Source: Flammeovirga kamogawensis
GTDB lineage: Bacteria; Bacteroidota; Bacteroidia; Cytophagales; Flammeovirgaceae
DNA length: 64,000 nucleotides
Assembly (NCBI RefSeq): GCF_018736065.1
Contig: NZ_CP076128.1
Location: 2,870,001 to 2,934,000, forward strand
Direction of reading: 5' to 3'
Shown here: in pieces, positions 1 through 64,000 of the stretch
How positions within the stretch are numbered: position 1 is the first letter of the stretch
Layout: every line of letters begins with the position of its first letter
Translations under genes and position numbers: made by a program
The notes under the pieces: model-generated
Seen by the model: the letters and a program-made list of their open reading frames with translations, nothing else
What the model was told of the DNA's origin: nothing
The model's database searches: none

Positions 1-2188
1 GGTTTGCACTTAATTCAACATCTATAAATCCTTTATTTCTAGTTTTAATCTTCACTTCAATTTTAGGAGGTGCTGATATATCACCAATTCTACATTGTTG
101 ACGGTATTTTAAAATCCTAGAATGATCCTTTTCATCAAAAAAGTCAAGAAAAACTTTACCTCTAAGATCAAAATAATTATTATACCCTAATAAGCGCTGA
201 AGTCCTTTATTATAATTGGCTACTCTACCAGAGTATTCTGCAATAAAACTATCTTTTGCAGCATTAATCATCGATTTTAACCAAATCTTTTTACTTTGAT
301 TTAGCTCTTCTGATCTTTTTCTTTCTGTAATATCAGTGATTGCTCCAACGAAACGTAATAACTTCCCTTCTGAATCATAAATTGGCCTTCCTTGAATATT
401 TAAATATTCTCTATCATGGTTTTTAATTAGGTTTTCATGGCATTTAATATCTAAATCAATAGGCTTATGAAATAAGTACAAGTCTTTTAATGCCTCTTTA
501 AAAATAAAACGGTAATGTTTGTCTATGTATTTTAATTGTGTCTGAAAAGAAGGTACATCTTGTTTTTTTGCGTCTGCTCCTAAAAATATAAACAACTGAT
601 CAGACCAATGATATTTCTTTTCTTTCACTTCATATACCCAATTACCTACTTGGGTTACACGTTGGATCTCATCTATAAAGGTTTCATTCCTCTCTAATAA
701 ACGAATTGCTTTTTTCTGTTGAGTAATATCTTGTAATCCTCCATACAATCCTACTACTCTATCATGTCTAATAATAGGTCGTCCGGTTAAACGTACCCAT
801 TGCTCTCCTTTATATTTAGGGTAAATTAAAAGTTCTAAATCAAAATCTGATTGTGTTCTGTATGCTTGATTTAATATTGTTTTAACGCGTTTTAAAGAGG
901 ATTCATCACACATAGAGAGTAATGCTCCAGGATTTCTAAAAACAAACTCTTGTGATATACCAATTACTTGAGAGACCTCGTTAGTTACTTTCATAGATTT
1001 AGAGTAGCGATCATAAACCCATCCGCAAGCTTTTATTAAGCGTTGCATTTCCTCTAACATCTGGCTATTTTGTTCTTTTTGTGTGGCATTTTTTAATGTT
1101 GCCATCACACCATATCGCGTATCAGATAATTTAACTTTACGAGTGTCTACCTCAAAGAGAATTGACTCTCCATCTCTTTTAACTAAATCAAGAAATAGTG
1201 TTTCAGGAGATTCTACATCATGTGAAGAGATAATTTCTTTAAATTCACTTTTAAAATGCTTTCTTAAAGTAGGGTGAATATAATCTGAAAAATCAGTTCC
1301 AATGACCTCTGTATTTTTTAACTGTAATAGATCTAATAAATGATCATTTACTCGAACCAAACGACCATCATTATCTATAATTGTAAAACCAATTGTACTT
1401 TGATTTAAAACAGTTGAGAATAATTCTTCTATTGTAGATCTAGCAGTAACATCTTTACTTATCACTAAACATGCTAAAACAACTCCTTCTGTATTTTTTA
1501 TTGGTTGGTAATGAGTTCTTAAAAATATTGGTTTACCTACAGTTGATTCATAAGATATTTCTGAAAAGAATTGCTCACCATTTAAAGCTTTTGATACTCC
1601 TATTTTTAATCTTTCATATCTATTAACCAATTCATTAAACTTTACACCCTCTTTTTTTGGAGTGTGCATTAATTTTCTTCTTAATAGTTTAGCTGCTTGA
1701 TTATAATGAATAAATTCATAATCGTGATCTACTAAAAAAATAGCATCATCAGAATGTTTTAAAAGGAGATCTACTAATAATTGGTCAAATTGATTAGCTT
1801 TTAATTGAATGTCTTTTAATGATAATAGCTCTCTATATTGTTTTTCCCTTATGGATAAAGCAGAGGAATTATCATCAACGATCTTTTTAATTATAATAAA
1901 CTCATGAACAATCAGATCTAATTCAATTTCAATTTTTTCTCCTTCTTGATTATATAACTTTTGGAATATTTTTTCCTCTGGTTTCAACTCTTTGAACGAA
2001 CCAATGAAGATACCTTTCCATTCTAATGGACAAATATCAAAGAAGTATACTTCTTCTAACGAGGAAAAATTAGGCAAAATCTCACTACCCTTATTACTTT
2101 CAATTAATAAGAAATTCTTTTTCTGAACTACTAAAAAAGGAATATTTTTGTCTTTCTCTATTTGAGTTAGGAAAGTCTTATTTAACAT
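1..2188 (-). CDS. Multi-PAS sensor protein (partial, C-terminus beyond left edge)
   Basis: The frame is open from an ATG at 2188 to the window edge, about 729 residues with no stop. I read at least five PAS/PAC units after a roughly 110-residue N-terminal part. Examples are a PAS starting near LLKHSDDAIFLVD, one near STIGFTIIDNDGRLVRVNDH, and PAC ends such as LYGGLQDITQQKKA and FVGAITDITERKRSEEL. There is no signal peptide or membrane segment in the visible part, so it is probably a cytoplasmic sensor. The output domain lies outside the window; a histidine kinase is the commonest partner of such arrays, but a cyclase or other output cannot be excluded. Divergent from the aldo/keto reductase gene, with about 100 bases between. 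Confidence 0.85.
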   Translation of the reverse strand, partial: MLNKTFLTQIEKDKNIPFLVVQKKNFLLIESNKGSEILPNFSSLEEVYFFDICPLEWKGIFIGSFKELKPEEKIFQKLYNQEGEKIEIELDLIVHEFIIIKKIVDDNSSALSIREKQYRELLSLKDIQLKANQFDQLLVDLLLKHSDDAIFLVDHDYEFIHYNQAAKLLRRKLMHTPKKEGVKFNELVNRYERLKIGVSKALNGEQFFSEISYESTVGKPIFLRTHYQPIKNTEGVVLACLVISKDVTARSTIEELFSTVLNQSTIGFTIIDNDGRLVRVNDHLLDLLQLKNTEVIGTDFSDYIHPTLRKHFKSEFKEIISSHDVESPETLFLDLVKRDGESILFEVDTRKVKLSDTRYGVMATLKNATQKEQNSQMLEEMQRLIKACGWVYDRYSKSMKVTNEVSQVIGISQEFVFRNPGALLSMCDESSLKRVKTILNQAYRTQSDFDLELLIYPKYKGEQWVRLTGRPIIRHDRVVGLYGGLQDITQQKKAIRLLERNETFIDEIQRVTQVGNWVYEVKEKKYHWSDQLFIFLGADAKKQDVPSFQTQLKYIDKHYRFIFKEALKDLYLFHKPIDLDIKCHENLIKNHDREYLNIQGRPIYDSEGKLLRFVGAITDITERKRSEELNQSKKIWLKSMINAAKDSFIAEYSGRVANYNKGLQRLLGYNNYFDLRGKVFLDFFDEKDHSRILKYRQQCRIGDISAPPKIEVKIKTRNKGFIDVELSAN

Positions 2189-2286
2189 AGTAAGTTTCGA
2201 ATATAGTAGTTAAAGTCATTCGCAGATAGAAATATAATTAGTAAATATACATTTTTTCGATTAAAAATTAACCGTACAAATATACA

Positions 2287-3153
2287 ATGTCAATAGAACT
2301 GTCTAAAATTGTCACTGGAGTATGGAATTGGGGAAACCTATCTACTCAAGAAATAAACTCGCTTATCCACCAAAGTATAGATGCTGGTATTACGAGTTTT
2401 GACCACGCCGATATTTATGGAGGATATACAATTGAGGGGAAATTTGGTGAAGCCCTTAAATTATCTCCTGAAATTAAGTCTAAAATGCAGGTTATTACTA
2501 AATGTGGTATCAAACTTACTACAGCTAATAGACCTGAACATAGTATTAAGTCCTATGATTCTTCTAAAAAACATATCATTACATCTGCAGAAAATTCTTT
2601 AAAAGAATTAAATATCGATGTTATTGATTATCTTCTGATTCATCGTCCTGATCCTTTGTTAAATCCTCTTGAAGTTGCAGATGCTTTTCAAACACTTAAA
2701 GATCAAGGAAAGGTTAAAGCTTTTGGAGTAAGTAATTTCTTACCACATCAAGTAAATGCCCTTAATAAGTTTACTCCTTTAAGTATTAATCAAATTGAGA
2801 TTTCACCGTTGCAGACAAATGCATTGTTTGATGGCTCTTTAGATAATTGTATTGAGCATGGTATAAAACCTATGGCTTGGTCTCCTTTAGGAAATGGAAA
2901 AATATTTTCTGGAGAATCAGATCACAATATATATCTCCGTAAAGTTATTCAAGAAGTGGGGGTTAAATATGACTTAGCCATTGATCAAACAATATTTGCA
3001 TGGCACTTAACACACCCTGCCGGTATTACACCAGTGTTAGGAACAACAAAAGGAAGTCGTATTGAAACTGCTGCAGAAGTATTATCTACAAAATTAGAAA
3101 GAGAGGATTGGTTTAGAATTCTTGAAGCTTCACTTGGACACGAAGTACCTTAA
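2287..3153 (+). CDS. Aldo/keto reductase
   Basis: A 288-residue (alpha/beta)8-barrel NADPH-dependent oxidoreductase, cytoplasmic by lack of a signal. Family signatures are visible: FDHADIYGG (catalytic Asp39 and Tyr44), ITKCGIK (catalytic Lys72) and LLIHRPDPL (active-site His near 118), followed by GVSNF and, near the C-terminus, PVLGTTKGSRIE, the usual cofactor-binding stretch. Length is normal for the family, and it looks closest to the YdhF-like group. The substrate cannot be told from sequence. It precedes the potassium channel gene by 14 bases and is probably co-transcribed with it. Confidence 0.9.
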   Translation: MSIELSKIVTGVWNWGNLSTQEINSLIHQSIDAGITSFDHADIYGGYTIEGKFGEALKLSPEIKSKMQVITKCGIKLTTANRPEHSIKSYDSSKKHIITSAENSLKELNIDVIDYLLIHRPDPLLNPLEVADAFQTLKDQGKVKAFGVSNFLPHQVNALNKFTPLSINQIEISPLQTNALFDGSLDNCIEHGIKPMAWSPLGNGKIFSGESDHNIYLRKVIQEVGVKYDLAIDQTIFAWHLTHPAGITPVLGTTKGSRIETAAEVLSTKLEREDWFRILEASLGHEVP

Positions 3154-3167
3154 GCAAATAATTATTT

Positions 3168-4133
3168 ATGTCTGATAAAACATCAAAAATACAAGATCCT
3201 GGAGTTGGTGTTCAATATGATCATGAAACCAAAAGGATAATCAATTCCAATGGTTCATTTAACGTTAGAAGAAAAGGCACTGCCAATTTTGTAAGAGACG
3301 CCTATCATTGGTTAATTTCAATCCGGTGGTTTCCGTTTGTTATTGTTGTGGGAAGTGTAATTCTTTCTACCAATATTATTTATGCATTCCTGTACATGGC
3401 ATGTGGCTTAGAAGATATATCTGGTGTAATTGTAAGCGATAGTATGGGTGACAATTTCACTCAAGCATTGTTTTTTAGTGTCCAGACTTTTACCACTGTT
3501 GGGTATGGAGCTATGGCACCAGAAAGTAATGTTATTGGAATAATTGCAAGTATTGAAGCTTTTAATGGCTTGTTGTTATCTGCTTTTAGTACCGGTATTC
3601 TTTATGGTCGTTTTTCTAGACCATTATCTAAAATTATTTTTTCTAAAAATGCTATCATTACACTCTTTAAGGATACCAACAAGAAGAGTTTACAGTTTAG
3701 AATAATAAATAAAAGAGCGAATACGCTACTAAACCTTAGAGCATCTGTTTTTATTTCTATCCAAGAGCCAATTACTACCTCTGAAGGAAAAGAAATACAT
3801 AAACGTAACTTTTTTGATTTATCATTAGAAAGATCTAAAATTATGTTTATGCCTTTATCTTGGACTTTAGTACATATGATAGATGAGCAAAGTCCACTCT
3901 ATGGGATCACACAAGAAGAAATGATAAAAAGACATGCCGAAGTTTTAATCACTTTAAAAGTATATGATGAAACTTTTGGGCAAGATACTTATACTTATCA
4001 TTCTTATTATGCAACAGATTTCTTAGAAGGAAAACGTTTTATTAGAAACTTTCAAGTTGATGATGAAGGTGATATTATTCTTAATGTAAATGATGTTCAT
4101 AATATAGAAGATCAACCAAATTATCAGAAATAA
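3168..4133 (+). CDS. Inward-rectifier (KirBac-type) potassium channel
   Basis: A 321-residue membrane protein with the Kir plan: N-terminal slide region (RRKGTANFVRDAYHWLI), TM1 at about 54-78, pore helix and the K+ selectivity filter TTVGYG at 109-114, TM2 at about 121-143, then a C-terminal beta-rich cytoplasmic domain (about 150-300) that gates the pore in this family. It should form a tetramer conducting K+ across the inner membrane. It follows the aldo/keto reductase closely. Its stop codon is directly adjacent to the uvrC stop codon on the other strand, with no terminator between them. Confidence 0.9.
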   Translation: MSDKTSKIQDPGVGVQYDHETKRIINSNGSFNVRRKGTANFVRDAYHWLISIRWFPFVIVVGSVILSTNIIYAFLYMACGLEDISGVIVSDSMGDNFTQALFFSVQTFTTVGYGAMAPESNVIGIIASIEAFNGLLLSAFSTGILYGRFSRPLSKIIFSKNAIITLFKDTNKKSLQFRIINKRANTLLNLRASVFISIQEPITTSEGKEIHKRNFFDLSLERSKIMFMPLSWTLVHMIDEQSPLYGITQEEMIKRHAEVLITLKVYDETFGQDTYTYHSYYATDFLEGKRFIRNFQVDDEGDIILNVNDVHNIEDQPNYQK

Positions 4134-5939
4134 TTAAGCTAGGCCATCTTTAACTTTTTGAGCTTTACTGTTACCTATGAGATCTGCTATCTCTTCTACA
4201 GAAGCTGCTTTAATGTTAGAGATGGTTTTATATTGCCTCAATAATTTTTGAATTGTATTTGGACCCACTCCTGGAATATCTTCTAGCTTTGTATGTATAC
4301 TAGCATTACTTCTTAAATTTCTATGGAATGTTATACCAAACCTATGTGCTTCATCTCTTAAACGTTGCACTAATTGTAATGACCTCGACTTTTTACTTAA
4401 ATGTAAAGGAATTGGATCTTCTGGGAAGAAAATTTCTTCTAATTTCTTAGCAATACCAATTATTGGTAATTTCCCATATAAACCTAAACTTTTTAATGCT
4501 TCACAAGCAGCACTAAGCTGTCCTTTTCCTCCATCAATAATTACTAATTGGGGTAATTTTTGATTTTCAGCCAACAATCTTTTATACCTTCTATAAACTG
4601 CTTCTTCCATAGACGCAAAATCATCTGGACCTACTACAGTTTTAACATGAAAATGTCTATAGTCTTTTTTAGCAGGTTTTCCATCTTTAAAAACCACGCA
4701 AGCAGATACAGGGTGTGTTCCTTGGATATTAGAGTTATCAAAACATTCTATATGTACTGGAACATCTTTTAATTGAAGTTCTGACTTTAATTGTAATAAA
4801 GTTTGATAGCTACTTTTTCTATCACTAATCTCTCCTCTAGACGTCTCCCTCTCTCTCTTGTAATACATTGCATTTTTAAATGAAAGCTGTATTAACTTTT
4901 TCCCATCACCAATTTTAGGAACGGTAACTTCCATTCTATCATCTTCTTCTAGAAAGTCAGATACATCTATATTTACAAACACTCTTCTTGATGCTGTATG
5001 GTAACGCTGTCTGAATTCCATAATAGCATGTAATAGAATATCAGCATCAGACTCATCCATTTTTTTTGTAATCTGTGTTGATTCAGAATTTACAATTCCG
5101 CCATTCATAATCTTGATAAAGTTTACATACGCAAACTTATCATCTGAGACTATTGCATAGACTTCTATTTCTCTGACTGTAGGAGATACTACTAATGATT
5201 TTGATTGATAATTAGTAATAAGTTCAAGTTTCTGTTTCCATTTATTTGCTTCTTCAAAAGCTAAATTAGTGACAGCTTCTTCCATCTTTAATGTAAAATA
5301 CTCTCTAGCTACACCTAAATTACCTTTTAAAATTTGCAGTACCTGATCTATATCTTCGTTATAACTTCCTTCTTGTTGTTTTCCTTCGCAAGGCCCTAAG
5401 CAATTATTGATATGATATTCTAAACAAACAGCATATTTACCCGCTGCAACATTCTCTCTAGATAAATTATAAGTACAATTACGAATTTTATATAACTGCT
5501 TAAAAAGATCTAATAAAGCAGTCATTGTTCTTCCACTAGGATAAGGACCAAAATAACGATGTCTCTTATCTTGAGTATTTCTTGTTGAAAAAACACGAGG
5601 GAAACGTTCTTTAGTTACACAGATATATGGATATGTTTTATCATCTTTTAAAAGAATATTGTATTTAGGCTGATTTTTTTTGATGAGATTATTTTCCAAT
5701 AATAAGGCATCAAATTCAGTATCAACAACTACATATTCTATTTTTCTGATTTCCGAAACGAGCTTTTTTGTTTTACGGTTCATTGCCGTTTGCTTCAGAA
5801 AATATGATGAAACTCTATTTTTTAGCTTTTTGGCTTTGCCGATGTAAATGATCTTTCCATCCTCATTAAGGTATTTATAAACTCCGGGTTGCATTGGCAG
5901 GTTTTTCACCACCTCCATCAATTTATCTTTATGATCCAT
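4134..5939 (-). CDS. uvrC: UvrABC system protein C (excinuclease subunit)
   Basis: 601 residues, standard length. It makes the dual incisions in nucleotide excision repair, acting with UvrB in the cytoplasm. Domain order: GIY-YIG nuclease at the N-terminus (GVY at 19-21, YIG at 32-34) for the 3' cut; UVR motif at about 205-240 for UvrB contact; an RNase H-like nuclease with Asp in ECFDNSNIQGT, Asp in VIIDGGKGQL and His in RDEAHRFGITFHR for the 5' cut; and a C-terminal helix-hairpin-helix (LEDIPGVGPNTIQKLL) over the last 50 residues. Converges exactly with the K+ channel gene, stop codon against stop codon. Confidence 0.97.
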   Translation of the reverse strand: MDHKDKLMEVVKNLPMQPGVYKYLNEDGKIIYIGKAKKLKNRVSSYFLKQTAMNRKTKKLVSEIRKIEYVVVDTEFDALLLENNLIKKNQPKYNILLKDDKTYPYICVTKERFPRVFSTRNTQDKRHRYFGPYPSGRTMTALLDLFKQLYKIRNCTYNLSRENVAAGKYAVCLEYHINNCLGPCEGKQQEGSYNEDIDQVLQILKGNLGVAREYFTLKMEEAVTNLAFEEANKWKQKLELITNYQSKSLVVSPTVREIEVYAIVSDDKFAYVNFIKIMNGGIVNSESTQITKKMDESDADILLHAIMEFRQRYHTASRRVFVNIDVSDFLEEDDRMEVTVPKIGDGKKLIQLSFKNAMYYKRERETSRGEISDRKSSYQTLLQLKSELQLKDVPVHIECFDNSNIQGTHPVSACVVFKDGKPAKKDYRHFHVKTVVGPDDFASMEEAVYRRYKRLLAENQKLPQLVIIDGGKGQLSAACEALKSLGLYGKLPIIGIAKKLEEIFFPEDPIPLHLSKKSRSLQLVQRLRDEAHRFGITFHRNLRSNASIHTKLEDIPGVGPNTIQKLLRQYKTISNIKAASVEEIADLIGNSKAQKVKDGLA

Positions 5940-6006
5940 TCGACTTCCTTATTGCTTTTAATTTTTTGTTCTCTAGTAAAACTAAGAGAGGTTTATCTAA
6001 AATAAA

Positions 6007-6039
6007 AAATGCACGTTACTTTATTAGCAACGTGCATTT
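6007..6039 (-). terminator. Terminator of the GT51 transglycosylase gene
   Basis: An 11-bp perfect stem, AAATGCACGTT with AACGTGCATTT, followed on the minus strand by a T-rich run. It lies between the mtgA stop and the uvrC start, so uvrC probably has its own promoter. Confidence 0.85.
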
Positions 6040-6059
6040 AATTTATATTTTGAAAAACA

Positions 6060-6686
6060 CTATTTCATGTATTTATTTAATAAATTGAAACGAGCCTCTA
6101 CCATTTTATCCTGATCATAAGTAGATGGATCTACTTTTAATGGTTTTGCTAAGATAGATGCCAATTTTATTTTCTGACGTCTTGATAGTTTATCAATGTC
6201 TTTTTTATAATAATAATCTGCAGCCTCTCCAATACCATAAATATTCTCCCCCCACTCTGCATAATTTAGATACAATTCAAAAATTCTTGATTTATCTAAA
6301 ATCATTTCCATTTCCATTGCAGCAAAACTTTCTAAATACTTACCCATATTATTATTATGGGGCATTAAAAACATTGTTCTTGCTACTTTTTGAGAAATAG
6401 ATGCATTATTAAGTGCTGTCTTTTCTGTAATACCATTGTGTATATTAAAAGAAGGGTCGTCGATACCAATTATTGCAGTCTGCAAATCAGTTGGAACAAC
6501 ATCTTTAGGAATAAATTTTGGTGTTTGTACGTGTTTTAAATCAAAGTGAGATCTTGCACACATATACATAGACATTGTAGGATTTGCCCATTTTACATAT
6601 AGTGCACCAAATGCTATATACACAGCAAAAAACAAATGAATACTAAGTACAAAAATGGCTAATCGTTTAATAAAAGGGATAAACAT
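6060..6686 (-). CDS. mtgA: Monofunctional peptidoglycan glycosyltransferase (GT51), altered motif I
   Basis: 208 residues: one N-terminal membrane anchor (about 8-30) and a periplasmic GT51 domain that would polymerise lipid II. Visible motifs: IDDPSFNIHNG (75-85, motif I, usually EDxxFxxHxG), ASISQKVARTMFL (motif II), KYLESFAA (motif III, Glu119) and KSRIFELYLNYAEWG (motif IV). The first residue of motif I, the general-base Glu in this family, is Asp76 here. Motif II is also looser than usual. The protein may be less active or tuned differently; the fold assignment itself is secure. Confidence 0.82.
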   Translation of the reverse strand: MFIPFIKRLAIFVLSIHLFFAVYIAFGALYVKWANPTMSMYMCARSHFDLKHVQTPKFIPKDVVPTDLQTAIIGIDDPSFNIHNGITEKTALNNASISQKVARTMFLMPHNNNMGKYLESFAAMEMEMILDKSRIFELYLNYAEWGENIYGIGEAADYYYKKDIDKLSRRQKIKLASILAKPLKVDPSTYDQDKMVEARFNLLNKYMK

Positions 6687-6789
6687 GTTAGTAAGGATTT
6701 TATCAAGTAAATGATGTTATTAGGTATATATACAAAATAACAATTACTTCTCACTTTTTAGAGTGTTTAAGCTAAAATTTTAAATAAAG

Positions 6790-6816
6790 TTTAATAAAGA
6801 TCATTCTTTTATTAAA
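6790..6816 (-). terminator. Possible weak terminator after the DUF2911 gene
   Basis: A short hairpin made mostly of A-T pairs (TTTAATAAA with TTTATTAAA) just downstream of the DUF2911 stop. Weak pairing and no clean T run make this doubtful. Confidence 0.3.
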
Positions 6817-6830
6817 AAAATGAAAGTAAT

Positions 6831-7379
6831 TTAATCGTTTTCTTCATTTTTTCTTATTGGAGCTACAATAGAAATACGTTCCCATATCGCTACTAAATTA
6901 CATCCATCAGGATCTTCTTGTAAGAAAATTGAAAACTGCTGAAATATTCTGAAAGAATTTAATGCTGGTAATTTCACTCTAAATACATCTTCTTTTTGAT
7001 TATATTTAAAAGTCCCCCATGCACCTTGTGCCTTATTTACTACTAGTGTCCATTCTGCTGTATCCGGAATTGCATATAAAGAATATGTACCAGCCTCTAA
7101 TGGTTCCCCTGCCAAAGTAACATCTTCTGTAATTGTTATTTCTGTGGCATCATCATCACCAAATCGCCATAATTTTCTCCAAGGAACAGAAACTCCAAAT
7201 TTTTTATCAAAATCAGATTTCATCTTAGGTCTACCGTATGTAATTTTTACATACGTACCATTATCCATTTTATAGGTAGCTAAGCCAGTATCACTTTTTC
7301 TAGGCTTATGTTTTAATTCTTGTGCAAATAGTTTCCCGATACAAAGAAATAACACTAAGAGCAGTATATGTTTTTTCAT
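6831..7379 (-). CDS. Secreted DUF2911 domain protein
   Basis: 182 residues with an N-terminal signal peptide (KKHILLLVLFLCIGKLFAQ). The rest matches DUF2911, a family common in Bacteroidota: a GTYVKITYGRP strand, a VPWRKLWRFG segment, ATEITITEDV, then LEAGTYSLYAIP and WTLVVN. These form a beta-rich domain probably located in the periplasm or on the surface. No function is established for the family. It appears monocistronic: hisB is upstream on the other side of a strong terminator orientation, and mtgA lies 144 bases downstream. Confidence 0.85.
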   Translation of the reverse strand: MKKHILLLVLFLCIGKLFAQELKHKPRKSDTGLATYKMDNGTYVKITYGRPKMKSDFDKKFGVSVPWRKLWRFGDDDATEITITEDVTLAGEPLEAGTYSLYAIPDTAEWTLVVNKAQGAWGTFKYNQKEDVFRVKLPALNSFRIFQQFSIFLQEDPDGCNLVAIWERISIVAPIRKNEEND

Positions 7380-7399
7380 TCTGATTTTGGATTAAAAAA

Positions 7400-7432
7400 G
7401 AAGCGAACAGTATATAAGATACTGTTCGCTTC
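7400..7432 (-). terminator. Terminator of the GWxTD-hisB unit
   Basis: A 14-bp perfect stem (GAAGCGAACAGTAT / ATACTGTTCGCTTC) with a 5-nt loop, followed on the minus strand by TTTTTT. Downstream of hisB. Confidence 0.92.
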
Positions 7433-7506
7433 AAATATCGTAAACTTAAACACCTTATCAATAATGAAAAGGAAGTTTTTCGTCAATATTAATTAAAGGA
7501 AGAATT

Positions 7507-8613
7507 CTACAGAACACCTTTTGTACTAGGTATCTCATTATTACCTTCTTCTACTTGAATTGCCATTCTTACTGCTTTAGCAAATGATTTAAATGTTCCC
7601 TCAATAATATGATGGTCATTATCACCTGTTGATTTAATATTTAAATTACAACCAGAAGCATCAGAAAATGATTTAAAGAAATGAGAAAACATTTCTACGG
7701 GGAAATCACCAACACTCTCTCTCGATAATGGTGCATCACATACAAACCAAGGTCTTCCTGAGAAATCTAGAGCTACTTGCGCTAAAACTTCATCCATTGG
7801 AGCTATAAAGAAACCATAACGGGCTATACCTCTTTTATCACCTAAAGCTTTTTTAAATGCTTCTCCAATAGCTAAACCAGTATCTTCAATAGTATGGTGC
7901 TCATCTATATACAAATCCCCTTCTACTTTTACAGTTAGATCAATTTTTCCATGACGAGCAACTTGATGGAGCATGTGATCAAAAAAGCCAATCCCTGTAG
8001 AAAGGTCAGACTTACCAGTTCCATCTAAATTAACACCAATAAGGATTTTAGTTTCGTTGGTTACACGTTCAACACGTGCCATTCTTCCATTTGGAGAATA
8101 GTTTTTTAAATAGTTATATATTTCAACCCAAGATTTAGTTTCTAATACTGCTTCTGAGTTTTGATTATCTCCAATAAAAATTCCTTTAGCTCCTAAATTT
8201 TTAGCTAACTCAATATCTGTTAAACGATCACCGATTACAAAAGAGTTCTCTAAATCATAATCACCTGACATATATTTAGCCATTAGACCTGTTCTTGGTT
8301 TACGAGTTGGAGCATTTTCGTGTTCGAAAGTTTTATCGATCAACATATCGTCAAACTCAATACCTTCACCTTTTAAGGTTTCAAGCATTTTATTGTGAGC
8401 AGGCCAAAAAGTTTCTTCAGGGTAGCTATCTGTACCTAAACCATCTTGATTAGTAACCATTACTAATTCATAATCCAGTTCTGTAGCTATTTTCTGTAAC
8501 TGAGAAATTGCTTGTGGGACAAATGCTAATTTTTCTAATGAATCTACCTGGAAATCTACAGGAGGTTCAACAATTATAGTTCCATCACGGTCTATAAATA
8601 ATGCCTTTTTCAT
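7507..8613 (-). CDS. hisB: Bifunctional histidinol-phosphatase / imidazoleglycerol-phosphate dehydratase
   Basis: 368 residues, a fusion catalysing two steps of histidine synthesis (IGP dehydration and histidinol-phosphate dephosphorylation). The N-terminal HAD phosphatase half carries DRDGT (8-12) with the nucleophile Asp8 and FVIGDRLTDIELA. The C-terminal half (about 175-368) is IGPD with the metal-binding signatures GFFDHMLHQVARHG, DEHHTIEDTGLAIGEAF and NDHHIIEGTFKS. No other his gene is in the window, so histidine synthesis is split across the genome or this gene has moved. It lies 32 bases after the GWxTD gene and is probably in the same transcript. Confidence 0.95.
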   Translation of the reverse strand: MKKALFIDRDGTIIVEPPVDFQVDSLEKLAFVPQAISQLQKIATELDYELVMVTNQDGLGTDSYPEETFWPAHNKMLETLKGEGIEFDDMLIDKTFEHENAPTRKPRTGLMAKYMSGDYDLENSFVIGDRLTDIELAKNLGAKGIFIGDNQNSEAVLETKSWVEIYNYLKNYSPNGRMARVERVTNETKILIGVNLDGTGKSDLSTGIGFFDHMLHQVARHGKIDLTVKVEGDLYIDEHHTIEDTGLAIGEAFKKALGDKRGIARYGFFIAPMDEVLAQVALDFSGRPWFVCDAPLSRESVGDFPVEMFSHFFKSFSDASGCNLNIKSTGDNDHHIIEGTFKSFAKAVRMAIQVEEGNNEIPSTKGVL

Positions 8614-8645
8614 GTTTTAAAGTTTGTTGTTAATTGTCTGACAGT

Positions 8646-9473
8646 TTATTGTATTGTACCGTTTCTCCATTTTTTTACGGTATCAAACCACACACGTTTG
8701 TAATCATACGATCTTTTTAGTTCGTAATGAGTACCCGTAAATTGATTATTATCTTCTATAAAATCAAATTCAACTTGACCATGATTTAAGTTGCTATCAT
8801 AAGACCAACGTATACCACCATCTATATTTGAAATTTCAGAAGGTGGCCCAAAGATAATATAAACAATACCTCTATCCGTCTTCCAGCCCTCTTTATATTC
8901 TGTAAATTTAATATTTGCATCAGTCACTCTATCAAAATACAATTTAATTAAGCGCTTAGCATTGTCTGGTGAACCTGCAATATTCATCCAAAAGTTTTCA
9001 AATGCCTTACGTGGGCGACTACCTGTTTTAAATGAAGCCATCTCATTTTGAGTAGAAATATATACTAATGATGGGTATACATTTTTCATTTTTTTATACT
9101 TCGGAAAATCAGATGGCATAGCTGTAAACCCTACTCCTTCTCTTGAAGTTGTATCTGTTTGAATAAAATACAACCCCGTATTTGTTACCTGAATAGGTAT
9201 ATTTGGTTGTACTTCAAAAGTTGTATCAACAACCATTGGATTTCCAGAGTTTGCATTTTCAACCATAGGTGGTGGAGCAGGCATAAAATCTGTTGAGAAA
9301 TGAAATACATAATAATGTTGAGAATTATCTCCTTTAATAGTGACATTCTCCCCTTGTCTAATATATTTTGCACCACCGCCTAAATCTACATTAAAGGCAG
9401 ATTGGGCTAATAATGAACCTATAGACAAAGTATTTATTAATGTGATAAGTAATATAATAGTTCGTTTCATCAA
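8646..9473 (-). CDS. Secreted GWxTD domain protein
   Basis: 275 residues with a signal peptide (TIILLITLINTLSIGSLLAQ). The C-terminal part has the signature of the GWxTD family: EGWKTDRGIVYIIFGPPSEI, with Trp and the TD pair near 199-204, then IRWSYDSN. The family is nearly restricted to Bacteroidetes and Chlorobi-type bacteria and has no known activity. Family members I know of are often longer, so this may be a short form. M2 at 9470 is an equally good start. Probably co-transcribed with hisB. Confidence 0.82.
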   Translation of the reverse strand: MMKRTIILLITLINTLSIGSLLAQSAFNVDLGGGAKYIRQGENVTIKGDNSQHYYVFHFSTDFMPAPPPMVENANSGNPMVVDTTFEVQPNIPIQVTNTGLYFIQTDTTSREGVGFTAMPSDFPKYKKMKNVYPSLVYISTQNEMASFKTGSRPRKAFENFWMNIAGSPDNAKRLIKLYFDRVTDANIKFTEYKEGWKTDRGIVYIIFGPPSEISNIDGGIRWSYDSNLNHGQVEFDFIEDNNQFTGTHYELKRSYDYKRVWFDTVKKWRNGTIQ

Positions 9474-9588
9474 ATAAATCTATATAGAGCTGTTGCTAGG
9501 TACTAAGTATAAATTATCTATTATAATAAATCAATAAGTTGATAAATAGATAATATTAGTATTAAGTTAATGAATGTCTGTAAATAAC

Positions 9589-9630
9589 AAAAGAGGTTTG
9601 AATCAATTACACATGATTCAAACCTCTTTT
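9589..9630 (-). terminator. Terminator after marC (may act both ways)
   Basis: A 17-bp perfect inverted repeat (AAAAGAGGTTTGAATCA and its complement) with an 8-nt loop. It separates the lipB-aroA-marC unit from the GWxTD-hisB unit. Confidence 0.9.
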
Positions 9631-9688
9631 TGTAAATTCATCTTTAAGAAAGTCTCTTTTTAAGAAAAAGTAATGTTCTTAGATGATT

Positions 9689-10261
9689 TTAAATATTCGT
9701 CTTAAATAATTTTATTGCTATTGCCAAAAGGATTATACCAAATATTTTTCTTAGAATATTTGCACCTCCTTGTCCAAGTTTTTTTTGAATCCAACCTGAA
9801 CTTTTTAAGACTATATAAACAAATAGTAGGTTAATGATAATCCCTAAAAGAATACTAAAATTAGAATATTCTGATTTTAAGGAAATTATTGTTGTCATAC
9901 TACCTGCTCCTGCTATTAAAGGAAAAGCCAAAGGTACAATAGATCCAGATCCTCCCTCTTCGGCTTCACTTTTAAAAAGCACAATGCCTAATATCATTTC
10001 TAAACCTAATAAAAATAAGATTATAGCACCTGCTATGGCAAATGAGCTAACATCTATTCCAAATAAACCTAGTAATTTCTTACCTAATGCGAGAAAAATA
10101 ATCATGATAATACCTGCTACAATAGTAGCTTTACCAGATTGTATTTTTCCTTCTTTTTCTCTTAAATCAATAATTATAGGAATTGAACCGATAATATCGA
10201 TTACTGAAAATAAGATTAGTGACACTGATGCCACTGCTTTAAATGAAACGTCAAAATCCAT
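9689..10261 (-). CDS. MarC/NAAT family inner-membrane protein
   Basis: 190 residues, about six hydrophobic segments, matching the MarC family (UPF0056): N-terminal VSLILFSVIDIIGSIPII, a middle segment AIAGAIILFLLGLEMILGI, and the conserved PLAFPLIAGAGSMTTII. Some archaeal relatives transport neutral amino acids, but for most members the cargo is unknown; despite its name, the E. coli member is not a proven resistance gene. It follows aroA by 21 bases in the lipB-aroA-marC unit. Confidence 0.88.
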   Translation of the reverse strand: MDFDVSFKAVASVSLILFSVIDIIGSIPIIIDLREKEGKIQSGKATIVAGIIMIIFLALGKKLLGLFGIDVSSFAIAGAIILFLLGLEMILGIVLFKSEAEEGGSGSIVPLAFPLIAGAGSMTTIISLKSEYSNFSILLGIIINLLFVYIVLKSSGWIQKKLGQGGANILRKIFGIILLAIAIKLFKTNI

Positions 10262-10282
10262 TTAAGTAATTGTTAAAACTTA

Positions 10283-11488
10283 TTATTCTGTTACGAAACC
10301 AGCCGCTTCTAAATCTTTCCAATAACTTGGATACGATTTTTCTACAACTTCTGGCTCATCAATTTCTAGTTGACCTAATATAGACAAAGGAGCGAAGGCC
10401 ATTGCCATTCTATGATCTTCATAAGTGTTAATAGACTGACCTTCAATAGTAATACCGCCTTTTGGTACTATTATTTCTTCGTCACCTACTACCTCTATTT
10501 CTAAACCAAGTTTCTTGATTTCGTTTTGCAAAGCAGCAATTCTATCTGTCTCTTTAATTCTTAAACTTTGAAGACCAATCATTCTACCTTCCATTCCCAA
10601 TGCCGCTACTAATGCTACAATTGTTTGAGCAAGATCTGGGCAATGTGTAAAATCAAAGAAAAATTTATCTGCTCTTGCTGTTTTTGTTAAACGAACTCCA
10701 TCGGCTTCGAAAGTACTTTCTACACCTAGCTGCTTCATCATCTCAACAATAGCTTTATCACCTTGAAGGGAATTTTCGCGTAAGTTTAAAATTTTAATTT
10801 CAGCTACATCAGCTAAAGCTGCAATACTGTACCAATAACTAGCACCTGACCAGTCAGATTCAATAGTATATGCACCACTTTTATATTCTTGAGGTGCTAC
10901 AATAATTTCATTTTCTACCCAAGTATATTTAATTCCAAAGCTTTCCATTAAGCTTAAAGTCATTAGAATGTAAGGTTTTGAATTTACCTCTCCTTCTAAA
11001 ATAACTTTCAACCCTTTTGGTAATGTTGGTGCTACTAGTAATAATGCAGAGATATATTGACTACTTACATCTCCTCTAATATTAACAGTATCAGAAGTTT
11101 GTTCAAAATTATTGATTTGATGTGGAGGGTAACCATCCTTTTTCAAATACTCTATATTTGCTCCAATTGAACGTAAAGCATCAACTAAAATTCCTATAGG
11201 CCTATCTTGCATACGAGGTGTTCCCGTCATGATAGATTTACGGTTATTAGCTGTTGCATATGCCGTTAAAAATCTCATTGTTGTACCTGCATCCAATACG
11301 TCTAATGTTTCTTCTGATGAATCTAAAAGACGCATCATTGTTTGCGTATCTCTTGCCATAGAGATATTTGACAACTCAATTTCTTCGGTTGCTGATGCTT
11401 GAATTATTAACGCTCTATTACTTTCACTTTTTGATGATACTAATGGTACATCAATTTTTACGCTTTTACTCGGGTGGTAGATTTTCAT
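10283..11488 (-). CDS. aroA: 3-phosphoshikimate 1-carboxyvinyltransferase (EPSP synthase)
   Basis: Sixth step of the shikimate pathway: transfer of enolpyruvate from PEP to shikimate-3-phosphate, cytoplasmic. Signatures: SKSESNRALIIQA (S3P site), LDAGTTMRFLTAY, RMQDRPIGILVDALR, DVSSQYISALLL, LRIKETDRIAAL and TYEDHRMAMAFAPL. I chose the ATG at 11488 (protein begins MKIYHPSK, 401 residues) rather than the upstream ATG at 11542. The longer form would overlap lipB by 47 bases and add a lysine-rich, non-homologous leader. With this start the gene begins 7 bases after lipB. Somewhat shorter than the usual 420-430 residues. Confidence 0.95.
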   Translation of the reverse strand: MKIYHPSKSVKIDVPLVSSKSESNRALIIQASATEEIELSNISMARDTQTMMRLLDSSEETLDVLDAGTTMRFLTAYATANNRKSIMTGTPRMQDRPIGILVDALRSIGANIEYLKKDGYPPHQINNFEQTSDTVNIRGDVSSQYISALLLVAPTLPKGLKVILEGEVNSKPYILMTLSLMESFGIKYTWVENEIIVAPQEYKSGAYTIESDWSGASYWYSIAALADVAEIKILNLRENSLQGDKAIVEMMKQLGVESTFEADGVRLTKTARADKFFFDFTHCPDLAQTIVALVAALGMEGRMIGLQSLRIKETDRIAALQNEIKKLGLEIEVVGDEEIIVPKGGITIEGQSINTYEDHRMAMAFAPLSILGQLEIDEPEVVEKSYPSYWKDLEAAGFVTE

Positions 11489-11495
11489 TGATTTG

Positions 11496-12221
11496 TTAGT
11501 TTTGTTTGTTTTCAAAAATTTCCATTTCAAAAAGTTTCTCAAGATGTTTTTTTACAACCTCTTCAACTTCATTCATTGGCAATTCCCTTCCTAATTCATT
11601 TTGCATAGAAGTAACTGCTTTATCAGAAATACCACATGGTACTATATTTCCGAAATAGTTTAGGTTTGCATTTACATTAAAAGCAAAACCATGCATGGTT
11701 ACCCATCTACTTGTTTTAACTCCTAAAGCACATATTTTTCTAGGGTTTGGATCACCTTCTTCACCAATCCAAACACCAGTAAGACCTTCAATTCTACCTG
11801 CTTTTATTCCATAATCTTTTAATGTTAAGATAATGGCTTCTTCAAGTAGTCTCAAGTATTTATGTATATCTGTAAAAAAGTTATCCAAATCTAATATAGG
11901 ATAACCTACTATTTGCCCAGGACCATGGTAAGTGATATCTCCTCCTCTGTTGATTTTAAAAAATTCAACATGTTCTCTTTCTAACCCTTCTTTATCAAGT
12001 AAAAGGTGTTCTTCTTTACCACTTTTACCTAAAGTATAGACATGAGGATGCTCTACAAAAAGCAAATAATTTTTTGTAGGAAGTGCTTCTTCACCTCGAT
12101 CAGTTCTTCTTCTATTTTCTAGTTTTGTTTGAACTATTTCATCAAACAACTCTGTTTGGTAATCCCAAGCTTTTGCATAGGGCATTTTACCAATATGCTG
12201 ATATTCTACTTTTTTGTTCAT
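11496..12221 (-). CDS. lipB: Octanoyl-[acyl-carrier-protein]:protein transferase
   Basis: 241 residues. Transfers octanoate from ACP to lipoyl domains of 2-oxoacid dehydrogenases and GcvH, the first step of endogenous lipoate assembly. Active-site segments: RGGDITYHGPGQIVGYPILDL, the lysine in GVKTSRWVTMHGFAFNVN, and the acyl-carrying Cys in NIVPCGISDKAVTS. First gene of the lipB-aroA-marC unit. The lipA partner is not in the window. Confidence 0.95.
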   Translation of the reverse strand: MNKKVEYQHIGKMPYAKAWDYQTELFDEIVQTKLENRRRTDRGEEALPTKNYLLFVEHPHVYTLGKSGKEEHLLLDKEGLEREHVEFFKINRGGDITYHGPGQIVGYPILDLDNFFTDIHKYLRLLEEAIILTLKDYGIKAGRIEGLTGVWIGEEGDPNPRKICALGVKTSRWVTMHGFAFNVNANLNYFGNIVPCGISDKAVTSMQNELGRELPMNEVEEVVKKHLEKLFEMEIFENKQN

Positions 12222-12316
12222 GTTCTCTCCGGTAACTAAATCAGGAACATTATGAATAGGTTTATTTTCTTACCCGTTCTAAATGATTTAAATTAAATCA
12301 TACCGCGAATTTGCAC

Positions 12317-12349
12317 AAAAAAACCTCTCCTTTAAAAAGAAGAGGTTCT
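12317..12349 (-). terminator. Terminator of the TerB-like gene
   Basis: Stem AACCTCT / AGAGGTT, followed on the minus strand by an eight-T run. Lies just downstream of the TerB-like gene and upstream of lipB. Confidence 0.85.
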
Positions 12350-12374
12350 TATCTACAAAAAAGTAGGTATTTTT

Positions 12375-12746
12375 CTAGTTAGATGACTTAATATACGCCA
12401 AAAAGTCACCTTGTATCCCAAGAGTGTTCGCTAATTTAAGCATAGCAGTAGCTTCCATCTCACTGATGTAACCTTTTCTATTATTAGCGTCCCATGCGAG
12501 ACATATATATTTTAACCTTGTTTCAGGAGGAAAATCCATCATTACATCAGAAAGATAATCTTTTGCTCTATCAAAAGCATTTACATAATCTTCTCCAATG
12601 AATTGAGTAGCCCATTCTAGCTCATCATGACCTTGAATGTTAGTAGCAGTTTCCTCCAAGATAGCTTGTTCATCTTCATCTAACCCATGATAATGAAATA
12701 TCACTGATTTGATTAATAAGTAAGCTTTTTTCTCTTCACTAGTCAT
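12375..12746 (-). CDS. Small helical protein, possibly TerB-like
   Basis: 123 residues, predicted all-helical, acidic, no signal peptide. Pattern: an N-terminal helix (KKAYLLIKSVIFHYHG), DEDEQAILEETA, then RLKYICLAWDANNRKGYISEMEATAMLKLANTLGI. The last stretch resembles the acidic helix pair of TerB/DjlA-type domains, in which a new helix begins with xxxE after a short turn. Resemblance by eye only; function unknown. Single gene with its own terminator. Confidence 0.6.
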   Translation of the reverse strand: MTSEEKKAYLLIKSVIFHYHGLDEDEQAILEETATNIQGHDELEWATQFIGEDYVNAFDRAKDYLSDVMMDFPPETRLKYICLAWDANNRKGYISEMEATAMLKLANTLGIQGDFLAYIKSSN

Positions 12747-12912
12747 TTTTATCCTAATTGGAGGTTTCTATCTAGACAAAGATAGCATTATTGATTGTTT
12801 AGCCAAATAAACGTTAACAGTTCTTCTTATTAAGATTGTTTACAAATAACACTTATTCAAATAATAAACTAATAATCAATATATTAAACAGAATACATTT
12901 TCTAATATACAA

Positions 12913-12954
12913 AAAGAGATTCTATAAAAACTACATGTTTTATAGAATCTCTTT
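12913..12954 (-). terminator. Terminator of the tsaC-ugd-uxs unit
   Basis: A 17-bp perfect inverted repeat (AAAGAGATTCTATAAAA and complement) with an 8-nt loop, downstream of the UDP-glucuronate decarboxylase gene. Confidence 0.88.
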
Positions 12955-13020
12955 CTAAATAACTACTATTTTTTTGATTACCTCTATCTACTTGTCAAAA
13001 TAGAAAGTGATTAACCTAAA

Positions 13021-13956
13021 TTATTTTACTTTCTTTTTAAAATACTCTAAAGTTCTTTTTAGACCTTCAGCTCTATCAATTGTAGGGTTCCAATCTAAAA
13101 CTTCTTGTGCTCTAGTAATATCTGGCTGACGTTGTTTAGGGTCGTCTTTTGGTAAATCTAAATAGACAACTTTACTTCCCGAGTCTGTCAGTTTTACAAT
13201 CTCTTCTGCAAAATCTTTAATTGAAATTTCTTGAGGATTACCAATATTTACTGGGTCATGGTAGTCTGACATCGTTAAACGGAAAATTCCTTCAACTAAA
13301 TCATCTACATAACAAAATGATCTAGTTTGAGAACCATCTCCAAAAATTGTTATGTCTTCGCCTCTTAATGCTTGACTCATAAATGCGGGTAAAGCACGAC
13401 CATCATTTAAACGCATTCTTGGGCCGTATGTATTAAAAATACGAACCATTCCTGTATTTACACCATGGAATGTATGATAACCCATTGTAATTGCTTCTTG
13501 AAAGCGTTTGGCTTCATCATAAACACCTCTTGGACCAATTGGGTTTACATTACCCCAATAGTCTTCTTTCTGAGGATGAACATTTGGATCACCATAAACT
13601 TCAGAAGTTGATGCAATCATGAAACGAGCCTTTTTCACTCTTGCTAAACCTAAAAGATTATATGGAGCCAAAGATCCAACTTTTAAAGTTTGGATAGGCA
13701 TCTCTAAATAATCAATTGGGCTTGCTGGTGAAGCAAAGTGTAATATATAATCTAAATCACCAGAAACGTGTACATATTTAGTCACATCATGGTGGAAAAA
13801 TTCAAAATTCTTATTCCCAAAAAGATGAGATATATTGTCTTCACTTCCTGTTAGGAAGTTGTCCATACCTACAACCTTAAAACCATTTGCTAAAAACTTA
13901 TCACATAAATGTGATCCAAGGAAGCCTGCAGCACCTGTAATTAATACTCTTTTCAT
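13021..13956 (-). CDS. UDP-glucuronate decarboxylase (UDP-xylose synthase)
   Basis: 311 residues, extended SDR fold. NAD+-binding GAAGFLG at 8-14; STSEVYGDP near 116-124; catalytic Tyr146 and Lys150 in GVYDEAKR; substrate segments [13 protein letters not shown] and [14 protein letters not shown]. The [17 protein letters not shown] stretch is characteristic of UXS, which converts UDP-glucuronate to UDP-xylose with CO2 release. It lies 17 bases after ugd, whose product is its substrate, which strongly supports this call over other epimerases. Probably feeds a xylose-containing polysaccharide or glycan. Confidence 0.9.
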
Positions 13957-13973
13957 TTTATAAATAGTTTAGC

Positions 13974-15290
13974 TTAATAAATTGTAGTTCTACCGATACT
14001 GTTATAATAGAAACCAAGTTCCTTCATATCTTTTGTATTATATAAGTTTCTGCCATCAAAGATTACTTTATCTTTCATAAGCTCTCCCATATAATTAAAA
14101 TCAGGTGTTCTGAATAAGTTCCACTCCGTCACAATTCCTAATGCATCAACACCCTTCAATGCATCATATCTATGCTCTACAAATGTAACCTGATCACCGA
14201 AAATCTCTTTCATATTCTCCATAGCTTCTGGGTCATATGCGTAAACTTCTGCACCTGCTTTCAGTAACTCTCTAATTGTATAAATAGCTGGAGCCTCTCT
14301 AATATCATCTGTATTGGGTTTAAATGCTAAACCCCAAATTGCTATTTTTTTCCCTTTTAAATTACCATCAAAATAAGCATTCATTTTTTCTGCTAACTTA
14401 AATTTCTGAGCACCATTCACTCCCATTACAGAGTCTAGTAATTTAAAGTCATAGTCATGCTCTTTAGCAGTTTTAAATAATGCTTGAACATCTTTTGGAA
14501 AACATGATCCTCCATAACCTACTCCTGAGAATAAGAAACGTTTACCAATTCTTCCATCAGAACCCATACCAATACGAACATTATCAACGTTTGCTCCAAC
14601 TTTTTCGCAAAGGTTAGCAATCTCGTTCATAAATGTAATTCTTGTTGCTAAGTAAGAGTTGGCTGCATACTTTGTCATTTCAGCAGAACGCTCATCCATA
14701 AAATAAATTGGATTACCCTGACGAACAAACGGTTCATAAAGACGCTGCATTGTTTCTTTTGCTCTTTCTGAAGAAGTACCAATTACAACTCTATCTGGGC
14801 GAAGGAAGTCATCTACTGCAACACCTTCTCTTAAAAACTCAGGGTTTGACACTACATCAAAAGCACCTTTACAATTTTTTGCAACAACAGCATGTACTTT
14901 TTCGGCAGTGCCTACAGGAACAGTACTTTTATCTACTAAAACTTTATATTCATCCTTATCAATAATATGTCCTATTTGTTCAGCAACGCCTAAAACATAC
15001 GATAAATCTGCAGAACCATCCTCACCAGGAGGTGTTGGTAATGCTAAGAAAATAACATCTGAAACCTTTACAGCTTCTTCTAAATTTGTTGTAAAAGATA
15101 AACGTTCCTCTTTAGTATTTCTAAGGAAAACAGTATCTAAACCTGGCTCATAAATTGTTAATTCTCCACCTTTAAGTTTTTCTACTTTTGAACTATCATT
15201 ATCTACACAAATCACATGATGACCTGTTTCTGCAAAACAAGTACCTGATACTAACCCCACGTAACCTGTTCCTACAACTGCTATTTTCAT
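13974..15290 (-). CDS. UDP-glucose 6-dehydrogenase
   Basis: 438 residues. Oxidises UDP-glucose to UDP-glucuronate using two NAD+. Rossmann motif GTGYVGLVSG at 7-16, the Lys207 segment EMTKYAANSY, and the catalytic Cys263 in GVGYGGSCFPKD; the C-terminal domain includes the IWGLAFKPNTDDIREAPA stretch. Middle gene of tsaC-ugd-uxs, 30 bases after tsaC. Together with uxs it gives the two-step route to UDP-xylose. Confidence 0.95.
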   Translation of the reverse strand: MKIAVVGTGYVGLVSGTCFAETGHHVICVDNDSSKVEKLKGGELTIYEPGLDTVFLRNTKEERLSFTTNLEEAVKVSDVIFLALPTPPGEDGSADLSYVLGVAEQIGHIIDKDEYKVLVDKSTVPVGTAEKVHAVVAKNCKGAFDVVSNPEFLREGVAVDDFLRPDRVVIGTSSERAKETMQRLYEPFVRQGNPIYFMDERSAEMTKYAANSYLATRITFMNEIANLCEKVGANVDNVRIGMGSDGRIGKRFLFSGVGYGGSCFPKDVQALFKTAKEHDYDFKLLDSVMGVNGAQKFKLAEKMNAYFDGNLKGKKIAIWGLAFKPNTDDIREAPAIYTIRELLKAGAEVYAYDPEAMENMKEIFGDQVTFVEHRYDALKGVDALGIVTEWNLFRTPDFNYMGELMKDKVIFDGRNLYNTKDMKELGFYYNSIGRTTIY

Positions 15291-15320
15291 TGTATATACT
15301 CTTTATTATTTAATTTCTTT

Positions 15321-15947
15321 TTAAAGATAATCTTCAATATTACCTTGACCTTGACGAATCACTTCAAAATCTCCATCTACTAGGTTTACTACTGTTGATA
15401 AGTGAATATTACCGTAACCACCATCTATTACTGCGTCTACTTGATTTCCATAATCCTCGTAGATCAATTCTGGATCTGTTGGGTATTCCAATATTTCATC
15501 TTCTTGTTTTAAAGATGTAGTTACAATTGGGTTACCTAACAAACGGACTAATTCTCGTGGTATATTATGATCTGGAACACGAATGCCCACTTCTTTCTTT
15601 TTTGTATCCACGAGCTTAGGTACAGAACTACTTGCTTTCATGATAAAAGTAAATGGACCTGGCAGTGCTTTTTTTATAACTCTGAATGCTGGCGTTTCTA
15701 TGTGCTTCACATAATTTGTTATATCAGATAAATCATAGCAAATAAATGCAAGATTCATCTTATTAGGTTTTAAACCCTTAAAACGAATTAATTTTTTTAG
15801 TGCTGCTTGATTTGTAAGATCACAACCAACACCATAAACTGTATCAGTAGGGTAAATTACTAAACCTCCCTTTTTCAACACTTTAACAACCTCATTTAAT
15901 ACTCGCTCCTGAGGATTGTCAGGATTAATTCTAAATAACTCTGCCAT
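15321..15947 (-). CDS. tsaC: L-threonylcarbamoyladenylate synthase (YrdC/Sua5 family)
   Basis: 208 residues, single YrdC domain without the Sua5 C-terminal extension. Makes threonylcarbamoyl-AMP for the t6A modification at position 37 of ANN-decoding tRNAs. Signatures: KGGLVIYPTDTVYGVGCDLTN, the lysine-rich RFKGLKPNKMNLAF segment, and the VGIRVPDHNIPREL and PIVTTSLK stretches of the nucleotide-binding cleft. First gene of the transcript that continues into ugd and uxs; divergent from the GNAT gene with 119 bases between. Confidence 0.9.
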   Translation of the reverse strand: MAELFRINPDNPQERVLNEVVKVLKKGGLVIYPTDTVYGVGCDLTNQAALKKLIRFKGLKPNKMNLAFICYDLSDITNYVKHIETPAFRVIKKALPGPFTFIMKASSSVPKLVDTKKKEVGIRVPDHNIPRELVRLLGNPIVTTSLKQEDEILEYPTDPELIYEDYGNQVDAVIDGGYGNIHLSTVVNLVDGDFEVIRQGQGNIEDYL

Positions 15948-16066
15948 GATATTTCAATTATTTGGTGAAGATAAAAGATGTTCTTATAAATTACTTATAT
16001 ATCCTTATAAACTCAATAAAAGTTTTACTATATATTGTCTTTATTAATTAAAATTATAATAAGTAA

Positions 16067-16615
16067 ATGTCTTATATCACTATTCCTGTTAAAACACAGT
16101 ACCTAAAGAAAGATTCTTCATTAAAGATAGAAAGAAGAAAGCTTCCAAAGGGGACTATAAAACATTGGAGCCCCTTATCAACTTCAGAATATTTAAAAAT
16201 ATACAATCAGGTTGGTGCTGAATGGGGGTGGACAGGTAGAGTCTTAATGTCTGATCAAGAATTATCTTCTTGGCTAGTATCTGATAATTGCAAACTACTT
16301 ACTTTAATAGTTGATGAAGAAATTGCTGGTTTTATTGAATTTGATATTTCAAACCGAAAATCTATTGAAGTGGCCTACTTTGGATTACTACCTGCATTCA
16401 TTGGTCAAAAATTAGGTTTATCTTTTTTAATGGAAAGCATTAGAGAAGTTGAAGAAGAATTAAAAGCTAAAGAAGTTTGGCTACATACTTGCCAATTTGA
16501 TCATCCATTTGCTATTCAGGTTTATCAAAAAGCTGGTTTTTCAGTTATTAATGAATCTATTGATGATGAGCCTTATGAAGAAGCATTTTTGATAAAAAAT
16601 AATTATAAATTCTAA
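16067..16615 (+). CDS. GNAT-family N-acetyltransferase
   Basis: 182 residues, cytoplasmic. The GNAT core is visible in the C-terminal two thirds: IVDEEIAGFIEFDI (beta4), IEVAYFGLLPAFIGQKLGLSFLM, where the Q/RxxGxG/A acetyl-CoA motif appears as IGQKLG, then VWLHTCQFDHPFAIQVYQKAGF, the conserved ending. The acceptor is unknown. Starts a plus-strand run with rdgB and a membrane protein, ending at the 18266-18305 terminator. Confidence 0.85.
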   Translation: MSYITIPVKTQYLKKDSSLKIERRKLPKGTIKHWSPLSTSEYLKIYNQVGAEWGWTGRVLMSDQELSSWLVSDNCKLLTLIVDEEIAGFIEFDISNRKSIEVAYFGLLPAFIGQKLGLSFLMESIREVEEELKAKEVWLHTCQFDHPFAIQVYQKAGFSVINESIDDEPYEEAFLIKNNYKF

Positions 16616-16647
16616 TCAATAATTTCGCATCATAAAAAAATATAGAA

Positions 16648-17229
16648 ATGAAAAAAATCTGTTTTGCCACTAATAATGTAAATAAGCTGAGAGAAATTCA
16701 GCAACAACTAGAAGGCCTTTATCAAGTTGTGAGTTTGAAAGAAATAAATTGTGAAGAAGAACTGCCTGAAACACAAGAAACATTAGAAGGAAATTCTTTA
16801 CAAAAAGCACAATATGTATGGGATAATTATGGTGTTAGTTGTTTTGCTGATGATACTGGACTTGAAATTAATGCCTTAAATGGAGAACCTGGTGTATATT
16901 CTGCAAGATATGCCGGACCACAAAGGGATAGTGAAGATAATATGGATCTTGTTCTTAAAAACCTTGAAGACAAAGATGATAGAAGCGCAAGGTTTAGAAC
17001 AGTGATCACTTTGCTTTGGGATGGAAATGTTGAACAAGTTGAAGGTGTTGCTGAAGGTGATATTATCACAAAAAGAACAGGCGATGAAGGGTTTGGCTAT
17101 GATCCTATTTTTAAATCTAAAGGACATGAACGTACTTTTGCTCAATTATCGTCTAAAGAGAAAAATGAAATTAGCCATAGAGGAAAAGCTGTTGTAAAAT
17201 TAATTGAATTACTAAAAGATAAAGTTTAG
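16648..17229 (+). CDS. rdgB: XTP/dITP pyrophosphatase (non-canonical purine NTPase)
   Basis: 193 residues, HAM1/RdgB family. Hydrolyses dITP, XTP and similar deaminated nucleotides to keep them out of DNA and RNA. Signatures: ATNNVNKLREI at the N-terminus, FADDTGLEINALNGEPGVYSARYAG (metal and base binding), GDEGFGYDPIF and EISHRGKAV near the end. Begins 32 bases after the GNAT gene. Confidence 0.95.
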   Translation: MKKICFATNNVNKLREIQQQLEGLYQVVSLKEINCEEELPETQETLEGNSLQKAQYVWDNYGVSCFADDTGLEINALNGEPGVYSARYAGPQRDSEDNMDLVLKNLEDKDDRSARFRTVITLLWDGNVEQVEGVAEGDIITKRTGDEGFGYDPIFKSKGHERTFAQLSSKEKNEISHRGKAVVKLIELLKDKV

Positions 17230-17301
17230 TGATTACCTTTACAGCATTTACAATTCTTTATTCACTATGAATTTAGATTATACATTTCTGATTTTTTTAT
17301 A

Positions 17302-18255
17302 ATGAAACAACTATCAATACAAACAAAAAAGGAATTTAGAAATTTTGGACTCGCTTTTGGCTTAGGTTATTTATTAGTTCAAATTCTACCTTTAATTTAT
17401 GGACTTACAACCGCAGAAGTAGATATTTTTAAGATCATTGGTTTGATTTTGATAAGTCCTTTTAGCTCTCCTACTATTTTATTTTTTGGTATTGCTATCC
17501 TAAAAAGATATAACGAAAAATCTTTATTTTGGGTAGGTATTATTGGTGTATGGGTTAGTGTGATGATGAACCTCTACATTCAACATGGCGGCGATACTAT
17601 ATTTCTTGATACTATTTTTAGAAATCTAATTAGAAAAGGATTAGCAATGATTCTGTCTTTATTAGTACTCCGTTTTTTCTTCCAAAAAACAGATTTTATC
17701 CGTCTAATAATTGGATTTGGAGCAACTGTAATTTTAGCTGTAATTAATTCATTTGCCACTTTTAATGATCAATTAACTACAGATATGATTCTACAACAAT
17801 CTATTTGGGGTGCATTATTTTATGTCTTTTCATTGAGTTTAGGCTATACACTTTTCACTATATTTAAAAGTAATGATGATAGTAGTGATGAAACTGCAGA
17901 AGCTGAAATACCAGTTTTCAAGTCATCTCAGTTAGTATTTTACTTTATGATTTTTGGAATATATTTTTCTGATTTATGGAGTAGTGGAAATGCATGGCAA
18001 ATGCAATTAAATCTTCTCTTTCAATTACTTTTTGCTTGTATTGGTATTATTTACTTCAGTAAAAATATTATTACAATTGGAATGGCATTATCGATAGTTT
18101 CTTTAATTGGAAGAATAATATCTTTCTATAATGATATGAGTATAATGAATATTGTAGGTGTTGGATTCTCTTTATTATTACTTGCTCTTTTTGAATTATC
18201 AAGAAGACAAGAGAATAAAATAATGAACGGATCAGTAGCAAGGAGAAAAAAATAA
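17302..18255 (+). CDS. Polytopic membrane protein of unknown function
   Basis: 317 residues with roughly eight to ten hydrophobic segments, for example LAFGLGYLLVQILPLIYGL, IIGLILISPFSSPTILFFGI, MILSLLVLRFFF and FSLLLLALFEL. An acidic loop (SNDDSSDETAEAE) near 193-205 divides the protein into two halves. No catalytic or transport motif recognised. Last gene before the 18266-18305 terminator; 72 bases after rdgB. Confidence 0.75.
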   Translation: MKQLSIQTKKEFRNFGLAFGLGYLLVQILPLIYGLTTAEVDIFKIIGLILISPFSSPTILFFGIAILKRYNEKSLFWVGIIGVWVSVMMNLYIQHGGDTIFLDTIFRNLIRKGLAMILSLLVLRFFFQKTDFIRLIIGFGATVILAVINSFATFNDQLTTDMILQQSIWGALFYVFSLSLGYTLFTIFKSNDDSSDETAEAEIPVFKSSQLVFYFMIFGIYFSDLWSSGNAWQMQLNLLFQLLFACIGIIYFSKNIITIGMALSIVSLIGRIISFYNDMSIMNIVGVGFSLLLLALFELSRRQENKIMNGSVARRKK

Positions 18256-18265
18256 CTATATAAAT

Positions 18266-18305
18266 AAAAAATGGTCTTAGTTTCTAGAAACTAAGACCAT
18301 TTTTT
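18266..18305. terminator. Bidirectional terminator
   Basis: An 18-bp perfect inverted repeat (AAAAAATGGTCTTAGTTT, CTAG loop). Flanking A and T runs let it serve both the converging membrane-protein gene and the SpoU methyltransferase gene. Confidence 0.93.
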
Positions 18306-18320
18306 ATATCGAAAAGTTAA

Positions 18321-18857
18321 TTACTTTCCCATTTTTTGTTGTAAGCATTGCCAAAGTACAACTCCAATAGTAATTGATACATTTAGAGAATGTTTTGTTC
18401 CAAACTGAGGAATTTCTAAAGCCATATCAGATGCAGCAATTGCTTCATCACTTACTCCCATTACTTCATTACCAAATACTAAAGCTATTTTTTCTTCTTT
18501 AGTAGTTGTAAAATCTTGAAGTAAAGTACTGCCTTCTACTTGTTCTACAGCAATTACTTTGTATCCTTCTTTTTTAAGAGAAGCAATAGCATCTACTGTT
18601 TCATCAAAATGTTCCCAAGTAACAGTATCTTGAGCTCCTAGTGCAGTTTTATGAATATCTCTATGAGGAGGTTTCCCCGTGATTCCACAAAGCACCACCT
18701 TTTCAATTGCAAAGGCATCACCTGTTCTAAAAGACGATCCTACATTATTTAAGCTTCTAATATTATCAAGAACAACAACAATATTATTTTTCTCTTGTAC
18801 TTTAAATTCTTCGGCACTAACTCTATTGAGTTCGTCCATGCTTAACTTTCTCATCAA
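18321..18857 (-). CDS. SpoU/TrmH-family RNA 2'-O-methyltransferase
   Basis: 178 residues, SPOUT fold with a deep trefoil knot. Three family motifs are present: motif 1 LDNIRSLNNVGSSFRTGDAF (the Asn and Arg), motif 2 KIALVFGNEVMGVSDE, and motif 3 LEIPQFGTKHSLNVSITIG. Transfers a methyl group from SAM to a ribose in tRNA or rRNA; the exact target is not deducible. No N-terminal RNA-binding extension of the RlmB type. Starts 8 bases after the arsR-type regulator and is probably co-transcribed. Confidence 0.9.
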   Translation of the reverse strand: MMRKLSMDELNRVSAEEFKVQEKNNIVVVLDNIRSLNNVGSSFRTGDAFAIEKVVLCGITGKPPHRDIHKTALGAQDTVTWEHFDETVDAIASLKKEGYKVIAVEQVEGSTLLQDFTTTKEEKIALVFGNEVMGVSDEAIAASDMALEIPQFGTKHSLNVSITIGVVLWQCLQQKMGK

Positions 18858-18865
18858 AATATATT

Positions 18866-19264
18866 TTAATCTCCTTCTGGATAATGACTCATTCTTCTGC
18901 GTTCAATCTTGTTCATTGCCAGCTCTCTATTAGACGACAATGTATTGTACGTTTCTTGGTCTTCAATTAATTGAACATCTCTTTCCATGTATTTGAAAAT
19001 AGTTTCAACAATACCAGAAATTTCTTCTTTAATTGAATAGAAAGACCATTGATCTATTTTTCTAACGTTTAACAACCCTGCATTTTTCATATAAATCAAA
19101 TGCCTAGATGTTTTTGTTTGAGTATAATCCAATACTAATTCAATATCAGAAATACACATTTCTTCATTAGTATGAAGTAAATTTATTATTCTTATTCTCG
19201 ACTCCTCTCCTAAGGCCTTCATTATCTGAGTACCTATAGATAAATTGAAGTGTTTCAGCTTCAT
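18866..19264 (-). CDS. ArsR/SmtB-type winged-helix regulator
   Basis: 132 residues. Winged-helix core: MKALGEESRIRIINLLHTNEEMCISDIELVLDYTQTKTSRHLIYMKNAGLL (displayed features: LGEESRIRII entry helix, recognition helix TKTSRHLIYM), followed by VRKIDQWSFYSI wing. The ELCVCEL metal-site motif of ArsR is replaced by MCISDIEL, which keeps one Cys, so metal sensing is unlikely. A charged C-terminal tail (ERDVQLIEDQETY...) is unlike simple ArsR proteins. Located directly before the SpoU gene. A strong TAnnTTTG -7 box lies 27 bases upstream. Confidence 0.85.
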   Translation of the reverse strand: MKLKHFNLSIGTQIMKALGEESRIRIINLLHTNEEMCISDIELVLDYTQTKTSRHLIYMKNAGLLNVRKIDQWSFYSIKEEISGIVETIFKYMERDVQLIEDQETYNTLSSNRELAMNKIERRRMSHYPEGD

Positions 19265-19290
19265 AATTACAATGCTTTAATTCGCGTTTG

Positions 19291-19298
19291 CAAATATA
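19291..19298 (-). promoter_or_regulatory. TAnnTTTG-type -7 box before the arsR-type gene
   Basis: Minus-strand TATATTTG matches the Bacteroidota -7 consensus exactly, 27 bases upstream of the ATG. No well-spaced -33 TTTG is seen. Confidence 0.55.
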
Positions 19299-19473
19299 CA
19301 AATCTCTATTTCAATCTGTATAGAATAGTCAATAATACCTCTTTATTAACTTTTGTTTCAATTAATTGAAATTTCACATTAACAAGATATAACTATTCTA
19401 AGAAGATGTACATTTTGTTATTGAAAATTTCATGATTTATAATTAAACCGTTATACTTGAATAGGTAAAGATA

Positions 19474-19564
19474 ATAGGTTAGTCACCTATTATATGGCAT
19501 GATACACCAGTAACATTAACCAGTTGTGGAAAGACATTCGATAAATATTGAATGTCTTTTTTTT
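19474..19564 (+). ncRNA. Candidate small RNA, copy 1 (62-nt repeated core plus terminator)
   Basis: The core at 19474-19535 matches 47197-47258 at 60 of 62 positions although both sit in unrelated intergenic DNA. The core opens with a hairpin, ATAGGT-TAGTC-ACCTAT (19474-19490). A second hairpin, RTAT-GGCATG-ATAC, follows. It ends in a rho-independent terminator: stem AAAGACATTC/GAATGTCTTT (19530-19559) and a T run to 19564. The terminator stem of copy 2 has different bases but also pairs, as expected for RNA. GGTTAG near the start could alternatively pair with TTAACC further on. No ORF. hemC starts about 100 bases downstream, but copy 2 has no downstream plus-strand gene, so a free transcript is likelier than a riboswitch. 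Confidence 0.7.
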
Positions 19565-19638
19565 ATGCTAAAAGACTAAAAGATTAAAATCTCTTCTTTC
19601 TATGTAGTTACAATTTTCATTTTGAATCAACTAGTGAT

Positions 19639-19646
19639 TATCTTCG
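19639..19646 (+). promoter_or_regulatory. Possible -7 box of hemC
   Basis: TATCTTCG, near the TAnnTTTG consensus, 20 bases upstream of the hemC ATG. A TTTG lies upstream but at 14-nt spacing, shorter than usual. Confidence 0.4.
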
Positions 19647-19665
19647 CGTAATTATTAATATAGAT

Positions 19666-20595
19666 ATGATAGAAAGAACAATAAAAATCGGTACTCGTAA
19701 AAGTAAACTTGCGTTATGGCAAGCGGAACATGTTAAATCTCTTTTAGAGCAGAATAACATGAATGCTGAATTAGTATTGATAGAAACGAAAGGCGATAAA
19801 ATTCTTGACCGTTCGTTATCAAAGATTGGTTCTAAAGGTGTTTTTACTGAGGAATTAGAAGAACAACTTCGTAATGGAGGTATTGATATTGCTGTTCATA
19901 GTGCAAAAGACATGCAAGCCTCTTTAGGTGATGATTTCGAATTAATTGCCTTTACAGACAGAGAGGAATGTCATGATGTTTTTGTGAGTCATAAATCTGG
20001 ACTTACAATAGATCAGAATACAGATATAGTTATAGGTACATCTTCTGTAAGAAGAGTAGCAATGCTTAAAAAATATTATCCTAAAGCTAAAATTGTTGAT
20101 GTAAGGGGTAATTTACAAACAAGAATTAAAAAAATGGAAGATGGCCTATGTGATGTACTTATGCTTGCCTATGCGGGTGTACACAGAATGGGATACAACA
20201 ACATGATTGTACATGAGCTTCCTGTAGATACATTTACTCCTGCAACGGGACAAGGCTGTGTTGCTATTGAAGCAAGTACAGGATTAGCTGTTGAGGTAAA
20301 AGACGCTATCCGCTCTGCAATCAATAATGAAAAAACAGAAACTTGTGTACGTGCTGAGCGTGCTTTCCTAAAGGAATTGCAAGGCGGTTGTAGTATTCCT
20401 GCTTTTTGTTTAGCAAAATGGGCATCTAAATCAGAGATTACTATAACGGGTGGATTGGCTAAGCCAGATGGTTTACCTCAATTAAGATATACATATACTG
20501 TTCCTGCAATTGAAGCAAATGAAACAGGAACTAAAATTGCCAAAGAAACATTGGCCAATGGTGGTGCAGAGCTTTTAGCTCAACTAAAAAATTAA
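19666..20595 (+). CDS. hemC: Hydroxymethylbilane synthase (porphobilinogen deaminase)
   Basis: 309 residues. Joins four porphobilinogens into hydroxymethylbilane on the way to heme. Signatures: [17 protein letters not shown] at the N-terminus, [61 protein letters not shown], and Cys in [16 protein letters not shown], which carries the dipyrromethane cofactor. No other heme genes are adjacent; instead nuoB and nuoC follow after 23 and 2 bases, apparently in one transcript. Confidence 0.96.
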
Positions 20596-20618
20596 CAAGC
20601 AATTTCGCAGCTATTTAT

Positions 20619-21143
20619 ATGAAAGGTTTATTAGATCAGCAGTTTGGACAAGGAGAAATTGTAATTTCTAAAGTTGATGATTTAATCAACTGGGCGAGAC
20701 TATCTTCTTTATGGCCATTAGGATTTGGATTAGCATGTTGTGCTATCGAGATGATGACAACTTTTGCTTCCAATTATGACTTAGATAGATTTGGAGTTAT
20801 TCCAAGAGCTACTCCACGTCAATCAGATGCCATGATTATTTCTGGTACAGTAACTTTTAAAATGGCTGACCGTGTTCGTAGATTATATGAACAAATGGCG
20901 GAACCCCGTTATGTAATTTCAATGGGTAGCTGCTCCAATTGTGGTGGTCCATATTGGGAACATGGATATAATGTTGTTAAGGGAGTTGATAGAATTATTC
21001 CTGTTGATGTTTATGTTCCTGGATGTCCTCCAAGACCAGAAGCATTAATAGGTGGTATCTTAAAATTACGTGATCAAATTCGTGAAGAAACATTGATGGC
21101 TCCTACTGCAGTTGAAAAATTAATGAACAAAGCAAAAGTATAA
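20619..21143 (+). CDS. nuoB: NADH-quinone oxidoreductase subunit B
   Basis: 174 residues. Carries the N2 4Fe-4S cluster at the quinone site of complex I. Cluster ligands are visible: the tandem Cys in [10 protein letters not shown], Cys in MGSCSNCGG and Cys in [30 protein letters not shown] is also typical. Paired with nuoC 2 bases downstream, but nuoA is not upstream and nuoD is not downstream. Confidence 0.96.
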
Positions 21144-21145
21144 TC

Positions 21146-21637
21146 ATGACAACAGAGGAAATAGCTGCATTAATTGAAGAAAACATTACCGATTGTACAC
21201 TATCTGTTGATACAAAATTACCTCAGCAAGAAATTACAATTCCATCAGAAAAAATTACTGAGGTTTGTTCTTTTCTAAAGGGTAATCAAACAACATTTTT
21301 TGATACACTTTCTTGCTTAACTGGAATAGATAACGGACCAGATAAAAATACGATGGAGGTTATTTATCATCTTTATTCTATTCCTAATAGCTTTAGAGTT
21401 ACTTTAAAAGTTGTGTTAGATAGACAGAATCCACATATACCTTCTGTAGTTCCTGTTTGGAGAGCTGCTGATTGGCACGAACGTGAAGCGTATGATTTAG
21501 TAGGTATGACTTTCGATAATCATCCCGATTTAAGGCGTATTCTATCTCCTGATGATTGGGTTGGACACCCTCTCCAGAAAGATTACACACCAGAAGAGAG
21601 ATACCATGGAATTAAAGTAAAATACGAAAAGGATTAA
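21146..21637 (+). CDS. nuoC: NADH-quinone oxidoreductase subunit C
   Basis: 163 residues, the 30-kDa subunit in the peripheral arm of complex I. Conserved core: FDTLSCLTGID, MEVIYHLYSI, PSVVPVWRAADWHEREAYDLVGMTFDNHPDLRRILSPDDWVGHPLQKDY (the signature stretch, seen here as WHEREAYDLVGM and HPDLRRIL). It is not fused to nuoD. A terminator 25 bases after the stop closes the unit, so the remaining subunits must be encoded elsewhere. Confidence 0.95.
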   Translation: MTTEEIAALIEENITDCTLSVDTKLPQQEITIPSEKITEVCSFLKGNQTTFFDTLSCLTGIDNGPDKNTMEVIYHLYSIPNSFRVTLKVVLDRQNPHIPSVVPVWRAADWHEREAYDLVGMTFDNHPDLRRILSPDDWVGHPLQKDYTPEERYHGIKVKYEKD

Positions 21638-21662
21638 CATAATTAATCCTTCTAAATAAAGT

Positions 21663-21691
21663 AAGCCGAGCCATTTTAAATGACTCGGCTT
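21663..21691 (+). terminator. Terminator of hemC-nuoB-nuoC
   Basis: Stem AAGCCGAG / CTCGGCTT, extended inward with one mismatch and followed by a T-rich run. In the same 307-base gap, a second hairpin (TTACTTCT-AAAA-AGAAGTAA, 21725-21744) has no T run; nothing else is seen between nuoC and guaA apart from the guaA terminator. Confidence 0.88.
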
Positions 21692-21893
21692 TTATATTTT
21701 TAAATCTTAGTCTTAACTAAGGAATTACTTCTAAAAAGAAGTAACCCTTGTTAGTTAATATAGATAAGACTAGATTATATAGTCGTGTTTACGATTATTA
21801 ACAACCAAATATAATCATATTAATTCTGAATATATACTAATCGTTATAAAACTTTTATGCATGTAACATTATAAGTATTTATACAAATAAAAA

Positions 21894-21924
21894 AATCCGA
21901 TCAACTATATTAATTGATCGGATT
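21894..21924 (-). terminator. Terminator of guaA
   Basis: An 11-bp perfect stem (AATCCGATCAA / TTGATCGGATT) followed on the minus strand by TTTTTTATTT, 20 bases after the guaA stop. Confidence 0.9.
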
Positions 21925-21944
21925 ATATATGTAGATTTTAAAAT

Positions 21945-23474
21945 CTATTCCCATTCAATAGTTGCTGGTGGTTTAGAGCTAATATCATATACTACTCTGT
22001 TTACACCTTTTACTCTATTGATGATATTGTTACTAATTTCTGCAAGGAACTCATAAGGTAAGTGTACCCAATCTGCAGTCATACCATCTAAAGATGAAAC
22101 TGCTCTTAAGGCTACTACTTTTTCATATGTACGCTCATCACCCATAACTCCTACAGAGTTAACAGGTAAAAGCATTGCTCCTGCTTGCCATACATCATTA
22201 TATAAACCATGGTCTTTTAAACCTTGAATAAAGATATGGTCAACTTCCTGAAGAATTTCAACTTTTTCTGCAGTTACATCACCCAAAATACGGATACCTA
22301 AACCAGGACCAGGGAAAGGATGTCTGCCTAAAATTTCTTGAGGAATATTTAAAGCCTTACCCACTAAACGTACTTCATCTTTAAATAAAGTATTTAATGG
22401 TTCTACAACTTTTAATTTCATATAATCAGGTAAACCACCTACATTATGATGAGATTTAATTGTTGCTGAAGGACCTTTTACAGATACAGATTCGATTACA
22501 TCAGGGTAGATTGTTCCTTGACCTAACCATTTTGCATTTTCAACTAACTTTGATTCAGCTTCAAATACATCAACAAAGATTTTACCAATAGCTTTACGCT
22601 TATCTTCCGGATCAGTTTTACCTTCTAATTCTTTATAGAATAAATCCTTAGAATTTACACCTTTAACATTAAGACCTAAACCGTGGTAAGATTCTAATAC
22701 AGATTCAAATTCGTTTTTACGAAGTAAACCGTTATCAACAAAAATACAATATAGGTTTTTACCAATAGCTCTATGTAGTAAAACTGCTGCTACAGAAGAA
22801 TCTACTCCACCAGACAAACCTAATATTACACGGTCATCTCCAAGTTTTGCTTTTAGTTCTGCTACAGTACTATCTACAAAAGATTCTGGCGTCCAATCTT
22901 GCTTACATTCACAAACACCTACTACAAAATCCTGAAGCATAAACTTACCGTCTTTTGAGTGAGTTACTTCTGGGTGAAATTGTAATCCAAAAGTTTCTTC
23001 GCCAAGAATTCTGTATGCTGCTACAGGTATACTTGTAGTACTAGCAATTACTTTGAAGGTATCAGGAAGATTAAGGATAGTATCACCATGCGACATCCAT
23101 ACTTGAGTATCTTCTGGTATTCCTTTCATCATAGGGCTAGTATGATCTATGAAATCAAGGTTTGCACGACCGTACTCACGGTGCTCTGAACGTGCGACAG
23201 TTCCTCCATTTTGATGAGCAAGCATCTGTGCGCCAAAACACACACCTAGAAGAGGCATTTTTCCGCGGATATCGGAAACGTCGAAGTTTGGTGCATCTTC
23301 TTCTAAAACTGAGTGAGGGCTACCTGAAAGGATAACACCCTTGTACTCAGAATGATCAATCTTCGGTTCGTGATTGTAAGGAAAAATCTCACAATAAACA
23401 TTTAACTCTCTTACACGTCTAGCAATTAGCTGTGTATACTGAGAACCGAAGTCATAAATTAGGATCTTGTCCAT
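21945..23474 (-). CDS. guaA: GMP synthase (glutamine-hydrolysing)
   Basis: 509 residues. Converts XMP to GMP with glutamine and ATP. The N-terminal class I amidotransferase has nucleophile Cys in [13 protein letters not shown] and His-Glu in [12 protein letters not shown]. The ATP pyrophosphatase domain has the P-loop [15 protein letters not shown], and the C-terminal dimerisation domain has [14 protein letters not shown] and ends in KPPATIEWE, the near-invariant C-terminus. Single gene with its own terminator. Confidence 0.97.
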
Positions 23475-23591
23475 AATAAGGATTGGTATTCAGAGATTAT
23501 TTTTAGATGCATGCAAAGATGATGTTTTTTATTGAAAAAGTGATACTTCTCATGATAAAATAATAAAAGGAGTAATGTTGAATAAAAAAAA

Positions 23592-23623
23592 AACACCCTA
23601 CACCTGTGAAGATGTAGGGTGTT
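23592..23623 (-). terminator. Terminator of susCD unit 1
   Basis: An 11-bp perfect stem (AACACCCTACA / TGTAGGGTGTT) followed on the minus strand by a ten-T run. Confidence 0.93.
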
Positions 23624-23655
23624 AAACCTAATTACTTATATTTTAAACTCAAAGC

Positions 23656-25272
23656 TTAAGGAATAGGGTTACCATTTTCATCCACAGCTACTTGAGTACC
23701 TTTTGTCATATCCCACCATACAGGGTTATTCAAATTATCACCTTGGAACTCTCCTGAACCTGTAAAGCCAGCTTCAGAATTAAGTACCTCAACGCCAGAA
23801 TTATATGAAGATAAATTCAAAGTTTGCTCATCAGTTGGGTAAGGGCGACGAACTGGAATATCTCCATTTCCTCTGTCATGACCTGCAACAGGAGATCTTA
23901 AGACACCAAAGTCAAGACGTCTCCATTCGATCCACCCCTGATGACCTTGCATATAAAGTGCAATCCATTTTTGAATACCTAAAGAAGTTTTCCAGTTTGC
24001 AGCATCATACGGATGAGCAATTACATAAGCATCAATATCTGCTTGTGCAATTGTTCTTGTCATACCAGCTAAAGTAGCTTGAGCATTCCAGAATTCCATT
24101 GATGCTCTAATACCTGCCTCATATTGCGATGCAGCTAATGTAGTGTTACTAGCTCTCTGAGCTGCTTCCGCTAAAGCAAAGCATACCTCTGGGTAAGAAA
24201 TATAAATACCCGGAGCTTTTTCATATAATGTAGCTTGTGATGGCTGTGAATATTTAGAAATATCTAAATTATTTGCAGTATTATCATCAAGACCATAGAT
24301 TACGCCTTCATATTTAGGAGTTGGTACCCAATCTGCTGGAGCATCCTCTGGAGGAGTCATTGACTCTTCTGTAGGGTCAAAATATAACATCATACGAGGA
24401 TCAGACATATCAGACAATAGATCAACCATTGTATTACTAGCTGCAAAATCTGCACGTGTCTTACGGTCCTCATTAAGAGGATTATTATGAGGAGCTGATC
24501 CAAAAATTAATGTTGCATTATCTTCATTACCAGCAATAAAACCACCTTCTGCTACAACTTCTGCTAATTTCACACCATTATCTCGGTCTGCCATTCTCAA
24601 AGCTATACGTAATTTTAGTGATTGAGCAAATTTTGACCATTTAGCCATATTACCTCCATAAATCACATCTCCATCAACACCAGTACTAGAAACTATTTTA
24701 CCTTGTGCTTCAGATAACTCAGTTAATAAGCTAGAATAAATCATTTCCTGCTTATCGTAGGTAGGTGCTACAATATCATTTCCTTGAAGAGCCTCTGTGT
24801 AAGGCACCGGTCCCCAAATATCAGTGATTAGATGCATTAACCATACTCGTGTAATTTGTGCTACCGCATATTGGTTAGAAGCTCTGTCTTTAGTCTCGCC
24901 AACAATTGCATCATTTCCTAAAATTTCTGATGCTATATCCATACTTGCCTTTAAGTCTTTTAAACCACCCGCAGCAAAATAACTAATCCATTGACCGTTA
25001 ACAGAAGAATCTCTATAACGGAAACGGCTTTCAGATGGATAAGCTTGTTGAGACCAATATTGTGAGTATACTAATCCAAAACGTCCATTTGCCCATTCAT
25101 CCCAAACATTTTCCATTGCATACTTCTGACCAGATGTCAATAAGTAAGAAGCAGGGACCTCCGAAGGGTTGTTTGGATCTACATTTAGTTCTTCAAGGTC
25201 TGTACATGCAAACATTGCTGCTGCCATACTTCCTGCTACAAGAACTGTCTTTAATTTATTTATAAATTTCAT
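23656..25272 (-). CDS. SusD/RagB-like outer-membrane lipoprotein, unit 1
   Basis: 538 residues. Lipoprotein signal ending in MFAC (Cys23 acylation site), then DLEELNVDPNNPSEVPASYLLTSGQ, typical of the SusD-like_2 subgroup rather than classical SusD. Surface-exposed in this family, it caps a SusC channel and binds the imported glycan or peptide. It pairs with the SusC 86 bases upstream. No glycan enzyme adjoins, so the ligand is unknown. Confidence 0.9.
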   Translation of the reverse strand: MKFINKLKTVLVAGSMAAAMFACTDLEELNVDPNNPSEVPASYLLTSGQKYAMENVWDEWANGRFGLVYSQYWSQQAYPSESRFRYRDSSVNGQWISYFAAGGLKDLKASMDIASEILGNDAIVGETKDRASNQYAVAQITRVWLMHLITDIWGPVPYTEALQGNDIVAPTYDKQEMIYSSLLTELSEAQGKIVSSTGVDGDVIYGGNMAKWSKFAQSLKLRIALRMADRDNGVKLAEVVAEGGFIAGNEDNATLIFGSAPHNNPLNEDRKTRADFAASNTMVDLLSDMSDPRMMLYFDPTEESMTPPEDAPADWVPTPKYEGVIYGLDDNTANNLDISKYSQPSQATLYEKAPGIYISYPEVCFALAEAAQRASNTTLAASQYEAGIRASMEFWNAQATLAGMTRTIAQADIDAYVIAHPYDAANWKTSLGIQKWIALYMQGHQGWIEWRRLDFGVLRSPVAGHDRGNGDIPVRRPYPTDEQTLNLSSYNSGVEVLNSEAGFTGSGEFQGDNLNNPVWWDMTKGTQVAVDENGNPIP

Positions 25273-25358
25273 TATTGTCTTCTTTAAAAATATTAAGCTA
25301 ATATTCTACCTAACAACACATTATAAATGTATGTTGTTAGGTTTAGGTAAAAGGGTTT

Positions 25359-28300
25359 TTAGAAGTCTAATTTCAAATTGAAACCCCAAGATTTTGTTGT
25401 CGGAACAGCACCACCTTCGATACCTTGTACGTTACCTGAGTTGTTAGCAAATTCAGGATCAATATGAGGTACATTAGAATGGATGATCCATAAGTTTCTA
25501 CCTGTAACCGAGAAAGTTGCACCATAAGCACCAATTTTCTTTGTGATATTAGAAGGTACTCTATATGATAATGCTAACTCTTTTAATTTCACATATGACG
25601 CATCATACATATTTGCTTCTGCAATGATATAACCACCATTCGCATAGAAGTGATAAGGAGCAGAAATAGATGTTGTGTTTTGAGTTCCATCTTCAAGAAC
25701 TCCATCAACTACGATACCATCTTCACGAATATTATTTTCAGCAGTTTCAGCCATAATACCTGAATAATTACCCCACATGTTAGTTGTAGAGAATAATTTA
25801 CCACCAAAACGCATATCTAATAATACTCTTAATGAAATACCTTTATATGTAAATGTGTTTGAAAGACCACCAGTCCAATCAGCTAAAGAAGAACCTAAAT
25901 TAACTAATTCATCAGTAGGAATATATGCTCCATCAGCACCCACTAATTTTTCTCCTTGATCATTTCTTTGGTAACCAGTACCTCTAATTTGACCATAAGA
26001 TTGACCTTCAGTAGCATTTACCGAAACTGCGAATGGTGCATTAGCTAAACGTAAGTTATCAAGACCATCTGCTAATTTTACAAGCTCATTGTAGTTTTTA
26101 GCATAGTTAAAACCAACATCCCATCTGAATCCACTTTCAGTCATTACAGGTGTAGCATTTAAAGCTAATTCAACACCTTGGTTTAACATTTCACCAGCAT
26201 TAATAATTTGACGAGTATAACCCGTTGAGCCAGAAGTTGGTACATCAATAATTTGATCTGTAGAAACATTCTTATAAACCGTTGCATCAAATCCTAAACG
26301 ATCATTGAAGAAACGCATATCTAAACCTAACTCTAACGATGTAGTTTGTTCTGGTTTAATATTAGAATTATTTAATGTATTAGGAACATAATAAATAGGG
26401 TTACCATTGAAAGCTCCTCTAGAATCAGCTGAATAAGTCTGATTTACACTATATGGATTTGTATCATTACCTACTTGCGCCCAACCTAAACGTACTTTAC
26501 CAAAAGAAACTACTTTTGAATCAGCAAGACTTCCTAATTCTGAGAAAACTACTGATCCAGAAACTGCAGGATACAAATAAGTATTATTATTTGCAGGTAA
26601 AGTAGAAGATTCATCTGCTCTTAAAGAAGCATCAACGAAGAATGTATTTCGGTACCCTAAAGAAGCACTACCAAAAACTGAATTTACTTGCTTATCAGTA
26701 CCACTATCAACAGTTTGGACAGGGCCATTTGAATTTGATGTTGTATATAATCCAGGTACTGAAAGACCATTTGAAGTACCTTGATAATTTCTACGGTATT
26801 TATTTGTTCTGATATTTCCACCTACAAATGCATTTAATGAAAGCTCATTTGAAAATGTTTTATCATAACGAACCATTGCTTCGTAATTAGTTTCTTGAAC
26901 TGACCTAACATCTTCACTATACTCAGAAATAGCTTGAGAACCTACTGCGATTCTTTCTCTTCTGTAATCAGTGTAGTAATCAGTCATTACTTTTGCACTT
27001 GCTGAGAAACCACCATTAAATTGGTAATTTAAGCCAACGTTACCATAAAAACGATTTCTATCATCATCTTGGAAATTTTCGTTACGTACCCAATATGGGT
27101 TATCTGAATACTTTGGAGCTGCATCTGTTGCAGATTTTCTATTCCAAGTTCTTTGAGTACCATCAGGGTTTTTATATTGCTTCATTTGAGCATCATCCCA
27201 CTGACGTTGTCCCCATTGATTAAATTGTTGCATTACGTTGTTTCCATCATATCCTGTACCTGGACGTCCTAAAGCTTTAGAACCAACATAATTTGCTCCA
27301 ACATTTACTTTTAATTTATCAGTTAAATTTTGAGTTGCATTCAAACTAAAGTTATCTCTTTGCATCTCACTGTTAGGGAAAACACCTTGGATATCATAGT
27401 TTGTATATGACAGTCTGAAGCTTGACTTTTCTGTGTTACCTGTTAAAGAAACACCAATATTAGAAGTTACACCTGTATTAAAGAAATCTTTAACGTTATT
27501 TGGATGAGCTACCCAAGGAGTACCTTTACCATAATCAGGGTGCCATTCATCAAAAGAATACCATTGTCTTGCTAATGTACCATCTAAAGCTGGTCCCCAA
27601 GATTCATCTACTGCGTAAGCTACATATGGAACTCCATTAGCGTCTGTACCGCCAGGGAAAGCTCCACCACCGCCACCACCGTAGCCATTTTGGTAATCAG
27701 GTAATTTCAATACTGATTCAAAAGAAACGCCTGCATTTACAGAAACGCCAATTTTATTACTTTTTGCACCTTTGCCTGATTTAGTTGTAATCATAACAAC
27801 ACCATTGGCAGCTCTAGAACCATACAAAGCTGCTGCAGAAGCACCTTTTAGTACTGACATACTCTCAATATCATCAGGGTTAATATCTTGTGCAGCGTTA
27901 CCGTAATCATAACCACCAGCTCCTCTTTCTTGATTTGCAGATGTAAAGTTTGAGTTATCAATTGGTACACCATCAACAACAAATAACGGTTGGTTATTAC
28001 CTGATACAGAATTTACACCACGAATAACAATACGTGACGAACCACCCATTGCTCCACTTGAAGAAACTTGTACACCTGCAACTTTACCTGCAAGACCATC
28101 TACCATGTTAGCAGATTTTACTTCAGACATTTCCTCACCTGAAACATTTTGAACAGCATAACCTAAAGATCTTTCGTCTCTTTCTACACCAAGTGCAGTT
28201 ACAACTACTTCATCTAATTGTTCAACATCTTCTTCTAATGAAATTGACATTGTTGATTGGCTACCAACTGTTTGTTCAGAAGTTTTATAACCAATAAGTC

Positions 28301-28517
28301 TAAATTGTAATATAGGATTTTCACCAGTAACCATTAAGCGGTATTCACCGTCAATATTTGTTACAGTACCCTGAGTTGTCCCTTTAACGACAACAGTAAC
28401 ACCTGGAAGAGCTTCTCCTGAAGCATCTTTAATTACACCAGATATTGATCTCTCTTGTGCAAACGTGGCAAAAACCATTGTAAACATAAGAGACACTAGT
28501 AAAAGTGCTTTCTTCAT
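25359..28517 (-). CDS. SusC/RagA TonB-linked outer-membrane transporter, unit 1
   Basis: 1052 residues. Signal peptide ending in FATFAQ, carboxypeptidase-regulatory-like domain at about 22-100 (ISGVIKDASGEALPGVTVVVKG), TonB box region and plug (about 115-240, with VVDGVPIDNSN and ALYGSRAANGVVMITTKSG), then a 22-strand barrel ending in F (FNLKLDF). A glycine-rich loop (GYGGGGGGAFPGG) lies near 285. Plug type differs from units 2 and 3: it begins ALGVERDERSLGYAVQNVSG. No STN domain, so no direct anti-sigma signalling is expected. Confidence 0.95.
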   Translation of the reverse strand: MKKALLLVSLMFTMVFATFAQERSISGVIKDASGEALPGVTVVVKGTTQGTVTNIDGEYRLMVTGENPILQFRLIGYKTSEQTVGSQSTMSISLEEDVEQLDEVVVTALGVERDERSLGYAVQNVSGEEMSEVKSANMVDGLAGKVAGVQVSSSGAMGGSSRIVIRGVNSVSGNNQPLFVVDGVPIDNSNFTSANQERGAGGYDYGNAAQDINPDDIESMSVLKGASAAALYGSRAANGVVMITTKSGKGAKSNKIGVSVNAGVSFESVLKLPDYQNGYGGGGGGAFPGGTDANGVPYVAYAVDESWGPALDGTLARQWYSFDEWHPDYGKGTPWVAHPNNVKDFFNTGVTSNIGVSLTGNTEKSSFRLSYTNYDIQGVFPNSEMQRDNFSLNATQNLTDKLKVNVGANYVGSKALGRPGTGYDGNNVMQQFNQWGQRQWDDAQMKQYKNPDGTQRTWNRKSATDAAPKYSDNPYWVRNENFQDDDRNRFYGNVGLNYQFNGGFSASAKVMTDYYTDYRRERIAVGSQAISEYSEDVRSVQETNYEAMVRYDKTFSNELSLNAFVGGNIRTNKYRRNYQGTSNGLSVPGLYTTSNSNGPVQTVDSGTDKQVNSVFGSASLGYRNTFFVDASLRADESSTLPANNNTYLYPAVSGSVVFSELGSLADSKVVSFGKVRLGWAQVGNDTNPYSVNQTYSADSRGAFNGNPIYYVPNTLNNSNIKPEQTTSLELGLDMRFFNDRLGFDATVYKNVSTDQIIDVPTSGSTGYTRQIINAGEMLNQGVELALNATPVMTESGFRWDVGFNYAKNYNELVKLADGLDNLRLANAPFAVSVNATEGQSYGQIRGTGYQRNDQGEKLVGADGAYIPTDELVNLGSSLADWTGGLSNTFTYKGISLRVLLDMRFGGKLFSTTNMWGNYSGIMAETAENNIREDGIVVDGVLEDGTQNTTSISAPYHFYANGGYIIAEANMYDASYVKLKELALSYRVPSNITKKIGAYGATFSVTGRNLWIIHSNVPHIDPEFANNSGNVQGIEGGAVPTTKSWGFNLKLDF

Positions 28518-29019
28518 GATAAAAAAATAATTGAATTGGAACTTAAGTTTTGTCCTAGTTTCCTAAAGTCTGAAAACTAAAAAGTAGCGGACATAAAAAT
28601 TATCTTATTGATTGATTGTATAAAAATTAGTAGAAAATTTGAAATATAGGTTTGTTTAAAATTTGTAATGATTTAACCATAGTTTAAATATTGTTTTTAA
28701 ATAATTGAATTGAATTGTGGTCAGTAGAAAACACCTGTTTAAAGATGTGTTAAGCTTTGATTATACCGCTAAACTACACAATTAACTTTAATTATCTAAA
28801 TAATTGTTAGTAAAATTTTAACAATAGTTATCATCGCAAAGGAAATAATCACACTTATTTACCAGAATAATACAATAAAAACACCCATAAAGAATACTTA
28901 TAAATGAAATAGTTACATTATTCAAATATCAAAAAATAGTTAAAATTATTTTTTTTAATATTAAGATTAAATAGGCAGAAGTCTTTAAATCAGTTGTTAT
29001 TTTTTTACTAGAAATAAAA
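28518..29019. other. Upstream region of susCD unit 1
   Basis: About 500 bases of very AT-rich DNA between susC unit 1 and the unit 2 terminator. A short hairpin (AACAC...GTGTT, near 28728-28752) and the motif ATTGAATTGAATTG (28704-28717) are visible; the same 14-mer recurs at 33710-33723 upstream of susC unit 2. I see no ORF worth calling. Promoter presumably here. Confidence 0.5.
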
Positions 29020-29047
29020 AAGGCTATCTCATTTTTGAGATAGCCTT
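29020..29047 (-). terminator. Terminator of susCD unit 2
   Basis: A 12-bp perfect stem (AAGGCTATCTCA / TGAGATAGCCTT), 4-nt loop, T run on the minus strand. Confidence 0.93.
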
Positions 29048-29091
29048 ACTATATAACTTACTTCTAAGTTAGAAAATATACTTTCAAAATC

Positions 29092-30570
29092 TTAGTACCC
29101 CCAGTTATTTACAGGAATACTTGGATTTGCTAACATTTCACGTTCTGGAATTGGGAACCACGTTTGTTGTCCTCCGTTGTTAACTCCACCATCAACCGTT
29201 GGGTCTTCAGTAGCAATTTCAACTCCTTTACGGTCTGAAACGATAACTTTTTGGTTTGTTCTTCTCAAGTCCCACATTCTATGACCTTCAAAAGCAAACT
29301 CTTTTGCTGTTTCATTCCAAACATCTTGCAATGTTACAGAAGTCACATCCATATAATTTTGGATACGATTTCTTCTAAGCTTATTAATCGCTTCAGCTGC
29401 TAATGCAGTTTCACCTTTAATTAAATGAGCTTCAGCTTTTGCTAACAATACTTCTGCATAACGTAAAAGCTTTGGAGTAGTAAGACCAATTGTGTTATCA
29501 TGACTATAATACTTCATGATCCAATGTAAAGTAGATCCGTCAGTATCTTCTGATTCATAGATAAGTGTTTTACCAACTTCTGCAGATGATTCAAAACGAG
29601 CATCATTAACTACACCACCTAAAATTACAGTATCCGGGTGTGCGTGAAACAGTAATGGAGAAGCTAAATACGCTCCATACATACCAGCTTCAGGTGCTCC
29701 GTAAATATTACCATAGTTATTTGAACCGCGACCTTGATTAGAAGCAAACTTCAATTCAAAGATTGTTTCAACTCCACCTTCACCTTGATAATAATCAAAT
29801 AGTTTATCAATTGGTGTTAAAGCATAAGAACCTGCTAAATCATTAGCAATAGAGATAATTTCATCCGCATTTGCAGTTGCTTTTGCAGAGTTTAACTCCA
29901 CTTCAAATAATAACACTCTTACTTTTAATGCTTTAACTGCATCTAAAGTAGCATTAATTTTTGATGTATTAGAAATATACTTTGCAGCATTATCTAAATC
30001 AGCATAAACTTGAGTAAAAATATCTGAACGATCATTTAACTCCGGCTTCTGAGCAACTGCTTCTTCAACAGTTGTTGGAGCTGATATTACTAAAGGAACA
30101 TTACCATATGCTTTTAATAAATCAGAATATGCTAATGCTCTAATAAAGTGAGCTTGACCTATTGCATTTTTTATTTCAGAATCATCTAAATCAAGGCCTT
30201 CTGTTTGAAGAATTAAGTTTGCATTCGAGATCACTTCATAGATAGCATCAAAAGTATTTTTATCATCTTCTGTTCCTGTATCAGCTCCAACTGTTGTGAA
30301 GTTCTTTCTTAAGTTATAATGATCTTGAAAACGACCACCATCATTTGGTCCTGCAGAAACTAGATCTGTACCAATATCACCGTAAAGGTTGAAGTTACGA
30401 CCATAATACCCTAACTCTTGCATTCTGTTATATAAACCTCCAATAAGATCTGAAGGTTGAACAGTTTCTATATTTTCAATGTCAACATTTTGTTGAGGCT
30501 CAACATCTAGTGTACACGAAGACATTGCTCCTACTAATGCTGCACCAACTAATATTTTATATAATTTCAT
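29092..30570 (-). CDS. SusD/RagB-like outer-membrane lipoprotein, unit 2
   Basis: 492 residues. Lipoprotein signal ending in AMSSC (Cys19), then TLDVEPQQ. Classical SusD fold: N-terminal TPR helices (YEVISNANLILQTEGLD), RALAYSDLLKAYGNVPLV, AEVLLAKAEAHLIKGE, and the C-terminal RMWDLRRTN and WFPIPEREMLANPSI segments. Binds the transported ligand together with the SusC encoded 53 bases upstream. Similar in layout to unit 3 SusD (both have YYGRN and GDIGTD or GDVGTD), suggesting duplication of the pair. Confidence 0.92.
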   Translation of the reverse strand: MKLYKILVGAALVGAMSSCTLDVEPQQNVDIENIETVQPSDLIGGLYNRMQELGYYGRNFNLYGDIGTDLVSAGPNDGGRFQDHYNLRKNFTTVGADTGTEDDKNTFDAIYEVISNANLILQTEGLDLDDSEIKNAIGQAHFIRALAYSDLLKAYGNVPLVISAPTTVEEAVAQKPELNDRSDIFTQVYADLDNAAKYISNTSKINATLDAVKALKVRVLLFEVELNSAKATANADEIISIANDLAGSYALTPIDKLFDYYQGEGGVETIFELKFASNQGRGSNNYGNIYGAPEAGMYGAYLASPLLFHAHPDTVILGGVVNDARFESSAEVGKTLIYESEDTDGSTLHWIMKYYSHDNTIGLTTPKLLRYAEVLLAKAEAHLIKGETALAAEAINKLRRNRIQNYMDVTSVTLQDVWNETAKEFAFEGHRMWDLRRTNQKVIVSDRKGVEIATEDPTVDGGVNNGGQQTWFPIPEREMLANPSIPVNNWGY

Positions 30571-30623
30571 CTTATTCTCTTAAACTAAAGTATCTAAAAA
30601 ATTTCTTTTACAGTATTTTCTAA

Positions 30624-33600
30624 TTAGAATGATACTGTTAAACCTCCTGTGAATACTTTTCCTTCTGGATATTCAAAGAAGTTGATACCTGTTGGGTCTA
30701 CAGTTGTTGGAGTAAATCCTTTATAATCAGATAAGATCCAAAGGTTTTGAGCAGAAGCGTAAATTCTAACATTACTAAGTTTTGCTTTTTTCACAACGTT
30801 GCTAGGTAAAGTATACCCTAATGTTACGTTTCTTAAAGCTAAATAACCGCCATCTTCTAAGAAGCGAGTAGAATGCTGTTGACCACCAGCCATACCCCAT
30901 CCTGGGTTATCTGAAATATCTCCTTCTTTCTCCCATCTGTTTGCTGTATAAGCAGACTCCAACATGTTATAAGGATAGATTGCATCTGTATCAGTATATC
31001 TACGAGTTGAGTTGTAAATTTTCCCTCCTACTGAGTAAGTTAAGAAAAATGAGAAGTCAAATCCTTTATAAGCAAAGTTGTTTGTCATACCACCCACTGC
31101 TGTAGGGTAAGGGTTACCATGTTCTGTACGTTCAGCAGCACCATAAGAAGTTGTTGCCCATTTTCCATCTTTCATGAAATAACCAGCTTTTCCTGTATGG
31201 TCTTCTCCATCATTTGCAAACCAAGATGGCTTACCTGTAGTTGGATCAGCTCCTGCCCACTCTCTTAAAAAGAAAGTTCTCATTGCAGAACCTACTCTTG
31301 CTACCTGCATCGTATTAATTTGAATATCTTGATCATTGTCTAAACGAGTTACTTCATTTTTGTTTAATGAAATATTGAAGTTCGTATTCCAAGTAAATTC
31401 ACCCCTAATATTTTGAGTGTTTAATTGGAATTCCCATCCAGAGTTTCTCATTGCTCCAATGTTACGACGAGCAGATGCAAAACCTGTAGTACCCGATAAT
31501 TGTTGATTTAATAATAAATCATCAGAATCTTCAATGTAGTAATCAACATTTAAAGTAATTCTATCAATAAAAGTCACATCAGCACCAACATTAAATTTCT
31601 TTCTTTTCTCCCATGTTAAATCTGGGTTAGATAATTGTTTGAAGTAAGCAGCAGAAGCATTATTATAACTTGAATACGCATATAAACCTCTTGCTTCAAA
31701 GTTATCAATTTCAGCATTACCAGTAACACCATAAGACGACCTTAATTTAGCATCTGTTAAAATAGTATTACCATTCAAGAAATCTTCTCTTGAGATATAC
31801 CAAGAAGCAGAAGCTGAGTAGAAATCGCCCCATTTATTATTTGCAGAGAATTTAGAAGATCCATCACGACGATAAGATGCAGTAGCATAGTATTTACCAT
31901 CATAATTATATTGTGCCTGACCTAAAAATGACATGAACCTATATTCAGTTTCATAACCACCCATTGATACAGGTTTTGCTGCATTATCTAAATTTTGTAA
32001 AGAAGAAGGCATTCCTTCACCGTAAGCACTAATACCTGTCACTTTATTTGATTGATATTCAAAACCAGCTATTGCACTAACATTATGAACATTGTTAAAT
32101 GTCTTATCAAAAGAAAGGATAGAAGTATTTGTTAATGTACTGCTTACACCCCAAGAATTTGATTTTGAACCACCTGAAGATCTACCATCATATGATAAAG
32201 AAGAAGTATAATAACCATACTTTACATCCTCAACGTTTACTGCATTTGTCTGACGGAAAGTTAACCAATCTGTAATACGGTAGTTTAATTTACCAATTAA
32301 TTGACCTGTAGTAGATTTTGTTCTACGAGGGTTAAGATCTACATCGTGTACAAAATTTGCTGCAATTGGGTTATCATCTAACCAATCTCTTGGAGAACCG
32401 TCCTCATTGAAAGGATTTACAGTAGGAGCACTCATATATGTCCCTAAAAGAGGAGAAGAGAATAAGTTACCACTTGAAGCATCTAACTGATCAATGTATG
32501 AAGCATTACCAATAAATTGAATGTCTAATTTATCATTAAATTTATGATCAATATTGAAACGAGCTGAGTAACGTTCAAAATCAGAACCAACAAGAATACC
32601 TTCTTGATTGTAATAACCACCAGAAACCATAAATTTAGTTTTCTCATCACCACCTCTCATAGAGACTTCATAAGAACTAGTTTTGCCTTGACGGAAAGAG
32701 TGATCACCCCAATCTGTATTTGAGTAAGAATGATTGCCTGCATCATCTGTAGTTACACCATTGACATCTTTAATATAATCTGCAGGATCTCCACCATAAG
32801 AATTAGCTAATGATCTAGATCTCGCATCTACATATTGATCACCATTCATTCTTTTAGAATTACCTTTATAAACTGATGAAACACCTTGTTTAGTACTTAA
32901 AGTAATTTGAGTTTTTCCTTGAGAACCACCTTTTGTAGTTACTAAAATTACACCATTTGCTGCACGAGCACCATATAAAGCAGTAGCTGCTGCATCTTTT
33001 AAAATCTTAATATCCTTAATATCTTCAGGATTTAAATTAGCTAAAGGATCTCTTTCTCCTTGTTGATTAGCTTCAATGATATCTGAAGATGTTTGAATAA
33101 CACCATCAATTACATATAAAGGGTCTGATGATGCATTTACAGAACCAACACCACGGATTACGATATTTGATTTAGAACCAGGCTGTCCAGAAGATGCATT
33201 AATATTAACACCTGCAGCTTTACCTTGTAAAGAATTTGCTACGTTGGGAGTTACGATATCTGTAACATTTTCAATTTCAGGAGTACTAGATGCCATATCT
33301 TTTTTGGCATATCCCATAACAGTAACCTCTTCTAATTGTTCTGCATCTTGTTCTAAAGTTACATTAAAAGTAGTTCTTTGTCCCACTTTTAATTCTTGAG
33401 TAGTATAACCAACAAAGCTAAAAATTAAAGATGCGTCTTCAGAAACTGAAACCGAAAATTTACCATTAAGATCTGTAATTGTACCTAAAGTTGTTCCTTT
33501 TACAACAACAGTAACACCTGGTAAGGGTTGACCTGCTTCAGATACAATACCAGAAACCGTACGTTCCTGAGCAAAAGCACTTACTATTAAAGCAAAAGTA

Positions 33601-33632
33601 AGTACGATCAGAGATAGAAGTCGTTTGTTCAT
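30624..33632 (-). CDS. SusC/RagA TonB-linked outer-membrane transporter, unit 2
   Basis: 1002 residues. Signal peptide ending SAFAQ, regulatory-like domain at 23-100 (VSGIVSEAGQPLPGVTVVVKG), plug with VMGYAKKDMASS, ENVTDIVTPNVANSLQGKAAG and ALYGARAANGVILVTTKGG, then the barrel with a C-terminal FTGGLTVSF. The plug entry is strikingly like that of unit 3 (VTDIVTPNVANSLQGKAAG shared exactly), so units 2 and 3 are paralogous pairs. Confidence 0.95.
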   Translation of the reverse strand: MNKRLLSLIVLTFALIVSAFAQERTVSGIVSEAGQPLPGVTVVVKGTTLGTITDLNGKFSVSVSEDASLIFSFVGYTTQELKVGQRTTFNVTLEQDAEQLEEVTVMGYAKKDMASSTPEIENVTDIVTPNVANSLQGKAAGVNINASSGQPGSKSNIVIRGVGSVNASSDPLYVIDGVIQTSSDIIEANQQGERDPLANLNPEDIKDIKILKDAAATALYGARAANGVILVTTKGGSQGKTQITLSTKQGVSSVYKGNSKRMNGDQYVDARSRSLANSYGGDPADYIKDVNGVTTDDAGNHSYSNTDWGDHSFRQGKTSSYEVSMRGGDEKTKFMVSGGYYNQEGILVGSDFERYSARFNIDHKFNDKLDIQFIGNASYIDQLDASSGNLFSSPLLGTYMSAPTVNPFNEDGSPRDWLDDNPIAANFVHDVDLNPRRTKSTTGQLIGKLNYRITDWLTFRQTNAVNVEDVKYGYYTSSLSYDGRSSGGSKSNSWGVSSTLTNTSILSFDKTFNNVHNVSAIAGFEYQSNKVTGISAYGEGMPSSLQNLDNAAKPVSMGGYETEYRFMSFLGQAQYNYDGKYYATASYRRDGSSKFSANNKWGDFYSASASWYISREDFLNGNTILTDAKLRSSYGVTGNAEIDNFEARGLYAYSSYNNASAAYFKQLSNPDLTWEKRKKFNVGADVTFIDRITLNVDYYIEDSDDLLLNQQLSGTTGFASARRNIGAMRNSGWEFQLNTQNIRGEFTWNTNFNISLNKNEVTRLDNDQDIQINTMQVARVGSAMRTFFLREWAGADPTTGKPSWFANDGEDHTGKAGYFMKDGKWATTSYGAAERTEHGNPYPTAVGGMTNNFAYKGFDFSFFLTYSVGGKIYNSTRRYTDTDAIYPYNMLESAYTANRWEKEGDISDNPGWGMAGGQQHSTRFLEDGGYLALRNVTLGYTLPSNVVKKAKLSNVRIYASAQNLWILSDYKGFTPTTVDPTGINFFEYPEGKVFTGGLTVSF

Positions 33633-33933
33633 AAAATAAATAAATTAAGCTAAAAAGCTAGGCACCCAAAACTGAAGTAGATATTATTATAAATAAGCTT
33701 AGGTAACCTATTGAATTGAATTGATAACAGGTCTTTTATCGACCTTTTCTGTTTGCAATATTCTATTTTGTTATGTTAATATTATATTGTTTTAAGTTAA
33801 TAACACTAAATAAAAACAACCCTACAACACAAAACACTAGATATCAATACGATAGCAAATTATTTATTTTTAAGAAGTTAAATAACGGATGTTAAAAACT
33901 GATTTTTATACACCTCGTTATTAAATACAAAAA
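33633..33933. other. Upstream region of susCD unit 2
   Basis: About 300 AT-rich bases between susC unit 2 and the unit 3 terminator. Contains a short inverted repeat AGGTC-TTTTATC-GACCT (33729-33745) and ATTGAATTGAATTG at 33710-33723, also present upstream of unit 1. No ORF. Confidence 0.45.
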
Positions 33934-33959
33934 CCGTTTACATTATAATATGTAAACGG
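33934..33959 (-). terminator. Terminator of susCD unit 3
   Basis: A 10-bp perfect stem (CCGTTTACAT / ATGTAAACGG) with TTTTTGT after it on the minus strand. Confidence 0.88.
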
Positions 33960-33985
33960 CTTTTGTATGTGCTGATTAAATTTGG

Positions 33986-35368
33986 TTATTCGTAACCATT
34001 AATTTGCTTCAAGTTTGAATTAACATTTAACTCATTCTGAGGAATTGGAAAATAAAATTGTTGATCTCTAGCAGGGATGTTTGCTTTTGGTGACCTCGCT
34101 GTTCCATCTGAATTTATTAAATCCATATCCATGTTATTTCTTCTCAGATCAAACATTCTATGTCCTTCAAAACATAATTCTAGCCTTCTTTCAGCTAATA
34201 CATCATCAATTAAACCTGTAGATACAGGAGCAGTTCCTGTAGCGTACCTTTTAGATCTAATCATATCTGTTAAAGTAATAGCATCTGCTGTATTTCCTAG
34301 TAATGCTTGTGCTTCTGCTGCATTCAAAACAGCTTCAGAATATCTTAAAACTTTTGGGGAGCTTAAACCAACTACTCCATCATATTCTGCATACTTATTA
34401 ATATAGAATAAACCATTTTCTAAGTAAAACACACCCTTTCTAACGTCATCATCAGAAAATAATGCATAAAAATCTGGACTACAAGTATATGCACCATATC
34501 CAGAACGAATATATAAAGCTCCTAAATCATCTGACCCTCTACTCTGAGCTCCTGCAATTATTACTTCATATAAAGTTTCTGCAGATTCTTTATTATTAAA
34601 ATACTTAACATAATCACCTGCTTCCATCACACTTACTCCCGTTATCATATTATATGAATCAATAACCTTTTGTAAATATGTATTTTTATCAATATTTGAA
34701 TCTTCTAATGCTCTTGTAAGAAAAACTCTTGTTTCTAGACCATATACAGCATTTAATGTGAATTTAATTGATGACGTATTCGTTATCAGAGCTTTGGCTT
34801 CTGTAAGATCTTTTTCAATCTGAGCATAAATTTCAGCAGCAGTGTTATTTGCTGGTTTTGAAGATACTACTTCATTTAAATCAGTTGATGGTTCTGTAAC
34901 TAATGGCACATCCCCATAAAAACGAACTAAATCAAAATTTAAAAATGCACGTAATGCTAAAGATTGACCCTTTATATCATCTTCAATACCTGCTGTATGG
35001 ATTAGTGTATTCACATGGTTCAAAACTCTATATATTTGTCCCATTTGATTACTAATATCATAACTATCATCAACAGATTCAGACGTTCTAGAATTCTTTG
35101 TATTAAAATAGTTATCATTAAAACGGCCTCCAGATGATCTTACTACAATATTATCTGTACCTACATCCCCAAATACATACGTATTTCTTCCATAATAAGA
35201 AGTACGCCCCATTTCTCTGTAGGCACCATTTAAAACATCTTGAGGCTCAGACATTTCACTAGTCCTTACTTTACCATTAACGTTGGGTTCAACGTCTAGA
35301 AAGTTACAACTACTCATTACTCCCAAGGCAATAAGTAGGATATATCTTATATATTTCATTATTATCAT
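33986..35368 (-). CDS. SusD/RagB-like outer-membrane lipoprotein, unit 3
   Basis: 460 residues from the first ATG; the start is more likely at 35359 (MKYIRYILL), giving a normal-length lipoprotein signal ending in VMSSC. Classical SusD features: LRAFLNFDLVRFYGDVPLV, AVLNAAEAQALLGN, HRMFDLRRNNMD and FYFPIPQNELNVNSN. Partner of the unit 3 SusC, which ends 14 bases upstream. Confidence 0.92.
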   Translation of the reverse strand: MIIMKYIRYILLIALGVMSSCNFLDVEPNVNGKVRTSEMSEPQDVLNGAYREMGRTSYYGRNTYVFGDVGTDNIVVRSSGGRFNDNYFNTKNSRTSESVDDSYDISNQMGQIYRVLNHVNTLIHTAGIEDDIKGQSLALRAFLNFDLVRFYGDVPLVTEPSTDLNEVVSSKPANNTAAEIYAQIEKDLTEAKALITNTSSIKFTLNAVYGLETRVFLTRALEDSNIDKNTYLQKVIDSYNMITGVSVMEAGDYVKYFNNKESAETLYEVIIAGAQSRGSDDLGALYIRSGYGAYTCSPDFYALFSDDDVRKGVFYLENGLFYINKYAEYDGVVGLSSPKVLRYSEAVLNAAEAQALLGNTADAITLTDMIRSKRYATGTAPVSTGLIDDVLAERRLELCFEGHRMFDLRRNNMDMDLINSDGTARSPKANIPARDQQFYFPIPQNELNVNSNLKQINGYE

Positions 35369-35382
35369 TGTTAGATGGTTAA

Positions 35383-38300
35383 TTAAAATGAGCAGTTAAT
35401 ACCAAATGTATACGTACGGCCATCAGGGTAATCAAAGAATGCTACTCCTGTATTATCAACAGTTGTTGGAGAATAACCTGTATAATTACTTACAGTAAAT
35501 AAGTTTTGGAAAGATGTGTATACTCTTAGGTTCGATAAACCTATGTTACCTATTGTTTGCTTAGGTAAAGTATACCCTAATGTGATATTTCTTAATTGTA
35601 AATAACTACCATCTTCCATATACCTAGATGAGTTAACATTTCCCCATCCGTCGTCACCTGCTTGATCAATTAAAGGTCTACTTGCTATATCACCTTTCTT
35701 AGTCCATCGATCATCTTTTGCAATTTTCATTTGGCTGTAATAATTACCTCCATTTATTGCACTCTGATCCTGATCCATATAACGTCTTCCTGAATTGAAT
35801 ATATCATTACCAACACTAAATGTAAACATGAAAGAAAAATCAAATCCTTTGTATGAGAGGTTGTTCGTAAAACCACCAGAGAAATCTGGGTAAGGATCTC
35901 CTACATCAACTTTTTCTGCTTTACTATAATATGATGTTGCGTAACGACCATCATGTTGCTTAAACACTTGATTTTTATCTAACTCATCTTGTGTTGGCTC
36001 TCTATTTAAGTACCATGAAGGTTTTCCGTTTTCTGGATTTGCACCTGCCCATTCTTGTATAAAGAATGCATTTAATGGTTTTCCTTCTTCTATAACTTGT
36101 CTTGAATATTCTATTCTCTGACCGTTATAAAGTTTTGTTACTTCATTTTGGTTAAATGACATATTTAAATTGGTAGTCCATAAGAACCCATTTTTATCAA
36201 TGTTCGTAGAATTAATCGTAAATTCAATTCCTCGATTTCTCATTTCACCAACATTTTGGTAAACATTCGCAAAACCTGTCATACCTGCAGTAGGTACTTG
36301 CATTAATAAATCAGACGTTTGCTCATTATAGAAATCAACGCTTAAAGATACTTTATCAATAAATGTGATATCAAAACCAATATTCGCTTTTAACTTTTGC
36401 TCCCATGTTAAATCAGGATTTTCAACTTGTTCAATAACTGCTGCAGATGATGTATTATAGAATGTATAACCATACAATCCCATTGCTGCATAATTGCCAA
36501 TTCCTGCATTACCTGTAGTTCCTATCGAGCCTCTAATCTTAGCATTGGTAATTAAGTCTGAAGTACTTAAAAAGTCTTCGTTTGATAATATCCAGCTACC
36601 ACCAGCAGACCAGAAATTACCATATTGATTTTCTTTACCAAATCTAGAAGATCCATCTCGTCTATAAGAACCTGATACATAATACTTTCCTAGGTAATTA
36701 TATTGCACCTGGCTTAAAAAAGAGAAGAATCTATATTGCGTTTGGTACCCATCATTTGAGAAACCAGAAGATGCAGAACCTAAATTATCAACAGTTAATG
36801 GTACTCCTGCACCATACCCATATTGATTCGATGCATCATATTTTTGTAATTCGACACCACCAATAGCATCTACCGTATGATCTCCAAATGAATTACTGTA
36901 AGTCAATAGATTTGTTGATGTAATTAATGAACTAAATGCTGATGTATTACTTACTGAACCATTTGCAGCATTTGGTCCGTTAAATCCATCATAAGATATT
37001 GGAGCGGTATAATAATCATATCTTGTGTTTTGAATACGAACAGCATTATTTGATTTGATTGCAAAACCTTTACCTATTTCATATTTCACATTTCCTTGCA
37101 AACCTGCATTGAACGATTTCGTTCTTCTGTAATTATATTTTAAATCACTAAGGAAGTTGGCTCCAATAGAATAATAATAATTATCATATCCGGATTCATC
37201 TGCCGTTAAAAATGGATTTAAATAAGTGTTACCATCAACAGACCTTTTTAAATCTCCACTTTTTGCATAAGGTGCAATGATAGCAGGATACATATATGTA
37301 GTCATTAATGGAGAAGAGAAAAGTGCTCCATCTGATGCATCATTTTGCACTATATAAGATATATCTGTTTTTATTGAATATGATAATCTATCATTTACTT
37401 GATTATCCATATTAACTCTAGCTGAATATCTTTCAAAATCAGATCCTTTTAATATACCATCTTGATTATAATAACCAAGACTTACATAATGCTTTGTCTT
37501 TTCAGTACCTCCTGAAGCTGTTAATTGATAGTTCTGTACTGCTCCTTTTCTAAAAGCTTCATTAATCCAATCCGTATCTGTAGTAAACGGATCACCATTA
37601 ATATCTACATCACCATATTTTTGAAACTCAATGAAATCTTTTGCTCTCATTGGTTCGTAGTTTCCTTGATATAATTCAGCAACACCTGCAGAAACATTCA
37701 AGTTAAATTGAGTTTTTCCTTCTACTCCAGACTTAGTTGTAACAACTATAACGCCGTTAGATGCTCTTGCTCCATATAAAGCTGTTGCCGCTGCATCAGT
37801 TAAGATTTTAACATCTTCAATATCTTCAGGATTTAATAAAGACATTGGATCTCTTTCAGACTGTTGGTTGGCTCCTACTATATCTGTATTATCGATGATC
37901 ATACCATCAATTACATACAAAGGTTCTTGACTTGAGGAAATCGAACCTACACCACGTATTCTAATAGTTGGCTTAGCACCAGGCTGACCAGAAGGTGCAG
38001 TCATACTCACACCAGCTGCTTTACCTTGTAATGAATTGGCAACGTTTGGTGTTACGATATCAGTAACTTTTTCGACACTTGTAACATTAGAAGATTGATC
38101 TTGTTTTGCATATCCCATTACAGTTACTTCTTCTAACTGCTCTGAATCTTGTTCCATTGCTATGTTAATTGTTGATTGATTACCAACAGCAATTTCTTGA
38201 GATGTATATCCTATAAAACTAAACTGTAAAACAGCATCAGATGAAGTATTTAATGAATAATTACCATCTAAATCTGTAATTGTTCCTTGCGTTGTACCTT

Positions 38301-38430
38301 TCACTATTACAGTTACCCCTGGTAATGGGGCTCCAGCATCTGTTACAGTACCTGTAACATTTTGCTCCTGTCCATATGCACTTGCTATACTCATTGCAAG
38401 AGCAAATAGTAGTAGTATTTTCTTTTTCAT
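35383..38430 (-). CDS. SusC/RagA TonB-linked outer-membrane transporter, unit 3
   Basis: 1015 residues. Signal peptide ending ASAYGQ, regulatory-like domain (VTGTVTDAGAPLPGVTVIVKG), plug with VMGYAKQDQSSN, VTDIVTPNVANSLQGKAAG, YVIDGMIIDNTD and ALYGARASNGVIVVTTKSG, and a barrel ending TFGINCSF. Closest to unit 2. Preceded by a 524-base intergenic region with a cluster of repeated 8-mers (see 38486-38583), where its control sites should lie. Confidence 0.95.
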   Translation of the reverse strand: MKKKILLLFALAMSIASAYGQEQNVTGTVTDAGAPLPGVTVIVKGTTQGTITDLDGNYSLNTSSDAVLQFSFIGYTSQEIAVGNQSTINIAMEQDSEQLEEVTVMGYAKQDQSSNVTSVEKVTDIVTPNVANSLQGKAAGVSMTAPSGQPGAKPTIRIRGVGSISSSQEPLYVIDGMIIDNTDIVGANQQSERDPMSLLNPEDIEDVKILTDAAATALYGARASNGVIVVTTKSGVEGKTQFNLNVSAGVAELYQGNYEPMRAKDFIEFQKYGDVDINGDPFTTDTDWINEAFRKGAVQNYQLTASGGTEKTKHYVSLGYYNQDGILKGSDFERYSARVNMDNQVNDRLSYSIKTDISYIVQNDASDGALFSSPLMTTYMYPAIIAPYAKSGDLKRSVDGNTYLNPFLTADESGYDNYYYSIGANFLSDLKYNYRRTKSFNAGLQGNVKYEIGKGFAIKSNNAVRIQNTRYDYYTAPISYDGFNGPNAANGSVSNTSAFSSLITSTNLLTYSNSFGDHTVDAIGGVELQKYDASNQYGYGAGVPLTVDNLGSASSGFSNDGYQTQYRFFSFLSQVQYNYLGKYYVSGSYRRDGSSRFGKENQYGNFWSAGGSWILSNEDFLSTSDLITNAKIRGSIGTTGNAGIGNYAAMGLYGYTFYNTSSAAVIEQVENPDLTWEQKLKANIGFDITFIDKVSLSVDFYNEQTSDLLMQVPTAGMTGFANVYQNVGEMRNRGIEFTINSTNIDKNGFLWTTNLNMSFNQNEVTKLYNGQRIEYSRQVIEEGKPLNAFFIQEWAGANPENGKPSWYLNREPTQDELDKNQVFKQHDGRYATSYYSKAEKVDVGDPYPDFSGGFTNNLSYKGFDFSFMFTFSVGNDIFNSGRRYMDQDQSAINGGNYYSQMKIAKDDRWTKKGDIASRPLIDQAGDDGWGNVNSSRYMEDGSYLQLRNITLGYTLPKQTIGNIGLSNLRVYTSFQNLFTVSNYTGYSPTTVDNTGVAFFDYPDGRTYTFGINCSF

Positions 38431-38485
38431 GTAATTGAGCTAATTTTTGGGTTTAAGAAATCCCTAATGCAGTAAAATTTAACAA

Positions 38486-38583
38486 TACACTATTTCGCTG
38501 TTTATTCTACTTAATAAGTAAAATAGACATGTAGTATATCCTTAAAAATAGTTTTGGGTTAAAATTAAATAGTGTAAACAGCG
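38486..38583. promoter_or_regulatory. Candidate regulatory boxes upstream of susC unit 3
   Basis: Two blocks. Right block (38567-38583, plus strand): AAATAGTG then AAACAGCG, 9 bases apart. Left block (38486-38504) carries the same two boxes on the minus strand in the reverse order, 8 bases apart. A fifth copy, AAATAGTG, is at 38723-38730. The consensus AAAYAGYG in tandem pairs resembles binding sites of a dimeric or tandem-binding regulator. The blocks are 10-bp and 9-bp complements of each other. Both lie 55-155 bases upstream of the susC ATG. The rest of the 38431-38954 gap shows nothing else. Confidence 0.4.
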
Positions 38584-38954
38584 TTGAATTAAAAATTGTA
38601 ATGCAGTTTTACTTCAATAGATTTAGGGTTATTTCTGGGGTTTTTCTTACAATACCTTTTCAGGGTTTGTTTTTAAGTGGAGTTAAATAAAAGGATCATT
38701 TTTAATGTATTTAATTTTGAATAAATAGTGGTTAAGAAGGTTCTAATTTTATGATTGAATACTATTTTAGTTACTAACTTATAACATAGTGTACTTTATT
38801 AAATTTAGTTAATTAGTCGATAATTTCATCTTAAAATATTTAATTACCTTATATAGTTCTACTTCTAATAAGAAAATTGCAATCATAGATAAAATTAACA
38901 CTACAATAAGAGTAAGTAATTAGAAACCAATAAAATAAACAATTAAACTATAGT

Positions 38955-39836
38955 TTAATTAAGAGCATCATTAATAATAACATCTCTAAAATTATAACCT
39001 ATCTTTTGTAGTTTATTCGGATTTACCTTAGCACTTGACAATACCAAAAATGAACTTTCGCCTAATACTAATTTCAAGACTAATGAAGGTAAATTTGGTA
39101 AAAAGATTGGTCGGCAAAGTTTTGTGCCAATCGCTTTTGTTAGTTGTTCATTTGTTACTGGATTAGGAGAAACTGCATTATAAACTCCTTTTATTTTATT
39201 ATTCTCAATAGCTGTTATAAATAAATTAGATAGATCCTCTAAGCTAATCCAAGATATCCATTGTTTACCTGTACCAATAGGAGACCCAATTCCAAGTTTA
39301 ATTGGCAACATCATCTTAGGCAATGCCCCCCCTTTTTCTGTTAAAACTACTCCAATTCTTAATTTCACTAACCGAGAAGTTGTGCACATATCTTCCGCTT
39401 TTTCCCATTCTTTCACAACATCTGCTAGAAAATCATTTCCAAAAGAAGAAGACTCATCCAACTCTTCCTCTCCTCTATCACCATAAATACCAATTGCCGA
39501 AGCACATACAACTACTTTAGGAGGTTTTTCTAAAGCATTTATTTCTTGCATTAATAATGTAGATGATTCAACCCTACTATCTAAAATCGCTTTTTTTGCA
39601 CTTTCTGTCCATCTACCTTCCCCAACACTTTTTCCTGCTAAATGAATCACTGCATCAATTCCATCAAAAGCTCTTGGGTCAATATGTTTTTGCTTAATAT
39701 CCCATTTGTACCGTTTGATTTCTGCATTTAGATCTTCCTTACGCGATAGCCAACGTACTTCATGCCCTTTATCAATCAATTTATTTGATATTTCTTGACC
39801 AACTAAACCAGAACCTCCTGTAATTAAGACTTTCAT
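38955..39836 (-). CDS. TIGR01777-type NAD(P)-dependent epimerase
   Basis: 293 residues, SDR fold: GGSGLVGQEISNKLI at 7-21 for dinucleotide binding, VIHLAGKSVGEGRWTESAKKAILDSRVESS (the family hallmark GRWT), CASAIGIYGDRGEEELDE, and KPPKVV. C-terminal DUF1731 with LPSLVLKLVLGE and VNPNKLQKIGY. The family is widespread and called a nucleoside-sugar epimerase or SulA-like protein without a proven reaction. Divergent from the amidohydrolase genes, not part of the sus block. Confidence 0.9.
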   Translation of the reverse strand: MKVLITGGSGLVGQEISNKLIDKGHEVRWLSRKEDLNAEIKRYKWDIKQKHIDPRAFDGIDAVIHLAGKSVGEGRWTESAKKAILDSRVESSTLLMQEINALEKPPKVVVCASAIGIYGDRGEEELDESSSFGNDFLADVVKEWEKAEDMCTTSRLVKLRIGVVLTEKGGALPKMMLPIKLGIGSPIGTGKQWISWISLEDLSNLFITAIENNKIKGVYNAVSPNPVTNEQLTKAIGTKLCRPIFLPNLPSLVLKLVLGESSFLVLSSAKVNPNKLQKIGYNFRDVIINDALN

Positions 39837-40000
39837 AAACTATTATACTTTTGATGTTACCAAATAAAGATACCTCTTAAATGATAACTAATTCTTATTC
39901 TTGTTGTTTATCAAGTCCATAATAAATCTAATTTCTTTTTGTTTCCGACTAATACTCTTTAAGTTAGCGACCAACTTTCCAGTTCAATCTAAATTTCAAA

Positions 40001-43000
40001 ATGAATAAACATAATTTTATCTACGGAATAATAGCTTTATTATTCGGTATTGGTAATACTCTGTTAGCTCAAGAAAACTTTACAATAAATGGTGTAAGGG
40101 ATGACAGAAGTAACTATTACGCTTTCACGAACGCTTCAGTTCACATATCACCAACTCAAACTTTACAAAATGCCACTTTAGTTATTAAAGAGGGTAAAAT
40201 TGTATCTGTTTTAGAAGGTAATTCTGTACCAAAAGGTGCTGCAGAAATTAATGTCAAGGGTAAACATATTTATGCTTCATTTATAGATGCAAATACTCAT
40301 TATGGTATGCCTAAGGTAGAAAAAGGTAATTTTTGGTCTTGGAGTGAACCTGAAAAAATTGGTCCGCAAAATCCAAAAGCATACAATGCTAACGATGCAA
40401 TAAAGGCGAATACAAACGCTGCCGAACTTTTTAAAAGTGAAAGTAAAGCTGCAAAAGAAATGCGATCAATTGGTTTTGGTAGTGCATTAACTTATTTGCC
40501 TGATGGTATTGCAAGAGGTACATCAGCCTTAGTTACTTTTGGCGATGGTAAAGCAAACGAATTAATGCTTTCTGAAAAAGTTGGTGCACACTTAGCTTTT
40601 GATAAAGGATCTTCTAAACAAATGTATCCTGTATCTACTATGGGTTATGTTGCCCTACTTCGTCAAACTTATTATGACGCAGACTGGTATAAGAGTATTG
40701 GTCATGAAAAATTTACAGATGTTACTTTAGAAGCATTCAACCAATCTCAGAATTATACTCAATTTTTTGCTACTAAAGACTTATTTGATCTTGAAAGAGC
40801 TGCTAAGGTTGCTAAGGAATTTCAAAAACAGTATATCTACGTTGGTAATGGCGATGAATACCAAGACATTGCTACCTTAAAATTGATCAACCCTACTTTA
40901 ATTCTTCCTGTAGATTTCCCGCAAGCATTAAATGTAAATGATCCAATTGATGCAATGAATGCCACTTTTTCTGAGATGAAACATTGGGAACTAGCTCCTT
41001 CAAACTTATCGCTATTGGCTAAAGAAAACATTCGTTTTTCTATCACAGCATTTGATTTATCAAGCAAAGCTAATTTTCTTAAAAATATTCGCTTAGCAGT
41101 AAAAAGAGGGCTTTCAGAAGAGCAAGTGTTAGCTGCTTTAACTACAATCCCTGCCTCTTACACAAATTCATCAGATCGTTTAGGCACCATAGAAAAAGGT
41201 AAAATAGCCAACTTTATAATTACATCTGCACCTCTATTTACAGAAAAAGGTGATGTACTTGAAAACTGGATCCGTGGTAAACGCTATGTCGCTAAAGCAT
41301 GGAATACAAACGATTTTAGAGGAGAATACACTTTAACAGTTGCAGACAGTACTTATACCTTAAAAGTTACAGGTAAAGATAATACATCTGCAAAATGGAA
41401 TGTTACCGTAAACGACTCTTTAAAACTTGATACAAAAGCAGCTATTACAGACGGTATGCTTTCTTTATCATTTAAATCTGATACTACAAAAAAAGCAACT
41501 TCAATCCGACTTTCTGGTTGGGCAAATAACGAAGGTAACTTTTCTGGTGAAGGTAAAAATGCAGATGGAAGTTGGTTAAAATGGACTGCTATTAAATCTG
41601 CATCAAATAAAGTAGAAAAGAAAAAAGAAGAGGTAGAAGTTAATCCAGAATTAGGTGATATCATTTTCCCTTTTAGTGCTTATGGTAGTAAAGAAATTGC
41701 TCAGCAAGAAACTATTTTGATTAAAAATGCAACTATTTGGACCAATGAAGAACAAGGTATTGTAAAAAATACTGATGTACTTATTAAAGATGGAAAAATA
41801 GCTAAAGTAGGAAATAATCTAAAAGGTAGTAAAACTACTAAGGTAATTGATGGTACAGGCAAACATCTTACAAATGGTATTATTGACGAACACTCTCATA
41901 TTGCATTATTTAGTGTAAATGATGTTGCTGTAATGTCATCTATGGTAAGAATGGAAGATGTACTAAACCCTAACGATGTAGATATATACCGTCAATTAGC
42001 AGGTGGTGTTACCTCTGCACAATTATTACATGGTTCTGCAAATCCTGTTGGTGGACAATCTGCCGTAATTAAATTTAGATGGGGAAAAACTAACCCAGAT
42101 GATTTGATTTTTAAAGATGCCAAACCGTTTATAAAATTTGCCTTAGGCGAAAATGTAAAACGTTCAAGCTGGCCAATGTCAAATCGTTTTCCACAAACAA
42201 GGATGGGTGTAGAGGCTGTTTATATAGATGGTTTTACCAGAGCAAAAGTATATAATGACGCTCAAAAAATATATAATGGTAAAGGACCTAAACCTCGTAA
42301 AGATTTACAATTAGAAGCACTTGCCCAAATTCTTAATGACGAACGTTTTATCTCGTGTCACTCTTATGTGCAGTCAGAAATTAACATGCTAATGAAAGTT
42401 GCAGATAGTTTTGATTTCAGAGTAAATACTTTCACTCATATTTTAGAAGGTTATAAAGTAGCTGATAAAATGAAAAAGCATGGTGTTGGTGCATCTACTT
42501 TTTCTGATTGGTGGGCTTATAAATTTGAAGTTTATGAGGCAATACCACAAAATGCTGCATTAATGGCATCTCAAGGGATTACTGTTGCTATTAATTCTGA
42601 TGATTCCGAAATGGGTCGTCGTTTAAATCAAGAGGCTGCAAAGAGTGTAAAATATGCAGATATGAGCGAAGAAGAAGCATGGAAAATGGTTACGCTAAAT
42701 CCCGCAAAATTATTACATGTAGATCACAAAGTAGGTTCAATAAAAGTAGGTAAAGATGCAGACCTTGTTTTATGGTCAGATAATCCTCTTTCAATCTATG
42801 CAAAACCTACTTATACTTTAGTTGATGGTACAATCTATTTCTCTTTAGAAAAAGATGAGCAACTTAAAAAAGAGATGCAGAAAGAAAGAGCAAGGTTAGT
42901 TGCTAAAATGCAAGCTGCAGAAAAGGCAGGTGAAAAAGTAAAAGATGTAGCTCCTAAAATTGAGCAACATATGCATTGCGATTATTTACACCTTGACTAA
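40001..43000 (+). CDS. Secreted two-module amidohydrolase-family protein
   Basis: 999 residues. Signal peptide ending NTLLAQ. First amidohydrolase-like module at about 30-430: the usual GxxDxHxH is ASFIDANTHYG, so the first metal-binding His is lost. A beta-rich linker follows (about 435-535). Second module at about 565-965: LTNGIIDEHSHIALF keeps HxH, followed by ISCHSY, THILEG and an Asp in AINSDDSEMG, so this half has a plausible metal site. It ends with the usual VGSIKVGKDADLVLW. Probably periplasmic. Immediately followed by a third module gene, 19 bases downstream. Confidence 0.88.
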   Translation: MNKHNFIYGIIALLFGIGNTLLAQENFTINGVRDDRSNYYAFTNASVHISPTQTLQNATLVIKEGKIVSVLEGNSVPKGAAEINVKGKHIYASFIDANTHYGMPKVEKGNFWSWSEPEKIGPQNPKAYNANDAIKANTNAAELFKSESKAAKEMRSIGFGSALTYLPDGIARGTSALVTFGDGKANELMLSEKVGAHLAFDKGSSKQMYPVSTMGYVALLRQTYYDADWYKSIGHEKFTDVTLEAFNQSQNYTQFFATKDLFDLERAAKVAKEFQKQYIYVGNGDEYQDIATLKLINPTLILPVDFPQALNVNDPIDAMNATFSEMKHWELAPSNLSLLAKENIRFSITAFDLSSKANFLKNIRLAVKRGLSEEQVLAALTTIPASYTNSSDRLGTIEKGKIANFIITSAPLFTEKGDVLENWIRGKRYVAKAWNTNDFRGEYTLTVADSTYTLKVTGKDNTSAKWNVTVNDSLKLDTKAAITDGMLSLSFKSDTTKKATSIRLSGWANNEGNFSGEGKNADGSWLKWTAIKSASNKVEKKKEEVEVNPELGDIIFPFSAYGSKEIAQQETILIKNATIWTNEEQGIVKNTDVLIKDGKIAKVGNNLKGSKTTKVIDGTGKHLTNGIIDEHSHIALFSVNDVAVMSSMVRMEDVLNPNDVDIYRQLAGGVTSAQLLHGSANPVGGQSAVIKFRWGKTNPDDLIFKDAKPFIKFALGENVKRSSWPMSNRFPQTRMGVEAVYIDGFTRAKVYNDAQKIYNGKGPKPRKDLQLEALAQILNDERFISCHSYVQSEINMLMKVADSFDFRVNTFTHILEGYKVADKMKKHGVGASTFSDWWAYKFEVYEAIPQNAALMASQGITVAINSDDSEMGRRLNQEAAKSVKYADMSEEEAWKMVTLNPAKLLHVDHKVGSIKVGKDADLVLWSDNPLSIYAKPTYTLVDGTIYFSLEKDEQLKKEMQKERARLVAKMQAAEKAGEKVKDVAPKIEQHMHCDYLHLD

Positions 43001-43019
43001 CCCTTAAAAGAAGATTAAA

Positions 43020-44309
43020 ATGAAAAATATAAAATTAATTATTGCATTGATTGGAATACTTAGTCTATCCATTAAAGTTATGGCTCAAGTTCCTTCTCCT
43101 GCAAAAAATCAAACAAAAGGAATACTTCTTACAGGAGCCTTAATACACAATGGCAAAGGTGAAGTAATTGAGAATGGAGTTATCGCTTTTAAAGATGGAG
43201 TAATTACCTATGTTGGGACAGACTTTTCTGATGCTAGTTATGAAGTAATTAATACTGATGGGCAAGAAATATACCCGGGCTTAATTTTGCCTACTTCAGA
43301 ACTCGGACTTGTAGAAATTGAGGCTGTAAGTGCATCAAATGATAACTATGAAACTGGGAGGATAAACCCAGAAGTTCGTTCTGTAATTGCTTTCAATACA
43401 GATTCTCATGTTATTCCTACTGTTAGAAGTAACGGTATTCTAATAGAACAAGTAATGCCAAAAGGAGGAATATTCTCTGGTAGATCTTCTATTGTTCAAC
43501 TAGATGCTTGGAACTGGGAAGATGCTATTGTTCAAGAAAACGATGGTCAACATTTACATTGGCCAAGAAAATATTATTCTCCAGGTTGGACGAGCCCAGA
43601 AAAAGGGTTACAAATATCTAAATCATACCATAAATATGTAAAAGTAATTGAGCATACTTTAATGGATGCGGAAGCTTATAGCAAAGCTACTGATATCAAA
43701 CTACCAGATTTTCCTATGGAAGCAATGAAAGAATTATTCTCTGGAAAAGAGAAACTTTTTATTCATGTAGACGAGGCTAAAAGTATTGTATCAGCAGTAA
43801 AAATGGCTCAAAAATACAACATCAAAAACATTGTAATTGTTGGTGGTGCAGATGCTTGGTTAATTACTGATTTCTTAAAGGAGAATAACATTCCGGTTTT
43901 ACTTACAGATGTACATTCATTACCTAAAAGAGAACAAGAAGCTTACGATTTACCTTACAAAAGAGCAGCATTATTACAAAATGCAGGAATCTTAGTTGGA
44001 TTAACACATTCGAGTGCTTCAAATTCTAGAAACCTACCATTTTATGCAGGAACCGTTGCAGCTTTTGGTTTAGATAAAGAAGAAGCATTAAAGATGATTA
44101 CTTCTAACACTGCTAAAATTCTAGGGGTTGAGAAGAAATTCGGGACTTTAGAGGTTGGAAAATCTGCAACAATTATTGTTAGTAAAGGTGATTTACTCGA
44201 TATGAAAACAAGTAAAATAACTAATGCATTTATAGATGGCAGAGCAATTGATTTAAATAACAAGCATTCTATGTTATACAAAAAGTTTAAAGATAAATAC
44301 GAGAATTAA
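43020..44309 (+). CDS. Secreted amidohydrolase-like protein, metal site degenerate
   Basis: 429 residues, signal peptide ending VMAQ. Composite-domain strands at the ends are typical of amidohydrolases (ALIHNGKGEVIENGVIAFKDG; FGTLEVGKSATIIVSKGD). The metal motif position reads YPGLILPTSELG, with neither His of HxH. IFIHVDEAKSIVSAV and LTHSSASNSR keep the barrel pattern. Likely a non-catalytic partner of the 999-residue protein in the same transcript. Sequence supports the fold; the partner role is inference. Confidence 0.83.
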   Translation: MKNIKLIIALIGILSLSIKVMAQVPSPAKNQTKGILLTGALIHNGKGEVIENGVIAFKDGVITYVGTDFSDASYEVINTDGQEIYPGLILPTSELGLVEIEAVSASNDNYETGRINPEVRSVIAFNTDSHVIPTVRSNGILIEQVMPKGGIFSGRSSIVQLDAWNWEDAIVQENDGQHLHWPRKYYSPGWTSPEKGLQISKSYHKYVKVIEHTLMDAEAYSKATDIKLPDFPMEAMKELFSGKEKLFIHVDEAKSIVSAVKMAQKYNIKNIVIVGGADAWLITDFLKENNIPVLLTDVHSLPKREQEAYDLPYKRAALLQNAGILVGLTHSSASNSRNLPFYAGTVAAFGLDKEEALKMITSNTAKILGVEKKFGTLEVGKSATIIVSKGDLLDMKTSKITNAFIDGRAIDLNNKHSMLYKKFKDKYEN

Positions 44310-44320
44310 TATTCTTTGAC

Positions 44321-44360
44321 AAAAGGCTGAACGATTAGTATAAACTACGTTCGGCCTTTT
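44321..44360 (+). terminator. Terminator of the amidohydrolase pair
   Basis: A 13-bp stem (AAAAGGCTGAACG / CGTTCGGCCTTTT, one G-T pair) followed by a T run. Confidence 0.88.
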
Positions 44361-44385
44361 TCATTTTAACAATTAACTTTGTAAA

Positions 44386-45171
44386 ATGTCATCAACCACA
44401 TTATTTAACCCTGCCAAAGATAAAAAATCTAAGCACCCAATTATCTTAATACATGGGGCATTATTTAATGCAGAAGCTTGGAAAGGTAATTTTTATGAGT
44501 ATTTCTCAGAAATTGGATATGATACTTACGCCATTAGCTTAAGTGGACATGGAGAAAATGGAAATAAAGTTTTACTCAACCTTTATGGCTTAGAAATTTA
44601 TACCAATGATGTAATCAACCTTATTACTTCATTAGATGAAAAACCTATTGTTATAGGGCACTCTATGGGTGGTTTAGTTACACAACTTGTAGCACAAAGA
44701 GTTTCTTTGCAAGCTGCTATTTTATTGGCTGCAGTTCCTCCTTATGGCATTTTAAATTCCATGACATCCTCGTTTTTTTCTAATCCAATTAGTTGGGGGA
44801 AATTTGCTGCATCTACGCTATTCCCTTTTTGGAAATTTATAAATACTGAAGCTCCAGAAGGTATTTATACCACTCCTCCAAGTAGAGAAGTTCAAATGCA
44901 CGTAAGTAAAAATATACAGAGAGAATCCATTCGTGCAATGTTAGAAATGTGTTTAAAAAACTTTGATATTGAACCTCAGAAAGTAAACTTCCCAATGTAT
45001 CATATCGGTTTTAGAGATGATAAGATTATTTTTCCTGAAGATGTAGAAAAAACAGCAGTTCTATATAACCATGAATCTAAGATTTTTGAGAAAATGGCAC
45101 ATGCATTTATGTTTGAACCAAGTTGGAAAAATGTTGCTGAACACATAAAAGAATGGATTGTTAATCAATAA
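44386..45171 (+). CDS. Alpha/beta-fold hydrolase
   Basis: 261 residues, cytoplasmic. Oxyanion-side HGALFNAEAW after ILIHG, nucleophile Ser in GHSMGGL (near residue 93), acid residue in the FRDDKIIFPED region, and His in KMAHAFMFEPSW near the end. SLSGHGENG sits at the usual loop. Lipase/esterase-like, substrate unknown. Tail-to-tail with the next gene, with a single base between stops. Confidence 0.87.
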   Translation: MSSTTLFNPAKDKKSKHPIILIHGALFNAEAWKGNFYEYFSEIGYDTYAISLSGHGENGNKVLLNLYGLEIYTNDVINLITSLDEKPIVIGHSMGGLVTQLVAQRVSLQAAILLAAVPPYGILNSMTSSFFSNPISWGKFAASTLFPFWKFINTEAPEGIYTTPPSREVQMHVSKNIQRESIRAMLEMCLKNFDIEPQKVNFPMYHIGFRDDKIIFPEDVEKTAVLYNHESKIFEKMAHAFMFEPSWKNVAEHIKEWIVNQ

Positions 45172-45172
45172 A

Positions 45173-45997
45173 TTACAACATTGAGTTATAATACTTGATA
45201 AGCTCAATTAAACCTTCTTTTTGTCTGAAGTTCACATTATTTTTACTAATGTAAGATGCAACTTCTGACTCCTTGCCAACAAAAACTTTTAATAGGTGTT
45301 TCTTTCTTGTATCTACAAGTTGAAGGTGGCTATTATCAATTAAGAAGTATAGCTTTTCTTTTAGAGCATAGTCATATAACACTTCATTTTTATGAGGGTT
45401 AGAATGAACTCCCCTTGCTTCATTATTCAAACGCTCCTCATCAAAAGTTGTATTAGGTCGGATTATTGTCTTTAACAAATAAGGGTAAGCAAGTAAACTT
45501 AAATCTCCTTTTAATATTTCTTGATAAATTCCTAAAGCAGGTACCCCTTCTCTTAAATAGATATCAGCATTAATAAAATTAAAATCTGTTGTACCTGTTT
45601 CCGTTCCGTCTTCATCATAATTGACCTCAATCATTTTGAAGCTTTCTATTGTATGGCTTTCAAAAGTAACAATTGTAGTGTCTAAAATTTCCATTCCTCC
45701 GTAAAGAGAAGACGATTGGACTGTCAGAATTTCTACCTGATCGTGCTGTAAGTCATACAATACAGGTACATCTATAAATTGTTCTCCTGTTTTTAAAATT
45801 ACATTTCCTTGCGACCAATTAGGAAAATAAAATACAGTACTATCTCTTTCGTAATATTCCTGTTCTTCTAAATCTGCTTGAATTTTTCCCATCATAGACT
45901 TATCCTTCTTTTGCTTCTTTTTATTTTTTTCTTGAGCAAAAGAGAGTAATGAAGGAACTAGAAAAATGAATAGTACTAATAGACGAGGCATAATCAT
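45173..45997 (-). CDS. Secreted protein of unknown function
   Basis: 274 residues with a signal peptide (LLVLFIFLVPSLLSFAQ), then a lysine-rich stretch (KNKKKQKKDK). The body is mixed beta, with a segment FYFPNWSQGNVILKTGEQFIDVPVLYDL that resembles beta-strand-rich surface or periplasmic proteins of Bacteroidota. M3 (45991) is an alternative start. No motif recognised, no clear operon partner. Confidence 0.7.
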   Translation of the reverse strand: MIMPRLLVLFIFLVPSLLSFAQEKNKKKQKKDKSMMGKIQADLEEQEYYERDSTVFYFPNWSQGNVILKTGEQFIDVPVLYDLQHDQVEILTVQSSSLYGGMEILDTTIVTFESHTIESFKMIEVNYDEDGTETGTTDFNFINADIYLREGVPALGIYQEILKGDLSLLAYPYLLKTIIRPNTTFDEERLNNEARGVHSNPHKNEVLYDYALKEKLYFLIDNSHLQLVDTRKKHLLKVFVGKESEVASYISKNNVNFRQKEGLIELIKYYNSML

Positions 45998-46080
45998 GAA
46001 AAAAATAGTTTAGTGACCTTCTGTAGATAGAAGAGTTATAACATTAGTAATATAGTAAGTTATTGGGTTTGATAAAATAA

Positions 46081-46113
46081 AAAAAGGTTGACTTACTAGA
46101 AGACAACCTTTTT
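46081..46113 (-). terminator. Terminator of tpiA
   Basis: Stem AAAAAGGTTG / CAACCTTTTT with further inner pairing, followed on the minus strand by a T run. Confidence 0.85.
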
Positions 46114-46147
46114 AAAAACACGATTTATCTTTTCGACCTTAAATCAA

Positions 46148-46909
46148 TTAGTATGATTTAGAGATATCGATGAAGTCTCTTGAAGCTAAAGAAGCACCAC
46201 CAATTAAACCACCGTCAACATCTGGTTGAGCGAATAATTCTTGTGCGTTACTTGGTTTAGCAGAACCACCATAAAGGATAGGAGTTGCATCTGCAACTTC
46301 TTGACCATATTTAGCAGCAACCATATCACGGATATCTTTGTGCATTTCTTGAGCTTGTGCAGAAGATGCTGTTTTACCAGTACCGATAGCCCAAACTGGC
46401 TCGTATGCTAAAACTACTTTACCAAAGTCCTCTGCAGAAAGGTGGAATAAACCTTCTGATAATTGTTTTTCAACAACTGCTTTTTGAGTACCAGCCTCAC
46501 GCTCTTCTAATACTTCTCCGAAACAGAAGATTGGAAGCATGTTGTTTGCTAAAACAGCATCAGTTTTTGTTGCTAACATTTCGTTAGATTCACCAAAATA
46601 CTCACGACGCTCAGAGTGACCTAAGATTACATAATCGATACCGTAAGAAGCTAATTGAGGAGCAGAAATCTCTCCTGTAAAAGCACCTTTAGGTTCAGTG
46701 TAACAGTTTTGTGCACCAACAAATACATTTGCTGAATTTCCGATTAATGACTTCACTTTGCTCAAGTGAACAAATGGAGTACACATAATAACTTTTACAT
46801 CAGAAGGAGTTTCATCCTTTGCCATGTTTACTACTTCAGATGCTAATGATTCTGCTTCTTCTTTAAGAAGGTTCATTTTCCAGTTACCTGCTACAATTTT
46901 TTGTCTCAT
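46148..46909 (-). CDS. tpiA: Triosephosphate isomerase
   Basis: 253 residues. Interconverts dihydroxyacetone phosphate and glyceraldehyde-3-phosphate. Active-site segments: AGNWKMN (Asn and Lys), VILGHSERREYFGE (His), VVLAYEPVWAIGTGKTA (Glu) followed by loop 6, YGGSAKPSNA and VDGGLIGGASL (phosphate binding). Single gene with a recognisable promoter upstream and its own terminator. Confidence 0.97.
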   Translation of the reverse strand: MRQKIVAGNWKMNLLKEEAESLASEVVNMAKDETPSDVKVIMCTPFVHLSKVKSLIGNSANVFVGAQNCYTEPKGAFTGEISAPQLASYGIDYVILGHSERREYFGESNEMLATKTDAVLANNMLPIFCFGEVLEEREAGTQKAVVEKQLSEGLFHLSAEDFGKVVLAYEPVWAIGTGKTASSAQAQEMHKDIRDMVAAKYGQEVADATPILYGGSAKPSNAQELFAQPDVDGGLIGGASLASRDFIDISKSY

Positions 46910-46953
46910 GATATTATGATTCTTTATTGAATGTAATTTTTAATAATCAGCTG

Positions 46954-46983
46954 CGAATATACATACGTATTTCTTGATTCAAA
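46954..46983 (-). promoter_or_regulatory. Promoter of tpiA
   Basis: On the minus strand, TTTG, an 18-nt spacer and TATATTCG (close to the Bacteroidota -7 TAnnTTTG), ending 45 bases before the ATG. Confidence 0.6.
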
Positions 46984-47043
46984 ATGAGATTCGTCATACT
47001 GAAATTGAATATTTAAACAATTAACACAAAAATAGATTGTAAT

Positions 47044-47062
47044 TTTTCCATATTATGGAAAA
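47044..47062. promoter_or_regulatory. Perfect palindrome upstream of tpiA, possible operator
   Basis: TTTTCCATA, one base, TATGGAAAA: two 9-bp arms, no T run after it, so it is not a terminator. It sits 61 bases upstream of the tpiA -33 box and 135 before small-RNA copy 2. Confidence 0.4.
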
Positions 47063-47196
47063 GTGGTTTCAAAATGAAACAAATATAAAATTGGCACACA
47101 ATAAAAAACCAACCAAAATACTTATTATCAAATAGTTAACTAATATTAATTAACTATTGGCACAGTTAATGAATATTAGTTATTGGGTAAAGAATC

Positions 47197-47286
47197 ATAG
47201 GTTAGTCACCTATTGTATGGCATGATACACCAGTAACATTAACCAGCTGTGGAAAGACACTTGAAAATTTTCAAGTGTTTTTTTTT
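47197..47286 (+). ncRNA. Candidate small RNA, copy 2
   Basis: The core at 47197-47258 differs from copy 1 at two positions only: A to G near 47215 and T to C near 47247. The first change turns an A-C mismatch into a G-C pair in the TGTAT-GGCATG-ATACA hairpin. The terminator stem ACACTTGAAAA/TTTTCAAGTGT (47257-47278) is unrelated in sequence to that of copy 1 but pairs fully and is followed by nine T. GGTAAAGA is shared just upstream of both cores. The nearest genes, tpiA and the barrel protein, are both on the minus strand, so the plus-strand transcript would be independent of them. The rest of the 46910-47539 gap holds only the tpiA promoter and palindrome. Confidence 0.72.
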
Positions 47287-47485
47287 ACACAAAGGTTTTT
47301 GAAAACTAAAGAACTCTTTTGATTTAGGATATTTTAGTATTAGCTTTACAAATGTAAAATAACAATAACTTTACACACGACTCTTTAAATTATATAATCT
47401 CAACTTTACTCTACACTTCTAGACTAGAAAAGATAACTCTATTCTATAAATCTAACTCTGTCTATATTTTTTTAAACATAAAAAA

Positions 47486-47513
47486 ACAGCCTTACGTTAT
47501 CCATAAAGCTGTC
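47486..47513 (-). terminator. Terminator of the DUF4136-barrel unit
   Basis: Stem ACAGC(C)TT / AAGCTGT with one bulge, followed on the minus strand by seven T. Downstream of the barrel gene. Confidence 0.65.
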
Positions 47514-47539
47514 TTTCTGATGTATTTTATTTTTTAGAT

Positions 47540-48133
47540 TTAGAAATCAAAAGCTAAACCAATATTAAAACCCCAATACGCTACGCTATCATATCCTTGA
47601 GCACCTGTTTGATAATTATACTTTACGTTACTCAATAATGATACTCCTGCATCTCCTAGTGGTACAATAACACCAACTTCTGGCGCTACAGCAAATCCCC
47701 AATACTGATCAGAAACAGCAACACCACCTACTTGACTTGTGAAATATGTACCTGCTGCACCAATTCCAATACCAGCATAAGGTCTAATACCACCTAGGTT
47801 ACCTAAATAATAATGAGCTGTTGCTAGTGTTGATAAAGATGTTGCATTCTCATAAGTTTCTCCTGAAATTGCTGAATTTTCTGATGAAAAAGTTTTATTT
47901 CCAAAACTTTGATTGAAATAATTAAAACCAATACTTGCACCAACAGATAAATTATCATTTAAGAAGTGTCTGTACTCTAAATTACCACCTCTAAAAGATG
48001 CATCTGTAATAGTACTACTATTTGATGGTAACGCCATGTTATAAGAAATTCCAATAAGGTCTTGAGCCGATGCCGTTGATAAACCTGAAACAATTAATAA
48101 TGCTGCAAGGAATATTTTTTTAATGTTTTTCAT
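47540..48133 (-). CDS. Outer-membrane beta-barrel protein
   Basis: 197 residues. Signal peptide ending STASAQ, then alternating short beta strands typical of an eight-stranded OmpA/OmpX-like barrel (LEYRHFLNDNLSVGASIGFNYF, YYLGNLGGIRPYAGIGIGAAG) and a terminal aromatic: NIGLAFDF. No periplasmic OmpA domain. Probably co-transcribed with the DUF4136 lipoprotein, 38 bases upstream. Confidence 0.82.
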   Translation of the reverse strand: MKNIKKIFLAALLIVSGLSTASAQDLIGISYNMALPSNSSTITDASFRGGNLEYRHFLNDNLSVGASIGFNYFNQSFGNKTFSSENSAISGETYENATSLSTLATAHYYLGNLGGIRPYAGIGIGAAGTYFTSQVGGVAVSDQYWGFAVAPEVGVIVPLGDAGVSLLSNVKYNYQTGAQGYDSVAYWGFNIGLAFDF

Positions 48134-48171
48134 AATGATTGATGTTTTTAATGTTTTAAGTTGGATATAAA

Positions 48172-48864
48172 TTAGTCTGCTAAGATGTATGGAGATTGGA
48201 TAAACATTTGATCGATACCGCTTTTAATACGATTTTGATTATCTACTAAATTTGTTTCTGTTCCATTTAAGATGCCTTGCCAAATTACTGGAACTTGATT
48301 CTCACCATCTTCCATTACTGCTTTTCTATTATCTACCATTTCAAGAATTACCGTTCCTTGATCGTAAGAATAATAAGATGTCATTGGATAACCATAAAAA
48401 GGATAGTAACCACCCATTGGATACATATCATTCCAACCCCAGTAGCCACCCCAGTAACCACCCCAATAGTCACCCCAGTCTCCGTAAGTTGGCCAAGCTG
48501 TAACAGAACCAACAACTGTATTATCAAAAGAATAAGGAAGAACAACTAAATCAGGCTTATCTGTTTCATTTTCTTGAATGAAAGTATAACCTGCTGCTTT
48601 CATTTCTAATATTGTTTCATTTATGATTATTTCATCTGTAGATGTTAATTGATAACCTTCTGAAGAATCTTCTCCAATATGGACTACATAATTAGGAACA
48701 CTAAATGTTTTTGCTGTAGAGAAGCTATCGTTATAATCTGAGTTTTTATTTGTGATTACTGTATCATAATCAGAAACTTGATCTGGATATTCATCATTTG
48801 TATTACAAGATGTAATTGAAAATAATGATGCTAACGCTAGAACGATGTAATTAATTTTTTTCAT
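48172..48864 (-). CDS. DUF4136 lipoprotein with a Gly/Tyr/Trp-rich segment
   Basis: 230 residues. Lipoprotein signal with Cys20 (SITSC). The DUF4136 pattern is clear: YDTVIT-NKNSDYNDSFSTAKTFSVPN, ETILEMKAAGYTFIQENETDKPDLVV, GTVILEMVDNRKAVMEDGENQVPVIWQGILNGT, then IDQMFIQSPY. Between about 128 and 160 an insert of repeated GGYWGGYWGW and YYPFYGYPM replaces the usual short loop. Family function unknown; envelope-associated. Confidence 0.85.
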   Translation of the reverse strand: MKKINYIVLALASLFSITSCNTNDEYPDQVSDYDTVITNKNSDYNDSFSTAKTFSVPNYVVHIGEDSSEGYQLTSTDEIIINETILEMKAAGYTFIQENETDKPDLVVLPYSFDNTVVGSVTAWPTYGDWGDYWGGYWGGYWGWNDMYPMGGYYPFYGYPMTSYYSYDQGTVILEMVDNRKAVMEDGENQVPVIWQGILNGTETNLVDNQNRIKSGIDQMFIQSPYILAD

Positions 48865-48964
48865 TTTTTGTTTTATTAAGTGATAGCTAGGTTAACGGGA
48901 ATAATTCTATGTTAAATTTCATTAAATGATTAAAAAACATCAAAAAATAACTTTTGTAAAAAAA

Positions 48965-48996
48965 ATAAGGAGATGTGAAAAATCACATCTCCTTAT
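48965..48996 (-). terminator. Terminator of the AraC-type gene
   Basis: A 14-bp perfect stem (ATAAGGAGATGTGA and complement) with a 4-nt loop, T-rich on the minus strand, 22 bases after the stop. Confidence 0.92.
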
Positions 48997-49017
48997 AGTA
49001 TAATTTAATATATAAAT

Positions 49018-50010
49018 TTACCTATTTAGGTCTTCTTTGAACTCTCTTGGGGTATAACCAAACTGTTTTTTAAATGCTGCAGAAAAATGACTTGCACTAG
49101 AAAAGCCTAAATCCATTGCTATCATAGACATTGTCTTCTCTCCTTCTCTTAATAGCTTTCTTGCTTCATCTAAACGCACATTCTGATGAAATTGATGTAT
49201 TGTTATACCAAAAACCTGTTTATATAAAGCTCTTAACCTGCTTGCACTTAAACCGCAGTCTCTTGCTAAATCATCAATATGTATTTGCTTGTTTAATTCT
49301 TTCTTCAAAATTGTTCGAGCCATAAATACCGCCTTTGTGTTTATAGGGTATTTATTAGATTCTGCTAATTCTTCTCTCTCATGAATTTTAGAAAAGAAAA
49401 CAGCAATCAAATGCAATGCACAAGCATGTACTAAATCATTTTCATATGTCTCATTGTCTTTAAAAGAAAAGATACGCCAAAACATTCCATGCATTATAGG
49501 GTCAAATTCTTCAAACACATAATAAGGTTTATCATTATTAAAAACCTCTTTTACCTTATCAGACTTATTGATTAAATTTTTAAAATGAGTATCTTTTATT
49601 CTAATTGATATAAAATGAATATCTCTATTTGGCGTAAAATCCCATGACATAGAATCTTTATTATTTGTAGCAAAAACTCCTTGAGTGAGTATCGGAAAAC
49701 TTTCTAGAGAAACATGATTTTCTTCTTGATTTTCACTTTGGTCAATTCCGAGTGATTTATTATCGTCTGGATCTCCAAAAAATATTGGTTTAAAAGATGA
49801 TATTTCACTTAAACTTTTACCTGTTGAAGTAATTTTCTGCTTTAGGTTTAATTTGAAACGAAAAACTTCAATGTATTCATTACACTGAAAACCTTTTATT
49901 GTTCCTTTGCCAATGGCATTATCAAAAGTAATGGTTGTATCATTGCTAAGTTTCCCTTGAAATATATTTCCCCAAGCTTCTAAAGCAATCTGAAAAGGTG
50001 ATATCTCCAT
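49018..50010 (-). CDS. AraC-family transcriptional regulator
   Basis: 330 residues. Unrecognised N-terminal sensing part (about 1-225), then a two-helix-turn-helix AraC domain: IHIDDLARDCGLSASRLRALYKQVFG and MSMIAMDLGFSSASHFSAAFKKQFGYTPREFKEDL. The C-terminal signature is strong. It follows the GH14 gene in the same direction after a terminator, so it is a separate unit but a natural candidate regulator of it. Confidence 0.9.
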   Translation of the reverse strand: MEISPFQIALEAWGNIFQGKLSNDTTITFDNAIGKGTIKGFQCNEYIEVFRFKLNLKQKITSTGKSLSEISSFKPIFFGDPDDNKSLGIDQSENQEENHVSLESFPILTQGVFATNNKDSMSWDFTPNRDIHFISIRIKDTHFKNLINKSDKVKEVFNNDKPYYVFEEFDPIMHGMFWRIFSFKDNETYENDLVHACALHLIAVFFSKIHEREELAESNKYPINTKAVFMARTILKKELNKQIHIDDLARDCGLSASRLRALYKQVFGITIHQFHQNVRLDEARKLLREGEKTMSMIAMDLGFSSASHFSAAFKKQFGYTPREFKEDLNR

Positions 50011-50110
50011 AATATATATAAATTCTATTGTTGCAAAACACTGAAACTAATACTAATAAAAAATAGACTAGTAATTATTAAATCCATAATGGTTATAACA
50101 CTATGAATAT

Positions 50111-50156
50111 AAAAAGAAACCACCACTAATATATCTATTAATGGTGGTTTCTTTTT
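50111..50156 (-). terminator. Terminator of the GH14 gene
   Basis: A 20-nt arm pair (AAAAAGAAACCACCACTAAT with one mismatch to its partner) with a 6-nt loop and T run on the minus strand. Confidence 0.92.
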
Positions 50157-50172
50157 ATTGTTATATAGTTTC

Positions 50173-52881
50173 TTATCTCAACTTATTGATTAACTCCGCA
50201 TATTTCTCAATTGCAAAGTTATTATCCGAGAATAAGTTTTGCATTCTTAGTACTGTAAGACCAGAATAACTGGTATTTGTACGTGTTAATGCTTTCTCTA
50301 TTTGTTCCCATCCTGATTCTGAATACAACTCATGGTAAAGTGCATTTTCACCCATTACCTGAATATCTAATTTTTTAGCTGCATTAGAGAACCACATTAC
50401 AAGATCTTCAGCTCTAGAGTACCCTTCCCAGTCCTTGTTCATTTTTTCTAAACAAGTAAAGTGAAGTACTACTTTATCTTTAAAGTCTTTGTCAATAATT
50501 TTCTTCAGCATCTCTGTATATTCATCACGGTCTGATGCATCAATATTTGGATACGGAGCAATTAAACCTGCAGTAATTTCTGCTACACGAGGCTGATTAG
50601 GATCACTAACTAACCAGTGTATACCAGGCATTTTAAAACCTACAGGAACATTCTCAAACTCATCTGTGAAGATTTCTGTTGCTCTTCTAATTACTTTATT
50701 ACCATGTTTAGCAAGGCTTTCGTTATACCAGTTAAAGAAATCTAGCCCATAACGAGATGTAGAATAATTATTATTTTTAAATAATTCATCTGCATCTGGC
50801 ATCGGAATTTCTTCTGCTGACTCATACGCTGTATGCCAAACTTCATTAATGTAATCTAGACTACCGTAGATGTTTACAATATGGCGTTGGAAATCTTCTA
50901 CAGCCAATCTACTATAACATTGTAATGTACCACGGTTTGGATAATCTCCCCAATCATGAGAGTTGTAAGAAGGGTATCTCAGCTCACCTGCAGGTCCTAG
51001 ACTAATATTTATTTCATCTGTCATCCAAGCATACTTTTTATAACGTTGCTTAAATGCTTTCATAAAACGCTCGTAGTAAGGTATTACATAGGTATCTGCC
51101 CATAAAGACACATATTCTACACTTACATCTCCTGTTTCTGATACATATTGTAAATCTTCGATAGATTTAAGGTTCGAATTTTCTTCAACAATTTTACCCC
51201 AAATCCAAAGTGGAATCATTTGCGTAAAATCATCATTTACGTTACCTCCAGCTTGATGGAATGATAAAATTGGCACCCAATTCAGCCCTTTAGATTCAAT
51301 AAGTTTTACCATGTTATCATAGTATTCCCAATCAAATTCATTCGACTGACGACCTTCTACAAGTCCCCACCAAATATCTATAGAAACTGCACTTACTCCA
51401 ATTTCTCTCATTTTATCTAACTGTCTTGAAACAGTTATCCAATCCTGATCTTGCAGTAATCTTTTTGCATTATGTGTTTTTACATGAAGTGGTCCCATCA
51501 CACGGAAAGATTTTTGTTTTCTTTCAATATGATCATCCTTAAACTTCACTTTTCTAATTAGTTCACCTAAACGAGCACTACCTGTTCCTGTTGTATCAAA
51601 TAATGCTTTCATGTTATTTACAATCAAGCCGTGTAAGCTATGATTTCTAAATAACCATTCTTCAGAAGTATCCCATATTACGTGAGAGTTTATTCCTTCT
51701 GTAGATGAATTTTCTAAAATGAAACTAATATTATCCGCATCACCAAACTCTAATAGGTGTTTTAGTTTTAATGCGTATTCTGAATCAGATTTATATTCTG
51801 TTCTACTTTTTGTAGGAATAATAAAACGTAAACGTCCTCTATCTATACCTTCAGATAAATGATCTAAAGATGTAGTATATGCTTTTTGAACATCAACCTT
51901 TTTACTTAATGATAATATCCCTGCACCTACTTCTGTAAGATGAGGGGTATTTTTTAAGTTTTTCTCTGCATAAGCAGAAGATAAACGTATACATAATCTT
52001 GACCCTTCAAAGCCACCATCAGAAAATACATTCTGAAGAATATGTAATAACTTATTTCCGTGATTTGTTAAAGAGTGGTTATACCATTCTGTTACATCAT
52101 TTCCATATAAGGTATCGTAATATTTACGCCCTTGGAGTACATCGTTTTCTTTAAAATAAACAAACAAGCTTTCCTTATCTGTTACTTCTACTCCCCATTT
52201 TTCTCCTGCAGAGATATAATCTCCATATTTTTCTCGAACATAATTGTCAAAATCCTCCATTGCTGTAGGAGAATAACATTGCATGTTTCTTCTAGGGAAA
52301 GCACATTCATTAATAGGGTAACTTAACTCTCCTTGCGGAGTTGTAGAAATAAGCATCCTAATAAATCGACCTGATATATCTGAGAAATTATGCTTGAAAG
52401 ATCTAACTAATTCTTCATAGTAAGGAAGTACATAATGATCTGCCCATAAAGAAACAGACTCCTGAGCACTACCCCCACCTTTATTTACATATTTAAGCTG
52501 ACTTAAGTACTTTATTTCCTCATTGTCTTCCATGAGTTTACCCCATAGCCAATCAGGCAAAGTACATAAGTAATTCTCTTCGTAATTATTGATCATCTGA
52601 AAATTAAACTCGACCACAATTTTTATATCGTGTTCTACGAGTTTATTAATCATACTTCTGTAGTATATCCAATTGTATTGAATATGATGGTCTACATTGT
52701 CAGAAGCTTTACCTTCTCCTTCTACAAGTTTCCATAGTATTGGTACCAAAACAGTATTTATTCCTATTTTTTTACCTCTAATAATCCACTTTTCTAACTC
52801 TGTCCAATCTGGATCATTTGTAGAAAAACATGTATCTGGCTCTAGGATAGAATATGGTAAACGGACTTCAAAAGTCTTCAT
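50173..52881 (-). CDS. Tandem GH14 (beta-amylase family) protein
   Basis: 902 residues, no signal peptide. Two GH14 modules are offset by 448 residues (SLWADHYV at 144 and SLWADTYV at 592). The C-terminal module (about 460-902) has the beta-amylase set: IDIWWGLVEG (501-510), SFHQAGGNVND (540-550, active-site His and flexible loop with Asp550), SLGPAGELRYPSYN with catalytic Glu633, and HFTCLEKMN with Glu812. The N-terminal module keeps Glu185 (TPQGELSYP) and a candidate Glu390 (FILENS). However, its flexible loop is replaced by MINNYEEN, and the Asp of DIWWG by Pro47. It would release maltose from alpha-glucans; cytoplasmic use of storage glucan is inferred. Confidence 0.9.
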   Translation of the reverse strand: MKTFEVRLPYSILEPDTCFSTNDPDWTELEKWIIRGKKIGINTVLVPILWKLVEGEGKASDNVDHHIQYNWIYYRSMINKLVEHDIKIVVEFNFQMINNYEENYLCTLPDWLWGKLMEDNEEIKYLSQLKYVNKGGGSAQESVSLWADHYVLPYYEELVRSFKHNFSDISGRFIRMLISTTPQGELSYPINECAFPRRNMQCYSPTAMEDFDNYVREKYGDYISAGEKWGVEVTDKESLFVYFKENDVLQGRKYYDTLYGNDVTEWYNHSLTNHGNKLLHILQNVFSDGGFEGSRLCIRLSSAYAEKNLKNTPHLTEVGAGILSLSKKVDVQKAYTTSLDHLSEGIDRGRLRFIIPTKSRTEYKSDSEYALKLKHLLEFGDADNISFILENSSTEGINSHVIWDTSEEWLFRNHSLHGLIVNNMKALFDTTGTGSARLGELIRKVKFKDDHIERKQKSFRVMGPLHVKTHNAKRLLQDQDWITVSRQLDKMREIGVSAVSIDIWWGLVEGRQSNEFDWEYYDNMVKLIESKGLNWVPILSFHQAGGNVNDDFTQMIPLWIWGKIVEENSNLKSIEDLQYVSETGDVSVEYVSLWADTYVIPYYERFMKAFKQRYKKYAWMTDEINISLGPAGELRYPSYNSHDWGDYPNRGTLQCYSRLAVEDFQRHIVNIYGSLDYINEVWHTAYESAEEIPMPDADELFKNNNYSTSRYGLDFFNWYNESLAKHGNKVIRRATEIFTDEFENVPVGFKMPGIHWLVSDPNQPRVAEITAGLIAPYPNIDASDRDEYTEMLKKIIDKDFKDKVVLHFTCLEKMNKDWEGYSRAEDLVMWFSNAAKKLDIQVMGENALYHELYSESGWEQIEKALTRTNTSYSGLTVLRMQNLFSDNNFAIEKYAELINKLR

Positions 52882-53207
52882 TGTATTATGATATAATTTG
52901 TTAGTAATACCTTGATAAAGGGATTGTTATGAGAAGGTACAAATATTATTCTGAATTCTCTATCCTCTTTATGAAGTTTAAAAACACACACGATGAGATG
53001 TTTTGTTGTGCAACAAATATAGTGAAGATTTTTTCAAATCAACTTTGCTACAAACCTTTAGCTAAAATTCAGTATAATATTAATACCCTAATCAACTCAG
53101 ATATATATCAATACACCTAAAATATCACTAGAATTAATAACTCTAAACACATTCATCCTAATTTTTACTCAAATCGTAAAAATATACTAAATCAACGATT
53201 CTCTACC
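52882..53207. other. Divergent intergenic region
   Basis: 326 bases between the GH14 gene and the first small secreted protein gene. A 63-codon frame at 52929-53120 has no coding character (Cys- and Asn-rich, no homology recognised). No strong promoter box or hairpin seen. Confidence 0.5.
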
Positions 53208-53558
53208 ATGAAAAAGATACTTCTTATAATAATCATCTCATTTACTTCAACCCTATATAGTTTTGCTGATGATATATACAATTACAAAAGAATGCATTCT
53301 AGTTATGTTTGCTCTGATGATATCATTTCAAAAGGTGATCCTTCATCAATATATATAAAAGTGACTAAAGGAATGCATAAAATAAAAACTGTGAACGCTG
53401 GTGGAGTGGATGTAACCATCTTTGAAGGCAATGGAAATACATTAATTTTTGCAAAAGAAATCAATAAATATGGTTGGATAGCTTTTAAAAGTTCTTCTAA
53501 TATAAATATGGGTAATGCTTTAAGAGAATTAGTAATTAATATATATAACCTAGAATAA
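53208..53558 (+). CDS. Small secreted protein, paralogue A
   Basis: 116 residues. Signal peptide ending LYSFADD, cleavage probably after FA. The mature part shares with the next gene the blocks FADxIY, VNxGGVDVxIF, NKYGWIxF and RELxxNIYN. I do not recognise the family. A short beta-rich domain of about 95 residues, probably periplasmic or secreted. It lies 85 bases before its paralogue, same strand. Confidence 0.75.
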   Translation: MKKILLIIIISFTSTLYSFADDIYNYKRMHSSYVCSDDIISKGDPSSIYIKVTKGMHKIKTVNAGGVDVTIFEGNGNTLIFAKEINKYGWIAFKSSSNINMGNALRELVINIYNLE

Positions 53559-53643
53559 TTTCTGTTAACTATCTTAAAGGTAATTGTTTACCTATTAACC
53601 TAAATAGTCTTTATAGTATAATATCAACATAATTATTATTACT

Positions 53644-53988
53644 ATGAAAAGGTTAATAACTAGTTTTCTCTTATTTTTGTTCTTTTTTTCGGCAACCTCA
53701 TCATTTGCAGATGGCATCTATACAACAATAAAAAGTAAATTTGTTGCATCTGTAGATACTATTGGAGCTGGTGATTTTAATGCCGATTTAAACAAAATTA
53801 CATCAAATTTTGGAGAGGCGAGTAAAGTTAATGTAGGAGGTGTAGATGTTATGATTTTTAAAAATGAATTAAAAACAGTCGTTTTTACTAATCATAGTAA
53901 TAAATATGGTTGGATAGAATTTGAAAATAATAAAGACAAATTAGCACTTGTAATAAGAGAGCTAATTCTCAATATATATAATCAATAA
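53644..53988 (+). CDS. Small secreted protein, paralogue B
   Basis: 114 residues. Signal peptide (SFLLFLFFFSATSSFA) then DGIYTTIKSKFVASVD. Conserved blocks with paralogue A: VNVGGVDVMIF, NKYGWIEF, RELILNIYNQ; the middle (residues 35-60) diverges freely. Function unknown. The pair may be a tandem duplication kept for dosage or hetero-oligomers. Terminator follows at 54009. Confidence 0.75.
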   Translation: MKRLITSFLLFLFFFSATSSFADGIYTTIKSKFVASVDTIGAGDFNADLNKITSNFGEASKVNVGGVDVMIFKNELKTVVFTNHSNKYGWIEFENNKDKLALVIRELILNIYNQ

Positions 53989-54008
53989 TTATTTTTGTTG
54001 ATATATTT

Positions 54009-54044
54009 AAAAGAGCTAATCTCAAAAGGTTGGCTCTTTTTTTT
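54009..54044 (+). terminator. Terminator after the small secreted protein pair
   Basis: Stem AAAAGAGC / GCTCTTTT, extended inward by G-T pairs, then eight T. Confidence 0.82.
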
Positions 54045-54139
54045 GTTTAATTTGGTCTATAATCACAAATTTTCTTTAAAAGATACTTATAAACAGCATA
54101 TACATAAGATACATTATTATATAGATTGGATAATTATCT

Positions 54140-54147
54140 TATTTTTG
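54140..54147 (+). promoter_or_regulatory. -7 box of alaS
   Basis: TATTTTTG matches TAnnTTTG exactly, 48 bases upstream of the alaS ATG. A correctly spaced -33 box is not obvious. Confidence 0.5.
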
Positions 54148-54195
54148 CACCGTTAAAAAACAAAATTTTTAAAATTACTCAGTAGAGAGATATAC

Positions 54196-56802
54196 ATGGA
54201 CGCAAAAAGTATTCGCCGTACGTTCCTGGAATTCTTCCAGAGCAAGCAGCACGCCATCGTTCCTTCGGCACCACTTGTGATTAAAAATGATCCTACCTTG
54301 ATGTTTACAAACGCAGGTATGAATCAATTCAAAGATTATTTCTTAGGAAATAAAGCCGCCGAGAATACACGTGTAACAGATACTCAAAAGTGTTTACGTG
54401 TATCTGGAAAGCACAACGATTTAGAGGAAGTAGGTATTGATACTTACCACCACACTATGTTCGAAATGCTAGGTAACTGGTCTTTTGGAGATTATTTTAA
54501 GAAAGAAGCTATTGAGTGGGCTTGGGAACTTCTTACAGATGTTTACGGTCTGCCAAAAGATAGATTATATGTTTCAGTATTCGAAGGCGATAAAGAAGAC
54601 GGTACTGAGCTAGATCAAGAAGCAATAGATATTTGGAAAGGTTTAATTGATGAAGATCGAATTATCCCTGCCAATAAAAAAGATAACTTCTGGGAAATGG
54701 GAGAAACTGGTCCTTGTGGTCCTTGTTCTGAAATCCATATTGACCTTCGTAACGATGAAGAAAGAGCTAAAATTGATGGCTTAACTTTAGTAAACGAAGA
54801 CCACCCATTAGTAGTAGAGATCTGGAACCTTGTATTCATGCAATTCAACAGAAAAGCAGACGGTTCTTTAGTTTCTCTTCCAAGCAAACATATCGATACA
54901 GGTATGGGATTTGAACGTTTATGTATGGCGATTCAGAAAAAAGAATCGAACTACGATACAGACGTATTCCAACCAATGATCCAATCTTTAGCAGCTAAAT
55001 CTGGTAAAGTTTATGGTGAAGATGAGAAAATCGATATTGCAATTCGTGTAATTTCTGACCACATTCGTGCAATTTCTTTTGCTATCGCTGATGGTCAATT
55101 ACCATCGAACAACAAAGCAGGTTACGTAATTCGTCGTATCCTTCGTAGAGCTGTTCGTTACGGTTATACATTCTTAGGGTTCACTAAACCGTTCATGTAC
55201 GAGTTAGTTGATATTCTTTCAGAACAATTTGATGAAATCTTCCCTGAGTTAATTTCTCAAGCAGACTTTATCAAAAAAGTTGTGATGCAAGAAGAAGCTG
55301 CTTTCTTACGTACGTTAGAAAAAGGGTTAGTGATTCTTCAAAAAGCTATGGATGGTTCTGACAAAGTTATTGCTGGTAAAGAAGCATTTACTTTATACGA
55401 TACCTTCGGTTTCCCTCTAGATTTAACTGAACTAATTGCTTCAGAAAACGGATTCACTGTAGATACAGCTGGGTTCGATGCAGCAATGAAAGAACAAAAA
55501 GATAGAGCTCGTGCTGCTTCGGTTTCTGAAAAAGGAGATTGGATTGATGTAAACGAGGGCGATGAAGTTGAATTCTTAGGCTATGATGTTTTAGAATCTG
55601 ATGCTCAAATTTTACGTTACCGCGAAGTAACAGAGAAAAAGAAAACAATCATTCAATTAGTACTTGATCAAACTCCTTTCTATGCAGAAAGTGGTGGACA
55701 AGTTGGTGATAAAGGTATTTTAGTTTCTGGTGAAGAGACAATCGCTATTTTCGATACAAAGAAAGAGAACGATTTGATTATTCATTTTGCAAACAAATTA
55801 CCAAGTAATCCTTCTGCTCCTGTTCTTGCTAAAGTAGATGCTCACCGTAGACAATTAACGGAGAACAACCACTCTGCAACACACTTACTACACGCTGCAC
55901 TGCAAGAAGTATTGGGTGAGCACGTTGCTCAAAAAGGTTCTTTGGTAAACGATAAGCATTTACGTTTTGATTTCTCACACTTCCAAAAAGTAGAAGCGGA
56001 GGAGTTAGCACAAATTGAAAAGATCGTTAACCAACGTATTCGTCAGAATATTCCTTTAAACGAGCAACGCAACGTACCAATTGATGAAGCAAAAGACATG
56101 GGTGCTACTGCTTTATTTGGTGAAAAATACGGTGACTTTGTTCGTGTAATTACTTTTGATAAAGACTACTCTGTAGAACTTTGTGGAGGTACTCACGTAG
56201 CTGCTACTGGTCAGATTGGTTTATTAAAAATTACTGCAGAATCTTCTGTAGCTGCTGGTGTTCGTCGTATTGAGGCAATCACTGCAGATGCTGCCGAAGA
56301 ATTTGTTGATGGTCAGATTACTTTATTACAAGAGATTAAAGAGCTTTTAAAATCAAAAGATCCTAAGAAATCTGTTATAGATTTAGTAGAAACAAAAGCT
56401 GCTTTATCTAAAGAAGTAGAAACACTTCGTAATAAAGAATTACAAGCTGTAAAAACGGAATTAGCGTCTAAAGCTATTGCAAAAGACGGTTTCAACTTTA
56501 TTGCAGAGAAAGTATCTGTACCAAATGCTCAAGGATTAAAGCAATTGGCTTACGACTTAAAAGCTGTTGTAGACAGTATGTTCTTAATCTTAGCAGCAGA
56601 TGTTGATGGGAAACCTCAAGTAGCTGTTATGATTGACGAGGAAGTTGTGAAAGCTAAAGATTTACATGCTGGAAATATCGTTAAAGCTCTTGCAAAAGAG
56701 ATCAAAGGCGGTGGAGGTGGACAACCTTTCTTTGCTACTGCGGGTGGTAAAGATATTAATGGTTTGGACGCTGTTGTTGTAAAAGCACAAGAGTTAGTTT
56801 AA
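54196..56802 (+). CDS. alaS: Alanyl-tRNA synthetase
   Basis: 868 residues, full length. Charges tRNA-Ala. Class II catalytic core with TNAGMNQFKDYFLG and KHNDLEEVGIDTYHHTMFEMLGNWSFGDYF; editing domain with HSATHLLHAAL and ELCGGTHVAATG (zinc-binding His and Cys); a C-terminal DHHA1-type part ending KGGGGGQPFFATAGGKDINGLD. GC content is visibly higher at the start than in neighbours, as expected for a highly expressed gene. Single gene with its own terminator. Confidence 0.97.
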   Translation: MDAKSIRRTFLEFFQSKQHAIVPSAPLVIKNDPTLMFTNAGMNQFKDYFLGNKAAENTRVTDTQKCLRVSGKHNDLEEVGIDTYHHTMFEMLGNWSFGDYFKKEAIEWAWELLTDVYGLPKDRLYVSVFEGDKEDGTELDQEAIDIWKGLIDEDRIIPANKKDNFWEMGETGPCGPCSEIHIDLRNDEERAKIDGLTLVNEDHPLVVEIWNLVFMQFNRKADGSLVSLPSKHIDTGMGFERLCMAIQKKESNYDTDVFQPMIQSLAAKSGKVYGEDEKIDIAIRVISDHIRAISFAIADGQLPSNNKAGYVIRRILRRAVRYGYTFLGFTKPFMYELVDILSEQFDEIFPELISQADFIKKVVMQEEAAFLRTLEKGLVILQKAMDGSDKVIAGKEAFTLYDTFGFPLDLTELIASENGFTVDTAGFDAAMKEQKDRARAASVSEKGDWIDVNEGDEVEFLGYDVLESDAQILRYREVTEKKKTIIQLVLDQTPFYAESGGQVGDKGILVSGEETIAIFDTKKENDLIIHFANKLPSNPSAPVLAKVDAHRRQLTENNHSATHLLHAALQEVLGEHVAQKGSLVNDKHLRFDFSHFQKVEAEELAQIEKIVNQRIRQNIPLNEQRNVPIDEAKDMGATALFGEKYGDFVRVITFDKDYSVELCGGTHVAATGQIGLLKITAESSVAAGVRRIEAITADAAEEFVDGQITLLQEIKELLKSKDPKKSVIDLVETKAALSKEVETLRNKELQAVKTELASKAIAKDGFNFIAEKVSVPNAQGLKQLAYDLKAVVDSMFLILAADVDGKPQVAVMIDEEVVKAKDLHAGNIVKALAKEIKGGGGGQPFFATAGGKDINGLDAVVVKAQELV

Positions 56803-56823
56803 TAAACTCCTCTTTTAAAATAT

Positions 56824-56860
56824 AAAACGGCCTTTCCTTTATTGGGGAGGCCGTTTTTTT
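56824..56860 (+). terminator. Terminator of alaS
   Basis: A GC-rich stem (AAAACGGCCTTTCC with GGGGAGGCCGTTTT) followed by a T run. Confidence 0.92.
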
Positions 56861-56863
56861 ATG

Positions 56864-56883
56864 CCCACGACTGAAGTCATGGG
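56864..56883. repeat. REP-like palindromic hairpin
   Basis: CCCA-C-GACT-GA-AGTC-A-TGGG: 4+4 bp stem with one internal mismatch, no T run. It resembles the short GC-rich hairpins found at IS200/IS605 ends and in REP elements, in an otherwise AT-rich gap. Only one copy in this window and no transposase nearby. Confidence 0.35.
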
Positions 56884-56922
56884 GTTGTAAATTTTCTTTA
56901 ATAATTTATAAATGAAACTTTT

Positions 56923-58059
56923 TTATTGATGTTTAAAGTGAGGTTTTAAAACTTCATACCACTCATCAGCTGTGCCAACATCAAATAATTCAAAAAAGGT
57001 TACATTATTTACTTTCCAACTTGAGAGATCTTGATTAAAAGTAGTAGCTCCATTAAACATTGCATACATATCTGTAACATTTGAAACATCCCAACATGAA
57101 ATGTCTTGATTGAAAGACTCTGCATTTCTAAACATATTTCGCATTATTTCCACATTCGATAAATCCCAATTCGAAAGGTCTTGATTAAATGACTCTGCAC
57201 CAAGAAACATAGCTTGCATACTTGAAACTTTTAATAATTTCCATGAAGAAAGGTCTTGATTAAAAAATGTTGCATTGTAAAACATCCCTACTACTTCTTT
57301 AACATTTTCTACATTCCATTGTGATATATCTTGATTAAAAGAACTTGCTCCTCGAAACATTTGACTCATCACTATCACGTTTGATACATCCCATTGCGAT
57401 ATATCTTGATTAAAAGAACTTGCCCCATCAAACATTCCTCTCATATGAGTTACATTACTTACATTCCATTGCGATATATCTTGATTAAAAGAGCTTGCCC
57501 CAAAAAACATATAACTAGATGCATTTAAATTTTTGACATTCCATCGCGATATATCCTGATTAAAGGAAATTGCTCCTCTAAACATTAAACTCATCTGAGT
57601 TACATTACTCACATCCCAATCCGATATATCCTGATTAAATATGCTCTGGTCTTTAAATAATCCATACATATTTCTTACTTCGCTAACATTCCATTTTGAT
57701 ATATCTTGATTAAAATTTTCAATTCCTTCAAACATATACAACATACTTGTGACATTTGAAACATCCCACTTCTCTATTGAGCCATTAATAACTTTAACTT
57801 CTGAAAAAAGTTTTGTCATATCCGTAACACATGAGGTTATTACATAAGTAACATCATTTCCTTCTTTTATATATTTCTTAAGTGATTTATTATCTACAAT
57901 CAAATATCTTTCATTATCAATAGTAACATAATCACCAACTTCATAACGAAAATCATTACAATCTACTTTTATTGATTGTCCTTTAAGCTCTAAACAAAAA
58001 TGAAATAATAAAATACTGAATAGTATAACTTCTCTTAATGGAAACTTTATTGTTGTCAT
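56923..58059 (-). CDS. BspA-like repeat surface protein (DUF285)
   Basis: 378 residues. N-terminal signal (EVILFSILLFHFCLELKGQ), a 90-residue lead domain, then ten FNQD-starting repeats of 25 residues (for example FNQDISQWNVSNVTHMRGMF) from about 117 to the end. This is the BspA/Mycoplasma-lipoprotein type leucine-rich repeat (PF03382), forming an elongated adhesion solenoid. The DNA repeats every 75 bases. No T9SS C-terminal sorting domain is seen, so how it reaches the surface is unclear. Confidence 0.87.
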   Translation of the reverse strand: MTTIKFPLREVILFSILLFHFCLELKGQSIKVDCNDFRYEVGDYVTIDNERYLIVDNKSLKKYIKEGNDVTYVITSCVTDMTKLFSEVKVINGSIEKWDVSNVTSMLYMFEGIENFNQDISKWNVSEVRNMYGLFKDQSIFNQDISDWDVSNVTQMSLMFRGAISFNQDISRWNVKNLNASSYMFFGASSFNQDISQWNVSNVTHMRGMFDGASSFNQDISQWDVSNVIVMSQMFRGASSFNQDISQWNVENVKEVVGMFYNATFFNQDLSSWKLLKVSSMQAMFLGAESFNQDLSNWDLSNVEIMRNMFRNAESFNQDISCWDVSNVTDMYAMFNGATTFNQDLSSWKVNNVTFFELFDVGTADEWYEVLKPHFKHQ

Positions 58060-58191
58060 AATAATATTTATCCTTTTTTTAATTTAATATAAGGGTTTTA
58101 TAAATTAGTATACCATTTATTTAAATAAACAATAATGAATAGTCTTCAAACTTTTTTCATGCATCAAGAATAATTCTTGCTAGATAGAGTA

Positions 58192-58812
58192 TTAGTTTTC
58201 TATATCATAAATAAAATCATTTATAACCTTTTGATAAGACTTATAAAGATTATACATATTATCTATGAGCTTTAAGATTTTATCATAATCTGTTTGCCAA
58301 ACTAAAGTTGAAAAAACAAGGTAATATTTTGCCGTTTTAGGATCGATAAAATTATTTAAAATCACACAATTTCCAGTAAAGTCTGATATAAATTCAAGAG
58401 ATGGAGTTAATGGGGTAAATTTTTTATCTCCATTTAATTGATATCCTTCTAAAAATCTACTTTTTGATACATCAATACTATTTCCAATCAGCTTATTAAA
58501 GAAGTTAAGGATTGAGATTCTTTTATGTAAATGAAAAGTTTGTTTCGGTTCAACAATCTCTATCCAAATTTCGAAATTCTTATCTTTAGAGCTACCATTA
58601 CCCAAGTGAGTACCTTTATATTTAGCATACTCGATATCTAATGCTCTAATATATATTTTCACCCCTTCATATATAATTTCAAAACTATAATCACAATCTG
58701 TATCGGAAATTATGTATTTCAAAAACTCATAGCTACACGTTTTATCAGAAAACTTATTATATAGCCTCTTCCATGACTTAAAAGGAAAATCTATTTTTTG
58801 TGTTGTTTGCAT
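58192..58812 (-). CDS. Protein of unknown function
   Basis: 206 residues, no signal peptide, Lys-, Tyr- and Phe-rich, mixed alpha/beta, with very low GC codon use. Segments such as YSFEIIYEGVKIYIRALDIEYAKYKG and LIDNMYNLYKSYQKVINDFIYDIEN (C-terminal helix). I recognise no family. It starts 42 bases after the tiny secreted ORF 58854-59000. Its location between the repeat protein and a decayed stretch, and its composition, fit accessory, perhaps transferred, DNA. Confidence 0.6.
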   Translation of the reverse strand: MQTTQKIDFPFKSWKRLYNKFSDKTCSYEFLKYIISDTDCDYSFEIIYEGVKIYIRALDIEYAKYKGTHLGNGSSKDKNFEIWIEIVEPKQTFHLHKRISILNFFNKLIGNSIDVSKSRFLEGYQLNGDKKFTPLTPSLEFISDFTGNCVILNNFIDPKTAKYYLVFSTLVWQTDYDKILKLIDNMYNLYKSYQKVINDFIYDIEN

Positions 58813-58853
58813 AATACCAGTTTATTATCAATAATAATTTCCTCATTAAGGTA

Positions 58854-59000
58854 TCACTTATAAATCTTTTCTACTTCATCATTTGTCACTTGGTAGATAT
58901 AAGAATAGTGACTTCTTCGAGTACTATTGAGAAGATCTTGAGCAAATGAATTCGAGGAAATTAAAATAAATAATGCTAATAATTTTAGAGAAGCTTGCAT
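58854..59000 (-). CDS. Tiny ORF with a signal peptide (possible gene remnant)
   Basis: 48 codons from ATG at 59000 to TGA at 58854-58856. The product starts with a convincing signal peptide (LKLLALFILISSNSFA, then QD) and continues STRRSHYSYIYQVTNDEVEKIYK. Reading on past the TGA gives about 20 more open codons (YLNEEIIIDNKLV), so this may be the 5' remnant of a larger secreted protein cut by a stop, or a genuine small secreted peptide. Lies before the unknown 206-residue gene. Confidence 0.45.
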   Translation of the reverse strand: MQASLKLLALFILISSNSFAQDLLNSTRRSHYSYIYQVTNDEVEKIYK

Positions 59001-59264
59001 ACTGTTAGTGTTTTAGTTTAAGCCATCAAATTACAAAATTATTTAAGCTATTTAATCAAAAACACTCCTTTTAATAAAGTAAAAGAACTCAAAGAATGTT
59101 ATAGTGCTAATGGATTAACATCCAAATTAATTCCTTTAGATTGAAGCATAGAGCTTAGAGGGCGACTATTAATGACAAAACATTGTCAGACTTGTCTTTT
59201 AATTTTATTGTTGAACAGCAGCAACTGATTATTGAAGAAATCTAATATATACAGATAGTTTTTT
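59001..59264. other. Non-coding stretch
   Basis: Between the tiny ORF and the nitroreductase terminator. Short frames exist on the plus strand but none exceeds about 25 codons with coding character. No repeat or RNA gene recognised. Confidence 0.4.
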
Positions 59265-59275
59265 ACAAAAAAAAA

Positions 59276-59304
59276 CCACTCTAAGCAGCATTGCTTAAAG
59301 TGGC
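59276..59304. terminator. Terminator of the nitroreductase gene
   Basis: Stem CCACT-(C)-TAAGCA / TGCTTA-(A)-AGTGG with a short loop, A run before and T run after, so it could work in either direction. Lies just after the nitroreductase stop. Confidence 0.8.
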
Positions 59305-59326
59305 TTTTTTATAATGTGAAAACTAA

Positions 59327-59926
59327 TTATCTCACTTCCACAATTTCATTTATATCTAATCTAGATTTAGGATTATTTGATGGTTGATTACCATCTTCTT
59401 CATCTCTATAACCAATCATTACAGCTACTAATGGCTGATAACCTTCTAGACCTAAAATTTCTTTATATTTTGCTCTATCAATTCCTTCCATAGGTGTAGA
59501 ATCTATCCCCATAGCTCCTACTGCAGATAAGAAATAACCAATTGATAAATAAACTTGATCCGAGAACCAATTTTTAATTACATCTTCACCTTGAGGTTTC
59601 AACATTGTATTAAAATAACCAACAGCTCCTTCTGGAAGGTATTCATTGATGTCTTTTTCGAATTTATCTACGTTATCTACAGCACTAAAAACAACTACAT
59701 GACTCCCATCTTTTAATTTAGGAGCATTAAAATAAGATGCTTCAGCTAATTTTTCTTTTAACTCTTGGTTTCCAACAATAGTAAACTTCCAAGGCTGACT
59801 ATTTATTGAAGAAGGACTTAATCTTAAAATTTCTTTTAATTTTTCTAAATCTGAATCACTTACCTTTTTAGAGGCATCATATTTTTTTGTTGTATATCTA
59901 GACTTTGCTACTTCAATAAATTCCAT
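59327..59926 (-). CDS. NAD(P)H-dependent nitroreductase (NfsB-like)
   Basis: 199 residues from the ATG at 59926 (MEFIEVAKSRYTTKKYD). A longer frame begins at 59986, but its extra 20 residues do not belong to the family. FMN-binding signatures: KSRYTTKKYD, LRLSPSSINSQPWKFTIVG, and AVGAMGIDSTPMEGIDRAKYKEILGL, with YQPLVAVMIGYR. Reduces nitroaromatics, quinones or similar electrophiles. Divergent from the HxlR gene with two matching operator-like repeats between them. Confidence 0.92.
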   Translation of the reverse strand: MEFIEVAKSRYTTKKYDASKKVSDSDLEKLKEILRLSPSSINSQPWKFTIVGNQELKEKLAEASYFNAPKLKDGSHVVVFSAVDNVDKFEKDINEYLPEGAVGYFNTMLKPQGEDVIKNWFSDQVYLSIGYFLSAVGAMGIDSTPMEGIDRAKYKEILGLEGYQPLVAVMIGYRDEEDGNQPSNNPKSRLDINEIVEVR

Positions 59927-60045
59927 ATTTGTATTTTTTTGTGTTGACCTTATCAACGTTAAAATTCTTAAAATTGTTTCCATCAAAAGAAATTATTGTG
60001 ACTTGTTCACTTTTTTATATTAATAATAAAGTGATAAATTATTTA

Positions 60046-60064
60046 CTTTACTTTTGATAGTTAC
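60046..60064. promoter_or_regulatory. HxlR-type operator, site 1 (nitroreductase side)
   Basis: CTTTACTTTTGATAGTTAC. It matches site 2 at 18 of 19 positions and holds TTACT-N6-AGTTA, an imperfect form of the inverted repeat. It is 120 bases upstream of the nitroreductase ATG. Confidence 0.6.
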
Positions 60065-60182
60065 AAACATAAGTAGTGCTTTAATTAAAGGCAATAACGG
60101 GCACAAATGTAAGTATCTATTTTTAACAACTATTTACAATGGTTTAAAACAAGCAATTACAAAACAATACATAATAAAGTTG

Positions 60183-60201
60183 CTTTACTTTTGATAGTAA
60201 C
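60183..60201. promoter_or_regulatory. HxlR-type operator, site 2 (hxlR side)
   Basis: CTTTACTTTTGATAGTAAC contains the perfect inverted repeat TTACT-TTTGAT-AGTAA, similar to the TACT...AGTA operators of YodB/HypR-type regulators, 39 bases upstream of the hxlR ATG. Consistent with autoregulation. Confidence 0.65.
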
Positions 60202-60239
60202 TTAATTTTATAAATATAGAACCAAAAAATATCAAATAC

Positions 60240-60593
60240 ATGTTTAAAGTAGAAGATAAAATATACCCTTGTTGTACTAGCCTTACAATGAAATATATTG
60301 GTGGAAAATGGAAAACCGTCATCCTAATTCATTTAAAAAATAATACACTTAGATATAATGAAATTAAGAAAACAATTCCGACTATAAGCGAAAGAACCTT
60401 AAGTCTGCAGTTAAAACAATTAGAAGAAGATGGCCTTATCAACAGAAAAGTTATTGCCACAGATAAGCCTCCTCTTAAAGTGGAGTATAGTATGACCGAT
60501 TTTGGAAAAACCTTAATTCCTCTTCTAGATATGATTTCTTCTTGGGGAGAAGAAGCTATTAAATGGGATGATAAAATTGAAGTTGTAAAATAA
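60240..60593 (+). CDS. HxlR-family transcriptional regulator
   Basis: 117 residues, winged helix. Cys13 and Cys14 (YPCCTSLTMKYIGGKWKTVIL) lie where redox- or electrophile-sensing Cys of this family (YodB, HypR) are found. Then LRYNEIKKTIPTISERTLSLQLKQLEEDGLINRKV is the recognition helix and wing, followed by VEYSMTDFGKTLIPLLDMISSWGEEAI. Divergent from the nitroreductase gene it most likely represses. Its 3' 154 bases from 60429 are duplicated exactly at 61585. Confidence 0.92.
   Translation: MFKVEDKIYPCCTSLTMKYIGGKWKTVILIHLKNNTLRYNEIKKTIPTISERTLSLQLKQLEEDGLINRKVIATDKPPLKVEYSMTDFGKTLIPLLDMISSWGEEAIKWDDKIEVVK
60429..60582 (+). repeat. 154-bp exact direct repeat, copy 1 (inside hxlR)
   Basis: Identical base for base to 61585-61738, same orientation, offset 1156. 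Differs immediately on both sides. Confidence 0.95.
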
Positions 60594-60596
60594 AAA

Positions 60597-60621
60597 AGGT
60601 GAGTTTTTTTACAACTCACCT
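60597..60621 (+). terminator. Terminator of hxlR
   Basis: Stem AGGTGAGTT / AACTCACCT just after the stop codon, followed by a weak T run. Confidence 0.75.
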
Positions 60622-60708
60622 CTTGTATAATGACTATGTTTTAATACACTAATAATAAGTGCATCTATTTTACTAATAAGACTTAAAATTTTTTATAAAA
60701 ATATTAAC

Positions 60709-61434
60709 CTATAACTCCTCTAAATCATCTTCTGGAATTTGGATTGTAATACTTTCAGTTTTTTGATATTCTAAAGAGTATTGATTGTAATTAACTAATA
60801 TCTTAGATTTTTCTCGATTTAGAACTATAATATAGTAACCAATTGTACCGTTAGAGTTACCCCATTTCTGATTAGAAGAAGGAAGTCCTGAAAACTCAAT
60901 AATTCCTGATGAGTTTGTTGTTCCCTGTTTCTGTAAAGCCTGTATTATATCGTCATCTGAATAAGATGATAAATCTGCCATTTTCTTTGATGATATTAAC
61001 CCTACATTTACATTTGATAATGTATCTGATACATACATACCAGTATTATAATCATATGAAGACGTTATTGTCATTACTTTAAAAGCACCATAATTACTTA
61101 ATGGATCTAATTGAACCATCATATTTTCATCAGCAATAACTTGAGTCATCACTTTATCCATAAAAGTGAAATTATCTTTCTCAGTAGAAACCATAACCTC
61201 ATAATTACCTTCTAATAATTTTTCAGTCTGGAACTGTCCATTTTCATCTAAGCTATCGAATATTTGATAGTTATTATAATAACCAACAGATACTTCTCCT
61301 TGAGTTACATTTTCAGCAGAAATAAGTAAAGTACCTGCTCGATTGATTTTAATCTCAAGAGCCTCTTGATTACATCCTACAAGGATGAAAAACATTGGAC
61401 TCAATAATAGTGATACAACAGTTTTAATTTGCAT
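60709..61434 (-). CDS. Lipoprotein of unknown function
   Basis: 241 residues. Lipoprotein signal with Cys21 (FFILVGC). Beta-rich body resembling two small Ig- or carboxypeptidase-regulatory-like units: AGTLLISAENVTQGEVSVGYY and LLEGNYEVMVSTEKDNFTF, then NVNVGLISSKK and NSSGIIEFSGLP. No enzyme motif. The gene lies wholly inside the segment bracketed by the 154-bp hxlR repeats, so it may have arrived with that segment. Confidence 0.72.
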   Translation of the reverse strand: MQIKTVVSLLLSPMFFILVGCNQEALEIKINRAGTLLISAENVTQGEVSVGYYNNYQIFDSLDENGQFQTEKLLEGNYEVMVSTEKDNFTFMDKVMTQVIADENMMVQLDPLSNYGAFKVMTITSSYDYNTGMYVSDTLSNVNVGLISSKKMADLSSYSDDDIIQALQKQGTTNSSGIIEFSGLPSSNQKWGNSNGTIGYYIIVLNREKSKILVNYNQYSLEYQKTESITIQIPEDDLEEL

Positions 61435-61584
61435 GTTTGTTTTTAAGTTTTAGTAATTAATTAGTCTTATTAGTAATAGTAGCCACAAATTTATATTAAA
61501 ATTAACAACTTAAAATTTATTATTTTATTTAACCTTACTATTTCTCGTTTTCTTTCCCAATTATAATATCTTTTACTTCTAATT

Positions 61585-61752
61585 GATGGCCTTATCAACA
61601 GAAAAGTTATTGCCACAGATAAGCCTCCTCTTAAAGTGGAGTATAGTATGACCGATTTTGGAAAAACCTTAATTCCTCTTCTAGATATGATTTCTTCTTG
61701 GGGAGAAGAAGCTATTAAATGGGATGATAAAATTGAAGAAATTAAGGTATAA
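61585..61752 (+). pseudogene. 5'-truncated hxlR copy
   Basis: Contains the exact 154-bp repeat (61585-61738) in frame, then its own ending: the frame continues EEIKV and stops at 61750, whereas the intact gene ends in EVVK. The N-terminal 60 codons of hxlR are absent and there is no start codon of its own. The first half of the 322-base gap 61435-61756 shows nothing else. Confidence 0.85.
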
Positions 61753-61756
61753 GCAA

Positions 61757-62641
61757 CTAACTGAAATAACTTTTAGGTGTTTTTTGAGTATGTCTTTTAA
61801 AGAATTTAATAAAATTAGAAAGGTCAGAAAAACCTAATTGGTAAGCAACATTGTCAATTTGTAGAGTTGATTGTTGTAATAACGATTTTGCTTCTAACAA
61901 GACATACTCATTAATAATATTTTTAGGTGTTTTGCCCGTAGATTTTTTTACACATTCTTTAAGATATATAGAACTTATATGTAATTTTTCTGAATAGTAG
62001 TCTATTGTTCTATATTTCTTAGTTGTATCAATAACTATTCTTTCAAAATCATACGTTATTTTATCGTATCTATTTTGAAATACATTCACAGTAGAATCTA
62101 AGGATAATTCTTTTTTTGCTGTGTGCAATAATACCATTATATACGATTTAATAATATCAATATTCTGATTACTAATAATATCATATTCACTATAAATTTT
62201 CTCAAATAGATCACCAAATAGCTTTATCTGCTGAATATCTAAAGTGTAGCCTGATGATGAGAAAAAATTAAAATAAGGAAAGTTCTTATAAATATTATAG
62301 ATGTCATTAAAACCAGATAAAAAGGATTGATTAAATAAAATTAAGTAACCGCATGAATCTTCTTCTAATTCCTCAATATCAATTGTAATTATATTCCCTG
62401 GTGCAGCAAAAAATAAATGACTATTTTGAGTATCTATTATTTGTTCATTAATTGAAAATGTTGCTTTGTAACCCGTTGCTAAAGTAATTTCAAAATAATC
62501 GTGCTTATAACAAAGCCCTGTACTAGTTACTTCATGATCTTCAAACTTTACAAAATAAAAGTCCTTATAAACCATTAATGGAATACCTCCAATGGCTTTA
62601 ATGTAATTATTAATATCAGTATAATATTTTACTTCTTTCAT
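61757..62641 (-). CDS. AraC-family transcriptional regulator
   Basis: 294 residues. N-terminal cupin-like sensing half (YKHDYFEITLATGYKATFSINE; LFFAAPGNIITIDIEE) and a C-terminal AraC domain: IDYYSEKLHISSIYLKECVKKSTGKTPKNIINEYVLLEAKSLLQQS (KTPKNII, LLEAKSLL seen) and IDNVAYQLGFSDLSNFIKFFKRHTQKTPKSYF. Follows the Rid and HdeD-like genes on the same strand; may control them. Confidence 0.9.
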   Translation of the reverse strand: MKEVKYYTDINNYIKAIGGIPLMVYKDFYFVKFEDHEVTSTGLCYKHDYFEITLATGYKATFSINEQIIDTQNSHLFFAAPGNIITIDIEELEEDSCGYLILFNQSFLSGFNDIYNIYKNFPYFNFFSSSGYTLDIQQIKLFGDLFEKIYSEYDIISNQNIDIIKSYIMVLLHTAKKELSLDSTVNVFQNRYDKITYDFERIVIDTTKKYRTIDYYSEKLHISSIYLKECVKKSTGKTPKNIINEYVLLEAKSLLQQSTLQIDNVAYQLGFSDLSNFIKFFKRHTQKTPKSYFS

Positions 62642-62786
62642 ATTATAAATATTTATAGCTTAACACTAAAACTACTCTTCTATATACATTAAAAGTATTT
62701 CATTTATACACTTTATTTATTAAATACAACTCTCTTATTACAGAAGTAAAAATTACTCCCATAATAAAAGAGTTGATGAGAATAAG

Positions 62787-63194
62787 TTATTTTGCAAGGA
62801 TAAGTTCAAATTCTACCAACATATCAGGGTGAATTAAACTATCCACATGCTTCCAAATACCTGCTGTCGGTTTCATGTCCATATCTGATATATAATCTTC
62901 CCAAACTTTCAATGTTTCAAATGCTTGTTCTTGAGAAACCTCTTTTGTTACAGCCCAATCAATATGAATTATATTATTTTTATTGAAACCAGCTTGTGTA
63001 AATACTTCTTCCATATAAATTAGTATTTGCTTTGCTTGTCCTGCTGGATCGTTAGGGTACTTCTGAACATGTTTTGAAGTATGGTCACATATGCCTGTAA
63101 CTCTAAAAAATTCTTTTACTTCTTGTAGATGCATACCATGATTAAACCATGGCATTTCATTTAAGTTTTCTGTGTTAAATACTGTCTTTTTCAT
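62787..63194 (-). CDS. Rid (YjgF/YER057c/UK114) family protein, non-canonical
   Basis: 135 residues, chorismate-mutase-like trimer fold. Family stretches: FFRVTGICDH near the start, DPAGQAKQILIYMEEVFTQAGFNKNNIIHIDWAVT and MLVEFELILAK at the end. The Arg that binds substrate carboxylate in RidA (Arg105, in AR-S/T context) aligns with Gly in PTAGIWKH, so 2-aminoacrylate deaminase activity is unlikely. Closest to Rid subfamilies of unknown function. Confidence 0.82.
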   Translation of the reverse strand: MKKTVFNTENLNEMPWFNHGMHLQEVKEFFRVTGICDHTSKHVQKYPNDPAGQAKQILIYMEEVFTQAGFNKNNIIHIDWAVTKEVSQEQAFETLKVWEDYISDMDMKPTAGIWKHVDSLIHPDMLVEFELILAK

Positions 63195-63277
63195 AATAAT
63201 TTAGGATTAACTAACAATTATAACTATACGCTAATAATTGCTATTTATAAAAGGTTGAGAATATATGATTAAGGAAA

Positions 63278-63805
63278 TTATCCTTTTAGATTTCTAAATG
63301 AAGTAATGATTTCTGCGGTGCCAATAAAAAACAAAGTCAGGCTTATAGCTGTTGTGGCTGTAAGAACACCAATTGGAGGAAATAGTATGGCTATTACTCC
63401 AAAAATGATATTGAATAAACCACCAAAAATTAATAAGAATCGTAGTTTTTGGTTATTTGATAAAGCCAGAATAACTTGTTCTAAACCCTTGTATATAGCA
63501 TAGAAACCAATATATAATAGCAATATGTCCATTCCATAGGCTGTATCAAACAACAACATTCCTCCGAGAATAATTGTAAGAATTCCTATAAAAATATTCC
63601 AAGTAGCTTTATCCTTATTATTATCCTTAAATGATACATAACCATAATATGATTGATTGATACCTCTAAAAATAATTAAGCAGCTATTAAGTAGTGCCAT
63701 ACTAGCAAAACTTATCAGTGGGTTTATAAAAATATATAACCCTAAGAAAATAAACAGCAAACCGACAAGTAAGCCTATAAACCAATATTTTGAAAGAAAT
63801 TTCAT
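63278..63805 (-). CDS. HdeD-like membrane protein (DUF308)
   Basis: 175 residues with six hydrophobic helices arranged as three similar pairs, as in HdeD: WFIGLLVGLLFIFLGLYIFINP, ATWNIFIGILTIILGGMLLF, LLLYIGFYAIYKGLEQVI, LIFGGLFNIIFGVIAILFPPIG, AISLTLFFIGTAEIITSF. HdeD is linked to acid resistance in E. coli, but most DUF308 proteins have no proven role. First gene of a minus-strand run with Rid and AraC genes. Confidence 0.85.
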   Translation of the reverse strand: MKFLSKYWFIGLLVGLLFIFLGLYIFINPLISFASMALLNSCLIIFRGINQSYYGYVSFKDNNKDKATWNIFIGILTIILGGMLLFDTAYGMDILLLYIGFYAIYKGLEQVILALSNNQKLRFLLIFGGLFNIIFGVIAILFPPIGVLTATTAISLTLFFIGTAEIITSFRNLKG

Positions 63806-63874
63806 GATTTATTTTTGATGATTAAGCATTACCTTAATCTCCTAAAACTACACTAACTATTACTTTGAATAAGA

Positions 63875-64000
63875 TTAGTTTAAGGTACCTTTTAGACAAA
63901 AAATAATTTTATGTCCTGAAAATTGATCCTCAAAATCATATAAAAAGTTGTAACCTATATCAAATTTCACTTGTTTAAAGATCAATTTATTTAGTCCAAA
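63875..64000 (-). CDS. Probable C-terminus of a gene beyond the right edge
   Basis: 42 open codons from the window edge to a TAA at 63875-63877. The peptide (DIGYNFLYDFEDQFSGHKIIF, ending LKGTLN) has beta-strand character like the end of a secreted or barrel protein. Too short to assign. Confidence 0.4.
   Translation of the reverse strand, partial: FGLNKLIFKQVKFDIGYNFLYDFEDQFSGHKIIFCLKGTLN

Follow-up and report, generated by a model that had tools for sequence, protein, structure and literature searches.

A candidate family of three small-RNA genes at conserved positions across the genus Flammeovirga

Two near-identical elements, A and B, lie in a 64,000-nt stretch of the Flammeovirga kamogawensis genome (hereafter the window; contig NZ_CP076128.1, positions 2,870,001 to 2,934,000), the host genome being 6.97 Mb in size. 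They are best read as copies of an undescribed small-RNA (sRNA) gene family that has a third relative, C, outside the window. The best reading of the three is as paralogous genes inherited vertically in Flammeovirga and, judged from their sequences, A, B and C are very probably independently transcribed sRNA genes. A trans-acting sRNA was the best explanation because each element combines a promoter-like box with a conserved body and its terminator at a fixed intergenic place, and no same-strand gene lies behind B or C.

A preliminary description of the window, made from its letters alone, had reported that 60 of 62 bases are identical between 19474-19535 and 47197-47258 and that the flanks differ. 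Direct comparison reproduced the identity, which fell away immediately outside the core (9/20 positions on the left and 12/20 on the right). One other pair of 62-mers in the window was more alike than A and B, and it belonged to a perfect repeat unrelated to the element. The repeated unit is real, but it had been drawn too short: the conserved unit is ~100 nt long and begins ~10 nt earlier, at a GGTAAAG leader starting at 19464 in copy A and at about 47186 in copy B. Also absent from that inventory were the 5' leader, the promoters and paralogue C. From 5' to 3' the element consists of the leader GGTAAAGA, hairpin 1, the body and a terminator (Table 1). A Rho-independent terminator, predicted as a hairpin followed by a T-run and carrying paired changes, was found in each of A, B and C; in A and B the stems differ in sequence yet pair, as first noted.

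Table 1. Features of copies A and B and their upstream regions, in window coordinates.
Feature	Position	Strand	Basis
Copy A -7-type promoter box TATACTTG (TAnnNTTG), sigma-A-like	19452..19459	+	motif conservation
Copy A sRNA gene, predicted transcript ~100 nt	19464..19564	+	conservation, synteny, RNA fold
Copy A invariant 5' leader GGTAAAG	19464..19470	+	common to A, B and C in 9/9 genomes
Copy A hairpin 1 (ATAATAGGT-TAGTC-ACCTATTAT)	19471..19493	+	paired changes
Copy A invariant middle, candidate target-pairing or protein-binding site	19494..19527	+	identity 1.00 within class
Copy A Rho-independent-type terminator	19528..19564	+	paired changes; T-run reaching 19564
Palindrome TTTTCCATATTATGGAAAA between tpiA and copy B	47044..47062		exact window match; conservation by eye
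Second palindrome GTTTCAAAATGAAAC between tpiA and copy B	47066..47080		conservation by eye
Copy B sigma-54-like promoter element TGGCACAGTTAATG	47158..47171	+	motif conservation
Copy B sRNA gene, predicted sibling of A	about 47185..47286	+	conservation, synteny, RNA fold
Copy B hairpin 1 (ATAGGT-TAGTC-ACCTAT)	47197..47213	+	covariation; A/B comparison
Copy B middle, two bases off A	47214..47250	+	A/B comparison
Copy B terminator, own stem sequence	47251..47286	+	predicted hairpin; A/B comparison

The genomes of nine Flammeovirga were compared by blastn, and each contained two copies (9/9). Class A was located between a divergent arsR/spoU-type gene pair and hemC, and class B head-to-head with tpiA, in 9/9 genomes; the presence of two copies throughout, at conserved positions, is more than chance would give. 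Near-identical RNA genes at separate conserved loci, the pattern of sibling sRNAs, were found for A and B in all nine. An exact 21-base core occurred in 10 stretches in named records, all Flammeovirga, with two stretches each in F. aprica, F. pacifica and strains SJP92, EKP202 and OC4. Searching the nine genomes with the 5'-module pattern gave 28 matches, against 0 for the reversed control; 27 of these were A, B and C, and the remaining one (G003:C1:4310461) looks like chance. In an order sample of 194 genomes, the A, B and C 5'-modules were present in 8/8 genus members, and the 31-nt core, searched at up to 3 mismatches in a class sample of 395 genomes, was present in only 1, that of the window.

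Paralogue C (G000:C2:1379736-1379832, minus strand) has only the 5' leader and hairpin in common with A and B, and its body is unrelated to theirs. It was present at one conserved place in 9/9 genus genomes, flanked by a GNAT-type acetyltransferase gene, so called on the basis of its translation, and by a DprA-type gene. Of the 26 pairs predicted for hairpin 2 and the terminator of class C, 8 were changed on both sides. C is best read as a sister of A and B with a swapped body. The end of an rRNA operon (23S and 5S; L064, 1-1327) lies upstream of the gene adjoining C, on the second contig.

RNA folding gave a z-score of -4.72 for copy A, with 0/200 shuffles equally stable, and of -2.40 for copy B, with 3/200. 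Covariation was scored on an alignment (A3) of 15 of the 18 A and B copies, from which L006, L008 and L018 were omitted as near-duplicates. For hairpin 1 and the terminator combined, 99.4% of cells were paired and 7 of 22 pairs (29 cells) were changed on both sides, while control structures slid along the alignment paired only 46-59% and the covariation score of the main structure was reached by 0/500 shuffles. Hairpin 1 alone was paired in 100% of cells, with 2 of its 6 consensus pairs changed on both sides, including the variants GGC-CTTGC-GCC in G003 and GAC-GTAAT-GTC in G008. The terminator was paired in 99.2% of cells, and 5 of its 16 consensus pairs were changed on both sides, mostly following the A/B split and hence reflecting few independent events. 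Further pair types showed no excess over shuffles (364/500 reached the observed value). A middle hairpin predicted by RNAalifold lies where the sequence does not vary, and hence carries no covariation signal either way. Further copies with paired changes, which the preliminary description had set as a test of its proposal, thus turned up across the Flammeovirga genomes.

The same description had suggested that GGTTAG could pair with TTAACC instead of forming hairpin 1. Both window copies allow this pairing, and the minimum-energy fold of copy B includes it. In 2/9 species (G003 and G008), however, the hairpin variants of class A break it, having no matching change on the 3' side: hairpin 1 is retained by paired changes and TTAACC is unchanged. 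The idea of alternative structures was therefore not upheld as a property of the family; given its minimum-energy fold, copy B may still contain a structural switch.

The 42-nt middle was identical within A (9/9) and within B (9/9), with a pairwise identity of 1.00, and the A and B bodies differed from each other at two places. The A and B flanks had mean identities of 0.63-0.74, with random 100-mers at 0.59. The statement that structure and not sequence is kept consequently holds for the terminator but fails for the middle, where the sequence itself is conserved. Purifying selection on the body fits these sequences better than gene conversion, because class-specific bases persist beside the common A/B body.

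Each class carried a different promoter-like motif at a fixed distance from GGTAAAG: TAnnNTTG at -12/-13 in class A, TAnnTTGY at -12/-13 in class C, and TGGCAY-N6-TG at -28/-29 in class B, each in 9/9 loci, although, given the relatedness of the nine sequences within a class, these counts do not amount to nine independent trials. The frequencies of the motifs per position of the window were 0.00213, 0.00064 and 0.00002 for TAnnNTTG, TAnnTTGY and TGGCAYN6TG, respectively. The motifs were mutually exclusive, none being found in the 60 nt that precede the loci of another class (9 loci each). Their spacing would place the transcription start at the GGTAAAG leader in each class. The sigma-54 consensus has a GG element at -24 and a GC element at -12, including the C at -12. 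In the copy B element the -24 half resembles sigma-54, and the TG of the -12 half was kept in 9/9 loci, whereas the C that follows was not kept, which leaves this half weak. The genome contains rpoN. In Flavobacterium psychrophilum, according to the accessible parts of that study, TAnnTTTG is the sigma-A box, TAnnTTGY marks another promoter class, and a sigma-54 (-24/-12) class was also described (PMC9723704).

Two palindromes lie between tpiA and copy B. A search with TTTTCCATATTATGGAAAA, allowing up to 2 mismatches, gave 2 matches in the window versus 1.03 expected, and 25/100 shuffles reached 2. By eye, TTTCCA-N5-TGGAA was present in 9/9 class B loci, and GTTTCANNNTGAAAC in 8/9, with G004 deviating. 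Both palindromes (47044-47080) are possible regulator or activator sites, serving either copy B or tpiA.

No convincing family member was found outside Flammeovirga in the samples searched with the covariance model and with the core and 5'-module patterns. The covariance model gave weak matches in 6/9 genomes of the family outside the genus (best E 8.6e-4, in G017). Seven of the outside-genus matches (L033-L038 and L048, a set that excludes two G017 matches, C9:69509 and C3:907564) were inspected and rejected as terminator-type hairpins without leader or body, one of them adjoining tRNA genes. Inside the genus, two of the weak extra matches were inspected and look like terminators. With the 5'-module pattern, 7/186 non-genus genomes of the order sample had one match each, versus 4 matches for the reversed control; the seven look unrelated, none having the GGTTAGTC hairpin. 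The Rfam search of the whole window at the gathering threshold returned 0 matches. A lax scan of 19400-19640, around copy A, gave seven chance-level matches (best E 0.32), none of them FopS, and a lax scan of L002 and L064 gave rRNA and five sub-threshold matches, none on the element. No named RNA family had been recognised in the preliminary description, which proposed an Rfam check, and indeed no family reached its gathering score on the element. Its reading of a small-RNA family is supported by the structure, the copies' own terminators and the lack of an Rfam match, though not in the matter of alternative structures. Among the Flammeovirga papers listed for sRNA or RNA-seq, with subscription journals mostly outside the scope, none evidently dealt with these RNAs; they include a transcriptome study of F. 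pacifica WPAGA1 (PMC6581685).

In 9/9 genomes hemC directly follows copy A on its strand, which places A where a cis-acting leader, attenuator or riboswitch of that gene would be expected. This explanation is very unlikely. Next after copy B in the window comes a convergent gene, and after C the convergent acetyltransferase gene, so that neither has a same-strand gene directly downstream and the cis position is absent for both, in agreement with the earlier judgement that A is not a hemC attenuator. No alternative antiterminator pairing was conserved. Moreover, a TATCTTCG box (window 19600-19665), seen by eye in 9/9 loci, stands between the A terminator and hemC; its resemblance to the TAnnTTTG promoter consensus suggests a separate promoter for hemC. 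The occurrence of near-identical copies in different intergenic regions would also fit a mobile or DNA-level element, such as a transposon end, a recombination site or a dispersed repeat. We consider this highly improbable: the copies occupy the same places in 9/9 genomes at constant copy number, and no match was found in plasmids or phages (blastn) or in viral contigs (exact 21-mer). Least credible of all is a chance or low-complexity artefact. An AT-rich genome, and the weak model matches that terminator-type hairpins yield by themselves, would speak for it, but chance was rejected on the two copies in every genus genome, the restriction of the 31-nt core to a single genome of the class sample and the absence of 5'-module matches in the reversed control.

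How the RNAs might act is less firmly indicated. In the model that we favour on balance, three paralogous genes encode sRNAs of ~100 nt, and the A/B body pairs with mRNAs in trans. Each RNA would start at GGTAAAG, form hairpin 1, carry a body and end at its own terminator. A and B, with the same body, would be sibling sRNAs, and C would join the same 5' module to a different body; the differing promoter-like motifs would allow the same or a related RNA to be made under different signals. The invariant A/B middle would pair with one or more mRNAs in trans, altering their translation or decay. Taken by itself, the proposal of trans action of A and B through base-pairing is somewhat more probable than its opposite, the pairing with mRNA being inferred from the kind of gene, since target searches and duplex energies gave no convincing target. 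Three 19-nt body segments were searched against the nine genomes with up to 3 mismatches, a design blind to short seeds and G-U pairs. Segment 1 had 24 non-self matches versus 25 in the reversed control, the middle segment 8 versus 3, with no site recurring across genomes, and segment 3 40 versus 101. One site that did recur in nine genomes was rejected as antisense to the secA coding sequence (checked in G000 and G008, and deduced for the other seven from identical letters). When duplex energies were computed against 50 of the 64 listed ORF starts of the window, the values were ordinary, 35, 12, 56 and 78 of 100 shuffled queries doing equally well.

RNAs such as CsrB and 6S act by titrating a protein. 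A comparable role for A, B and C, in which the RNAs bind or titrate a protein or the 5' module serves as a protein handle in place of mRNA pairing, is the less probable explanation, yet one of some weight. It accords with the base-for-base conservation of the A/B body within each class, with GGTAAAGA and the hairpin being the sole part common to A, B and C, and with long complementary sites that were not in excess for two of the three segments and did not recur for the third. Hfq was likewise not found in the one genome searched, the window's own (0/1), by a search whose control was positive in 5/14 known genomes; to our knowledge, Bacteroidota generally dispense with the Hfq system of E. coli. 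On the other side, no CsrB-type repeated binding motif was seen by eye, and the base-pairing searches would overlook short seeds and G-U pairs. Trans-acting pairing by the A/B body stays the preferred reading. As a tentative proposal, which we hold to be doubtful, GGUAAAGA and the short hairpin could be a transferable sRNA "cap" placed on different bodies and recognised by an RNA-binding protein or RNase, with three promoter inputs in a genome lacking Hfq.

GlmY/GlmZ and Qrr of gamma-proteobacteria are sibling sRNAs under different control, and some gamma-proteobacterial sibling sRNAs use sigma-54. The Flammeovirga RNAs resemble these, as well as the sibling sRNAs of Neisseria (PMC5362039) and the duplicated CsrB of Vibrio (PMC6262261), so far as the accessible parts of those papers describe them, in that near-identical RNAs from separate genes could join several signals to one response. 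No sequence relation to these RNAs was seen, the single Rfam match to Qrr (E 0.86) being below the gathering score and off the element. Within the phylum, a close parallel in the accessible text of PMC11697453 is FopS/GibS, paralogous sRNAs of Bacteroides thetaiotaomicron that also have a common conserved stretch and a Rho-independent terminator. FopS as presented there numbers 14 members, mostly with a single type of promoter, and its 5' seed is single-stranded, whereas the Flammeovirga family has 3 members, a 5' hairpin module and three promoter-like classes. The FopS structure is stated, in the same text, to be deposited in Rfam (PMC11697453), and membership of FopS was rejected, no Rfam family having reached its gathering score in the window and none of the lax matches being FopS. 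Rfp18 of F. psychrophilum, compared by its description in the accessible parts of PMC9723704, is likewise a genus-wide structured sRNA of the Bacteroidota, and sigma-A, sigma-54 and TAnnTTGY promoters occur in that genome, resembling the promoter-like motifs here; the Flammeovirga core pattern, in the samples searched, turned up in no genus but its own. The family is a new one of a known kind, that of sibling sRNAs, in a phylum where this kind is represented by FopS. Descriptions of sRNAs in Bacteroidota are few except for species from the gut or associated with fish. Flammeovirga is a genus of marine bacteria that degrade polysaccharides, and a family of three genes with fixed locations throughout it offers a system for studying sRNA action without Hfq, and also lets one ask whether the common 5' module of A, B and C is a protein handle.

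Other features were observed in the window. A perfect 154-nt direct repeat is present at 60429-60582 and 61585-61738; its first copy overlaps the end of an HxlR-type regulator gene (60240-60593), and its second is flanked by minus-strand genes on both sides, one being of the AraC type. The minus-strand gene at 56923-58059 contains a tandem array of ~75-nt units and encodes a 378-aa protein with four DUF285 stretches.
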